Translations under genes and position numbers: made by a program | Assembly (NCBI GenBank): GCA_963678705.1 | Contig: OY783203.1 | Coordinates: 25,774,535 to 25,838,534, forward strand | Length of the DNA stretch: 64,000 nt | Reading direction: 5' to 3' | Origin: Panorpa germanica | Lineage: Eukaryota; Arthropoda; Insecta; Mecoptera; Panorpidae | The notes under the pieces: generated by a model | Database searches by the model: none | The model's input: the letters and a program-made list of their open reading frames with translations, nothing else | What the model was told of the DNA's origin: nothing | Part shown: positions 1 through 64,000 of the stretch, one piece after another | Layout of the letters: each line of letters opens with the position of its first letter | How positions within the stretch are numbered: position 1 is the stretch's first letter

Positions 1-109
1 TGTGTTTCACAGCATTACAGCTTGTTGTGCGTACTTAGTGGACGTTACTCCATATACATTCAACTGTTGTTGCATCCGACGTGCCGTATCAGTGGGAGTT
101 AGACCTGAG

Positions 110-996
110 TGTCTCTAACGGATTCGGTCCTAAGTGTCTCGGACGGATTCGGGTCCGGGTCGGGATCAAAATCATAAAAATTTAAAATCATCTGAATTAT
201 CAAGTATTAATCGCAATTCGATTTTGTTATTACATAATAACATAAATAGTTTTACTAACCCTAATATAGTGATATTTAAGAAATACCAAAGCATATCCTG
301 ATGTCAATCTAAGTTTGTTGCAAACATTTGCAGATCCGAGAATGTTTGTGCGTTATACGTCGAAGTTGGTTTTATGTGCATTTCGCGTCATCTTTAAGCA
401 TGTCTAAGTTCAAGGTTCGTTTTTTTGTATTTCTAAAAAATGCAAACTCCTGCTTTAACTTTCCAAAATCTTCAGCTTCCATCGAACAATAAGAACTTCT
501 CCAAGTTGTTTGTCTTCCAAGTCCGAGAAAAGTCTCAAAAAAATTCAATGTATTGTATGTATGTATTGCAAACATTCTATCATTCAACCGTTTCTCAATG
601 TCTTGCAATTCACTCGCTATTTGACTTGTTGAATCCGCCATCCTTTTTTTCATATAATTTACTGCGATGTCGGCTGAACATAATATTGTGTCATTACGGT
701 TTTGGACTTTAGTGACAAACTTAGAAGATTCAAGTTCATTCATTATGTTCAGAATCACTTCAGCACTTCAAACTCTATTAACTCAAGCATTTGTGAACAG
801 TTTAACAGTCTAATCATAAAACACTAATCATATTCGCTAAAGAATTCCAACGTGCTAAAATTAACTCTTTGTGACCGAGCTCTGCCACAATTTTGTTTTG
901 TAACCGGACTCGGATCCGTCGGGTTTTACACCCGGATCCCAGGTTCAGATTTAAAGCCATTACGGATTAAGGATCAGGTACAGAAGCCCTAGTCAA
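110..996. repeat. R1 dispersed repeat, copy A
   Basis: This block shares its order and much of its sequence with 23,530-24,424: a CGGGTCCGGGTCGGG-like GC-rich start, then AATCGCAATTC, an AAATACCAAAGCAT stretch, a minus-strand frame with the words TSQIASEL and IEKRLNDRM, a GACCGAGCTCTGCC block, and an end reading ACAGAAGCCCTAG. Both copies face the same way. The end motif (CTAGGGCTTCTGTACC on the other strand) resembles hAT-type termini, but I see no clear 8-bp target duplication, so the class is an inference. The left boundary is approximate. Confidence 0.6.
372..758 (-). pseudogene. R1-encoded coiled-coil-like peptide fragment
   Basis: An open frame of about 128 codons lies inside R1 copy A. 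The stretch around TSQIASELQDIEKRLNDRM recurs in copy B (23,852-24,064) with small changes, which suggests it was coding when the element was active. The frames then diverge and stop differently. The heptad-like charge pattern suggests a helix or coiled coil. I do not recognise a family, and no catalytic motif is present. It is probably a leftover of an internally deleted DNA transposon. Confidence 0.35.
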
Positions 997-1277
997 AGCC
1001 CATTAGTACGGTACTCCGCATGCGATATATCGAATGTGGTTTCTAGATCCGAATTGTTTACGTCACGATACGGGATTTCAGCACGCTGTTTTTCGCAGGA
1101 CTTGCATAACACTAACTTCGCTTATTCAAATTAAATATACAATTGAATGGGGTTCTTCAGAAACAATTTCTGGAATTTCACTTTCAGTGGTGATTTACTC
1201 ACATTTCATTGGCTGGCTCGTATCTTATCACTGATCTCGTTTCCTTTAGTAACACTGTCTGGAATTTGAACTCAAAT

Positions 1278-1711
1278 GCCGGTTTCACAGCAAAGAGACA
1301 GTTCAATAAAACACGAACAAAAACTTGTTTTTCTGAATTAAAACACCAACGTTTACACCAAAGTGACAGTTCGTAAAACATTTTTGTCTTTTGAAGCTGT
1401 TTTAGTAAACAAAACAAATTCCCTTCTGGAGTCGGTAAGATCAAAGGAAAACACGTTTGCTGTTATTTTTTAGTCTGCTTGGTTTGAATACGCAGTTTTG
1501 TTTTTTGTGAACATTTCACAGAACATGTCAGTTGTTATTTATCATGTTTATAATTTTTATGAGAAACACAGAAAGATACTAAAAACAAAACTAGCGTGAA
1601 CAGCCTGTTTTCGAAAAACAGAACTGTTTTAAAATAAAATAAAACATGTTTTTGTTTTGTTTTTTGACAACAAAACTGTTTTTAAAACTGTCTCTTTGGT
1701 GTGAAACCGGC
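1278..1711. mobile_element. 434-bp short inverted-repeat element (MITE)
   Basis: The left end GCCGGTTTCACAGCAAAGAG (from 1278) is matched in inverse orientation by CTCTTTGGTGTGAAACCGGC ending at 1711, with one mismatch in the first 20 bases and weaker similarity further in. An AT dinucleotide lies directly outside each end and fits a 2-bp target duplication. The interior has no coding potential and is rich in A/T and ACAGTT/AACTGT words. It is a non-autonomous DNA transposon; the superfamily is not assigned. Confidence 0.75.
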
Positions 1712-2285
1712 ATAACTGTTCTTAATGACTCTCGTTTCATGTCATATTATAATTATAAATCAATCAATCAAGAATCAATTACTATAAAATGTCTGATGGA
1801 TTTACAAGTAACTGTCCAAGCATTACCAGTTTACACGTGGCTTTTATGCGGTAATTGACTGATTCTTATAAATTAAGTCATCCCTGGTGATTGAACACCG
1901 TCCACTCGTTTATAAAACTCTCGGGATACAAAGCGTCATAAACGTTTGTTTTAATTAAGATGACAAAATAAACAAACATTCCTTGGTGTTGGTGTGGGTG
2001 TATCCTTAGCCTAACCAAATAATATAAAAGGATTAATCTTCGCGTTGTGTGCGTAGTGTGTAGTGTGTACCCATGGGTACAAGGGGAACGGGGAACGGTG
2101 AACGGGGAGCGGTGAACCTGAATCATGCCGTACTACGTTAATATGGAAGACAATGACACTACGTTTAGCATAATAAGCAGATGCCAGGTCACCTTTATTA
2201 TCTATAGTCTGAAGAAATTATTAGGGGGTAATTTATTACGGTTCGTTTCAACATGCACTTTTAGTAGAAAGCTCGAAATATTATA

Positions 2286-3548
2286 ACACATGGGCTGAAA
2301 AGTCCCGGGCCTAACAAAGAAAACACAGTTTTTTTGGTTCAAAATTAGCTTTATTCATCAACGTAATTTCCATCAAGAGCAACGCAATCATTCCAGCGCC
2401 GCTCTAACATTTCAATACCACTTTTGTAGAACGATTTATCTTTTGCCTCAAAATAGGCCTCAGTTTCAGCGATAACCTCTTCATTCGTGCGAAATTTCTT
2501 ACCGGCGAGCATTTTTTTCAGGTCTGCGAACAGGCAGTAGTCGCTGGGAGCCAAATCTGGCGAATACGGTGGTAGTTTTGCCATTGTTTTGATTGACTTG
2601 TGACACGGTGCGTTGTCTTGATGAAACAAATTTTTTTTCTTTGCCATGTGCGATCGTTTCTTTGCAATTTCGGCCTTCAAACGCTCTAATAACGCTATAT
2701 AATATTCACTGTTAATGGTATTTCCTTTCTCAAGATAGTCGATGAATATTACACCACGCACATCCCAAAATACCGAGGCCATAACCTTTCCAGCCGATTG
2801 TTGTGCTTTCGGGCGCTTTGGACGAGGTTCACCAGTTGCTGTCCACTCAGATGACGATCGTTTTGATTCCGGAGTGAAGTGATGGATCCATGTTTCATCC
2901 ATTGTCACATATCGACGCAAAAATTCCGGTTTGTTACGTTTAAACATGGCCAAACACTACTCAGAATCATCAACACGTTCTCGTTTTTGGTCAACAGTAA
3001 GCAAACGCGGCACCCACTTTGAACAGAGCTTTCTCATAGTCAAATGCTCATGCAATATAAAGCCAACACGTTCTTTTGATATCTTTACGATGTCAGCTAA
3101 CTCACGCAACTTCACTTTTCGATCATTCAAAACGATTTTGTGGATTTCTTTTATGTTTTCTGGTGTTACCGCCTCATTTGGACGTCCACTGCGTTCTGCA
3201 TCATCGGTGTCTCTACGACCACGTTTGAAGTCAGCAAACCAACGTTTTATTGTTGTTTCTGATGGAGCGGAGTCCCCATAACACTTTTCAAGCCATTGCT
3301 TCGCTTGAACGGTATTTTTTCCCATCAAGAAGCAGTGTAAAATTAAAACACGAAATTGTTTTTGATCCATTGTTTTGAAAATAACAAAAGTAGCGTCACT
3401 CTTAGCACAATAACTCACAAACTACTGAATAGAATATCATGAAATTTTAACAGCTGTCTTTTGAAGGTTAGTATTAACTGAAAAAAGGTGACTGCAATAA
3501 AACTAGCGCCATCTATGTGTTAGGCCCGGGACTTTTCAGCCCATGTGC
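2286..3548 (-). mobile_element. mariner element with intact inverted repeats
   Basis: The element is 1263 bp, bounded by 30-bp terminal inverted repeats (left 2286-2315, right 3519-3548) that differ only at the outermost base. Both carry the core GGGCTGAAAAGTCCCGGGCC. TA dinucleotides at 2284-2285 and 3549-3550 fit the mariner TA target duplication. The size and the single transposase gene between the repeats match a full-length mariner. The ends look mobilisable in trans, but the transposase is broken (next entry). Confidence 0.95.
2351..3370 (-). pseudogene. mariner transposase, one nonsense codon and 30-bp deletion
   Basis: Read on the minus strand from the Met of MDQKQFRV (3370), the frame runs 340 codons including the stop. 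The N-terminal half has the paired helix-turn-helix DNA-binding region with the KRWFADFKRG and RSGRPNEAVTPEN words. The catalytic half has TMDETWIHHF, HQDNAPCH and YSPDLAPSD, the three aspartates of the mariner D,D34D triad. Two defects are visible. An in-frame TAG at 2957-2959 follows VDDSE where relatives have Gln. About ten residues are missing between the second and third aspartates, leaving 24 residues between them instead of 34. The product would be inactive even with read-through. Confidence 0.93.
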
Positions 3549-3639
3549 TAAATCTAGATCGTAGTGTTGAGACTCTTGACAACTTATTGAATTCATCTTA
3601 AATCAATATAAACTTAACCCTGCCTGTCTACACTGGGTC

Positions 3640-3792
3640 TTTAAGGAACAGTTGAAATTTCAACCTCCTATTTCTCTCTCATGAGTACAGAGCGCGCTTC
3701 ACCTATGCCCCCTAAAAATCTAGACAGTGGTACGGACTTAAGGTTTTGAACAGCGTTCTGATCTGGCAGTTTACCGGCAAAGGCGAGCCAAA
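3640..3792. repeat. repeat H, copy 1
   Basis: CATGAGTACAGAGCGCGCTT followed by CACCTATGCCCCCTAAAAA and a GATCTGGCAG-TTAC-GCAAAGGCGAG block occurs here and again at 9095-9220 in the same orientation. It sits immediately before the partial gene copy at 3793. No coding potential was seen. Confidence 0.65.
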
Positions 3793-4225
3793 TCACAATA
3801 TATTTTTAATGAGATTTCGAATTCTGAAAATAAATATGCAAATGAGTCTGTTATACGTGGTACTTTGAATATCACTTCTGTAAGTCAATTAAAATACGTT
3901 GCACCACCTAGGCATAGCTCATCTGAAGACGAAACATCAAAAATAGAGTTGGATACTGAAGATAGTATATAGTGATGAATAATTAAACGATGAAAGAAGT
4001 AAAAACAAAATAGCTAATGAGCATGGTAATGCATTTTTATTGTTACACTGTTTACACTGTAGATTTGATAAGTATAATTCGCTATTTCCCCAATGTAGTA
4101 GTATTTTTTAACAGCGACTTGCATAAATATTTAAGTCAATTAACAATGTTCCACCATAATCCCTAATTAAACCGCGAACGATAAAATTACCGTAACATAA
4201 AATATGTCATCCTTTTTTTTAGCTG
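3793..4225 (+). pseudogene. partial duplicate of the acidic-protein gene at 7272-8544
   Basis: This stretch is roughly 95% identical by eye to 7434-7855. It covers the 3' part of the first exon (VSQLKYVAPPRHSSSEDET is readable), the whole intron and the poly-T/AG acceptor region, and stops matching just there. It keeps GAG at 3844-3846 where the other copy has a TAG stop. However, it carries extra bases after GATACTGAAGATAGT (about 3957-3990) that break the frame. The two copies therefore died, or were damaged, in different ways. Confidence 0.7.
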
Positions 4226-4280
4226 CCGTTTCAATATTGGTCATATGGATTCAATAGAAATGTATGTAGAATATTCAAAC

Positions 4281-7110
4281 CGAGACCGGACATTTTCTAA
4301 CAAATTTTTCGTACAAATTTTAATCATTCGACAAGTGGCGGTCTCATAATAGAAAATCAGAACAAACAGTTTTTTTAAACGCGGGTACCACTATATCGCA
4401 TGGGTAACACTGAATAATATAATTATCGACAATTATCGGCAACAATCGTGAACCAACCATCAAAATTCAAATATGCACATGGATGCTTATGTCAAATGAT
4501 GTCAAAATTTAACAAATGCGAAACTTGTGTATAAATATTTTAAAATAAGCGAGACTTCTAGACTAGACTTCTGAATAATGTGGTTCATCTACCAGTGTTA
4601 TGTGAGGACCCAAGCACAAGAAATACTCGTAAGTATAAAAATTCCATATTTCATTTTCTATAATCAAATCACAAAAATAGAATTTTCCTTGTTTGGTCAA
4701 TGACAATGAATTTGGATCATGATCATTTCTATATCTTGAATAAATAAAGCATAACACTCGTTATTTTCAAAGGATTTATCGTTCTTGAAACAGTATGTGA
4801 CCAACTCAAAGTCAACATCAAAGCCATGGGGGATTTAATGGAAGAAAGCGCTCGAAACAATTATAATCTTTGAGGTAATAAATTCCGCACTTAGTATTTA
4901 AAGTAATACATTAAAAACAAAATACAAGACTTTTGTAATAACATCCCTTTTATTTTTTATCAGGTGTAATATTCAGCGTTTCTCATATTATGAAGTACAA
5001 CTGACATGAAAGTTTTGGATAACAGTTAAACTTATGTTTAAACACATGGAAAAATATTTGTGCAGCATATGAAAAAGTCATAAGAGAGGTTCATACCCGA
5101 AAAACATTCCCGGAACACATAACTTACCGACACTTCAAGAAAAACATAATTTCAACATTGAAAACATGTAATAGACATGCAGTACAAATATTAAGTCAAT
5201 GAGTAGGAATGCATTTACTTCAAATGTCTTTTGGTACATTTATTTGTATTACAAACAAATCTATTTCCTTGAACCTTATGCTTGACTCTTTTATTTTTCA
5301 ATGTAGGTCTACAAGACAACTCGTTAAAGAATATACTAACGGTACTGGGGAATTCCTTCTCCTTTGCGATCATTTGTTCGATAGTTTAACTGGTTTAAAT
5401 CAGAAACAGGAGGATAAAGTGAGAAAACCATCCAGGAGCACACTAGAAGAAAATTCACCACACAAAGAGTTTTGGAATAAACATCTACGAACTATTAGAA
5501 ATGTGGAAGCAATACCTTTAAAGACTGGCCAAGTTAACAATACAATTACGTGTCTTAAGAATTTGGCATCGATAATGTCAAAGTATTTTGCAATATGCTA
5601 CAAAGAACTGTTCTTTTTTATAAAATTTTATTGAAATATGTAAACCAAGACGCGTACTTAAACATTTCTTTGAACAGATAACGTCCCTTAATGGTAGGAA
5701 TGTTATGCCGAGTACTTATCAGTTTTGCTCGTCCTATATTTACTTTTAATAACATATTTAAGTGGACCTAAGGTATTTGTACAAATTGTGAATAAGATTA
5801 TGGCAAATGTCTTGATAAAGTTGACACTTTCCTAACACAAGCAAATTCATTATGGAACGACACTGGTATCTGTATTGCTATCAAAAATCCGGTAGAGCTC
5901 AGTATACTGGTCGCCTCAGGAGCACTCGGTATACGATGCTCTCACTATGAAAATTATGAAAGAACTGAAACCATCATGTAACAAATGTATTGAAGACTCT
6001 AAATCTGGTAAGGGTTTGATTAATATAATTCGATAGACCTAATCTTTCTTAAAGGTGATTCATGTTATATTTTTTTTAGACGAATATTTGAGGATAGCTC
6101 TTGAAAGTGATGACACTGCCAGAAACCTTATAAGGAATCTGATACCGAATGTTTGGTACAACAAGTGATCCAGTCTAACTATGCTACTTTATTTGGAGAA
6201 CAAAGCAGAATACGAAACTATGCTGGTGAAAAATATAATTTTTAAACTGGCAATTACAACTCTCTCAAATGAATGGTGTGGCAGTATGAACATGAACACC
6301 TTGCTGAAAGGAAATGATCTACGCTTTGATTTAGTCTAAATGCAAATGGGGGCTACAGATTTTTATAAAGTTAGAATTAAAGGTATACGTGCCTAACTTA
6401 GTACATTAACGTTTACATTATTATTTTTTGTTTAGTATTTCTTTTTCTATAGCTTTATACTTATTTTTTGTACACAGTTTCCTTTAAACTTAAAATGTTA
6501 ACTGATTTATTAATTAGTTAATGTTTTATTTTTTACCGAAATTAAACATAATGCTGTTACATTATTATTAAATAAATGTAAAAGACTTTAATAAAATATC
6601 TTTTGCTACTATCGTAATTTGATATGTAACATTATATAATCTTTAAAAGGTTTATTAACGCCAGAACACTTAAATTGTTGTTTATGTGCAGAAATGTATG
6701 GTATATAAAACATATACCTTTAACTCTTCGTCGACGTTTTAAGTATTTACATATTTTTGGGTTTATAATAAATACTTTTTTAATGAATTTGGATTCTTAA
6801 TCGAATAATGTAATAGTTAGTGTGTATGAATAATAAAGATTATATTATAACTAAAATTAAACCCTTTTACTAAAGTAGTAATAAGTTTGAATAAGTTGTA
6901 AATAAATATTTTTTGAAAGTATTAATGACTATCAAAAGTTATGCACTTAAAATAAATTTTTTTTTATTTTTAAATTTTATAATAATAAAATTTGAAATAT
7001 ATGCTCCTCCCACAAAAATCTATTAGTTCCCATTTTCCCGCCAATGAGACCGCCACTTGTCGAAATGGTGTCAAATTTTGTAAGAATATTTGGTTAGAGA
7101 TTGTCCGGCC
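4281..7110 (+). mobile_element. degraded P-like element with ~70-bp imperfect inverted repeats
   Basis: The left end (about 4281-4350) and the inverse of the right end (about 7042-7110) share CCGGACA, CTAAC, TACAAA and a perfect CGACAAGTGGCGGTCTCA block. Between them lies a plus-strand remnant of a P/THAP9-type transposase. No clear target duplication is visible, which fits an old insertion. The element sits between two direct copies of a gene fragment (3793-4225 and 7434-7855). Confidence 0.7.
5307..6360 (+). pseudogene. P-element-like transposase remnant
   Basis: After a likely splice acceptor (TTTTCAATGTAG ending at 5306) the frame reads STRQLVKEYTNG, then CDHLFDSLTGLNQ and EENSPHKEFWNKHLRTIRN. 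This is the FDSLNG-type region and following helices of P-element/THAP9 transposases. After a stop the similarity resumes in shifted frames: NQDAYLK, then FFEQITSLNGRNVMPSTYQF near 5650-5730 (the LNQDxLExFF region that carries the last catalytic acid), and KPSCNKCIE near 5975, a Cys-x2-Cys. Several frameshifts and stops make it dead. No N-terminal THAP domain was found. It is distinct in sequence from the intact P element at 45,136-48,855. Confidence 0.75.
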
Positions 7111-7271
7111 CCTGTGTAAATAAAAACAAATAATAGCACAATACGAATAAAATTTTAAAGGAACTTGTGGTATTTTCATAATGTAGGTGTATTTCTTTTT
7201 TTTTATCTAATATTTATATTTTATAGAAAAATATTTCTATTTTTTTAAATAATACATTTTTCACTGTATAG

Positions 7272-8544
7272 TAGTTTAAAATGTGTTTGGACATTTATTA
7301 CATTTCTCTGTCAGTGTGAATCTCCACACAAAAAATATATCGATATATTGCCAACACCAATTGAAAACAATTTTGATGGAAATCAAACCCATACTGACAG
7401 AATACATAAAGTTAAAATTTGGTTAATAAAATCACAAAATATTTTTAATGAGATTTCAAATTCTGAAAAGAAATATGCAAATTAGTCTGTTATACGTGGT
7501 ACTTTGAATATCACTTCTGTAAGTCAATTAAAATATGTTGCACCACCTAGGCATAGCTCATCTGAAGACGAAACATCAAAAATAGTGTTGGATACTGAAG
7601 ATAGTGATGAAGAATTAAACGATGAAAGAAGTAAAAACAAAATAGCTAATGAGCGTGGTAATGTATTTTTTTTGTTACACTGTTTACACTGTAGATTTGA
7701 TAAGTATAATTTGTTATGTCCCCAATGTAGCAGTTTTTTTTAACAGCGACTTGCATAAATATTTAAGTCAATTAAGAATGTTCCACCATAATCCCTAATT
7801 AAACCGCAAACGATAAAATTACCGTAACATAAAATATGTCATCTTTTTTTTTTAGATCGCGAAGAAGTTTTTAAGCTGCCTAATACACCTAATGACACAT
7901 TACAGAACAAGTCAGTATGTCGATTTTTTAAAATAGGCAGTATTGTTGATAAATCAAAATTCAAGCATATTCCTTTCATAAAGCTTGGAAAATGTTCTAT
8001 GAATGTGCCTGTTTTGGATAAATCAAGTCAAGCAGATTTCAAATATGTTCGACATCAGTTAACCCAAACTGAACACGAAACTGAAAGTGACCCGGTCAAT
8101 TCACCATTTGGAGAACCTAAGAAATCAATTAAAAGAGTTAGGACACTTAGTAGTTCGTTTGATTCAGATACGCCAATAAATGAACGACAACCTAGTAATG
8201 AGAATCCAAGACCAACTGCTGACAATCAGAATGTGTCTGATTTTAGTACATCAATATCGGAATCTCCAGAAGAGATAACAAGTGACTCCTCTTCAAATGC
8301 AAACAAAACCGCAAGTGAAGACAGCGAACTGAATTACCTCGAAATACTACCCGATGTGTTAGCTCAAATAGATGCTGACATGGGTATGGGCCCCGAACAG
8401 AACCGGGAATATATTGAAGAATTAGGACCTTTTCCAGAAATTCTAGAAGATGAAAGAATTTACTACAGTAACAGAAATAGTGAGCCCGTATATGTAGATC
8501 TCACCCAAACAAGTACCGATACCGATGATATGGAAGTTGAATAA
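7272..8544 (+). pseudogene. two-exon gene for an acidic Ser-rich protein of unknown function
   Basis: Exon 1 is open from about 7272, reads through LKCVWTFITFLCQCESPHKK, TDRIHKVKIW and SVSQLKYVAPPRHSSSEDET, and can be spliced at 7657|7658 (GTAATG donor). The acceptor is TTTTTTTAG at 7855. Joining gives ER-DREEVFKLPN and a second exon, 7856-8544, ending in DTDDMEVE and TAA. Exon 2 has CRFFKIGSIVDKSKF, then a long acidic, Ser/Thr/Asn-rich tail. A TAG at 7483-7485 interrupts exon 1; the partial copy at 3844 has Glu there. I do not recognise the family. If unspliced, the frame instead ends with a CLHC/CPQC zinc-ribbon-like motif before a stop at 7741. It may be a transposon-borne gene, since it is flanked by repeat H and a P relic. 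Confidence 0.5.
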
Positions 8545-8546
8545 TC

Positions 8547-8689
8547 ATTTCTTAGCTACGTCTAATTATGATCCAAAGAATACTAACTCTCAAAAGAGCT
8601 CGAGTACAAATTGTTAAAATGGTAAATTGTACCCGATCGGTTTTGAGAGTTAGTATTCTTTGGATCATAATTAGACGCAGCTAAGAAAT
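8547..8689. repeat. 49-bp-arm inverted repeat (hairpin) after the stop codon
   Basis: The left arm 8547-8595 and right arm 8641-8689 are reverse complements with about one mismatch (left core TTAGCTACGTCTAATTATGA, right core TCATAATTAGACGCAGCTAA). A 45-base spacer separates them. It begins two bases after the TAA of the acidic-protein gene, so a transcript would carry a long, strong stem in its 3' UTR. Confidence 0.9.
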
Positions 8690-9094
8690 ATTTCTTCAAA
8701 GAAGCTGGTTAAAAGGATGATCGAAACGATACAATTACCAATAATACGCCAATAAATGTTCAAAGTAATAAAAGTAGTCTTAAAGTACCAATCAAAAACC
8801 AAAACGTAGAAAGTAGAAGTCAATTAGACCGGACACATCATTGAACGGACACCCCCTAGGGTTCTGTAAGTATATCACAAAAATAATTTAAAATAAGTAC
8901 AGGATTTCCAGAAGTTATTAATTGAAACGGATCTTCGATTGCTTTTACCTAATTTCGTATTCACAATGGTCTTTTATAACTTATGTTACTCCTGAAAATC
9001 GCCTCAAAACGTCAGGTAGAACTAACTTACCTGACGTACCTAACGAACCTTCTTAATCGCTCGTTCTCAATACCCTGAAAGGGGTGTACCCTGA

Positions 9095-9220
9095 AAACTC
9101 CTATTTCTCTCATGAGTACAGAGCGCGCTTCACCTATGCCCCCTAAAAAATCTAAATAGTGGTAGGAACTTAAGTTCCAGCAGCTTACGGATCTGGCAGG
9201 TTACTTGCAAAGGCGAGTCA
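9095..9220. repeat. repeat H, copy 2
   Basis: Same block as 3640-3792 in the same orientation (CTCATGAGTACAGAGCGCGC, then CACCTATGCCCCCTAAAAAA). It lies downstream of the acidic-protein gene, while copy 1 lies upstream of that gene's partial duplicate, suggesting a larger duplicated segment. Confidence 0.65.
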
Positions 9221-9433
9221 GTGAAACTTGTCTCTGTTCCCTAAAATTGTCAGTGTACAAAAGACGTTAGTATTTTCCAATGTTAGTACATGCACTTCTT
9301 TGCTTTTCTCGTTCTTCTACAGTTTATTCATGGTTAAAATAAATGTTTTATGTAATTTAATATATTATTTCTTAGTTTGTATATATAGATTTCTTTTTTT
9401 AGTTCATCTTTTTACTACAATAAGTTTTTGAAG

Positions 9434-9580
9434 ATGGGTGACCATTCCACGGGTAAACGGGCATTTTTTTGCATTTGGAAGAAAAACAGAAAAACAATGT
9501 ATTTATGCGAATCGTGCGGGGCGTCGGTTTGCGATAATCATCGTAACCACTTATTTTCCCAGTTGCGCACCGTAAATTCT
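9434..9580 (+). pseudogene. piggyBac-type transposase C-terminal zinc-finger remnant
   Basis: The frame reads MGDHSTGKRAFFCIWKKNRK, then TMYLCESCGASVCDNHRNH. The spacing C-x2-C-x4-C-x2-H after a KxRKTxYxC lead is the Cys-rich C terminus typical of piggyBac-like transposases. The first Cys pair of the usual finger is degraded (FFCIW where C-x2-C is expected). Only the tail of the gene is present; nothing upstream shows the catalytic aspartates. Function is lost. Confidence 0.55.
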
Positions 9581-9719
9581 CTTTTTGATACTTATTATTA
9601 TTTATTATTTAGTATTATTAATTATTATTTCATAACTTTTGTATTTTCAACAATAACAACTTATTTTGTGCTGACTGATCACCGTTCAGTTTATTTACAG
9701 GTTTACAAGTAAAATTCAA

Positions 9720-10680
9720 CTTGCACGGTACCGCACAGTATCAAATATCCAGTGACACATACTGTATCTATTTATTATTTCATTTAATTACGTCCTGGGA
9801 CGCCCTCCTCTTCAGTCTGGTGAAAGTAGTTTCTGTCTTCCATTAGGTTGAACACTAATGCCCAGTAAACATTGGAATCACTTTGACATCATATTGAAGA
9901 TGCGTATGATTTTTTTGTCATGAAAGAGTTCATTTACAGTTTAGTTTCTCATAGTCGTTCATATGATATGTCTATTTTGGCTACAAATGGAAACCACACC
10001 ATCTGTCGGAATGCAAATGAAGATAAAGTTGATGCGAACTGTAATTGAAGTGTAACAGTGATAGAAACGTCGCAAAATAGGACACTTCACCAAATTGTTT
10101 ACTAATATACCATGGTGCATCTACAATCATCCGTAATGTTTGATGTTTGTTTGAAATCATTGTAAGGTCTCAATGTTTGAGTTAGCCCAAAGTTGTAACC
10201 CATAAGTCCATATTGGTTTAAGTATACATTTATATAAGAATAATTTGTTTTCTATCGATAACTGGAATTTTTTGTACATTTGGCAGTATAGTTTACGAAG
10301 CCAAAATTCCTAAGGCCTTATGTTTCGTAAATACTCGTAAATATTATCAATTGGTCTATTCAGAACACTAAAGTCATATAATCTGAAGTAAATTGTGTGT
10401 GTGTATATATATATATATATATTTGTGTTTATTTGTGTGTGTGTGTATTTTGATAAATAGATTACTGGTTTAATTATAGTATTGTGTTTAAAATCAACAC
10501 ATATTTATTTATTTGATTAAAAACTTTAATTTATTAACGAAAACCAGTTTTTGCTACCAGCTTTTTCCATAATTCATAGTTTTATTTAATTTTCAGCGTG
10601 TACGTGGATTATATAATTAAAGCACATGTTAATTAACATTCAACATGTTTATTTTCACAATAAATGAAATGTAATTTGTT
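9720..10680. other. no gene seen
   Basis: AT-rich sequence with a short GT/TA microsatellite at about 10,396-10,445. No open frame with recognisable content. Confidence 0.5.
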
Positions 10681-10909
10681 GAAATGCTCCATGTTTATTG
10701 CAGAACACCAACGCACACTTATTTCAATGTGGGAGGACTTCAATCTCTCAACTGGACTCCCGGAAAACACAGAACACTGTTAGAAGACTTAATTGGCAAC
10801 CGGCACAACAATATATTACCCCCTCCAGTCGAGAACAGCAGGTCGGATTTGGACTCGTACGGGTTACTTGTTTCTTTTTTTCAAAATAATAATTATTACA
10901 CTAATAAAT

Positions 10910-10911
10910 AT

Positions 10912-10973
<62 letters not shown>

Positions 10974-10996
10974 GAGTGTGTATATCGTATCTCCTA

Positions 10997-11068
<72 letters not shown>
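10910..11068. repeat. compound CA/TA/TG microsatellite
   Basis: A short CA run leads into (TA)n at 10,920-10,972, an interruption containing CGAGTGTG, a second (TA)n at about 11,002-11,053 and a (TG)n to 11,068. Open frames of Tyr-Ile repeats across it are artefacts of the dinucleotide. Confidence 0.95.
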
Positions 11069-11229
11069 ACTATATGTTTAATTCGATTAGAAAATAGTTT
11101 CTAGTCATTACTGGTCCAATTTATTGTTTTTTTTTCTTCATTACTATTATTAATAAAATTTAATTTAAAAAATACAATAAACTGTTTTATTTATGAATAA
11201 TATAATATAATAATTGAAGTGCGGGTTGC

Positions 11230-12140
11230 ATGCTATATGCTATATGCGATTCCTGTAATCCCCTGACAGTAGCAAATTACAACACTATAGTGACCATTCA
11301 GATGACTATGGACTTCTTTACTAATAGAAATTGTAACAGGATATAAATTCATTAGAGAGATGGATTTATGATTGGAAAAAATAATATATATTTTTTATAT
11401 TTATTATTCATTATATCAATTGTGTGCCTTTCGGCTTTACAATCTACATTATTATATTTCTTAATGCATTTCATATAAATTCAAAGTTAAAACTAAACTT
11501 ATACTATTCTATACTATTACTTCTTCGAATAGTACTTTCTGTTTCTTCTTTTCTTGATCCTCTCTCTTCATGTCCCCTACTCCTCCTTTATTCACACCGT
11601 TTCCTGCTTCCCTCCTTATTGCCTGTATCTTCTTCTATCACCTCTTGCCTTCCTTGTCTCCTCTCGACAAAACCTCTATTATCTTTTCACTATCCTTTCT
11701 GCCTTCTCTCTTCGTTTTTCACTTCTCCACTTATGTCTATTACAGGCATAAACAGTATATCTTTACTATTTCCTCTTGACTCTCTTACTTTACTATTTCT
11801 TCTTGACTCTCTTCCTTTACTATTTTATTTTTGTCTCTATCTCCATCATCCACCTCTTGTTCTTATCTCCTTTCCGCAAAGCCTCTATTTTTCTGGACTG
11901 AAGTTTCACTGTTTCCACTCTACTTCTTTCTTTCTCCTGCTTCCCTTCACTGCCTCTTTTAGTACTTCCTCTCTCTTCATGTTCAAAAAATAATATAAAT
12001 TTCGAATTAAGAACGAAAAAACAGTTAGAAAATAAAGGGCTCTGTTCTGGTTCCAGGTGATATTTATTACGTTCCTGACTTATTGAATGCACTTAACGAT
12101 TTTGATAACTGGAGTTAAGAAACGTTTTGTATAACATAGT
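11230..12140 (+). repeat. dispersed repeat F, copy 1, split by a pyrimidine-rich insert
   Basis: 11,265-11,400 (AGTAGCAAATTACAA...GACCATTCAGATGACTATGG) and 11,995-12,140 (AAGAACGAA...AATAAAGGGCTCTGTTCTGG...TTTTGATAACTG) match, in the same order, the reverse complement of 19,890-20,190, where the two parts are contiguous. Copy 1 therefore carries about 590 extra bases between 11,400 and 11,995. Confidence 0.7.
11530..11990. repeat. strand-asymmetric pyrimidine-rich block
   Basis: The plus strand is dominated by C and T (TCTT, TCCT, CTCTCTT words) for about 450 bases. It contains a local duplication of TTTACTATTTC-TCTTGACTCTCTT near 11,760-11,820. Frames here are Ser/Leu/Phe-rich from composition only. 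It lies inside repeat F. Confidence 0.8.
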
Positions 12141-12669
12141 TATATATATGTGTGACTATATGTTTAATTCAATTACAAAATAGTTTCTAGTCATTACTGC
12201 CTAATTTTAAATTTACTGTTCCCCATTCTGCTCTGAACACACTCATTTACTTTAAACAAGCTTCTCTATTGACGTTTTTGAAAAATTGTTGTAAAGCATA
12301 GAGTGATGTCAGTACTAAGACGATATAAAGAGATATACAATAATCAAGTATAAAAAAAATTATCGATATTTATTGTATAAATTCATTACAAATTATAATG
12401 GAAATTGTAATTTGTTTAACATTATAAATACCAAGCTAAGCAATAGATAACACTTCCTTTGTACAAATGAGCTTAGGCAAACGTGTCATGTCTTCCATTA
12501 AAAATGAGTTTAATTTATCAACAGAAGTTCAGTTGAAGAACACCCGTGTATTAAATAGGTGACCCGGGGTCGAATCCGGCTTCTAGCTGATATTTTAATA
12601 CTCATAAAATTGATAATTATGACTCGTAACAAGAACGGGAACCTTCCGTATCATAGCAATAGTATAGAG

Positions 12670-13165
12670 GCATTAGGGACCTTAAAAAAGATTGATTTTT
12701 TAATCGATTCTAATAGAAGTCTAGAAGATCGATTTCTCAAAAATCGATTTTTCCATTCATTTTGAGTTTTTATATAAAGAAAGAGACACTAACCCAAAAA
12801 AAAAGAAAAAAGAAAACGATCTTTTATCGATTTTATTTTTATTAAATTTGTAAAGAAAAAATAAAAGCCTTTCTTACAATTAAAGAATAAGTGAAGAGTG
12901 ATATTTGATTAATCAATTAAATCATGTACGATATTATTATAAAATAAAATAATTATAATTCTCAATATTTTATGTCCAAGCTTATAATAAATAATGTAAA
13001 TAATTGTATAGTTGCATTTTTACAAAAAAAGAAATCGAATGTCGATTTTCGAGTGTTTGAGATCGATTAACGGGATCGATCCACTGTTTGAAATCGAATA
13101 AAAGAATCGATTTATTCGACTTAAAAAATCAATTATTTTTCAATTAATCGATCTCAGATTAAATA
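12670..13165. repeat. ATCGATT-rich element with inverted ends
   Basis: The block opens with AAAAAAGATTGATTTTTTAA and closes with TTAAAAAATCAATTATTTTT, roughly inverse to each other. Between them ATCGATT or AATCGA occurs many times. No coding potential. Probably an old MITE; boundaries are approximate. Confidence 0.5.
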
Positions 13166-16100
13166 TGCCATTATGTCTGGTGTAAAACTTCAAATAGAAG
13201 TGAGTGAAGAGAGGAAGAAGTAAGTGCTGCGTTTGTTTCTATCTGCGGAGAATTTCTTTCTTCAATAAGAATGGTAGGTATTGATTATAAAGAATAAAGT
13301 TGATCACTAAATATATTGTTATACTAATAAATGTTTGCAATAATTTATATCTGTCTAAGATTTAAATAAATTAGAGTTGAAGTTTCTTCAATAGAATAAG
13401 CTTGTGACTTAATTTCCTAGACTGCTCCCTTAATTTGAAGTACGATATCGAACTGATAATAAAGCAACCGCACTCAGAAAAGTATTTTAATAATTTTACA
13501 AAACGGCTATTGAGAATGGACTAACCTATTCAAGTTTTGATAAAGTTAATATAACTCGTAACTCGTAACTCGAGTTCAATGACTCTAGAGTATTTCTTTA
13601 AAGTATTGATGGATTCTAAAGTAGAGGGAGAAATTAAACATCAAGTTATTACAGAATAAACATCAAACATTCTTGTATTAATCAACAGTTCAGTTCAATC
13701 GGTAACTTGAAAAAGTAAAACAAAATTCACAAAGTTTGTTCACTTTACGTTTCAGTAGACCATTTCATTACAAAAACTCATTAAAAAAGTCAAAGTATAT
13801 TTACCGGAAGTTGAAATAACGCGAAATAAAGCGAATGCAGTTGAGATTCTAAAACTATAAAGCATTCGTTTATAGTTTATTATACTCGTATAGTTTCATT
13901 CATTTTAATAGATTCTGCTATTGATATATAGTCGGAAAAGTAAACCTACTTCGACTTCAACTTTGTTCAATGGAGAAATTGTAATTTATTAGCTTTGCAC
14001 AAATATTTTATTATAAAAAATATTTTATTTATAATCCAATGAGGATTTAATATATTTTATTCATCGAATTTATTTAACGTCGACCTATTTCCGATGTTTA
14101 ATTCAAGCAGCATCCTGTTGGCAGTATTTATGGTGTCGTGGCGTTAAATATGTGAACAACACCACTGTCTCATAAGTTTTATTTAAGCACCATGTGGCTG
14201 AGCTTCCGGTTTTAAAGTGCCCCAATTATTACTTCACGAGGTTAATAAATTTTAATTTTTGAAAGAAGCTTAATATTTCATGTGAATAATGATTATAACG
14301 ACATCTCTTAGGATAATTTAGTACTTATATCTATTCAATTTTTTAAAATGATAAATTCAGTGTAAAAAGAGGGAACACCAAATAGTTTGTGAATAGTTTT
14401 TGATTGTGTTTTAATTAATGTATTTATTAATTTAGGCTATGTATAGTTACGCATTACATTCCTTAGCCTTAAATTCGCAGACTACATTTCATTTTATTAC
14501 ATAAACCATTTTACAACTATCTTAAATCTATATCGAGCTTCATCTCCCAGTCGTTTATTTCTCTTCGCTTACTCCTAACTTCGTTCATCAACTTTATTCC
14601 TTCCTTCTTCCTGTTTTGAAACTTCAATGAGGCATATAGAAAGCAGGATTATGTAAATTGAAAGTCGCAGGTTAATAACGCGTCATCAAAATATATACAT
14701 TGAGATGTGATTCAATTAGACCTGAAAATAAATGGCGCTGAAGCGTTATACCTATACTCAGCTGTTGGGGCAAGTGAAGTATTTATAACTTGCGTTATAT
14801 TTTTTATAAAGCTTCAATGAGTAGAAGGGTCGCGGTGGTGTGCGCAGAAGGGTCTGGTTGTGAGACTGCCAGGAGCTGCCATCGGTGCAGATCTTGGTGG
14901 TAGCATATTCAAGCAAGTAGTAGTGTGTGTGTGTGTGAGGTTTGGCATTTTAAAGTTCTAGTCTTAATGAAAATTTTCTAGAAATCGTAGATTTAATCAG
15001 TAATCGGTATAAAAATTTGCAAATCTCAAGAGAGAAACAACCGTGTTTACATGTTTCAAAAATGCATTTTTTTAAATTTATTTATCCTTTGTTCAAAATA
15101 TCTCCTTCAGAGAACTCCAGACTGCTTACATAGACAACAAACCAGTTTCGTTATCCGATATTTAAAACTAGTTGACAAATCCAAGTGCGATTTCTCACCG
15201 TTGACTCCTTTACACGAAAAATAGGATTTGAAATCGATTTTATAATATCGTGACTGATGAAAAAATATTTGTGCATATGTGGTTCTGATCAGGAAAGCAA
15301 AATCGTCATTATTCGATTCGTTTTTGGTAGGCTCATGTACTGATATTCTGCTCGTATTCCTTAATAAAAAAATACGTTTCTGTTTTTTGTGTACCATAAT
15401 GGAAAACCAGTAAAAGTATCAATTTCATTACTAAAAAAATATCAAAAATATGTGAAGGTGATTATTCAAACAAATAAATTTATTTATGAAATCAATTTTT
15501 TTTAAAATAGCAGTTAATAAAATCACAATTATTATTTTTAATTTAACAGAAACTGATTAAAAAATCTGTGTTGTCATGGGCTATATTCGTGTCAATATAT
15601 CGGTAAGTAACGTTATTTACTTACATATATCGATAAGTAACTAGTAGTGTGTTTAATGGACCTTTTCAATACAGACAGCGATAAAATAATACGTCATACC
15701 ATAAAGTTAGGGGTAAACGGTGGTCATGGTTTTTCTTGTATACTGAAATTCACATTGAAATTGACAAATTTACACTGGAAAAAACTTACATTCGATAAAA
15801 TGGAATGTTTAACGAAATGAATCTCAAATCTTGCCTTCCCCTGTTTGTTGTTATCTTTTTATACCATACTAGAAATCCATTCCACTTTAAGCTAATCTCT
15901 AACCCGGATTGTACATAACTGTTAGCCTAAGCAACTACAATTCACTAAATAAATCGAATTGTTATAGTTAGACATTAGTCGGACCCGCATTAAGGTTTAG
16001 TGTTTCTGCTTACTGTCTGAATAATTTATGCTTATCTGGAAATATTACCTATTTATAATAAATCCTTAAACTATTACCTACTCAATGATACGTTCTTAAA

Positions 16101-16223
16101 CAAACATAGAACGCATTTTAAAAAAGACAAAGTTGACTTACTCAGTAATTATTATAATAACATTAAAACTTATAATGACTTATTTACAATCATTATTCCA
16201 CACATACACATATATATATATAT
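13166..16223. other. no gene seen
   Basis: AT-rich noncoding sequence. Only a short (GT)n at about 14,920-14,938 and a small inverted word pair (GGTAAGTAACG / TTACTTAC) near 15,600-15,640 stood out. The frame on the minus strand at 15,107-15,397 shows no family features. Confidence 0.5.
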
Positions 16224-16554
16224 ACTAGCTGTCCCGGCCACGCGTTGCTGTGCCTAACGTAGCGCCATCTATTGAATATTTACTCAATCTAGTCAACAGA
16301 TTTCGATTTACTCAACAGAATATTTACTCAATCTAGTCAACAGATGTCGCCATCATCGTCGCCCGATGTCATATGTCATATACAGATAATTAATAGACAA
16401 ATAATTAGCAATAAGATAAATAAATTGAGATGTAAGGTATCCTATCTTTCAAGTTGGGTCAAACTGCACACGGTGTACAAATTTCATTAAAATCGGTTAA
16501 GTAGTTTAGGAGTCCATAGCGGACAACACAGTGACACGTAATTTATATATATTA

Positions 16555-16558
<4 letters not shown>
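16224..16558 (+). mobile_element. ACTAGCTG...ATTAAGAT short interspersed element
   Basis: It begins ACTAGCTGTCCCGGCCACGC and ends with AAATCGGTTAAGTAGTTTAG, GAGTCCATAGCGGACAA and a TATATATTAAGAT tail that runs into a (TA)n microsatellite. Closely similar elements are common in insect genomes and are usually treated as non-autonomous retroelement derivatives; that class is from memory. An internal direct duplication of AATATTTACTCAATCTAGTC is present. Confidence 0.65.

Positions 16559-16600
<42 letters not shown>
16557..16600. repeat. (TA)n microsatellite
   Basis: About 20 TA units directly abutting the tail of the preceding element, grading into GTGTATGTG. Confidence 0.95.
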
Positions 16601-16604
<4 letters not shown>

Positions 16605-16879
16605 ATGTGCGCTTGTAAGGTGTATATATACAACATTATTACGTATTTGATCGATTGATCTGATACATAACGAATGTTTTACTTCCGAGTCGAGGTGCCG
16701 GCGCATTACACGCGAGTCACGCGCGTGCATGCAATCATGTGAATGGCGGACGTTGTATGATAACGCGCGATATCTGCTTGTAGACAAGGGACTTGCGATG
16801 CAGTTGCACTAAAATGTGTGTTCTACATGAGTTCATGAGAGTTCGTGCTCTTGTGTTCTACTATTTGCATTGAACGAAG

Positions 16880-17143
16880 ATGAACGTGTGTGCGGGGAAT
16901 CGGGGTAAGCAGTGCGGATGTGGATGCGGATGCGGTTGCGGATGCGGACACGGATGTAACATCTGTGGAAACATTGAGTTAACAGAAAATCAAAGTTCAC
17001 TGTTCACAAAGTGGCATTCGGAGTTTCGACGACCATTATTCGCAGTCAATATTAAATATAATTTATGTCACGAGTTTATTATCTACGTAAATTGTGATTC
17101 TAATACAATTCTATTCGTAACAAAGGAAATCAATTTACTTTAG
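16880..17143 (+). CDS. possible small Cys-rich protein on a GGATGC repeat
   Basis: An 87-codon frame starting at ATG reads MNVCAGNRGKQCGCGCGCGC, then GHGCNICGNIE, then unremarkable sequence. The Cys-x-Cys run comes from a short hexanucleotide-like repeat (GGATGC/GGATGT/GGTTGC) at about 16,915-16,955. Cys-x-Cys strings can bind metal as in metallothioneins, but no family match is recognised and low-complexity DNA alone could produce this. No promoter or splice evidence is visible. Confidence 0.2.
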   Translation: MNVCAGNRGKQCGCGCGCGCGCGHGCNICGNIELTENQSSLFTKWHSEFRRPLFAVNIKYNLCHEFIIYVNCDSNTILFVTKEINLL

Positions 17144-17452
17144 TGAAATGGAGTAATTTTAAAAATTCAAACAAATTTGCATTGAAAGTATTATAAGTAT
17201 TTGGGTTTCCAGTTTCGTTGAACTCTCAAATTGCTGTCTACGATTTTCAGTACGTATTAATACCATTGGTCCAGTGCCGGACTGCGGCCCGGATACGAGC
17301 AAGTTTTTATATCTAATTTATCAGTTTCTTTTTCTAAAAATGAATGTTAATTTTAAAAGTAATGGCATTTTTGGAATTTTAAATACTTTTTAGAAGAAAG
17401 ACTAAACTGCTAACTTGTTACATTATTTAGTTAGAAAAAGGGATTAGTTATA

Positions 17453-18004
17453 CAGTTTGTCCCTATATTCAACGATAAGCGGGCACCAGAGGGTGGTCCT
17501 GCTCATGACTACACGAGAAAAGAATAAAAACATTTCGAAAATTGAAACACCTTAAGATGTTTTTAACTACCATGACCACAAGTTTTCAAATATTTCGGAT
17601 ATTTTTTTGTATCGGCAACCTAAATAGCACTGCTATCCACCACAACCATTACAAATCCCAGAATGATAGTAGCTTTTACACAAAAATCAATCGAAATTAT
17701 TTTTTTCCCTAAAACTTTTAAAGATTTTTACTTTCAGTCCACTTTAACTCATCGTGGTGTAAAAAAAAGGTATGAACACTACTATGGCAAGCTTTCTTAA
17801 AAATTGGCGCAACTCTTCAGGATTAAAATCTCTTAAAAATTCGAAAAAATCTTAAGGTGTTTCAATTTTCGAAAGATTTTTTTTTCTTTTTCTAATTTCA
17901 AAATGAGATAAATTCTTTTTTCCTTTTTTTCCTTTTTTTCTCGTGTAGTCTTGAGCAGGACCACCCTCTGGTGCCCGTTTATCGTTGAATTTTGGGACAC
18001 CCTG
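17453..18004. mobile_element. CAGGGTGTCCC-type element, short copy
   Basis: The 552-bp copy starts CAGTTTGTCCCTATATTCAA and ends TTGAATTTTGGGACACCCTG, with TA on both sides (17,451-17,452; 18,005-18,006). It shares CCAGAGGGTGGTCCTGCTCA with its own inverse right end and with the longer copy at 20,420-21,449. The right arm is much shorter than the left, so this is an internally deleted fold-back element. TA target and termini suggest a Tc1/mariner-mobilised MITE. Confidence 0.85.
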
Positions 18005-18009
18005 TATAA

Positions 18010-19885
18010 AATTGTAGTTTTGTTGACAATGTTCACTGCGTTTGTAGAAAGTTTGAAAAGAGGGTGCGAAATTTCAGACTTTATTGTGTTATTAGTATTA
18101 TTCAGTCATTATTACCATATAGTGTGTTCTATCTAGTGCAATCATCAAAATTAGGGGGCAAGTGCCCTACAGTACTAATGTTAAGAAAATATACTCTCAA
18201 TAAAAGACTTAAAGAACAATATCCAAACTATAATAAATTGTTCATGGCAAAAAGAATGGAGTGAAGCAAGTGATACCAAATTAATTAATTAGCAAACAAG
18301 AATTACCGGACGGAATAAATAGAAGGGTGGAAGTAGTAATAAGTATATTCATAATATGTCATACAAATTATACCCATACCTACTTACTCAAAAGAGAACC
18401 ACAACCAATATGTGAATAATGCAACAGCACACTAACGGTAAAGCATATTATTTTCTAATGCTCAAAATGCTGGCCGCTCGGACAAGAATGAAAGCAGGAA
18501 AAATGTGAAAAGAATAATGTTGAGTTCATAAACAAAACCAATTTAATGTCTTTATTTTAAATATGTTTAACTTATATTATGTAAAATTTTTGTCATTTTT
18601 AAAGTTAAATGATTTCAAGTTTTGATATTTGATACAACATGTAATACGCATGTATTAATACATTATGCCTACAATTTCAATGTCATAAATACAATTAATA
18701 ATAAGTAAAATTAATAGAATAAATAAAACTTAAAAAATAGTGACGTAAAAATATATTATGTAAAAGTAGAATAAAAGAAAATGCACACACATGAAAAGCA
18801 CAACATTAAATGCTACTGATTCAAATTCACATAAATTCACTTCTTTGTGTGAGTCAATTCAAAGTAAATCCTTTGAGATATTTTGGAACACGTGACTTTG
18901 TTCCGGAACTGCTACTCAAGGGATAAAACAGAGGTCAAGGTCAAGGTCTTATTGACACACTCATAATGACTTTTAGCGTTATCGTTATAATCAAATACAA
19001 TCTAATTATTCATAATCATGTCCCAGAGATTCACGGCATTTACGGCAAACTGAAATGCTTAACTGTGTAGAATAAATTATAAGTTTCACAATTTTAGTAT
19101 CATAATTCGATCCTTAAGTTGAAATCCTTTGTTATCAATGTAATTGTTTTTTCATAACACTGTTTCTAACTTATGTTACGAAAAATAGGGGTTAGTTTGA
19201 AATACTAACACGTCCTAAAGGGTAAGTCTCAGTCAAGGGTTTTGGTATGTAGCCATATGTCTTTATTTCTGTCATTCTTTCTCCACAGAGAGGGTAGAGA
19301 TTTAGAAAGTTGGTAGGTGGAAAGGCGCCAGGAGGGAATACTAGGAAGGAGTTGCTGTCCAAAAGGGTCTTCATATATGATGTGGGTTTAATACAACTTT
19401 AAAATAAAGTCTTAGACCAACATCTTTAAACCTTCAAGAAAAAATTGTATACTCGTATAATATTATGCTCCCTGAGATAATTCACAGTTAGCATAGTTGC
19501 ACTGGGCTTTACCTACTATTGTTATTTTGTATTCCGTTTAAGCTTATGAAAATTCTATGAAATCCTCATATATACGTATAGGTTTAAAATGAAATCTTTT
19601 AATTCACAAAGTTACACTCGATGAAACGAAATCTAATGCACCATTCTAAAAGTTTCTGCAGACACATCTGCTTAAATATATTTCAATAAATGGTTAGCTC
19701 CGGATGAATGTTTGGTAAATATTTGCGCCATATATACCTACATTGCAATCGTATTAAAATCAATACATCGTGTAGCAATTTATCTTATAGCTTAATTATA
19801 ATATAGTTTTTAGAAAAATAACTGCATCCTTATTGATCCACATATCCAGTTTCGCCATAAATTTGTCAAAAATTTGTGATAAAAC
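18010..19885. other. no gene seen
   Basis: AT-rich noncoding sequence. A 60-codon minus-strand frame at 19,192-19,374 (FLVFPPGAFPPTNFLNLYPL) is of more even composition than its surroundings but matches nothing I know. Confidence 0.45.
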
Positions 19886-19889
19886 TACA

Positions 19890-20190
19890 TAAATTAAACA
19901 AAACGATTCTTAACTTCAGTTATCAAAACTGCTAAGTGCATTCATTCAATATCTCACGAACATTCGCTTTTCGATATTTTTCAGTCATGCAATAGATATC
20001 GTTACCTGGAACCAGAACAAAGCCCTTTATTGTCGAACTGTTTCTTCGTTCTTAATTAGAATTTTTATTATTTTTTTTCCAATCATGAAACCATCTTTCT
20101 AATTAATTTATATCTTGTTACAATTTTTATTAGCGTAGAGGTCCATAGTCATCTGAATGGTCATTGTAGCTTTGTAATTTGCTACTACCA
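19890..20190 (-). repeat. dispersed repeat F, copy 2
   Basis: The reverse complement matches the two halves of repeat F at 11,265-11,400 and 11,995-12,140 without the pyrimidine-rich insert, and so acts as the uninterrupted version. Confidence 0.7.
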
Positions 20191-20202
20191 CCCAGATCTT
20201 CA

Positions 20203-20260
20203 CCTAAGGCCTGTCTCAGTATGGGACCGTATTTAAGCGACGGCGTATTCGATGAGCTAC
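20203..20260. repeat. fragment repeated in inverse orientation at ~21,850-21,900
   Basis: AGGCCTGTCTCAGTATGGGA and CGTATTTAAGCG here are matched by CGCTTAAATACGATGCCATA and CTGAGACAGGCCTAAT at 21,862-21,897. The pair brackets the fold-back element at 20,420-21,449. Confidence 0.65.
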
Positions 20261-20419
20261 AAAGCAAACCGCCTATGTGTGTCACAGATGTCTGTAGTCG
20301 TGTATTAGGGGGTGTATTGGAGTTCGTTAGCACTTATATAATTTATCATGAGAGCAAACTTTAACTTTAATTTTTATCGATACACTACTGGTATTAAAGA
20401 GACTTTACCATTTATTATA

Positions 20420-21449
20420 CAGGGTGTCCCAAAATTCAACGATAAGCCGGCACCAGAAGGTGGTCCTGCTCATGACTACACAAGAAAAAAAGAAAAAAAA
20501 TTTTATCTCATTTTGTTTAGGAATTAGAAAAAAAAATAAATTTTTTTCGAAAATTGAAACACCTTAAGATCTTTTTAACTACCATGACCACAATTTTCCA
20601 AATATTTCTGATTTTTTTTTTGTATCGGCAACCTAAATGGCACTGCTTTCCACCGCAACCATTAAAACTCAAAAAAAGCTAGTAGTTTTTGCACAAAATT
20701 CAATCAAAATTATTTTTTTCCCTAAAATTTTTAAAGATTTTTACTTTCAGTCAACTTTAACTCATCGTGGTGTAAAAAAAAAGTATGAACACTACTATGG
20801 CAAGTTTTTTTAAAAATTGGCGCAACTCTTCAGGATTCCAAAATGGTATAATACTCTAGGAAAACTAACAATAAAAAAAATTAATTCATTCAACAATAAA
20901 AAACCTCTTTTGGGTATTGTAAAAGTGATAACTATCAACAACAACAATTTATTAAATATGGTTCTTGTTTAGAAATAGTATGCATAATTTTTTTTTATTG
21001 TTAGTTTTTCTAGAGTATTATACCATTTTGGAATCCTGAAGAGTTGCACCAATTTTTAAAAAAACTTGCCATAGTAGTGTTCATACTTTTTTTTTACACC
21101 ACGATGAGTTAAAGTTGACTGAAAGTAAAAATCTTTAAAAATTTTAGGGAAAAAAATAATTTTGATTGAATTTTGTGCAAAAACTACTAGCATTCTGGGA
21201 GTTTTAATGGTTGTTGTGGAAAGCAGTGCTATTTAGGTTGCCGATACAAAAAAAAAATCAGAAATATTTGGAAAATTGTGGTCATGGTAGTTAAAAAGAT
21301 CTTAAGGTGTTTCAATTTTCGAAAAAAAATTATTTCTTTTCTAATTCCTAAACAAAATGAGATAAACATTTTTTTTCTTTTTTTCTTGTGTAGTCATGAG
21401 CAGGACCACCTTCTGGTGCCAGCTTATCGTTGAATTTTGGGACACCCTG
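20420..21449. mobile_element. fold-back element with ~465-bp inverted arms
   Basis: The left arm 20,420-20,884 starts CAGGGTGTCCCAAAATTCAA. The right arm 20,985-21,449 is its near-exact reverse complement, ending TTGAATTTTGGGACACCCTG. Only about 100 bases separate the arms. TA flanks (20,418-20,419; 21,450-21,451) fit a TA target duplication. Nothing in it codes. Arm identity is high by eye, with scattered substitutions such as CCACCGCAACC/GGTTGTTGTGG. Confidence 0.9.
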
Positions 21450-21599
21450 TATATCTGAGTTCTGGTTGGCTCTCTTTCTTGAATTCAAAGAATTAATTTT
21501 TCGGTGTCCATGATTCACTGAAATACAAACATAAACTGAAGCATGCTGAACCTACTCGTCACAAGCGATGTCGCCGATAGATCCGAAAAGATCCGTATT

Positions 21600-21930
21600 G
21601 CAGCGTAATAACAAGCGATCTTAGGTATCCCCTCCAGTCTGAGGCGGCTGTTTGCATTTACAAAGGTTCGGATAGGATATCGTTGTAGTAGTGGTAACGC
21701 TTGGATAAAATTCGCCTTTATACGGTTCTAATGTGCGAGGTAGTGCCGCCCGTATTCGGACGGCTTTGTAGCGTGCAGTCTGAGAGCTCCAGAGAGATCT
21801 CATTACATTTACATGGTTCGGATAGGTAAAGCGTAGTAGCCGTATACGTCCGGCAGAAATTCGCTTAAATACGATGCCATACTGAGACAGGCCTAATGCG
21901 ATCAGTCGCGTTCCAACCACAAACTACACA
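21600..21930. repeat. moderately GC-rich repeat fragment with internal duplication
   Basis: GGTTCGGATAGG occurs at about 21,666 and 21,816, each followed by a GTAGTAG/CGTAGTAG stretch and GATAAAATTCGCC or CAGAAATTCGC. Two diverged direct units thus lie side by side. The outer end is inverse to 20,203-20,260. No recognised gene. Confidence 0.45.
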
Positions 21931-22517
21931 ATATAGACTGTTAACTCAGTACAAACTTCTATTCCTAATAATTTGGGGTGAGATGTACGGCGTTATGGGA
22001 CGGTAGGGGATTACAGGATTACTGCAAGTCACACTTCAATTATTATATTAAAATATTGATAAATAAAACAGTTTATTGTATTTTTTATATTTAATTTAAT
22101 TAATAATATTAATAGAGAAAAACATAAAATAATAAATTAAAAATAAATAAATAATACAAAAATAATACTCCAAATCTGAAAATTAAAATTAAGTTAATAC
22201 TAGATAAGTACTTGATATTAAAAAATATAGTTATGGCACCTACATATTTTGAATAGATTTGATCTGCATACTAATGCAGTTAACATATTATCTTTGCCAC
22301 ATACCGTGCTTATATATTATTAACTGCTTTATTACTATAAGATGCAAAACGGAAGAAGATTTATTGATACGCATGTTTATAAAAATATATAAAAATAAAT
22401 CACAAACAATTAAATACACAAACTGTACAGCAGTGTACACAATCATATACTCCAGAGATATACTTATGTCAAAGCATGTAAAATAGTCATATTTTTAGGT
22501 TATAATACGGCATCAAA

Positions 22518-23219
22518 ATGGTTGTGTGGGTTGAAAGAGATAAAAGTATATCTATTTCGTGTTTCTCCTCTTACGTCTCAGAACGTTCATCCCCTCAAAA
22601 AGGATCTAATGATTTGCTTACAGTTGACAGTCTATCTTCAGTGGTTTCTGGTTCCAACCACTCATTGAGACTAATAATTATAAACAAGTTCATTCTATAC
22701 ATACCAGCAAATCAATCGTTATATGGAAGACAAATCCCATAGTCAGATATTACAGATTACGTCTTCAACCGTCTGTTCTCCAATAAAAACTTCGACGCCC
22801 ACGAATCCCGCTCGCAATAATTGCTCACAGCAACTTATCATGTGGAGAAATGAAAAGCTTAGCGGAAAAGTTATTCGTTTTATTTGTAACAGCTTTATTT
22901 TTTATTGTCTATTATAAGGTTTATGGTATTTTCTTTACAATATTTTCTGGTTTTGACATCAAAACATTTGTTCAAAAACAGTAAAATAATTCACTTATTA
23001 ATGTTTTGTGGTATTATTTTCCACTTCAATAAAACCGGTAATTCGGCCGCAATACCAGAGCAGCTCAAACTTTATGTGGGATCTGTGGGATTCTTGATAA
23101 ATGAAGGATTAACTTTTGTAAATCTTTTTCATATTTTTCTTTACTTTTTCCTAATTAAAATTAATTTTTCTGAGTTGACTACATCTTCATTAGGAAAGTT
23201 GTGTAACATTACAATTTAA
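22518..23219 (+). other. unrecognised frames, possibly decayed exons
   Basis: 22,518-22,742 reads MVVWVERDKSISISCFSSYV, then a Ser-rich stretch. 22,723-22,917 and 22,905-23,219 are further open frames in other phases, the last with two hydrophobic stretches (FFLIKINF region and around LTFVNLFHIFLYF). There is no family signature and no convincing splice chain. It is recorded because it is the only stretch in 21.9-23.5 kb with non-random-looking frames. Confidence 0.15.
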
Positions 23220-23529
23220 TCTTATTATAAAGGATTGTACTAAATAAATATTATTTACTTAAAGAGTTTGCATCGTTAAAGTTATTTTAAATGGAAATTA
23301 ATCAAGTTCTGTCCGTAGTAGAGATGTTTGTAACCATAAATAGATGGCTTAAATACCTTAAATCCATATAATATTTTACTTAACTGGTTAGACCACCTTA
23401 CCACCTTTGCTTCGGAAAAAACTGGAATAAAAGATTGTATTTTTGACGCAATCTACTAGCATATATATATCCGAAATTATATTTCTTTAGTTTGTGACAC
23501 TTCTTCGTTTGTTTGGGAGCTTCTGAAAA

Positions 23530-24424
23530 CCCGGGGCTTCAATACCCGCCGGATCCGGATCCAATATTTTATAAATCCGACAGATCCGGGTCCGGGTCGG
23601 GTTCGAAATCAGAAAAATATACAAAACATCTAAATTATCAAAGTAATAATCGCAATTCATTTATTATTTAAGTAATTACCCAATAATTTTTTATTTAACA
23701 TTTTACATTTTAATTTAACTTTATTAGCTCTAATATAGTGATATATAAGAAATACCAAAGCATTAGGGGACTTATCCCCGATGACGATCTAAGTTTGTTG
23801 CAAAAATTTGCAGATCCGAGAGTGTTAGTTCGTTGTCTGTCGAAGTTGGTTTTATTGTGAATTCAACGACTTCTCCGTAGAATAGAGTGTCAATTCCGCG
23901 GAAAGTCCACTCATTAGCTGTGTAGCTAAATTTAATGTTTGCTTTGAAGGAACAGAATTGAACGACTTAAACAAATTCATCAAGTTCAAATACATTCTAT
24001 CATTCAACCGTTTCTCAATGTTTTGCAGCAATTCACTCGCTATTTGACTTGTTGACTCCGCCATTCTTTTCTTTATTCAGCGCAATACCGGATAAATATA
24101 GTACTGTGTCACTACGACTTAGAACTTCAACTGCCAATTGTGTAGGTTTCTTTCATTTATTCATTATGTTCAAAATCACATCAGCACTTCAAAATCTATT
24201 AGCTCCAGCATTTGTTTAAATCTAACAAAGCTGGTTCAATAAATTTCTAATGTTTCAGGAAAACACTAATCAAATTCGCTAAAGAACTACAACATGTTTT
24301 GGAGGCTAAAATTAGCTCTTTGAGACCGAGCTCTGCCATAATTTGATTTTGTAACCGGATCCGGATCGTCGGGCTTTGCACCCTTATTCCGAGTCCGGGT
24401 CGTGTCGGGTACAGAAGCTCTAGT
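23530..24424. repeat. R1 dispersed repeat, copy B
   Basis: Second copy of the repeat at 110-996, same orientation. The left end reads GGGGCTTCAATACCCGCCGG and the right end, on the other strand, CTAGAGCTTCTGTACCCGAC, giving imperfect terminal inverted repeats GRGCTTC..TACCCG. GC-rich CCGGATCC and CCGGGTC words are clustered at both ends. A 70-codon frame at 23,852-24,064 (minus) holds the TSQIASEL/EKRLNDRM words shared with copy A. Confidence 0.65.
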
Positions 24425-24620
24425 GTTCACCCATATAAAATCCGACTTAATGTAAACGACCATAGACAACGCCGTGTATTCTGATTGAAATTTTGGGCAT
24501 TTAGAAGTTTAGAGACGAGGCCCATTTTTGGATGAATGGATGTGTGAAAATTTTCATTTATTATCCATACGAGATACACGATCACCAAACGCATCCCAAA
24601 AAAGTCTCTGTTTGGTGCTG
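24421..24620 (-). repeat. diverged inverse copy of the T segment of the 40-64 kb array
   Basis: Read on the minus strand, GGGATGCGTTTGGTGATCGT and GTATCTCGTATGGAT align with GGGATGCATGTGGTGCTGGT and GTATCTCGTGTGGAT at 40,228-40,262, and the match continues through AATCAGAATACACGGCGTTG. This shows that the T segment was dispersed before the array formed. Confidence 0.65.
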
Positions 24621-25130
24621 ATTCTGTTCTGACGGAATCATCAGTCCGTACTTCTTCCGAAACAAAACTGGCGTTGCCATAACCGTCGACAGTGAGCGAT
24701 ATAGATCGATGATAATCAACTTCTTGTGGTTCCAACAGGACGGCGTTACTTCTTTCTGCAGGATTTAACGCCTTTAATCGCATGTCTATGCGGATAAATT
24801 GCAAAGTCAACATTACAAACGCTATCCAGCAAATTCAGACATCCACGTTTATGCCACGAAAATCATTGAAAATTTTACCTCCGGTATATGTGCCACCAAG
24901 CAAAGCTGCGACGAACATTTGAATGACGTTATGTTCCACACTTAATGCCATAAAGTATACTTTCAAATAAGGAACAAATTGAATGAATATCTCACACACA
25001 TATACTGCCGTGCTCAACTCCAATTGCAATAAATAAGGTAATATTCGCAATATTGGCAACGGGTAATGTCTTAAAATTTTCTTAAAAGTAAAGTTAATAA
25101 ATCTATTTAAAAATAAAAATTGTTTTTTTG
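24621..25130 (-). pseudogene. decayed reading frame, weak resemblance to a RhoGEF segment
   Basis: The minus-strand frame is open from about 25,130 to 24,838 (PILRILPYLLQLELSTAVYV, then CEIFIQFVPYLKVYF). It has one TGA at 24,835-24,837 and continues as ICWIAFVMLTLQFIRIDMRL, then ALNPAERSNAVLLEPQEVDY. The x-E-I-F-x-x-F-V-P-Y-L-K-V-Y string resembles the I-G-D-I-F...P-F-L-K-x-Y helix of Dbl-homology (RhoGEF) domains. That rests on one short motif and is not secure. The 3' part runs into the repeat at 24,421-24,620. Confidence 0.25.
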
Positions 25131-26200
25131 AAAATCTTAAGGAAAATCGGATTATAAATGTATGTATTTAATGCGTTTAAACCAATAAAAAAAAATCTTT
25201 AAGATTTTGTGATTCCTTCCAATGCCTTCTGACGACACAGTGGGCGAAAGCATTGATGCTTGATACCAAACTGTTATGTCTTCGAGTTCGATCTCAAGAC
25301 TAGAGCTATATTTTTCGGTTTGGTTGTTATCAAATTAAATTGATTATGTGCATATACAATTCCTAACAAATCATAAATACTGCAAACACAGTTGCAGTAC
25401 GTCGGTAATATGATTTAGCCAACGTTAAATAAATTAAATTAAAAGAAGTAATTAAATAAGAAGTCTTAAATAGTTTTAAGATTCCTTTAATTCGCGAAAA
25501 GGCAGTTTATTTTTTAAAAAGTAGTAAAAGACACTAAAGTACAAAACGTTATATATTAGGTACTATTGTATACGTAACACGTAACTATTGTTACTTGTAT
25601 AAAACCTTAAATACAAGTAACTGTGTTTATCTGGAAGTAATTGCTATCTAATACGGTACTGTGAATATTGTCTCAGTCTGTCTCTATCTGAAGAAATAAA
25701 TACTCGTTAATTATTGATATAAAGAAATATAATTTTTAATAAATGAATAAACTACATTATTTAACAAGTATAGAATCTATTGCAATGTATAATAACAATG
25801 GTTAAACAAATTAAGACAATAACACTTATACAAAAATATTTTCATTTTTAATACGACATAATTCAATTTTTTCAATTTTAATTTACAATAAAAATATTTT
25901 TGTGTACAATTTTATATAACAGCTCACAATACCTTGAAGCCTAACAGTTTCAACTATATTTATATTAAGCTATACTATATTTTAACATTTTACGTACAAT
26001 TTGAGTAATAATAAACCTCAAAATTGAAAAAAATTGACGCTGCCATTGGCGATTGAATCAAACCATGACAAGTGATAATAACGGCTTAAATTTGGGAAGG
26101 AAAATCCGGTTTTCTACCATACCGTTCTACCATATTACGAAGAGTGGTGAATGATGATCATAAGATTTTGATAGTTAAAGGTCCAAATTGATGAGATATT
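25131..26200. other. no gene seen; 3' flank of the Eaf6-repeat gene
   Basis: AT-rich sequence with no long frame. It lies downstream of the minus-strand gene and should hold its 3' UTR. No unambiguous polyadenylation signal was chosen. Confidence 0.45.
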
Positions 26201-29200
26201 TTACTTTGGAGTAAAAGGAACCTTAAATAAACCTTCATCTTGACTACTTGAAGGAGTTGTAGGCCTCAGACCTGTTGGAGACGGTGTACTCCTTTGTGAT
26301 ATTGTGCCAGCTTGAGATGTTGAATGCGACATAGCCATTGGTGATATTGTGCCAGCTGGAGATGTTGAAGTCCTTGGTGGCGGTGGACCCTCAACAGTGG
26401 GTTGAGATGTTGAATCTCTTGGTGCCGTTGAAGTCTGTCGATATGTTGAAACTCTTGGTGACCTGGAAGTCCGTCGATATGATGAAGCCCTTCGTGACTT
26501 TGAAGCCTTTGAAGCCTTTGAAGATGCTGAACGCCTCGGTGTAAATGAAGATTGTGGAAATGTTGAACCCCATGGTGGCATTGAAGCTTGTGGAAATGTG
26601 GAACCCCATGGTGGCATTGAAGCTTGTGGAAATGGGGAACCCCATGGTGGCCTTAAAGCTTGTGGAAATGTTGAACCCCATGGTGGCATTGAAGTATGTG
26701 GAAATGCTGAACCTCTACGTGACATTGAAGTTTGTGGAAATGCTGAACCTCTACGTGACATTGAAGTATGTGGAAATGCTGAACCTCTACGTGACATTGA
26801 AGTATGTGGAAATTCTGAACCTCTACGTGACATTGAAGTATGTGGAAATTCTGAACCTCTACGTGACATTGGATATTGTGGATATGCTGAATCTCTTGGT
26901 AACATTGAAGTTTGTGGATATGCTGAATCTCTTGGTGACATTAAAGCTTGTGGAAATGTTGAACCCCATGGTGGAATTGAAGTATGTGGAAATGCTGAAC
27001 CTCTACGTGACATTGAAGTATGTGGAAATTCAGAACCTCTACGTGACGTTGAAGTCTGTGGAAATTCAGAACCTCTACGTGACGTTGAAGTTTGTGGAAA
27101 TTCAGAACCTCTACGTGACGTTGAAGTTTGTGGAAATGCTGAATCTCTTGGTGACGTTGAAGTCTGTGGATATGGTGAAGCTTTTGGTGACTTTAAAGTC
27201 TTTGAAGATGTTGAACCGCTTGGTAACTTTGCAGTCTGTGGAAGTGCTGAACCACTTGGTGAGTTTGAAGTCTGTGGATGTGGTGAAGTTTGTGGTGGTT
27301 TTGAAGTCTGTAAATGTGGTGAAGCTTTTGCTGACTTTGAAGTCTGTGGATATGGTGAAGCTTTTGGTGACTTTGAAGTCTTTGAAGATGTTGAACCGCT
27401 TGGTAACTTTGCAGTCTGTGGAAGTGCTGAACTACTTGGTGAGTTTGAAGTCTGTGGATGTGGTGAAGTTTGTGGTGATTTTGAAGTCTGTAAATGTGGT
27501 GAAGCTTTTGCTGACTTTGAAGTCTGTGGATATGGTGAAGCTTTTGGTGACTTTGAAGATCTTGAACCGTTTGGTGAGTTTGCAGTCTGTGGAAATGTTG
27601 AACCCTTTGGAGAAATTGGAGCCTGGGGAAATGCTGAATCTCTTGATGATATTGAAGTACGTGGAAATGCTGAACCACTTGGTGACGTTGAAGTCTGTGG
27701 ATATGGTGAAGCTTTTGGTGACTTTGAAGTCTTTGAAGATGTTGAACCGCTTGGTAACTTTGCAGTCTGTGGAAGTGCTGAACCACTTGGTGAGTTTGAA
27801 GTCTGTGGATATGGTGAAGCTTTTGGTGACTTTGAATATTTGGAACCGTTTGGTGAGTTTGCAGTCTGTGGAAATGTTGAACCCCTTGGAGAAATTGGAG
27901 CCTGGGGAAATGCTGAATCTCTTGATGATATTGAAGTACGTGGAAATGCTGAACCACTTGGTGACGTTGAAGTCTGTGGATATGGTGAAGCTTTTGGTGA
28001 CTTTGAAGTCTTTGAAGATATTGAACCGCTTGGTAACTTTTCAGTCTGTGGAAGTGCTGAACCACTTGGTGAGTTTGAAGTCTGTGGATGTGGTGAAGTT
28101 TGTGGTGATTTTGAAGTCTGTAAATGTGGTGAAGCTTTTGCTGACTTTGAAGTCTGTGGATATGGTGAAGCTTTTGGTGACTTTGAAGATCTTGAACCGT
28201 TTGGTGAGTTTGCAGTCTGTGGAAATGTTGAACCCCTTGGAGAAATTGGAGCCTGGGGAAATGCTAAATCTATTGATAATATTGAAGTACGTGGAAATGC
28301 TGAACCACTTGGTGACGTTGAAGTCTGTGGATATGGTGAAGCTTTTGGTGACTTTGAAGATCTTGAACCGTTTGGTGAGTTTGCAGTCTGTGGAAATGTT
28401 GAACCCTTTGGAGAAATTGGAGCCTGGGGAAATGCTAAATCTCTTGATGATATTGAAGTACGTGGAAATGCTGAACCACTTGGTGACGTTGAAGTCTGTG
28501 GATATGGTGAAGCTTTTGGTGACTTTGAAGTCTTTGAAGATGTTGAACCGCTTGGTAACTTTGCAGTCTGTGGAAGTGCTGAACCACTTGGTGAGTTTGA
28601 AGTCTGTGGATATGGTGAAGCTTTTGGTGACTTTGAAGATTTGGAACCGTTTGGTGAGTTTGCAGTCTGTGGAAATGTTGAACCCCTTGGAGAAATTGGA
28701 GCCTGAGGAAATGCTGACCCTCTTGATGATATTGAAGTACGTGGAAATGCTGAACCACTTGGTGACGTTGAAGTCTGTGGATATGGTGAAGCTTTTGGTG
28801 ACTTTGAAGTCTTTGAAGATATTGAACCGCTTGGTAACTTTGCAGTCTGTGGAAGTGCTGAACCACTTGGTGAGTTTGAAGTCTGTGGATGTGGTGAAGT
28901 TTGTGGTGATTTTGAAGTCTGTAAATGTGGTGAAGCTTTTGCTGACTTTGAAGTCTGTGGATATGGTGAAGCTTTTGGTGACTTTGAAGATCTTGAACCG
29001 TTTGGTGAGTTTGCAGTCTGTGGAAATGTTGAACCCCTTGGAGAAATTGGAGCCTGGGGAAATGCTAAATCTATTGATAATATTGAAGTACGTGGAAATG
29101 CTGAACCACTTGGTGACGTTGAAGTCTGTGGATATGGTGAAGCTTTTGGTGACTTTGAAGATCTTGAACCGTTTGGTGAGTTTGCAGTCTGTGGAAATGT

Positions 29201-30538
29201 TGAACCCTTTGGAGAAATTGGAGCCTGGGGAAATGCTGAATCTCTTGATGATATTGAAGTACGTGGAAATGCTGAACCACTTGGTGACGTTGAAGTATGT
29301 GGATATGGTGAAGCTGTTGGTGACATTGAAGCTTGTGGAAATGCTGAACCCATTGGTGACTTTGAAGTCTGTGGAATTTCTGAAACTCTTGGTGACATTG
29401 AAGCCTGGTGAAATGCTGAACCTGTTGGTGACATAGAAGCCTGTGGAAATGCGAAACCTCTTGGAGACGTTGAAGTCTGTGGATGTGGTGAAGCTTTTGA
29501 AGACGTTGAAGTCTGTGGATGTGGTGAAGCTTTTGAAGACGTTGAAGTCTGTGGATGTGGTGAAGCTTTTGGTGATTTTGAAGCCTTTGAAGGTCTTGAA
29601 CCCCTTGGTGACTTTGAAACCTGTGAAAATTTTGAATCCCTTGGTGACATTGAAGCTTGTGGAAGTGCTGAAACTCTTGGTGACATTGAAGCCTGGTGAA
29701 ATGCTGAACCTGTTGGTGACATTGAAGCCTGGTGAAATGTTGAACCTGTTGGTGACATTGAAGCTTGTGGAAATGCGAAACTTCTTGGAGACGTTGAAGT
29801 CTGTGGATGTGGTGAAGCTTTTGGAGACGTTGAAGTCTGTGGATGTGGTGAAGCTTTTAAAGACGTTGAAGTCTGTGGATGTGGTGAAGCTTCTGGTGAT
29901 TTTGAAGCCTTTGAAGATCTTGAACCGCTTGGTGACATTGAAGCCTGTGGAAATGCGAAACCTCTTGGTGAAGCCTTTGAAGGCATTGAAGCTTGTAGAT
30001 ACGATAAAGTATTTGGAAACAATGCAGCCTTTGCAGACTTTGAAGTTTGTGGAGATGGATCCCTTGGAGGCTTTTCTGGTTTTGCCGTTGATGATTTTGA
30101 AGATGATGGCCCAGGTTGATCCAGTTGACGTTGTAACTCGTCCGGTTCACGTTCACTAACAAAACCACTTGAACCAGCAGCTGATGTAACTGATGATCTA
30201 GAAAACAATCTCTCAGATTCCTTAATTTTGCGAAAAACTCTATCGTTATTTGGTGACAAATAGCCATTCAATCCAGTTATTATATTTCCATATGTTTGCG
30301 TTTCTTCCAAATAAGAACTTTCTAGATTATACAAGTTTTCATCACAAGCTAATAGCGTAGATCTCAAATATTGTTGTTCAATCATGAGATTATACATTTG
30401 TGAACATATAGTTGCTTGTCTATCTGCTTCAGGTAATTCTTTAAGTTCTTCAGGTTCTTCAGGTTCTTCAGGGTTTACAGGTTCTTTGGGGTTTTCAGGT
30501 TTCTCTGGGCTACTATCAGGAGATGTTTCTGGTTCCAT
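26201..30538 (-). CDS. Eaf6/MEAF6-like domain protein with giant 12-residue repeat tail
   Basis: This is a 1445-codon intron-free frame, ATG at 30,536-30,538 in AAAAATGG context and TAA at 26,201-26,203. Residues 1-40 are acidic, with PEEPEEPEELKELPE. Residues ~45-125 match the Eaf6/MEAF6 family: SSYLEETQTYGNIITGLNGY, then DRVFRKIKESERLFSRSSVT and SAAGSSGF. That family is a small subunit of NuA4/TIP60 and MOZ/MORF/HBO1 histone acetyltransferases, normally about 150-200 residues. Residues ~188-1360 are about 100 copies of a 12-residue unit, roughly S-P-K/R/S-A/G-S-x-F/Y/H-P-Q-T/A-S-x, basic and almost free of Asp/Glu. SRRGSEFPHTSM units near residues 1135-1280 carry R-R-x-S. The C terminus is non-repetitive and ends EGLFKVPFTPK. 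Lack of introns suggests a retrocopy of MEAF6 that gained the repeats. Function is inferred to be nuclear and chromatin-related; expression is unknown. Confidence 0.8.
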   Translation of the reverse strand: MEPETSPDSSPEKPENPKEPVNPEEPEEPEELKELPEADRQATICSQMYNLMIEQQYLRSTLLACDENLYNLESSYLEETQTYGNIITGLNGYLSPNNDRVFRKIKESERLFSRSSVTSAAGSSGFVSEREPDELQRQLDQPGPSSSKSSTAKPEKPPRDPSPQTSKSAKAALFPNTLSYLQASMPSKASPRGFAFPQASMSPSGSRSSKASKSPEASPHPQTSTSLKASPHPQTSTSPKASPHPQTSTSPRSFAFPQASMSPTGSTFHQASMSPTGSAFHQASMSPRVSALPQASMSPRDSKFSQVSKSPRGSRPSKASKSPKASPHPQTSTSSKASPHPQTSTSSKASPHPQTSTSPRGFAFPQASMSPTGSAFHQASMSPRVSEIPQTSKSPMGSAFPQASMSPTASPYPHTSTSPSGSAFPRTSISSRDSAFPQAPISPKGSTFPQTANSPNGSRSSKSPKASPYPQTSTSPSGSAFPRTSILSIDLAFPQAPISPRGSTFPQTANSPNGSRSSKSPKASPYPQTSKSAKASPHLQTSKSPQTSPHPQTSNSPSGSALPQTAKLPSGSISSKTSKSPKASPYPQTSTSPSGSAFPRTSISSRGSAFPQAPISPRGSTFPQTANSPNGSKSSKSPKASPYPQTSNSPSGSALPQTAKLPSGSTSSKTSKSPKASPYPQTSTSPSGSAFPRTSISSRDLAFPQAPISPKGSTFPQTANSPNGSRSSKSPKASPYPQTSTSPSGSAFPRTSILSIDLAFPQAPISPRGSTFPQTANSPNGSRSSKSPKASPYPQTSKSAKASPHLQTSKSPQTSPHPQTSNSPSGSALPQTEKLPSGSISSKTSKSPKASPYPQTSTSPSGSAFPRTSISSRDSAFPQAPISPRGSTFPQTANSPNGSKYSKSPKASPYPQTSNSPSGSALPQTAKLPSGSTSSKTSKSPKASPYPQTSTSPSGSAFPRTSISSRDSAFPQAPISPKGSTFPQTANSPNGSRSSKSPKASPYPQTSKSAKASPHLQTSKSPQTSPHPQTSNSPSSSALPQTAKLPSGSTSSKTSKSPKASPYPQTSKSAKASPHLQTSKPPQTSPHPQTSNSPSGSALPQTAKLPSGSTSSKTLKSPKASPYPQTSTSPRDSAFPQTSTSRRGSEFPQTSTSRRGSEFPQTSTSRRGSEFPHTSMSRRGSAFPHTSIPPWGSTFPQALMSPRDSAYPQTSMLPRDSAYPQYPMSRRGSEFPHTSMSRRGSEFPHTSMSRRGSAFPHTSMSRRGSAFPQTSMSRRGSAFPHTSMPPWGSTFPQALRPPWGSPFPQASMPPWGSTFPQASMPPWGSTFPQSSFTPRRSASSKASKASKSRRASSYRRTSRSPRVSTYRQTSTAPRDSTSQPTVEGPPPPRTSTSPAGTISPMAMSHSTSQAGTISQRSTPSPTGLRPTTPSSSQDEGLFKVPFTPK
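26460..29980 (-). repeat. in-frame 36-bp minisatellite array inside the Eaf6-repeat gene
   Basis: About 100 degenerate 36-bp units encode the 12-residue repeat. Some units are 27 bp (SPNGSRSSK), so all length steps remain multiples of three. Distinct subfamilies are grouped: PPWGS units (26,560-26,700), RRGS units (26,700-27,130), then mixed SPKASPYPQTS / SPSGSAFPRTS / SPNGSRSSK units. Confidence 0.95.
27480..29300 (-). repeat. 801-bp higher-order repeat within the coding array
   Basis: Modules of 57 and 60 residues recur in a fixed order. The same sequence at 27,721 and 28,522, and another at 28,000 and 28,801, are each exactly 801 bp (267 codons) apart. These spacings support tandem duplication of a composite unit. 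Boundaries are approximate. Confidence 0.8.
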
Positions 30539-30539
30539 T

Positions 30540-31465
30540 TTTATTTTGAACGTTTATGGTTTATTCAAGGATATTTTTTGTTGATTTTGCAAAAACAATT
30601 TACTTCTTAAATATTTTAAAACTCAGAAATTATTATTGTTTCACTGCACGTGCATACCGTTGATGCAATAAGAAATGACAGATTTTAATGTTGATTTGAT
30701 ACTAGTGCTTCTTTTATCGAGAACTATTCACCACTACTCATTGTGATTAAGGTTTCAATAATAAACAGAATGTTGAAAAAGGCAAGTTGATGGGTAAGAT
30801 GCATTGTCGCCAGAGCCGCTGCAGAGTCATTATAACTGGAGCATGTTTTTAAGTTTTACACAAAGCGATTCTTTTTTGAAACCTCAAGTTCGTGTAGCTT
30901 TTTAACATTAATGTGTAACGCATTTATTAAATATATAAATAACTATTTATTTTAGCAATGAGATGTTTCGAATCAGATTTGCAATATTGGGGTCCAACTT
31001 GTTTGTTCAAATATTTGATTTTCAATTGAGAAAAAACTATTCAATTATTTCTACGGGTATTTCTCCAATTCATCACTGAAAAATTAAAAAATGCAAATCA
31101 CAAATACAAGCGACGCTGTGTTATTATTTGTTTTGAACTAAGAAAGAGAAAAAAGATTCATTTTATCAAAATAGTAATTAGCATGGTTCATTATACGAAA
31201 TTGAAATTTATATTATATAAGGCTAAATTATATTGCACTTAATCATCAACTAGACAATCATATACTTTTCTGTATATAGTTATTAAAGATACGTTTCCAT
31301 GGAATAAATTTTACAAGTACTACATTATTTCCAGTGTAAATCTTAAAAGAGTGAAGAGCGCGTGGATTGCAATGCACATATTCGTCTAAATTTTTTTAAT
31401 GTTATGTTATATGTCTAATGTAATAACATGTATAAAACAATTATACAAACTAAAATTGCGATATA
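30540..31465. other. 5' flank of the Eaf6-repeat gene; no other gene seen
   Basis: Noncoding AT-rich sequence upstream of the minus-strand gene. I do not identify a TATA box or other core promoter with confidence. Confidence 0.45.
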
Positions 31466-32224
31466 GGGTGCAGAGCGGGAACTTTCTTACTTGAAACGCG
31501 CGCCACACAGCGGCTATTAATTCATGGAGAGTGGGGTTGTACGCATTCGAAAGGGCGTAGCCTAACGTTTTCTTGTAAGATTAGTTTAGTAACGACCATA
31601 CAGTAGATAACAGATATATCCAACGACCGGTCGATGATTGCAACCCATCGTGCATTCTTCAGGTTGTGTTCCTGATCGAAAATCGATTGTTCAGTGTTTG
31701 GACACGTTTATAGATACTGGTGGTCTGTAGAAAAAGAAACCAGAACCTTCAAGAATTCCCAGGACATCAGAAGAAAACGAAAGGGCAATTACAGTCATTT
31801 CTGAACGTTATGTCCAGATGATTGAGGAGTTTTTTCTTCTAAAACTTAAAAAAATGGACCACAGTTGACACGACACGACCATCAATGACTCTCTTGTGCT
31901 AACACCTCTACATCTCTTTGAGGAGCGACCTTCAGTGGCCAGCACGCTCACCGGATCACATTGCGATTATTTTCTAAGGAGATATCTGAAAATAAGTGAT
32001 CTAAAGAACATTTGACCATAAATACAAAGTTACCAAAATTTCCGATTTCACTCATCAAACATATTGACCAGAACGGTATTCACCTTTAAGATGTCATTTT
32101 CAAGAAGTAATTAAAATAAACTTTAAATGTATCTGCATGTAAAAGAAAAAGAATAAAAATGATATCTCCAATACTTATTGTTTTATGATTTTTTAAAATA
32201 AGGATGTTCCCGCGACGCTCCCTG
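31466..32224 (+). mobile_element. degraded Tc1/mariner-superfamily element
   Basis: The left end AGGGTGCAGAGCGGGAACTT and the inverse of the right end (CAGGGAGCGTCGCGGGAACA) are imperfect inverted repeats, and TA lies outside the right end at 32,225-32,226. The interior still reads PRTSEENERAITVISERYVQ then MIEEFF at about 31,755-31,835, and in another frame DLQWPARSPDH at 31,927. These are words of an IS630/Tc1/mariner transposase. The middle part with the second catalytic Asp is lost or scrambled. Confidence 0.7.
31755..31980 (+). pseudogene. Tc1/mariner-type transposase remnant
   Basis: Two short conserved pieces remain in different frames: ERYVQMIEEFF, which in relatives precedes the QQDGA aspartate motif, and WPARSPD, which precedes the last acidic residue. 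The frame shift between them and the stops at either side show it is dead. It is unrelated in sequence to the mariner at 2286-3548. Confidence 0.6.
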
Positions 32225-32229
32225 TATAA

Positions 32230-33009
32230 GTAAGACAAAACAAAGTCTTCAACGAATTTTACAAGCATTTTCCTCTCCCTTCAGTTTTCTCATTTAATAT
32301 TAAATTACTGTTTTCATTTCGTGTTGGACATGTTTTTCTCATGTTAACTTTTGTTATCATTAGTCTTAACGAACCGGCACAGATTCTCTTCTTTACAATC
32401 AGTAGACTAATATCTTTTTCAAATATCATTACATTATATTAGACATTTGTTAGACGTAATAGTGCTATTAAAATGTTCATCCCGGCACTGCGGTTCATCC
32501 CCGTACTCGTAACTTAGGAATATGTTGATATAAAAAGTGCTAGGCTCATCGTGGCTCATTGCCACGAATAATAAAATGACTCATAAAGTTTGCCCTTAAA
32601 CACTTTTTACACATAATTTAAATAATTATTTCATTTAATGAGCATTCAAGTATCCCAGCTTTAAAGATCTTTTCTTAACATTCGTCTTGGTTTTAAGTGC
32701 CAAACAAAACATTTACAAGCTATTAAAACGAAAAGTAAAATTCCTTAAGTTATATCATTTGTAAAATGTCAACGACCAAAAACGTAAGACGGATGAGTAG
32801 GCGTGAAGTAAATGCGTGCTACAAATATAATATTCGAGGCCTGAGGTCATCTTGCACTTTAGAGGGTTTAGAGGGCTGTAGAGTTAATTGATTTACTGGA
32901 GAAGTTAATCGAAAAGATACCGATAAGCCAATATTTTAAGGCCATCATTTTCTTATTAACATGAAATAGATGACATAATGAACATCGTAAGGATAGCAAA
33001 CGGGTTCGT
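32230..33009. other. no gene seen
   Basis: AT-rich noncoding sequence without recognisable repeats or frames. Confidence 0.4.
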
Positions 33010-33530
33010 AAACGATGACTTAATTTCTATAAAACGGAACTGAATATTGATAAAGTCAGCTACCAAAACCGTAAAAGTACAATTATTTGTTAATAACTCG
33101 ATATATTTTACGAGATATTACCAATTAAAAAAGCCGTTTTATCTCTTTAATTACTAAATAAAGTTCCTATGCATGGTACGTCACATCCGACCATGTGCCT
33201 TTTTCTATACAACAGAAACGCATACGGGTGTTTTTTACTACAGAATTTTTCAACAAGAACTTTGTTTTTTCAATAGGACAATACCAACAATATGACAGTT
33301 TTGACATTTAGTTTTTTGACATATCAGTAACAACAGCTGAGTTGTGTACCCAATAAAGTATAATGTTACGAAGGTTGTGAAAGAGGAAAAATAATCTTGA
33401 CTTATTCTTTCTGTGACGTTTTATACATAAGTAAAACTATAACTCCATCAACTTTTGAATATTTAACCAAAAAAACACGAATATACATGTATTAAAATTT
33501 ATTTTATTAGAAAATTAGAAAACGACCCCT
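33010..33530 (+). repeat. dispersed repeat G, copy 1
   Basis: CTTAATTTCTATAAAA, TATTGATAAAGT, CAATTAAAAAAG and TCTCTTTAATTA occur here in the same order and spacing as at 35,150-35,300. A later part (ACTCCATCAACTTTTGAATA) resembles 35,655-35,680. Confidence 0.6.
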
Positions 33531-35149
33531 ACAAAAGGAGTTAAAACCTTAATTATATGTTTAGAAATTAGTGGACCTGATATTTTATGTACCATAATTT
33601 TGTTTTTATCGTGGTAATTAATTTAGAATCCAAGCGACATTACGCACGTACAAGGTTGTTTAATGCTTGAATTTTCAGACCATCAGCATAGATTTTGGAT
33701 TTTAGCTGAATTTTATTTATTGTAATCTTGAAAATATTTAAATAACTATTTACGAAATTGGAAATTTTGGATATTTAAATAAATTATTAAAAACCTTTCA
33801 TTAATCTATTAATGAAACTATTAATAATTACATAAACATAATATTATATCAAAAAATTACTAAATTGACGGAGATATAGCTAATTGCATTTTGAAATTGA
33901 TTATACTCAGCGAAACACCAAATGTAATAATACTGTGGCTTTAGGCGTAAAGGCACATTGCGGTATTCAATACTTGGCCTCCATAAATTAAATTGAATCA
34001 GTTTATTATGATTAGATGTCGCATATAAGCAATTCATTGTCCGTTAGTTTCGACGATTGTTTAAGGTTGCTACTGATGTTGTTGAGTTATTCCAACAGTT
34101 TTCAACCACTGCTGATTTTATAAATATCAAAAACAAAACAAAATTATTTTGAATAAATAATTGAAATATTTTACAATTAATAATTTTATTATATGTAACA
34201 GATTTAAATTGAAGGTTAATTTTGTTTATAGCCATTATTTCTTGTCATGTTTTAATTACAGAACGTGACACAAAATAAATTGATTTTAATTGATTAAACA
34301 GAAACTGTAAATATGTAATTAACACAAAGAGTGATAATACTCGTAACTTTAATAGATTTGATTTTTAAAACTGTACCGTTGGCATCAGTTGAAGCAGGCC
34401 TGAATTAAAATGACACGGGGAGGATAATTTCAACACATTTTTGACTAGAGACCTTTAAAATTAATTTAGACTGTAAGACAGACCTAATTTTGTTTTAAAT
34501 CGAAGATACTATACACACTTAGCTCACCAACTCGTGTATGTATATTAATTTACCTGTGATAGTATGCTTGATAATTAATTTTGTATTATAACTTCTAATA
34601 CCCCCGCTCCTGTCCCATACCTAAAGTAAGCTCAAATTATTATTTAATCCATTACTTGATAATGGTATTATTATTTTCCAAATTATGCTAATTTTAATAA
34701 GTTATACTAATTTACATTATAAATTTAATACGTATATACTGGGTAATCCAAAAGTTACATATTTTATAGATAATTAGAAAATGTATCTATGATACAGGAT
34801 GTTTTATTTAAGAGAACTACTACTTCTAACTAGAAGAACTATTAGAACTTCTAAGAGCAAAACTATTAATCAATTCACATATTAGTCAACTTTTAATAAA
34901 ACTCCTGTAGACTAATGTAGACTCCTGAAGAAATGTCACTTTTGAAAGAATTGTAATTTCTGCTAAGTATAGCGATAATAGTTTTCTTACAATTGCTCTG
35001 GATGGTGTAAAACTAAAACATAGTTACTTAAGCGAAATCTACATTCCTATGATTTTAAATAAGATTTTATCAAATCTCAAAAAGTTTGCAGCGTAAAATA
35101 CCAGACAAATTCCTGCCTAGAAAATTTTATTACAATGGTCTTGTGTCCT
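33531..35149. other. no gene seen
   Basis: AT-rich noncoding sequence. 33,860-33,890 holds an inverse of the ATATCTCCGTCAA word also present at 35,650, so an older fold-back may span 33,430-33,890. Confidence 0.4.
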
Positions 35150-35640
35150 ATGTCTTAATTTCTATAAAAGTGTACTATATATTGATAAAGTGGGTTACCA
35201 GAACCTCAAATGTTCAATTATTTTTTAATAACGCCTTATATGTTAAGAGATATTAACAATTAAAAAAGTCATTTTGTCTCTTTAATTATTAAAGGAATTC
35301 AACGTTGTACACATTCCAAGTGCATGTGACATCCCAATCCTTGTGTAAGGTTACCAATCTTACAGCTCATAAATCTCTGCTATATATATTTATATATCAA
35401 AATAACAAATATTATTTACAGCTATTTCAAGGAGCAATCAAATTTCAATATAATGTCTGCCTTAGCAGGGTTAAATAAAATAACAACTTATTATTCTTTG
35501 ATTTGACTTGATTATTTGACTACCAACAGCTACAGAACATTACCATAGCACTGACCTAGTCAACAAATAACTGACGTTAAAATGCATTTCACGTCATACA
35601 AATATGGCCGACCATTCCTAGCGCTAAAACTACAATTCAA
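35150..35640 (+). repeat. dispersed repeat G, copy 2
   Basis: Second copy of the repeat at 33,010, in the same orientation and about 2.14 kb downstream, with substitutions and small indels. Confidence 0.6.
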
Positions 35641-35895
35641 ATTTTTAATTGCTATATCTCCGTCAACATTTAGATATTTATTAAAATAGACACGCCAATA
35701 CACATTTATTAACATCAATTTCAATCAGCAATTGAAAAATCGACCACTAAAAAATGAGGACACAAGCCCTTTGGGTTGTGAACTCATTTTTTAGCGGTGA
35801 TTTTTTAATTCTTTATTGTAACATTAGTTAATAAACGTATATTGGCGTTTTTAATTTATTAAATATCCAAAAATTGACGGATATATATCTATTTA
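35640..35895. repeat. inverted repeat with ~110-bp arms
   Basis: The left arm (35,645-35,757) reads TATATCTCCGTCAA...CACGCCAATACAC...CACTAAAAAATGAG and the right arm (35,785-35,895) reads its imperfect inverse CTCATTTTTTAGCGG...GTATATTGGCG...TTGACGGATATA. A smaller hairpin with ACACAAGCCCTTTGGGTTGT at its tip sits at the centre. Confidence 0.75.
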
Positions 35896-37700
35896 AAGAT
35901 GATTTTTATTTTACAGCTTTCTCTCGTAGTTGTCCTAGTAGTTGAACACTTTACGAATTGAATAGAATATGATTATTATTTTTCACGTTTTATATCACGA
36001 CATTATATTGAAATATTACGGATCGACGTAACAACTGCTATAGCTTTGACGTCTTATACTACATCTCATTGCACTTCTCTTGTTTAAGAATGCTGGTAAA
36101 GGTTGGCAAATGGTAATGGGGAAGAAGTGGGGAGGGAATGACGTCGTGAACGTAGGTTTCTTTTGTAAATATTTACCCTTTCAATTATTAAAGGGGGAAA
36201 AATAATTACTTCAATCGTTAATAACTTCTCTAATATTGCATTTCAATAAAAATAATTGAATATTTGAGGTTTTAATAGGCAAACGTAGTTAAAGAGTCTA
36301 ACAAAAGTAAAACAGAGTTCAGGAGAAACATTCGAAAGAAGAACATTTAATAAACGATGAATTTATTTAATGAATTAAAATTGAAGACGTTTAAGTGCAG
36401 CCAATATATTTAATACGTAGTAAGAACAAGTTCAGATTTAAAATCATGATCATGTTCAATCATGAACATTTTCTGTCTGCGCCAGATTCCTACCATCTAC
36501 GTAAGCAGAAATAACATTGTTTTTCCACCAGATGAATCTCAAATTTTCCATAAATTTCCATTCTCTGCTTGTCCAGCTAACAATGTCATTTGCAAATACA
36601 TTCAATCGGTGTCACGTGCCTGTTTTTGAAAATAGATGATCTTGTTTAAACGTTATACACAGAACGTTACGTTCGCTACGAAGCAGATCGATACTGTAAA
36701 CGGAAACATGTGTTGTGTCAATAAGTTATGTGTCGATTGTCCAGTTCATTAGTGATACATCTCACCAAATTGAGTATTCGACAAGTTATTTGTATTATAA
36801 TTTGTTTACTTGCATTTATGAGAAGACATTTACCATATTCATATTAATTTTATTGCATGAAAATTTGAAGTCGATTGGAGTAAAACTGTCGGAGATACAA
36901 AGTTTTAAGTCTTCACCTCTCTGGTCTGGTTTCGTCTTTCTTTGAAACTTTTAAACGCGTTTTCTCACACTTAGCTTTTTCAGCCTAAAATCTGCACCGA
37001 TCCTTTTGAAATTTTGCACACCCTTTCTTTACATAAATAATCCTTATTTTGACTTATTTATAAAAAAACTCGACAGGGTTACCTGCAGAAACTTGTCAAC
37101 TAATGAAATCATTATAGTTTTTTGATTTCAGGTAATTCAGTGTTGAATTATGAGTGGCACCGCAATGAAATTTTTTTTTTAATTTCTTGATATTTATTTA
37201 TGAAAATTTAACAAAGTATTCTTTAAATGTTAATTTATCATGTAGTAATTATAGATATAATTATATTAAAATATTAACATTAGTAAAAAACATTATCGAA
37301 AATATGCTTTTTTTGTATCGATTTGACCATCATTCACCTTCCCCCCCCCTCCCTCTCCCGTACGTTTTTTACTAAATCTGCTTTTTTGATATTCCTTTTC
37401 TTATTGGAATCTTGGTAGGAATGCGGCACATTAGGAGGTTGCTAGGAGCAGTTGCGTTTACCCGTGCGCATTCTACTACACTGGTACTGGTACAAATTTT
37501 GTATTTTCAAAAGACACTATTTTTAAAAGTTTAGGAAAGAAAAGATTAGATTTTCAAACCATTTCTAGAACCCAATACTATTTTTAGGTAATTTTTCAGG
37601 TAAATGCAACCGGTACCAGCAGAGAGATGTGCTGCATCGCTACCATACTTCTATACCTGAAGGAATATAAAAAACCAGCCGTAATAAAACTCTGGTACTG
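35896..37700. other. no gene seen
   Basis: AT-rich noncoding sequence with a short C-rich run at about 37,340-37,355. Small open frames show no family features. Confidence 0.4.
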
Positions 37701-37943
37701 AAGGGTCTTTCAATAAGAGCTATTATTTTAAATGTTTTTCAACAAGAGCTGTAATTTTAAATCAATAGAAAACGCAATATTTTTTTAAAAGTGGTGATAT
37801 TTTTATTTTAATCCAAAGTACAAATCTAAGTATAGTAATGGAACACATTATTTGCTAAATGTCATTGGAATGACAGTTGTAAGTTGACAGTTTAAAAATG
37901 GTGCTAAATTTAAAATGGCAGCTCTTGTTGAAAGATTCTGTCA
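37701..37943. mobile_element. ~243-bp MITE
   Basis: GTCTTTCAATAAGAGCTATT (from about 37,705) is matched inversely by AATGGCAGCTCTTGTTGAAA with GA following (to about 37,937). AAGAGCTGTAATTTTAAAT also occurs as a second direct motif near 37,745. Noncoding. The exact ends are uncertain. Confidence 0.7.
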
Positions 37944-38761
37944 CTTATACATAAGAGTTTGAGGAAGACAATTTGAGCTCTTAATGTAGGCTAAGTTTAA
38001 GTTTTTTTGAATAAACCACTTAAAGTTAAACATGTTTTTAATTATTTTTGAAGCTTCATTAAAACATTTGAACATTATCAATAAAAGACTAGTCCATTTT
38101 ACTTAGCAACAACCTTTTCTTTAGCTTAAAAATTAGATTTGACTTTTGCTCTTTGTTTAAAAAAGGTAACTGCTTTTTAACTGCGGTAACTCCTGTTTTA
38201 TGTCAGTAAGATATAAGTATAATAACATTCCTAAATCGGCATAACATAAGCAAGTTTTTAGTGATTTACTCATTTCGTGTCTAGTATCTTTTTTTTTTCA
38301 ATTTTTCGTATTTTACATCAGACATCGTCAAAATAATGCTTTTGCCATCTTCAGTAATTATTCACGATTGCGTAGAAATAAAAACAACTAAAAGAGAGAG
38401 AGCTATCCAAGAAAACACTGGCACCAATAATGTTAAAAAACGGAAAATTAAAAAAAAAATTTAAAACCGATGATATCTCGAATATCATGCGACTTTTACT
38501 GAGGTTATATTAGGTTTATTCGATGCGTCTAAGGCAGGTCTACCTCCGGTGTCAATGTGACGTTCTACTCTTGAGACACCCTGTATGTAAGATAGATTAC
38601 AACAAATGTATGTTAATGTAACGATAAGAGAATACAGAAATCATGAATTCACTCCTCAAACTATGCCACAGAACTATATTGGGCGCAGAAAGATTGCTCC
38701 TCCACTCTCACTCTTTGCTTAGCATCTTGAAAGTTGCTTGCCTAAGATAAAAACTCACTAA

Positions 38762-38764
<3 letters not shown>

Positions 38765-38830
<66 letters not shown>
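38765..38830. repeat. (TA)n microsatellite
   Basis: About 33 uninterrupted TA units. Confidence 0.95.
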
Positions 38831-38832
<2 letters not shown>

Positions 38833-39859
38833 CGAACCCTAAAACAAGGTTATCCTAAAATATTTCCGCAAAAAAACTTTATTAAAAATGAGACGAAAGA
38901 GCTTCCAGCTTCAAACAGAGTCAGAGACATACCTGTGAGCAAGTCGTGTGGGTTTCAATTTTTAAATAATATTTTACTAAGAAAAGAAATTTAAAGCATT
39001 AGTTTCCGGCCAAGGCCAACCCCTTGTTCTGCATGAATGAGTCCATTATTAAAAACAAAAAATGTGGAAAAGACTTTGTTGGAAATGGGAAATCGTTTTA
39101 TTTTATTTTACGAAAATAGATATTTTCTTAATATATTTTTTTATTGGTAAATTTTTCTTTTTTTAAGAATTTAATATAGAAATAATATGACATTTATACA
39201 AATAATTTGTATTTCTTTAAGAATATATAATTTTTAATATTAAAATTTAATTAATGTTAAAATATTTCAATATGCTTGCCTAATACAGAATACGTATATA
39301 CGAGTATGTGTAAAATAAGGACGGTCGATTTTAAAATGTAAATTTCACCAGTTCCAATAAATCCGGCTACTACGTATGAAAACAACAGTATGTTTACTAT
39401 CGGTAGTTACCCGATGTGATTTAACATTTTTTTATGTATTTAATAGATCTACAACTCAATAGCTGGTATTATCTCTGCTCAATAGATGGTGCTTCTATTA
39501 ATTTGAAATTATTCTGTCAGATAGTTTTCAGATCTGTTTTATAGTTGTTATGTCATTGTCAAAATATTTTGATTGATTGTAAGTATAAATAATATTAATG
39601 TATTTTGTGTAAAATAGTCTGTAACTGTTTTTATGATATAATTATCTACATAAAATATTTAAATAAAATAACCTGAATTAAATAAAATAAATAATAATGA
39701 GGACGATCTACAATTAAATAAGAAAGTAATAATACTTAACTCCGACAAAGAAGATAAACTTAAACAACTACAGCTGAGCGAAATATGAATTAATAAACAT
39801 GTTATCGTAAATCGGATAGGTAACTATGAAATCAGCTACCGGGCCTATGTCTTTTTAGT
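38831..39859. other. no gene seen
   Basis: AT-rich noncoding sequence leading into the LINE-rich array. Confidence 0.4.
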
Positions 39860-40190
39860 CTTTTAGAGTCAGGTGTATGTTTATCTAGTAGACTAACAGC
39901 TAAATAGTTTGGGTGATTGTTTAGTCGCTGCTGATTTGGCTGAATTTATTAATTTCTTCTTTCACAGTTGTAATGCCGAAGTCATGGTTGATGAATTTGT
40001 TGCTTATGAACCACGGAATATCCATATAGGTTCTTACTGTCCATGACTGAAATGTTTCGAGTATTTCTAAGTTTGAAACAGTAGATGTTGCTCAGAGTTC
40101 AATGCCGTAGGTCCAGATTTTAGTATCGTATAAAATGAAAATAAAACAAGTTGTGTGTGAGGTATCCACTTCATTTTCTTATAGTTATCC
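39860..40190 (-). pseudogene. 3' end of a third Jockey-like LINE (C), minus strand
   Basis: Read on the minus strand, LVLFSFYTILK changes frame into IWTYGIEL, then STVSNLEILETFQSWTVRTY and MDIPWFISNKFI, then TTVKEEINKFS. This is the standard order after the reverse-transcriptase domain of Jockey-clade ORF2 proteins (LLYKTILKPIWTYGIEL... NAPWYVPN... TVKEEI). One frameshift and stops show it is dead. It abuts the 40-64 kb array at its left edge, in the opposite orientation to LINEs A and B. Confidence 0.7.
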
Positions 40191-40459
40191 ACCAGGTATA
40201 AATCCGCAACAAACAGTGACTTTTCTCGGGATGCATGTGGTGCTGGTGTATCTCGTGTGGATTGGTATCGCTCTAAATCCGACAATTCTGCTTGTTCAAC
40301 ATTGGTCAAAATGGGCCCTGGCTCTAAAAATAATTTTATGGCGAAATTTATAGCAACTTCTAAATGCTACAGAATCCAATCAGCGAATATACGACGTTAT
40401 CATGGTTGATTACATTAAATTCCTGGTAGAGTTGAATTTTAAATGTGTCACAGAAAGGC
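40190..40459 (+). repeat. T segment, copy 0
   Basis: The block ATAAATCCGCAACAAACAGT...GGGATGCATGTGGTGCTGGT...ATTCCTGGTAGAGTTGAATT recurs at 52,975-53,230 and 59,650-59,900, each time directly before an S block, and in diverged inverse form at 24,421-24,620. Its coding status is unclear. Confidence 0.75.
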
Positions 40460-41690
40460 CAAATTCTTGTGAACTATAGGAAATTGATTGCCTTTAGTTT
40501 TCCCGTACACTCTCATGCACAGCAACGATCTTTTCAGCAGATCTTGCGTTTTGGTGACGTAGCGGTGTTGACTGATTATTTATTAAATCGGTAGACTCAA
40601 TTTTGGTTCTGGCGAGAATAAAACGCTCGTTTCTCGAACGGAGCACAGGGTTTAATAATTTTTTTTTAGTGATTTGCACACGTTATTCAACGCCATGGTG
40701 ATTTGCCGTAGAAAACAAAACAAATGACAACAAATTTGACAGATATCCCTTTAAAACATGGTTGCTATAACCTAACTAATTTTGAACGTCCATATTAACG
40801 TGTCATTCTAAGGTAAATAATTTCATTAAATAACTGTTAAAAATTGTGGAATGGTGTGGTCTGAAAATAATGTATTGTGGGTTGTTTAGTAAATGTTGGT
40901 TAATGTTCTTCTTGGATGAGGATTAGGAAGTAAATACGAAATACTTCTAGACACAATAAAAACAAGGTTTATGAATATGTAATTAATTGAAATAGAAATT
41001 AGTTCAAGCTAGGGTATGAATAAAATATACGTTTGTAATTAATCTGAATAACTAGTAAATAATTAGTTTTGACAGCCTTGAGATTTAGGTTAAATTGAAG
41101 TTTGGGAGGAAGAATTGTCATCGTATTGAATTGAATCAAGAGAAGGAATTTACTTTTATACTTAAACAGTATGTACTTTTTAAAATTATTACGTTTACTA
41201 TTTTGATTAAAAACAAGATAGATAAATTACCAAAAAATTAGTTTGCCAATGGGTTTTTGAACCAGGTCTTAGTTTCTATAAAACTATATTACATATTGAT
41301 AAACCTTAAAGACGTACTTCGAGAAATATTACTCAAATTGTATTCACGCATATTTGACATTACTATGATACGAAAAAATGTTTCTAGGTACTTAGCTGTT
41401 ACAAGGATTTAAGAATAATCACCCAAAGAACAATTTACTATCTCAAGCCCTGCCAACCAGCATAGCCATTCTATACGAGAATAAGTAATACGTAAAACAG
41501 TGTAAGTATTTACAGTCTTGTTTATTTTGTTATTTCGCAGTTTTGTGGCCACTAATATATAGCATTTTAAATAATAAATTCCTTTTTGGCCAGTAGTATA
41601 ATCATAAAACTATTAAACTTGACCATTTTACGAATTATGAAATCTTAGGAAGTCCTTATTAAGAATTAAATGTAAATAAATTATCATGTC
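40460..41690 (+). repeat. S block, copy 0 (upstream region of LINE A units)
   Basis: It starts CCAAATTCTTGTGAAC and runs through a GCAGCAACGATCTT...GGTGACGTAGCGGTGTTGAC stretch and ACCAGGTCTTAGTTTCTATA to CATGTCAATGTACC. It recurs at 42,771, 53,230, 59,900 and 62,221. This copy and the one at 59,900 skip the ~180-bp piece found at 43,880-44,060 and end by joining LINE B rather than LINE A. It may be the 5' UTR/promoter region of a LINE; that is inference. Confidence 0.75.
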
Positions 41691-42345
41691 AATGTACCAC
41701 AAGCTGACCATGTGAGGTTAAGTGGTACCTCACATGGTTAGAATACACTTAGACAGGAGGCTTACTTAGAAGGAGCATATATTCACAAAGAGAAAGCAGT
41801 TAGGCTTTCAACTGTGGAAGATGTACTGGCTGATAGAACGTAAGTCACAACTGAGCACTGAAAACCAACTCCTGCTTTATAAATCCATGCTTAAACCAGT
41901 ATGGCATTTAACTATGGGTTACTGCATCTACTTCTAATATTGAAAGTATCCAAAGATTCTAATTTAAAATGGTAAGGATTGTCACGAATGAACCATGGTT
42001 TGTACCAAATAACATAATATAAAGGGATCTGGATATACCCACAGTTAAAGGAGAAATAGTGCTTAGAATCAAAGGCTACAAGGAGAGAATACTTGAACAT
42101 CCAAACAATTTGGCTAGCAGTCTCGTCAGCTGTCAGTCAAATAATTTCGTAATACACAGACTAAAAAAGAAAGTACCTCAGGACCTATTAACCAACTAAT
42201 CAGAATCTAGGATCTATTGAAATTGAGGAATGAGTTGTTGGGCACATCTCACGCAAGACACTTTATTATTTTTACATACCTATCACTGAATGTCTTCTAA
42301 ACAGGACAGATTGTAATAATCTATAGGCATTTAGGCATTTTCAGA
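41691..42345 (+). pseudogene. LINE B 3' end, copy 0
   Basis: A Jockey-clade ORF2 tail. Frames give KRKQLGFQLWKMYWLIERKS, then LSTENQLLLYKSMLKPVW, then PWFVPNNII, DLDIPTVKGEIVLRIKGYKE and KVPQDLLTN followed by a stop. A 12-bp fold-back (ACCATGTGAGGT / ACCTCACATGGT) at 41,707-41,738 replaces the simple GTGAGGTACC of copies 1 and 2. The 311-bp MITE of those copies is absent. Confidence 0.75.
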
Positions 42346-42770
42346 TTAATCGTTACTAGGTTTTCATATTTTGTTTTAGCGTGCGCATCTATTTTATGAT
42401 TTACGTAAATGATGTTCCTTAATTGCTGTTTTAGCATTCAAATACGCTGAATAAAATAATATTTATTTATACTTCATATTTATTTATAAATCATGGTTAC
42501 TTATTGATGGATACACACAAACAGCGTGTTCATACATCTGCTTAAAATACAATTTTTCATAAAAATACCAAATAAATATATAATGGGATTTGGGTTGTGT
42601 GTGTAACCAGAAAATACGAGTATATTACTTTTGCCCACACATCTAAACTTCCAAACGCCCGGATTGAATGAATAGCGATCCAAATTTTGAAGAAAACATT
42701 TTTCTTAATCTTCTTATCGACTATGTATTCCTTTTACGCGTCTCCTTAGAATGATCCTGACAATAGAAAT
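42346..42770 (+). repeat. spacer shared with 61,796-62,220
   Basis: Noncoding sequence present only here and 19,450 bp downstream, identical by eye. It joins the LINE B tail to the next S block. Confidence 0.8.
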
Positions 42771-44688
42771 TCCAAATTCTTGTGAACCACGAGAAATTGA
42801 TTGCCTTTGGTTTTCCCGTACACTCTCATGCACAGCAGCGATCTTCTAAGCAGATCTTGCGTTTTGGTGACGTAGCGGTGTTGACTGATTATTTATTAAA
42901 TCGGTAGACTCAATTTTGGTTCTGGCGAGAGTAGAATAAAACGCTCGTCTTGCGCGGATCGTTTCTCGAACGAAGCACATGCTTTGATAATTTTTTTTAG
43001 TGATTTGCACACGTTATTCAACGCCATGGTGATTTGCCGTAGAATACAAAACAAATGACAACAAATTTGACAGATATCCCTTTAAAACATGGTTGCTATA
43101 ACCTAACTAATTTTGAACGTCCTTATTAATGTGTCATTCTAAGGTAAATAATTTCATTAAATAAAAGTTAAAAATTGTTGAATGGTGTGGTCCGAAAATA
43201 ATGTATTGTGGGTTGTTTAGTAAATGTTGGTTAATGTTCTTCTTGGATGAGGATTAGGAAGTAAATACGAAATACTTCTAGACACAATAAAAACAAGGTT
43301 TATGAATATGTAATTAATTGAAATAGAAATTAGTTCTAGCTAAGGTATGAATAAAATATACGTTTGTAATTAATCTGAATAACTAGTAAATAATTAGTTT
43401 TGACAGCCTTGAGATTTAGGTTAAATTGAAGTTTGGGAGGAAGAATTGTCATCGTATTGAATTGAATCAAGAGAAGGAATTTACTTTTATACTTAAACAG
43501 TATGTACTTTTTAAAATTATTACGTTTACTATTTTGATTAAAAACAAGATAGATAAATTACCAAAAAATTAGTTTGCCAATGGGTTTTTGAACCAGGTCT
43601 TAGTTTCTATAAAACTATATTACATATTGATAAACCTTAAAGACGTACTTCGAGAAATATTACTCAAATTGTATTCACGCATATTTGACATTACTATGAT
43701 ACGAAAAAATGTTTCTAGGTACTTAGCTGTTACAAGGATTTAAGAATAATCACCCAAAGAACAATTTACTATCTCAAGCCCTGCCAACCAGCATAGCCAT
43801 ACTATACGAGAATAAGTAATACGTAAAACAGTGTAAGTATTTACAGTCTTGTTCGTTTTGTTATTTCGCAGTTTTGTGGCCACGAGATTTTTGACGCTGT
43901 ACGGGTATACGTCAACGGTAGAGTGTCAATTTAAAAGGAATATTGTAGGACGTAGGTAGATCTGATGAACACAACACCCGTTAAACACGATTCGTGTATT
44001 AAAGGTTAGTCTAACATAACAAATGTTATCTGTTACGTAACAATATTACCTAAAATGCAATCTTTTGTGACCTGTTATATAACATTTTGAATAATAAATT
44101 CCTTTTCCCAGTAGTATAATCATAAAACTATTAAACTTGACCATTTTACGAAGTATGTAATCTTAGGAAGTCCTTATTAAGGATTAAATGTTAATAAAGT
44201 ATCATGTCAATGTACCGCCAATAATTCTCTCCAAAGAAAAATAATATTATAAAATCAACCGCACAAAAGTGCTAATAACAAGTGGTATCAATAGACGCAA
44301 GAATTAATTCTACATCTACTGACAGTACTTATTCTCCTTAAGTACTTAAAACATAAGAGATATAGTGCAATTAGTGTGGAGTAGTGTACTAGTGTAGTAA
44401 AATTGCAATATTGTCTATTGTTTTTTTTTTTTGCCAAAATATCCATTGTATTGTGCAACAATAGATTATATTGTAATTACTTAAATTGTGTTCACCAGTA
44501 ATAGGAATCATGTTACTAGTGAAATGTAAATACTTTAATTTTAAATTAATTAATTTGTGGATCAAAAATCGGTATGTGTGGAGAGTGAGCGAGCGTCCTC
44601 TCAAGGCCCAGATTATTAACAGTCCAGTTACGCTTTGGTGATGAGTCATACCAATGACACATTTTACCCCTTTAGTAAGGCAAGTAAA
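42771..44688 (+). repeat. S block, copy 1, complete
   Basis: Full version of the S block, including GTTTTGTGGCCACGAGATTT and the stretch to the gag start. It leads directly into LINE A copy 1. It has no long open frame. Confidence 0.8.
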
Positions 44689-45128
44689 ATGCAGAGAACT
44701 CCGCCCAAGCAAAGCCAAGCGAGAAGAAAGGAACAGATGGAACTAGAAAGTCAGTCATTACATCCAATGACAACTATTACCTCTCAAGAGGAAAACAATG
44801 GTTTAAATACCGAAAAAGAAAAACAGTTATATACTGCACTGAAAAAGATTACATCAGGATACAGATAAGGGTAAAGGATTACATCCTTTATGTGAAAAAG
44901 ATGGCATCATTGAATATCTCAAAGTTAAGGGACTAAACGTGTTGGATGCAGTAAACATCATTAAAAAAGATACGAGGATCCAGGAAAATGGTGAAAAAGT
45001 AACTACAAAGCAAGGACTACCACTTTTCATGTTTACCTTTGACAACAAAGACTCGGTTAATTCCACAATGTAAGAGATGTCAGAAATATGACCATACACA
45101 AAGTTACTGCAAGAAAGATCCGAGATGT

Positions 45129-45135
45129 GTTAGGT
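45129..45135. other. left target-site duplication of the P element (GTTAGGT)
   Basis: GTTAGGT here and at 48,856-48,862 flank the element. The uninterrupted site GATGT-GTTAGGT-ACGCTGG is present once in LINE A copy 2 at 55,532-55,538. Confidence 0.95.
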
Positions 45136-45185
45136 CAACACCTCCTAAATATACAAAGCCTAACAGCGATTCAGTCAATGGTATG

Positions 45186-45193
45186 TGACGTCA
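45186..45193. promoter_or_regulatory. TGACGTCA palindrome, left subterminal
   Basis: A perfect CRE-type octamer within the conserved subterminal inverted segment, repeated at 48,809-48,816. It may be a transposase or host bZIP binding site; no binding evidence. Confidence 0.5.
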
Positions 45194-45524
45194 TCACTTG
45201 TAGTCATATGCTGCTGAGTTCTGCTATCGGTATAAGACAGTTTGTTTGAAAATGTTAGTATCATATAGGGTATTGAACAAAGTTTCTGGTTACAAATTAT
45301 TAAGGACTATCATTTTTAAATTATTAATTAGTTTGCAATTAATGAATTGTTTGTTTATGAATTGGTTTTTGTAAGGGTTTTATAATGAGTAATTAAAGAA
45401 GTAAAATACATCGAAAATTTAATTTTAAACTAAGTAACATTTCTAAATCGTAACATTTCTACAAAAATTAAAATAAATAGACTAGTAACACACATATGCA
45501 AAAAAGGAAAATGGTATACCTTCC

Positions 45525-45527
<3 letters not shown>

Positions 45528-45593
<66 letters not shown>
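45528..45593. repeat. (TA)n microsatellite inside the P element
   Basis: About 33 TA units just beyond the transposase stop codon. Confidence 0.95.
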
Positions 45594-45598
<5 letters not shown>

Positions 45599-45660
45599 AA
45601 AATAATAATAATAAAAATGTATTATATAAAAATATTAACTTTATTTTTCATATATTTCTT

Positions 45661-48352
45661 TTAACAATATACGAGTGTATACAATAACAACTTTTCAACT
45701 ATTAAATAATTGTACATAACTAAATTGACTACAGAAGGTGTCGGACAAATCAGGCCTCCACGATCAAGATTTTTTATTAAATTGTATGACTGGTGTAAAG
45801 AAATTGTCTTATCAATTGTTAAGATTTCTTTACACTTGCTACACTTAATTTTTTTTAAAACAGCATGACAACAATACCCCGCTAAATATGTAATTACAGG
45901 TAATAATTCTTCTACATTGGCTATATCCATTTCGCTAATTACTACCGATTGCAATGGTGTCATTGCTTCATTAGTATCTTCAATATTATCTAGAATATTT
46001 TCTGGACATTGTAATGTTTGCACTGTCATTGCTCTATCTTTAATTATTAGTTCTAGTTTTAAATTTGATTGAAGACGTAATTTTTTTTCACACTCTAGAA
46101 CTTGTCTCATGGAGATGTGATATTGAGACCCAGCTAATTGCCTATATTTGCCAAATCTATCTTCAAGTAAATCTGTTTGAATTTTACCTGGTAATATATA
46201 AGTAAATTTTAGTTCGTCTATGCAATAACGACACAATTCTAACATTCCGTATGTAGTTTGTCTTAACGCATCGTGCGTTTGATTAGTAAAGCAACCACTG
46301 GAAAAATTCATTTGTTGCCACGCAATAAATTTGTTTAAAAATATAAATTTCTGATCTGATTTGTCCTTTGTTAAAGGTGTCATGTAAATGTTACTTTTGT
46401 GTAAACCTTTGTATACAGTTTTAACGTTCATAACATCCCACCATTTGCAAATGATTGAAATAAAAATTGACGTATCATTATAATACTCAATATTATGCAG
46501 ACGTCCTTTTTCATTCAAACCTTGAACTACAAATTGGTTGAAAATTTTCAACACTAATTTCACATTTTGGCGCTCAAGATTTAAAGGTGCAATGCTCTTA
46601 AATGTTAACCCGTGTGCATAAGAAATGATTGCAGTATTTTCTATTTCATATAACTTTTTAAGAGCAGAAAATGATGCAGTTCTACAATTATCACCTTTTT
46701 CAAAATCTGGAAAAAACATACACTGTCCAATATTTTTTTGATTTAACCAGTTATTTCTAATGTTTTTAAGAAGATGAACCGAATCAATTAAATAGAAGAG
46801 TGGCCTATTAGCATCCTGGGGATGCTGATAAAGAAAAGATGTTTTATTAGGAACAGCGAAACAACTCATAGCTTTTCTATTTATTGCATTGTTATCTGTA
46901 ACAACACAAATGACTTTGAATCCCGCCTTTTCTAACCCTAATATAAGCTTTTTTATCAAATTGTATAAAGTTACATAATTTATTGTTTTAATTGGTACAA
47001 TATGAACAACATCTTTAAATTGTGATAATAAACTGGAAACCATAAAAACAAAGGCACTTGTAGCCGCAGTATTTGAATCAAACGATGCACCAACAATAGA
47101 TCCTCCCTTATAGTCAAAAAATGGTTTAATGTGTATCTCATCAATCATTAGTATAACTGTTTTTTCAAAATCTTGAAGATAGCTTACTCTATTACTAGCG
47201 TACATCAAAAAATTTTTATCATTAGTTTCTAACTGCGGATTTACATGTAAATCATTGCATACTTTCTTCAATGTGTTAGGATGCGGAAATATAAAATATC
47301 CACTTTGTCTTAAGAACTTGTAGGCATGTGGTGAAATTGTATTTAATAAAGAAGCAAATACTAATAACTCAGGGGAATATCTAAAATTATTTGTAGGACA
47401 TATGCACAATTCTATTTGCCCCCTTAAGAAATGTAAAATATTTTCATTCTTGTTGGTTACAACGTCCTTTAACAATTCATCGATTAAATGAAATGTAGCA
47501 CTTCTTTTGCATGTCTTACTGTCTGCCTTGATTAAAACAATGGTTTCTAAAATATCAGTAATCTCATTGTAGCTAGTTATTTTCTGTGGTAATAATTTTG
47601 GGCCTATTTTCTTAATTAATGTACTCTTTATAAAGACCGATAATGCCAAATGTTTATCTATTGTAATAGAATATTGAATTAAGGGTTCAGGTTCAACAGT
47701 TAAATAAAAAATGCAAATAAGCTCTTTATCTGGCAAATACTGATGTGACCATCTCTCAGAAACACCGTATTTTCTAATACAATCCAGAAGGTTGTTTATA
47801 TTATTAATTCTACGATCGGTATTATAGGCATTTGCTGAATTTATACTGTTTATGATCGCTGAATTCAATAATCTATTTTCTCTTTCTTCGGCTTTTGAAT
47901 CGGGAGATACTCTATTTGTTGAAGGGCCCGGCGAGGTGTTGCTTGAGGAGCAATATGCAACACTTTTGGGGTAATTTGAAAATACAGAAGGAATAGTTCC
48001 TTTCTTTAGTCTTTTGACTTTAAGAGTTGCTGAAACTAGAACACCAGTTTTGTTGTCATACGCTTTCGATTCTGTTTCAATATCGTCACTTTTGAAATGG
48101 AGTTCGCAGACCTGTAAATAGTTTAATATAATAGTCTTGTGATGGTCGGTATGTTTGTCTAATTAATCTTTCACGCATACGTTCTCATTATCTACTTACT
48201 TTGGATTTATTCGACGGAACAAACGCCTTTCGCTGAATAGCAGAACACCATTTCTTTTTTAAGCATTCGTCTTTAGGGAAGCCAAATACAGATACTTTTG
48301 GACCCGTAGGATAGTTGCCCTTACAAAGTGGAACGCAGCATCTACTTGGCAT
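45661..48352 (-). CDS. P-element/THAP9-type transposase, two exons
   Basis: Exon 1 is 48,352-48,200 and exon 2 is 48,111-45,661, with an 88-bp intron (donor GTAAGT, acceptor TTTACAG). The product is 867 residues. The start is the ATG at 48,350-48,352 because THAP domains begin Met-Pro-x-x-Cys; an upstream GTG is not needed. THAP zinc-binding (C2CH) module: RCCVPLC, FGFP, and across the splice VCELHF, then KKGTIPSVF (AVPTIF-like motif). The RNase-H-like core follows: MIDEIHIKPF (Asp ~375), VVTDNNA (Asp ~457), YLIDSVHLLKNIRNNW, and LPGKIQTDLLEDRFGKYRQL (Glu ~701). The C terminus has YLAGYCCHAV, CSKC and DRGGLI. No stop or frameshift is seen, so it may be active. It cuts and rejoins DNA at the element's ends. 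Confidence 0.92.
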
Positions 48353-48808
48353 TTTGTTGTCTAATAATTTACACTTTAAGAAGTCACTCACTCGACAAAC
48401 TGGTTATTAATTGTGGAATATTATAATTAGTTTTATATATTACACAGTTAGCTAAAATTCTACACACGTAATGATCAGTAAAACATTTACAGCACATACA
48501 CCATACAAGGTTTTCATACACAACACTAATTTTTAGATTAAAACAGTTTAATGTTTAAACCAAATATAAACAAAAAAAAAACACAAACACAGTTACTATA
48601 AATACACCCTCTTAAGACTGATTATTTATATTTTTAATTAATTATATATTTTATACGATTTTTTTAACCGAAATAACATGGAAGTAAATACAATACGTAA
48701 TGCACAGAGAGATTCTAAATTGTACTAAATCAATACCCTTAAAGTACATTTCAAGTATATTTAGGTAGAATTGTGTAAAACATCTGGTGTTCAGATGACT
48801 ACAAGTGA

Positions 48809-48816
48809 TGACGTCA
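48809..48816. promoter_or_regulatory. TGACGTCA palindrome, right subterminal
   Basis: Second CRE-type octamer, about 460 bp upstream of the transposase start codon, so it could serve in transcription as well as transposase recognition. Confidence 0.5.
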
Positions 48817-48855
48817 CAAAATCGCAGTTAGGCCTTGTATATTTAGGAGGTGTTG

Positions 48856-48862
48856 GTTAGGT
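48856..48862. other. right target-site duplication of the P element (GTTAGGT)
   Basis: Matches 45,129-45,135 exactly. Seven bases rather than the eight of the Drosophila melanogaster P element. Confidence 0.95.
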
Positions 48863-49258
48863 ACGCTGGCAAACTCAATACCATGAACTGCACACCTAGC
48901 AAAAATACAACGCCCATATGCGTCAACTGTAAAGGAGATCATCCAGCTAGCTACAGAGGATGTGTAGTGGCCATAGAATTTCAAAATAGAAGAGACAATC
49001 TTTTAAAGCCGAAGCAACAGACACAACCCAGACATACGCAAGAAAAGGACATTTATCCTGTTTCTAGTATAAGCTGCGAAATGTCAAGAAAACTATATAG
49101 CAAAGCTGTCAGCGGAGAAGAAGAAAAATCAACAATTGAAGGAATGCTTACCTTGATTTTAAATAACATGAATGAACAGCAAATTGTCAAAAAATAAATA
49201 TTTGAAAAAATTCAGAGTTTAGAAATTGAATTGAAAACAATGCGACAATGAAATAGAA

Positions 49259-51834
49259 ATGAATAACGTGGTAACAATAGCTGTCTGGAATGCAAACGGA
49301 TTACAGGGACGCATTCATGAACTAGAGCTATTCATGCGCTTACAGAAAATTGATATATGCCTTGTGTCGGAAACACGTTTTACATGAGAGTCGCAAATTA
49401 AGCATAATAACTTTAACATATACAAGTCAAAAATCATCCGGAAAATAAAGCAAAGGGAAGAACCGCCATAATAATTCATGGAAGTATCAAACATAACGCT
49501 CAAGTAAACATTGAAACAGAGGCAATGAAAGTGACAAGAGTGTCAGTGCATATACAAAACCAAAGGTACAAAATATCAGCCATATATTGTCCACCGATAT
49601 ATAACTTAAAAAAAGAAAACTACGCAAACCTGTTCAAAACATTAGGCAACAAATTTATTATTGGTGGAGATCTCAACGCCAAAAATACTTTTTGGAGCTC
49701 TCGATTAACAACGGCCTAAGAAATAGAGCTCTACCAGGCTGGATGCGAACAAAAGTACGACTTTTTATCCACAGGAATGCCGACGTACTGGCCAACAGAT
49801 TGTAATAAAATTCCAGACCTGATTGACTCCTTCATTACTAAAGTGTAGTGATAAAACAATATCTTCGGATCACTCTTCGATTATACTCACCATTAGCAGC
49901 TGAATAATAATAAACACTGCACCACCAAGCCTTTATAATAATAGAACCGACTGGGAAAGATATCGTGAAAATCTTCAGCAAAGAATAAACCTACGAACAC
50001 CACGACATCGACATCGACTTTTTAGTGAAAGAAATCCAAAACTCTGCGTGGAGAAATACTCCGGTAGTGAAAAGTAGAGATAAGAGAAGTTGTAAGTAAA
50101 AAGCGAAGAGCTAGAAAGATATGGCAAATGACTAGAGCACCACAGTACAAAACCACACTAAATTCATTAACAAACAAGTTAAAGGAGCTGCTGAAGGAAT
50201 TCAAGAATGATAACTTAAGTTGGTACCTGAGCGGACTCTCTGCAGAAAAAGACACAGACTACTCACTGTGGAAAGGAGCAAAAGCAATAAAGAGAGCGAA
50301 GAATCAGAACCCACCTATCAAAATAGGAGACGGATCTTGGATGGTTAATAAAGTCGACTTATACGCTGATCACTTAGAAAAGACATTTAAACCGTATCCA
50401 CGACAGACTACTGAAGAAGAAATCATATGCAGCAGAAGATTGGACAACCATAAAAATCTTCCAGTCACTCTTAAAGAACTGAAGAATTTAATAGAGAGCG
50501 ACTTGAACACTAAAAAGGCAACAGGATTTGATTTTATAGCAGGTAAGGTAATAAATAAACTACCTGATGTAGGCCTGAGAAAGCTCCTATACCACTACAA
50601 TACAGCTATCAGACTACTATATATTCCAAGTCAATGGAAAGTAGCTGAAGTGATAATGTTACCTAAACCCGGTAAACCCCAAATGAGGTTACAAGTTATC
50701 GACCAATCTCATTATTACCAGTCATCTCAAAAATATTTGAGAAAGCTGAAGAGACTGAACCCAATAATATCTGAAAAAAAAAACTAATCCCTGACCATCA
50801 ATTCGGATTCAGAAGTAAACACACGACCATAGAACAAGTCCATCGGATTACCAATATTATTGAAAAAGCACTGGAAACTCAACAACTGTGCTCAATCGTC
50901 TTTCTTGATGTGACACAGGCATTCGACATGGAATGGCATCAAGGATTAGTATACAAACTGAAAAAAGATTTACCTGGTGATTGGTACCATAATCTTAAAT
51001 CTTATCTCGAATGTAGACACTTAAGAGTGAAAGTGGACGATGAGTACTCAGATATGAAACAGATAAAAGCAGGAGTGTCGCAAGGCAGCGTCCTTGGCCC
51101 AGTTCTGTACTTATTATATACACGGGATATACCACAACCTGAGAACACTACAATAGCCACATTCGCAGACGATACAGCGATAATGGTTGTTGGAAAAATG
51201 AGTAAGAGGTTACCAGAAAACTACAGAATTCGCTAGACGAGGTTTGCAAATGGACTAAATGGCGAATTAAGCTGAACGAAGCCAAATCCACGCACATCAA
51301 CTTTACAAATCGAATAACTACTTCTCTCACAGTAACTATCAACAGCCAAAAAATACCTTATTTCAACACAGCAAAATACCTTGGCATGACGCTAGACGCG
51401 AAACTCAAGTGGAAGGAGCATGTTAAGATAAAAAGAGAACAGCTTAATAATAAATTCAGGAAAATGCACTAGCTTTCTAGAGAAAACATTCTCAGCTTAC
51501 AGTGCACAACAAACTGTTATTGTACGAGTATAAACAAATACTGAAACCCATATGGACTTATGGTATAAAACTTTCGGGTTGTGTACCAAGAAAACAAATT
51601 TAACAAAAATCCAAACTTTCCAAAACAAAGTACTACGGAGCATTTACAAATGCGCCCTGGTACATACGGAATAATAATTTACACCGAGATCTAAAGATGC
51701 CCACCGTAGACGAAGAAGTCAGGAAGGAAGCAAGCAAATATCTATTGCGACTGCAGAACCACCAGAATGAAGAAATTGATGAGGGCCAAGACGGAAGATT
51801 GAAGAGGACCAAGACGGAAGACTTGACCCTGTGA
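49259..51834 (+). pseudogene. LINE A copy 1 ORF2 (endonuclease + reverse transcriptase), broken
   Basis: It starts MNNVVTIAVWNANGLQGRIH (apurinic endonuclease), then CLVSETRFT and an in-frame TGA, YCPP, IGGDLNAKNTFWSSR, and a further stop. The RT region has KKATGFDFIAGKVINKLP, FLDVTQAFDMEWHQ, AGVSQGSVLGPVLY and an intact FADD active site (TIATFADDTAI). A one-base deletion in a C run (AAACCCCAAATG, about 50,675) shifts the frame before the palm. The C-terminal part has YLGMTLDAKLKWKEH. Several lesions, including the endonuclease stop, are shared with copy 2. Confidence 0.85.
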
Positions 51835-52001
51835 TTCTGCTACTACAAACCGCACAAGTGTTTTTTTTTCTTTATTGTAATGTTTAAAATTTTGGAACTA
51901 GTCAATGGACTAGAACTGAACTATTATAGTTAACTTTATATATATATAAATTACTAGATAAGCCATGCTTAGTTGTAATATTCTTTGTAAATAAAAAAAA
52001 A

Positions 52002-52940
52002 GTACCGCAAGCTGACCATGTGAGGTACCTGGGAATACACTTAGACAGGAGGCTTACTTAGAACACTACTAACAATTTTGATCGGAATCCAATTAGATGC
52101 GAATCGTATCACTCTGAATGGTGATTGGAATCCTATTAGACATTAGTGTGACATTACATGAAGCTTTGGACAGCATGTCTCAACCAGCCAGAACGCTACG
52201 TACCCTCTCAGGCGGCCTTCATAATACTTTCCAAACGACGTTTGCCATGGTGCAAATTGTGCTACTACCCAGTACTACCACAGTACTAACATATGTTTTC
52301 CCGAACGCTGTTTGACTACTGTCTAATCGCACTCTGATACGAGATTGCTAAGATACGACAAATTGTTAGTAGGGAAGGAGCATATATTCACAAAGAGAAA
52401 GCAGTTAGGCCTACAACTGCGGAAGATGTACTGGCTGATAGAACGTAAGTCACAACTGAGCACTGAAAGCAAGTTCCTGCTTTACAAATCCATGCTTAAA
52501 CCAGTATGGCATTCAACTATGTGGTACTGCATCTACTTCTAATATTGAAATAATCCAACGATTCCAATTTAAAATGCTAAGAATGCACCATGGTTTGTAC
52601 CAAATAACATAATATATAGGCATCTGGATATACCCACAGTTAAAGGAGAAATAGTGCTTAAAATCAATGGCTACAAGGAGAGAATACTTGAACATCCAAA
52701 CAATTTGGCCAGATGTCTCGTCAGCTGTCAGTCAAATACTTTCGTAATACGTAGACTAAAAAAGAAAGTACCTCAAGACCTATTAACCAACTAATCAGAA
52801 TCTAGGATCTATTGAAATTGAGGGATAAGTCGTTAAGCATATCCCGCGCAAGACACCTTAATATTGTTACATACTTATTACTGAATGTCCTCTAAACAGG
52901 ACATTTTGTAATAATCTATAGTAATCAAATAAAAAAAAAG
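52002..52940 (+). pseudogene. LINE B 3' end, copy 1, with nested MITE
   Basis: The frame VPQADHVRYLGIHLDRRLT is cut by a 311-bp insertion (52,064-52,374) and continues as KEHIFTKRKQLGLQLRKMYW, LSTESKFLLYKSMLKPVW and onward to KVPQDLLTN. The 3' UTR ends in AATCAAATAAAAAAAAA at about 52,940. B is a different Jockey family from A; the two C termini share layout but not sequence. Confidence 0.8.
52064..52374. mobile_element. 311-bp MITE inside LINE B, copy 1
   Basis: It begins CACTACTAACAATTT and ends AAATTGTTAGTAGGG (inverted, 14/15). AA follows and precedes the element. LINE B copies at 41,760 and 61,210 read TTACTTAGAAGGAGC without it, giving the empty site. Noncoding. Confidence 0.85.
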
Positions 52941-52974
52941 TATCTCTATTTAGACATTTCCAAATTAAACGTTA

Positions 52975-53229
52975 CAAGATATAAATCCGCACCAAACAGT
53001 GACTTTTCTCGGGATGCATTTGGTGCTGGTGTATCTCGTGTGGATTGGTATTGCTCTAAATCTGACAATTTTGCTTGTTCAACATTGATCAAAATGGGCC
53101 TTGTCGCTAAAAATGAGTTGATGGCGAAATTTATGGCAACTTCTAATTGCTACAGAACCCAATGAGCGAATATACAGCGTTATTATGGTCGTTTACATTA
53201 AATTCCTGGTAGAGTTGAATTTTAAATGT
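52975..53229 (+). repeat. T segment, copy 1
   Basis: Matches 40,190-40,459. Truncated before joining the S block at TGTGCGAGAAATGCACAGCA. Confidence 0.75.
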
Positions 53230-55090
53230 GCGAGAAATGCACAGCAACGATCTTTTCAGCAGATCCTGTGTCTTTGTGACGTAGCGGTGTTGACTGATTA
53301 TTTATTAAATCGGTAGACTCAATTTTGGTTCTGGCGAGAATAGAAAGCTCGTCTTGCGCGGATCGTTTCTCGAACGAAGCACATGCTTTGATAAATTTTT
53401 TTAGTGATTTGCACACGTTATTCAACGCCATGGTGATTTGCCGTAGAATACAAAACAAATGACAACAAATTTGACAGATATCCCTTTAAAACATGGTTGC
53501 TATAACCTAACTAATTTTGAACGTCCATATTAACGTGTCATTCTAAGGTAAATAATTTCATTAAATAACTGTTAAAAATTGTGGAATGGTGTGGTCTGAA
53601 AATAATGTATTGTGGATTGTTTAGTAAATATTGGTTAATGTTCTTCTTTGATGAGGATTAGGAAGTAAATACGAAATACTTCTAGACACAATAAAAACAA
53701 GGTTTATGAATATGTAATTAATTGAAATAGAAATTAGCTCTAGCTAGGGTATGAATAATATATACGTTTGTAATTAATCTGAATAACTAGTAAATAATTA
53801 GTTTTGACAGCCTTGAGATTTAGGTTAAATTGAAGTTTGGGAGGAAGAATTGTCATCGTATTGAATTGAATCAAGAGAAGGAATTTACTTTTATACTTAA
53901 ACAGTATGTACTTTTTAAAATTATTACGTTTACTATTTTGATTAAAAACAAGATAGATAAATTACCAAAAAATTAGTTTGCCAATGGGTTTTTGAACCAG
54001 GTCTTAGTTTCTATAAAACTATATTACATATTGATAAACCTTAAAGACGTACTTCGAGAAATATTACTCAAATTGTATTCACGCATATTTGACATTACTA
54101 TGATACGAAAAAATGTTTCTAGGTACTTAGCTGTTACAAGGATTTAAGAATAATCACCCAAAGAACAATTTACTATCTCAAGCCCTGCCAACCAGCATAG
54201 CCATACTATACGAGAATAAGTAATACGTAAAACAGTGTAAGTATTTACAGTCTTGTTCGTTTTGTTATTTCGCAGTTTTGTGGCCACGAGATTTTTGACG
54301 CTGTACGGGTATACGTCAACGGTAGAGTGTCAATTTAAAAGGAATATTGTAGGACGTAGGTAGATCTGATGAACACAACACCCGTTAAACACGATTCGTG
54401 TATTAAAGGTTAGTCTAACATAATAAATGTTATCTGTTACGTAACAATATTACCTAAAATGCAATCTTTTGTGACCTGTTATATAACATTTTGAATAATA
54501 AATTCCTTTTCCCAGTAGTATAATCATAAAACTATTAAACTTGACCATTTTACGAAGTATGTAATCTTAGGAAGTCCTTATTAAGGATTAAATGTTAATA
54601 AAGTATCATGTCAATGTACCGCCAATAATTCTCTCCAAAGAAAAATAATATTATAAAATCAACCGCACAAAAGTGCTAATAACAAGTGGTATCAATAGAC
54701 GCAAGAATTAATTCTACATCTACTGACAGTACTTATTCTCCTTAAGTACTTAAAACATAAGAGATATAGTGCAATTAGTGTGGAGTAGTGTACTAGTGTA
54801 GTAAAATTGCAATATTGTCTATTGTTTTTTTTTTGCCAAAATATCCATTGTATTGTGCAACAATAGATTATATTGTAATTACTTAAATTGTGTTCACCAG
54901 TAATAGGAATCATGTTACTAGTGAAATGTAAATACTTTAATTTTAAATTAATTAATTTGTGGATCAAAAATCGGTATGTGTGGAGAGTGAGCGAGCGTCC
55001 TCTCAAGGCCCAGATTATTAACAGTCCAGTTACGCTTTGGTGATGAGTCATACCAATGACACATTTTACCCCTTTAGTAAGGCAAGTAAA
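53230..55090 (+). repeat. S block, copy 2, nearly complete
   Basis: Matches 42,790-44,688 with few differences. Offset about 10.4 kb, the difference from 6.68 kb being the P insertion. Leads into LINE A copy 2. Confidence 0.8.
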
Positions 55091-55873
55091 ATGCAGAGAA
55101 CTCCGCCCAAGCAAAGCCAAGCGAGAAAAAAAGGAACAGATGGAACTAGAAAGTCAGTCATTACATCCAATGACAACTATTACCTCTCAAGAAGAAAACA
55201 ATGGTTTAAATACCGAAAAAGAAAAACAGTTATATACTGCACTGAAAAAGATTACATCAGGATACAGATAAGGGTAAAGGATTACATCCTTTATGTGAAA
55301 AAGATGGCATCATTGAATATCTCAAAGTTAAGGGACTAAACGTGTTGGATGCAGTAAACATCATTAAAAAAGATACGAGGATCCAGGAAAATGGTGAAAA
55401 AGTAACTACAAAGCAAGGACTACCACTTTTCATGTTTACCTTTGACAACAAAGACTCGGTTAATTCCACAATGTAAGAGATGTCAGAAATATGACCATAC
55501 ACAAAGTTACTGCAAGAAAGATCCGAGATGTGTTAGGTACGCTGGCAAACTCAATACCATGAACTGCACACCTAGCAAAAATACAACGCCCATATGCGTC
55601 AACTGTAAAGGAGATCATCCAGCTAGCTACAGAGGATGTGTAGTGGCCATAGAATTTCAAAATAGAAGAGACAATCTTTTAAAGCCGAAGCAACAGACAC
55701 AACCCAGACATACGCAAGAAAAGGACATTTATCCTGTTTCTAGTATAAGCTGCGAAATGTCAAGAAAACTATATAGCAAAGCTGTCAGCGGAGAAGAAGA
55801 AAAATCAACAATTGAAGGAATGCTTACCTTGATTTTAAATAACATGAATGAACAGCAAATTGTCAAAAAATAA
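55091..55873 (+). pseudogene. LINE A copy 2 gag (ORF1), frameshifted
   Basis: It starts MQRTPPKQSQARKKGTDG; an A-run change alters the frame soon after. The zinc-knuckle part is intact in one frame (55,442-55,873): CKRCQKYDHTQSYC, PRCVRYAGKLNTMNC, CVNCKGDHPASYRGC. These are three CCHC/CCHC-like knuckles of a nucleic-acid-binding gag. Confidence 0.8.
55532..55538. other. empty P-element target site
   Basis: A single GTTAGGT in LINE A copy 2, collinear with the duplicated GTTAGGT around the P element. Confidence 0.95.
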
Positions 55874-55934
55874 ATATTTGAAAAAATTCAGAGTTTAGAA
55901 ATTGAATTGAAAACAATGCGACAATGAAATAGAA

Positions 55935-58512
55935 ATGAATAACGTGGTAACAATAGCTGTCTGGAATGCAAACGGATTACAGGGACGCATTCATGAACTA
56001 GAGCTATTCATGCGCTTACAGAAAATTGATATATGCCTTGTGTCGGAAACACGTTTTACATGAGAGTCGCAAATTAAGCATAATAACTTTAACATATACA
56101 AGTCAAATCATCCGGAAAATAAAGCAAAGGGTAGAACCGCCATAATAATTCATGGAAGTATCAAACATAACGCTCAAGTAAACATTGAAACAGAGGCAAT
56201 GAAAGTGACAAGAGTGTCAGTGCATATACAAAACCAAAGGTACAAAATATCAGCCATATATTGTCCACCGATATATAACTTAAAAAAAGAAAACTACGCA
56301 AACCTGTTCAAAACATTAGGCAACAAATTTATTATTGGTGGAGATCTCAACGCCAAAAATACTTTTTGGAGCTCTCGATTAACAACGGCCTAAGAAATAG
56401 AGCTCTACCAGGCTGGATGCGAACAAAAGTACGACTTTTTATCCACAGGAATGCCGACGTACTGGCCAACAGATTGTGATAAAATTCCAGACCTGATTGA
56501 CTCCTTTATTACTAAAGTGTAGTGATAAAACAATATCTTCGGATCACTCTTCGATTATACTCACCATTAGCAGCTGAATAATAATAAAAACTGCACCACC
56601 AAGCCTTTATAATAATAGAACCGACTGGGAAAGATATCGTGAAAATCTTCAGCAAAGAATAAACCTACGAACACCACGACATCGACATCGACTTTTTAGT
56701 GAAAGAAATCCAAAACTCAGCGTGGAGAAATACTCCAGTAGTGAAAAGTAGAGATAAGAGAAGTTGTAAGTAAAAAGCGGAGAGCTAGAAAGATATGGCA
56801 AATGACTAGAGCACCACAGTACAAAACCACACTAAATTCATTAACAAACAAGTTAAAGGAGCTGCTGAAGGAATTCAAGAATGATAACTTTAGTTGGTAC
56901 CTGAGCGGACTCTCTGCAGAAAAAGACACAGAGTACTCACTGTGGAAAGCAGCAAAAGCAATAAAGAGACCGAAGAATCAGAACCCACCTATCAAAAAAG
57001 AAGACGGATCTTGGATGGTTAATAAAGTCGACTTATTCGCTGATCACTTAGAAAAGACATTTAAACCGTATCCACGACAGACTACTGAAGAAGAAATCAT
57101 ATGCAGCAGAAGATTGGACAACCATAAAAATCTTCCAGTCACTCTTAAAGAACTGAAGAATTTAATAGAGAGCGACTTGAACGCTAAAAAGGCAACAGGA
57201 TTTGATCTTATAGCAGGTAAAGTAATAAATAAACTACCTGATGTAGCCCTGAGAAAGCTCCTATACCACTACAATACAGCTATCAGACTACTACACATTC
57301 CTAGTCAATGGAAAGTAGCTGAAGTGATAATGTTACCTAAACCCGGTAAACCCCCAAATGAGGTTACAAGCTATCGACCAATCTCATTATTACCAGTCAT
57401 CTCAAAAATATTTGAGAAACTATTGCTGAACCCAATAATATCTAAAAGAAAACTAATCCCTGACCATCAATTCGGATTCAGAAGTAAACACACGACCATA
57501 GAACAAGTTCATCGGATTACCAATATTATTGAAAAAGCACTGGAAACTCAACAACTATGCTCAAGCGTCTTTCTTGATGTGGCACAGGCATTCGATAAGG
57601 TTTGGCATCAAGGATTAGTATACAAAGTGAAAAAACATTTACCTGGTGATTGGTTCCATATTCCTAAATCTTATCTCAAATGTAGACACTTTAGAGTGAA
57701 AAAGGACGATGAGTACTCAGATATGAAACAGATAAAAGCAGGAGTGTCGCAAGGCAGCGTCCTTGGCCCAGTTCTGTACTTATTATATACACGGGATATA
57801 CCACAACCTGAGAACACTACAATAGCCACATTCGCAAACGACACAGCGATAATAATTGTTGGAAAAATGAGTAAGAGGTTACCAGAATACTACAGAATTC
57901 GCTAGACGAGGTTTGCAAATGGACTAAAAAATGGCGAATTAAGCTGAACGAAGCCAAATCCACGCACATCAACTTTACAAATTGAATAACTACTTCTCTC
58001 ACAGTAACTATCAACAGCCAAAAAATACCTTATTTCAACACAGCGAAATACCTTGGCATGACGCTAGACGCGAAACTCAAGTGGAAGGAGCATGTTAAGA
58101 TAAAAAGAGAACAGCTTAATAATAAAATCAGGAAAATGCACTAGCTTTCTAGAGAAAACAATCTCAGCTTACAGTGCAGAACAAACTGTTATTGTATAAA
58201 CAAATACTGAAACCCATATGGACTTATGGTATAAAACTTTGAGGTTGTACAAAGAAAACAAATTTAACAAAAATCCAAACTTTCCAAAACAAAGTACTAC
58301 GGAGCATTACAAATGCGGCCTGGTACGTACGGAATGATACTTTACACCGTGATCTAAAGATGCCCACTGTAGACGAAGAAGTCAGGAAGCAAGCAAGCAA
58401 ACATCTATTGCGACTGCAGAACCACCAGAATGAAGAAATTCTGCAGCTGCTTAATAACAGAGAGAATCTGCGCAGATTGAAGAGGACCAAGCCGGAAGAC
58501 TTGACCCTGTGA
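55935..58512 (+). pseudogene. LINE A copy 2 ORF2, broken; RT active site FAND
   Basis: The endonuclease part matches copy 1, with the same TGA after CLVSETRFT and a stop after WSSRLTTA. An uninterrupted 367-codon stretch (56,802-57,905) holds the RT domain: KKATGFDLIAGKVINKLP, EVTSYRPISLLPVISKIFEK, HQFGFRSKHTTIEQVH, FLDVAQAFDKVWHQ, AGVSQGSVLGPVLY. The catalytic FADD reads FAND (57,832-57,843 region), replacing the first Asp, so it should be inactive. The tail region has WKEHVKIKREQLNNKIRKMH, then RLKRTKPEDLTL and a stop. Confidence 0.88.
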
Positions 58513-58676
58513 TTCTGCTACTACAAACCGCACAAGTGTTTTTTTTCTTTTTTGTAATGTTTAAAATTTTGAAATTAGTCAATGGACTAGAACTGAACTA
58601 TTATAGTTAACTTTATATATATAAATTACTAGAAAAGCCATGCTTGGTTGTAATATTTTTTGTAAATAAAAAAAAA

Positions 58677-59613
58677 GTACCGCAAGCTGACCATGTGAGG
58701 TACCTGGGAATACACTTAGACAGGACGCTTACTTAGAACACTACAAACAATTTTGATCGGAATCCAATTAGATGCGAATCGTATCACTCTGAATGGTGAT
58801 TGGAATCCTATTAGACATTAGTGTGACATTACATGAAGCTTTGGACAGCATGTCTCAACCAGCCAGAACGCTACGTACCCCCTCAGGCAGCCTTAATAAT
58901 ACTTTCCAACCGACGTTTGCCATGGTGCAAATCGTGATTCTACCCAGTACTACCACAGTACTAACATATGTTTTCCCGAACGCTGTTTGACTACTGTCTA
59001 ATCGCTCTCTGATGCGAGATTGCTAAGATACGACAAATTGTTAGTAGGGAAGGAGCATATATTCACAAAGAGAAAGCAGTTAGGCCTACAACTGCGGAAG
59101 ATGTACTGGCTGATAGGACGTAAGTCACAACTGAGCACTGAAAACAAACTCCTGCTTTACAAATCCATGCTTAAACCAGTATGGCATTCAACTATGGGGT
59201 ACTGCATCTACTTCTAATATTGAAATAATCCAACGATTCCAATTTAAAAAGCTAAGAATGCACCATGGTTTGTACCAACTAACATAATATATAGTCATCT
59301 GGATATACCCACAGTTAAAGGAGAAATAGTGCTTAAAATCAATGGCTACAAGGAGAGAATACTTTAACATCCAAACAATATGGCCAGATGTCTCGTCAAC
59401 TGTCAATCAAATAATTTCGTAATACGTAGACTAAAAAAGAAAGTAGCTTAAGACCTATTAACCAACTAATCAGAATCTAGGATCTATTGAAATTGAGGGA
59501 TAAGTCGTTAAGCATATCCCGCGCAAGACACCTTAATATTTTTACATACCTATCACTGAATGTCCTCTAAACAGGACAGATTATAATAATCTATAGTAAT
59601 CAAATAAAAAAAA
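58677..59613 (+). pseudogene. LINE B 3' end, copy 2, with nested MITE
   Basis: Same arrangement as copy 1: VPQADHVRYLGIHLDRTLT, insertion, then KEHIFTKRKQLGLQLRKMYW, LSTENKLLLYKSMLKPVW, and on to a poly(A) at about 59,613. Offset from copy 1 is 6675 bp. Confidence 0.8.
58739..59049. mobile_element. 311-bp MITE inside LINE B, copy 2
   Basis: Same length and insertion point as 52,064-52,374, so inherited by duplication. One left-end base differs (CACTACAAACAATTT). Confidence 0.85.
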
Positions 59614-59649
59614 GTATCCCTTTTTAGACATTTCCAGATTAAACGTTAT

Positions 59650-59899
59650 AAGATATAAATCCGCACCAAATAGTGACTCTTCTCGGGATGCATGTGGTGC
59701 TGGTGTATCTCGTGTGGATTGGTATCGCTCTAAATCTGACAATTTTGCTTGTTCAACATTGATCAAAATGGGCCTTGTCGCTAAAAATGATTTTATGGCG
59801 AAATTTATGGCAACTTCTAAATGCTACAGAACCCAATCAGCAAAATACGGCATTTACATTAAATTCCTGGTAGAGTTGAATTTTAAATGTGTCACAGAA
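59650..59899 (+). repeat. T segment, copy 2
   Basis: Matches 40,190-40,459 and 52,975-53,229. One frame reads VDWYRSKSDNFACSTLIKMG, then NDFMAKFMATSKCYRTQSAK. The inverse copy at 24,421-24,620 keeps KMGLVSK and NQNTRR in the corresponding frame. It may be a scrap of transposon coding sequence. Confidence 0.7.
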
Positions 59900-61140
59900 A
59901 GGCCAAATTCTTGTGAACTACGAGAAATTGATTGCATTTTGTTTTCCCGTACACTCTCATGCACAGCAACGATCTTTTCAACAGATCTTGTGTTTTGTGA
60001 CGTTGTGGTGTTGACTGATAATTTATTAAATCGGTAGACTCAATTTTGGTTCTGGTGAGAGTAGGACGCTCGTCTTGCTCGGAACGTTTATCGAACGGAG
60101 CACAAGCTTTGATAAAAAAATTTGGTGATTTGCACACGGTATTCAACGCCGTGGTGATTTGCCGTAGAATACAAAACAAATGACAACAAATTTGAAAAAT
60201 ATCGCTTTAAAAACATAGTTGCTATAACCTAACAAATTTTGATCGACCTGATTCATTCTAAGGTAAATAATTTCATTAAATAAATGTTAAAAATTGTGGA
60301 ATGGTGTAGTCTGAAAATAAACTGTTGTCGATTGTTTAGTAAATATTGGTTATTGTTCTTCTTTGATGAGGATTAGGAAGTAAATACGAAATATTTCTAG
60401 AGACAATAAAAACAAGGTTTATGAATATGTAATTAATTTAAATAGAAATTAGTTCTAGTTGGGGTATGAATAAAATATACGTTTGTAATTAATCTGAATA
60501 ACTAGTAAATAATTAGTTTTGACAGCCTTGAGATTTAGGTTAAATTGAAGTTTGGGAGGAAGAATTGTCATCGTATTGAATTGAATCAAGAGAAGGAATT
60601 TACTATTATACTTAAACAGTATGTACTTTTTAAAATTATTACGTTTACTATTTTGATTAAAAACAAGATAGATAAATTACCAAAAAAAAAGTATGCCAAG
60701 CGGTTTTTGAACCAGGTCTTAGTTTCTATAAAACTATATTACATATTGATAAACCTTAAAGACGTACTTCGAGAAATATTACTCAAATTGTAATCACGCA
60801 TATTCGACATTACTATGATACGAAAAAATGTTTCTAGGTACTTAGCTGTTACAAGGATTTAAGAATAATCACCCAAAGAACAATTTACTATCTCAAGCCC
60901 TGCCAACCAGCATAGCCATTCTATACGAGAATAAGTAATACGTAAAACAGTGTAAGTATTTACAGTCTTGTTTATTTTGTTATTTCGCAGTTTTGTGGCC
61001 ACTAATATATAGCATTTTAAATAATAAATTCCTTTTTGGCCAGTAGTATAATCATAAAACTATTAAACTTGACCATTTTACGAATTATGAAATCTTAGGA
61101 AGTCCTTATTAAGAATTAAATGTAAATAAATTATCATGTC
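59900..61140 (+). repeat. S block, copy 3
   Basis: The first ~900 bp differ from copy 0 at several percent of positions plus indels. From about 60,806 onward I see no differences from 41,356 onward. Like copy 0, it joins LINE B directly at CATGTCAATGTACC. Confidence 0.8.
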
Positions 61141-61795
61141 AATGTACCACAAGCTGACCATGTGAGGTTAAGTGGTACCTCACATGGTTAGAATACACTT
61201 AGACAGGAGGCTTACTTAGAAGGAGCATATATTCACAAAGAGAAAGCAGTTAGGCTTTCAACTGTGGAAGATGTACTGGCTGATAGAACGTAAGTCACAA
61301 CTGAGCACTGAAAACCAACTCCTGCTTTATAAATCCATGCTTAAACCAGTATGGCATTTAACTATGGGTTACTGCATCTACTTCTAATATTGAAAGTATC
61401 CAAAGATTCTAATTTAAAATGGTAAGGATTGTCACGAATGAACCATGGTTTGTACCAAATAACATAATATAAAGGGATCTGGATATACCCACAGTTAAAG
61501 GAGAAATAGTGCTTAGAATCAAAGGCTACAAGGAGAGAATACTTGAACATCCAAACAATTTGGCTAGCAGTCTCGTCAGCTGTCAGTCAAATAATTTCGT
61601 AATACACAGACTAAAAAAGAAAGTACCTCAGGACCTATTAACCAACTAATCAGAATCTAGGATCTATTGAAATTGAGGAATGAGTTGTTGGGCACATCTC
61701 ACGCAAGACACTTTATTATTTTTACATACCTATCACTGAATGTCTTCTAAACAGGACAGATTGTAATAATCTATAGGCATTTAGGCATTTTCAGA
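61141..61795 (+). pseudogene. LINE B 3' end, copy 3
   Basis: Identical by eye to 41,691-42,345, including the 12-bp fold-back (61,157-61,188), at a constant offset of 19,450 bp. Confidence 0.85.
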
Positions 61796-62220
61796 TTAAT
61801 CGTTACTAGGTTTTCATATTTTGTTTTAGCGTGCGCATCTATTTTATGATTTACGTAAATGATGTTCCTTAATTGCTGTTTTAGCATTCAAATACGCTGA
61901 ATAAAATAATATTTATTTATACTTCATATTTATTTATAAATCATGGTTACTTATTGATGGATACACACAAACAGCGTGTTCATACATCTGCTTAAAATAC
62001 AATTTTTCATAAAAATACCAAATAAATATATAATGGGATTTGGGTTGTGTGTGTAACCAGAAAATACGAGTATATTACTTTTGCCCACACATCTAAACTT
62101 CCAAACGCCCGGATTGAATGAATAGCGATCCAAATTTTGAAGAAAACATTTTTCTTAATCTTCTTATCGACTATGTATTCCTTTTACGCGTCTCCTTAGA
62201 ATGATCCTGACAATAGAAAT
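61796..62220 (+). repeat. spacer, second copy
   Basis: Identical by eye to 42,346-42,770. Confidence 0.85.
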
Positions 62221-64000
62221 TCCAAATTCTTGTGAACCACGAGAAATTGATTGCCTTTGGTTTTCCCGTACACTCTCATGCACAGCAGCGATCTTCTAAG
62301 CAGATCTTGCGTTTTGGTGACGTAGCGGTGTTGACTGATTATTTATTAAATCGGTAGACTCAATTTTGGTTCTGGCGAGAGTAGAATAAAACGCTCGTCT
62401 TGCGCGGATCGTTTCTCGAACGAAGCACATGCTTTGATAATTTTTTTTAGTGATTTGCACACGTTATTCAACGCCATGGTGATTTGCCGTAGAATACAAA
62501 ACAAATGACAACAAATTTGACAGATATCCCTTTAAAACATGGTTGCTATAACCTAACTAATTTTGAACGTCCTTATTAATGTGTCATTCTAAGGTAAATA
62601 ATTTCATTAAATAAAAGTTAAAAATTGTTGAATGGTGTGGTCCGAAAATAATGTATTGTGGGTTGTTTAGTAAATGTTGGTTAATGTTCTTCTTGGATGA
62701 GGATTAGGAAGTAAATACGAAATACTTCTAGACACAATAAAAACAAGGTTTATGAATATGTAATTAATTGAAATAGAAATTAGTTCTAGCTAAGGTATGA
62801 ATAAAATATACGTTTGTAATTAATCTGAATAACTAGTAAATAATTAGTTTTGACAGCCTTGAGATTTAGGTTAAATTGAAGTTTGGGAGGAAGAATTGTC
62901 ATCGTATTGAATTGAATCAAGAGAAGGAATTTACTTTTATACTTAAACAGTATGTACTTTTTAAAATTATTACGTTTACTATTTTGATTAAAAACAAGAT
63001 AGATAAATTACCAAAAAATTAGTTTGCCAATGGGTTTTTGAACCAGGTCTTAGTTTCTATAAAACTATATTACATATTGATAAACCTTAAAGACGTACTT
63101 CGAGAAATATTACTCAAATTGTATTCACGCATATTTGACATTACTATGATACGAAAAAATGTTTCTAGGTACTTAGCTGTTACAAGGATTTAAGAATAAT
63201 CACCCAAAGAACAATTTACTATCTCAAGCCCTGCCAACCAGCATAGCCATACTATACGAGAATAAGTAATACGTAAAACAGTGTAAGTATTTACAGTCTT
63301 GTTCGTTTTGTTATTTCGCAGTTTTGTGGCCACGAGATTTTTGACGCTGTACGGGTATACGTCAACGGTAGAGTGTCAATTTAAAAGGAATATTGTAGGA
63401 CGTAGGTAGATCTGATGAACACAACACCCGTTAAACACGATTCGTGTATTAAAGGTTAGTCTAACATAACAAATGTTATCTGTTACGTAACAATATTACC
63501 TAAAATGCAATCTTTTGTGACCTGTTATATAACATTTTGAATAATAAATTCCTTTTCCCAGTAGTATAATCATAAAACTATTAAACTTGACCATTTTACG
63601 AAGTATGTAATCTTAGGAAGTCCTTATTAAGGATTAAATGTTAATAAAGTATCATGTCAATGTACCGCCAATAATTCTCTCCAAAGAAAAATAATATTAT
63701 AAAATCAACCGCACAAAAGTGCTAATAACAAGTGGTATCAATAGACGCAAGAATTAATTCTACATCTACTGACAGTACTTATTCTCCTTAAGTACTTAAA
63801 ACATAAGAGATATAGTGCAATTAGTGTGGAGTAGTGTACTAGTGTAGTAAAATTGCAATATTGTCTATTGTTTTTTTTTTTTGCCAAAATATCCATTGTA
63901 TTGTGCAACAATAGATTATATTGTAATTACTTAAATTGTGTTCACCAGTAATAGGAATCATGTTACTAGTGAAATGTAAATACTTTAATTTTAAATTAAT
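62221..64000 (+). repeat. S block, copy 4, cut by the window end
   Basis: Identical by eye to 42,771-44,550, including the 12-T run before GCCAAAATATCC. The window ends about 140 bp before the expected LINE A gag start. Confidence 0.9.

Follow-up and report, generated by a model that had tools for sequence, protein, structure and literature searches.

A reading frame that begins like a small subunit of a chromatin complex and continues for most of its length as a tandem repeat raises the question of whether it is a gene at all and, if so, where it came from and what its product might do. MEAF6/Eaf6 is a small, highly conserved subunit of the MYST acetyltransferase complexes (NuA4/TIP60, HBO1 and MOZ/MORF). 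The frame lies within a 64-kb stretch of DNA, referred to here as the window, and was singled out by an original prediction made from the sequence alone; the coordinates given there are correct, the 1445-codon frame is intact, both peptides cited from it are present and the strand, which had been left unstated, is the minus strand (Table 1). The frame is uninterrupted and intron-free, its start codon lies in the context AAAATGG and an in-frame TAA is located six codons upstream. Inspection of residues 1–36 by eye revealed no signal-peptide-like stretch. The window gene is an old intron-free copy of the gene for a small chromatin-complex subunit that has kept much of the docking region and has had a long repeat tail added to it; this architecture is unusual, and the kind of gene, a neofunctionalised retrogene, is one that is already known.

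Table 1. Features of the window gene and of a GATAD1-like locus with a comparable repeat (window coordinates unless stated otherwise)
Feature	Position	Strand	Basis
Single-exon frame, 1445 codons, probable MEAF6-derived retrogene	26201..30538	-	Frame calls, start context, upstream stop
Acidic Pro/Glu-rich lead, residues 1-36	30431..30538	-	Translation, charges per 100 residues
Eaf6/NuA4 domain (PF09340), residues 50-119	30182..30391	-	59 bits, E 4.2e-16
Predicted long helix, residues 37-94	30257..30430	-	AlphaFold2 model
36-bp / 12-residue tandem array, consensus SPRGSAFPQTSK, ~100 units	26407..29971	-	TRF and segmentation
801-bp higher-order block, copy 1, residues 463-729	28352..29152	-	6 nucleotide differences vs copy 2
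801-bp higher-order block, copy 2, residues 730-996	27551..28351	-	
Arg-richer sub-array, residues 1141-1284 (9 SRRGS units and 3 others)	26687..27118	-	Segmentation, motif counts
Non-repeated C terminus, residues 1400-1445 and stop	26201..26341	-	
GATAD1-like paralogue, first exon with ~50 12-mer S/T/P/K units	L012 3070-5589, G000:C21:39393000-39402000	-	Introns apparently kept

Elsewhere in the window, a Mariner-type transposase is split between two frames (2351-3418, minus strand; PF01359, PF17906), together with a P-element-like transposase frame of 735 codons (45661-47868, minus strand; PF21787, PF12017). Near-identical frames occur in the same order at 44389-51236 and 54692-57905, the last frame of the second set containing a reverse transcriptase domain; a non-LTR-like element present twice, or else a local duplication, probably accounts for them. 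Scanning the 64-kb window for Rfam families and tRNAs gave no hits.

The original prediction depended on a significant match of the N-terminal part to the Eaf6/MEAF6 family. A check against the Pfam NuA4/Eaf6 profile provides it, the score lying well above the curated cut-off of 25 bits (Table 1). NuA4 is the sole Pfam family that the profile search detects in the protein, and the same locus was recovered from the family side in a PF09340 search of the genome. Alignment of residues 36–150 to the MEAF6 of the same genome scores 180, compared with a maximum of 60 in 2000 shuffles; the identity is 52% over 65 residues to this protein and 35–39% to MEAF6s. An AlphaFold2 model of 160 residues (34-row alignment, mean pLDDT 70.8, pTM 0.39) predicts a long helix with a block pLDDT of 91–98 over residues 41–90. 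A Foldseek search of the PDB with this model gave nothing (best E 7.3), which is weak evidence because the model is mostly one helix, and a single-sequence search of the PDB gave nothing real (best E 0.47). A MEAF6 profile that includes the window copy matches the yeast Eaf6 structure 5j9q_F in the PDB (E 0.0019).

In the entire genome (464 Mb, 249 contigs) PF09340 is found at two places only, the window frame on contig C21 and a locus on contig C19. The latter encodes an intact MEAF6 of 274 residues in four coding exons (141, 201, 37 and 446 nt) joined at GT/AG splice sites, and is the intron-containing parent that had been predicted to lie elsewhere in the genome. The window copy aligns unbroken across the first two exon junctions of MEAF6, the third being situated in a weakly aligned stretch. 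Because the frame runs through the MEAF6 intron sites we consider it to be a retrocopy, and the two loci form the pair expected of a retrogene, with an intron-free copy on one contig and a parent of four coding exons on another. The only noteworthy similarity between the loci at the DNA level is confined to exon 2, in two stretches of 46 and 39 bases (E 3.3e-7 and 0.003); two further matches of 17 and 14 bases (E 0.43) are at chance level. Comparison of the copy with its parent over 127 aligned codons gives a dN of 0.62 and a dS of 1.30, near saturation and with some poorly aligned flank included, and pS is 0.62; at such divergence no poly(A) trace or target-site duplication would be expected to survive. 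Retroposition of a MEAF6 mRNA is the simplest account of these comparisons and very probably the right one. The profile match, the intron-bearing parent and the missing introns lend good support to the prediction that a MEAF6 retrocopy has gained a repeat tail.

The top database matches of the C19 MEAF6 are lepidopteran (among the best 120 of 787), and in a tree it falls outside a clade of 18 lepidopterans, beside the flies at low support or in an unresolved position, on a long branch. The branch of the window copy amounts to 10 changes per site, which makes the tree useless for dating. Triosephosphate isomerase is Z-linked in Lepidoptera; when used as a test of Z linkage, it matched contig C10, neither C21 nor C19. 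A search with L-fibroin gave no match, but its control also matched nowhere and the result is hence uninformative.

Yeast Eaf6 has been described as bundling with helices of Nto1 and Yng1 and with a short Sas3 helix in NuA3 (PMC12789522) and as part of the HAT module with Esa1, Yng2 and Epl1 in NuA4 (PMC9643008). Across the Eaf6 core, 57 columns show no variation among 33 other MEAF6s and 20 do vary; the copy equals its parent at 34 of the former and at one of the latter (Fisher p = 1.4e-5 overall), a contrast that is partly regional because 14 of the variable columns fall in the first-helix part. Taken separately, this part retains 3/7 invariant and 0/14 variable columns (p = 0.026) and the remainder of the core retains 31/50 and 1/6 (p = 0.074). 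Docking may be lost or altered, since the first helix is poorly kept (3/22 positions equal to the consensus) and the copy departs from the other MEAF6s at 23 invariant positions; within the YGNIIRGW motif, for example, L has replaced W and T has replaced R. In the mechanism that we favor, a protein-coding retrogene made long ago from MEAF6 mRNA would specify an N-terminal helical domain that continues to dock within the bundle of helices in MYST-type complexes (NuA4/TIP60, HBO1, MOZ/MORF), where it would replace MEAF6 or compete with it. Judged from the residues that have been kept, such docking has about an even chance of being correct.

Circular segmentation of residues 151–1400 into 12-mers at the protein level yields 107 rows, 94 of them complete and 55 distinct, and TRF independently reports 100.5 copies of a 36-bp unit. 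Counted from residue 151, the tail makes up 1295 of the 1445 residues, nearly 90% of the protein. Its description as basic and Ser/Pro-rich is borne out by a net charge of +119 and contents of 25.6% Ser, 16.6% Pro and 9.8% Thr, with a pI of 10.8 for the whole protein, and it is probably disordered. Within these 1295 residues [ST]P occurs 99 times, RRxS 11 times and SRRGS nine times. The original prediction had also drawn a parallel with the S-P-K/R repeats of sperm histones; this analogy was rejected, as the strict motif [ST]P[KR][KR] is present once and KK never, although [ST]P[KR] is found 34 times. Since the tail contains neither KK nor K[KR]x[KR] and has a net charge of only +0.09 per residue, strong DNA binding is not implied, and its composition appears to suit phosphorylation by proline-directed kinases better than tight packing of DNA. 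The ~1200-residue tail of ~100 Ser/Thr-Pro repeats might thus serve the complex as an arm of weakly basic character with many potential phosphorylation sites, either contacting chromatin or adjusting release through proline-directed kinases, a role suggested by composition that we regard as rather doubtful. The likeliest site of action would be the male germ line, because silkworm retrocopies are described as testis-biased (PMC11675541), one member of the e(y)2 pair is testis-specialised and EPC1 and TIP60 act in spermatids, where loss of EPC1 or Tip60 is reported to reduce H4 hyperacetylation and impair elongation (PMC9258737). Germline use, by analogy with the usual behaviour of retrogenes, is a tentative proposal that falls somewhat short of even.

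The array is still turning over and expanding, as seen in the duplication of the 801-bp block with six nucleotide differences. Among recent unit changes, 14 of the 16 variable codons in two repeat families are amino-acid-changing, a third family having none. Amino-acid-changing differences among units are in excess overall, at ~1.9 times expectation (binomial p = 0.0016; 0.73–1.17 in the five other frames), with a pairwise pN/pS of 1.51 versus 0.66–1.11 in other frames. Purifying selection on the exact residues of the tail is therefore unsupported by this excess, and positive selection is not claimed because the units are non-independent and codon choice in repeats is skewed. A genome search that passes over simple repeats and words of very high frequency found the tail DNA nowhere else, the one other match being the MEAF6 exon. 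The excess of amino-acid-changing unit differences, the divergent first helix and the sheer proportion of the protein taken up by the tail would also be consistent with a product that no longer acts with acetyltransferases, in which the Eaf6 helix would be vestigial or serve for oligomerisation and the tail would have a structural or packaging role, for example in sperm or egg. However, the residues that have been kept lie mostly at positions invariant in MEAF6s and the strict SPKK motif known from sperm histones hardly occurs, and we judge this explanation to be unlikely.

The substitutions within the docking region also bear on the possibility of a dominant-negative or decoy MEAF6, the altered domain of which would bind the scaffold while the complex is blocked or moved elsewhere by the tail, for instance so as to limit acetylation in condensing spermatids. 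Such a product would fit a docking region that is partly kept (at the 34 invariant positions noted above) and in which motif positions, the W and R among them, have been substituted, but ordinary divergence of a specialised copy explains these changes equally well, and a decoy is improbable in our estimation.

A search of the genome with the tail protein gave three matches from 33 candidates. One is the protein itself; the other two (35% identity; E 3.8e-7 and 5.0e-5, values that are generous for low-complexity sequence) both fall within a single further frame, which lies on the same contig at a distance of 13.6 Mb. This second frame has an N-terminal four-cysteine zinc element followed by 12-mers such as TPHTSNLPCTSK, which form 52 rows in strict register, 39 of them distinct, with the consensus TPYTSNMPSTSK; no Pfam family was found above cut-off at the locus. 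Its array contains no stops in its own frame versus 5, 125, 11, 5 and 152 in the others, with 3.7 expected, which is weak evidence alone. The N terminus matches C21:37668321 (39%, E 5.3e-11) and C7:18032419 (30%, E 2.5e-5), a fourth match (E 0.08) being dismissed as chance since by eye it lies opposite a cytochrome-P450-like frame. Near C21:37668321 are two adjacent genes of this type (L014 2-2142, plus strand), the first with short ETPAVSKTP-type linker repeats. Downstream of the repeat-bearing frame, in another frame, is the sequence ...YFQVGDIVSFYDKDGDIFYAQIRG..., and the zinc-element paralogues with YFQVGDIVSFYDKDGDIFYAQIRG presumably correspond to GATAD1, which they resemble; the sole test of this name was a comparison of a neighbouring paralogue with a human segment, which gave 65% identity across 60 residues.

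Like the window gene, the GATAD1-like locus appears to be a paralogue of a presumed chromatin factor carrying dozens of 12-mer S/T/P/K units. Unlike the window gene, its repeat precedes a conserved second exon, and because its introns appear to have been kept it is considered to be a duplicate and not a retrocopy. The units of the two arrays share the pattern [S/T]P..S..P.TSK weakly beyond column shuffles (p = 0.009 and 0.02); a common DNA origin is unsupported (p = 0.42), and we take the likeness as probable convergence. The presence of another, seemingly separate case in this genome suggests that such a route may have been followed on more than one occasion. It seems quite unlikely that the lineage has repeatedly made copied subunits of chromatin complexes, a retroposed MEAF6 and a duplicated GATAD1, into 'repeat-arm' proteins, in which the domain would dock and a fast-expanding 12-residue S/T-P array would retarget or phospho-switch the complex, with germline conflict as the driver.

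The GATAD1-like paralogue, which appears to retain introns, indicates that a spliced gene of this genome can carry a long repeat exon, and the window frame could likewise be one large exon among several that are spliced together, or else an intron-losing duplicate made at the DNA level, instead of a single-exon retrogene. The presence of AAG|GTTCC close to the end of the frame is in keeping with splicing, but the Eaf6 introns are absent within the frame, which has its own start in a good context and its own stop, and such an origin is decidedly improbable.

Length and openness alone are weak evidence of coding, because a 36-bp repeat can leave several frames open, and long frames, of 963 and 702 codons, are open on the opposite strand as well. 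No stop interrupts the window gene's frame over 1250 codons, compared with 9 and 15 in the other frames of the same strand and 281, 5 and 2 on the opposite strand. A minimum spanning tree, used as a rough stand-in for history, joins the 55 distinct complete units by 159 changes, among which ~9.8 stops in frame would be expected under neutrality (at the observed transition share) and none is seen. A non-functional retrocopy beside a minisatellite that is open by chance could accommodate the several open frames, the mostly amino-acid-changing variable codons of the two repeat families (and their absence from the third) and the weaker conservation contrast within sub-regions, but it is very improbable given a frame that has stayed open despite so low an identity to MEAF6s and such a pS to its own parent, the missing stops and a pattern of kept residues that tracks MEAF6 conservation. 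These sequence tests argue strongly for a coding gene under selection with an Eaf6 domain.

Taken as a whole, the best explanation, a MEAF6 retrogene whose product docks into a MYST complex and bears a phosphorylatable tail, most likely in the male germ line, falls just below an even chance. If correct, the gene would amount to a natural experiment in which a shared enzyme complex has perhaps been rewired by a disordered arm on a minor subunit. The original remark that no described protein with this layout is known agrees with two length-limited protein searches using residues 36–175: none of 270 word-sharing candidates among proteins of roughly 795–2529 residues reached E 0.01, and none of 206 among proteins of roughly 236–752 residues reached E 1, the latter search being limited in sensitivity because lepidopteran MEAF6s within its length range went unreported too. 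A literature search on MEAF6 retrogenes, insect MEAF6 paralogs and related topics found no such protein among the matches listed.

With MEAF6 and Eaf6 the window protein shares an Eaf6 domain above the Pfam cut-off and the motifs SYLExTQxYGNII and K/R-rich ...ERLFSxSSxTS. It differs from them in its length of 1445 residues, against 165–276 in the best 120 of 787 relatives from a search admitting only about 151–480 residues, in the lack of introns in its gene and in the replacement of the MEAF6 C terminus by the 12-mer array. Sperm histones with SPK(K/R) motifs have been described (PMC9903204), and the tail resembles them in its repeated S-P, in some cases followed by a basic residue, but departs from them in the rarity of the strict motif and in that Pfam finds only NuA4 in the protein. 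In Drosophila, e(y)2/ENY2 of SAGA and TREX-2 forms a retrogene pair in which the parent is described as specialised in testis; the account mentions no repeat tail such as that of the window gene, and in both instances a small shared complex subunit has been copied via mRNA (PMC12611072).
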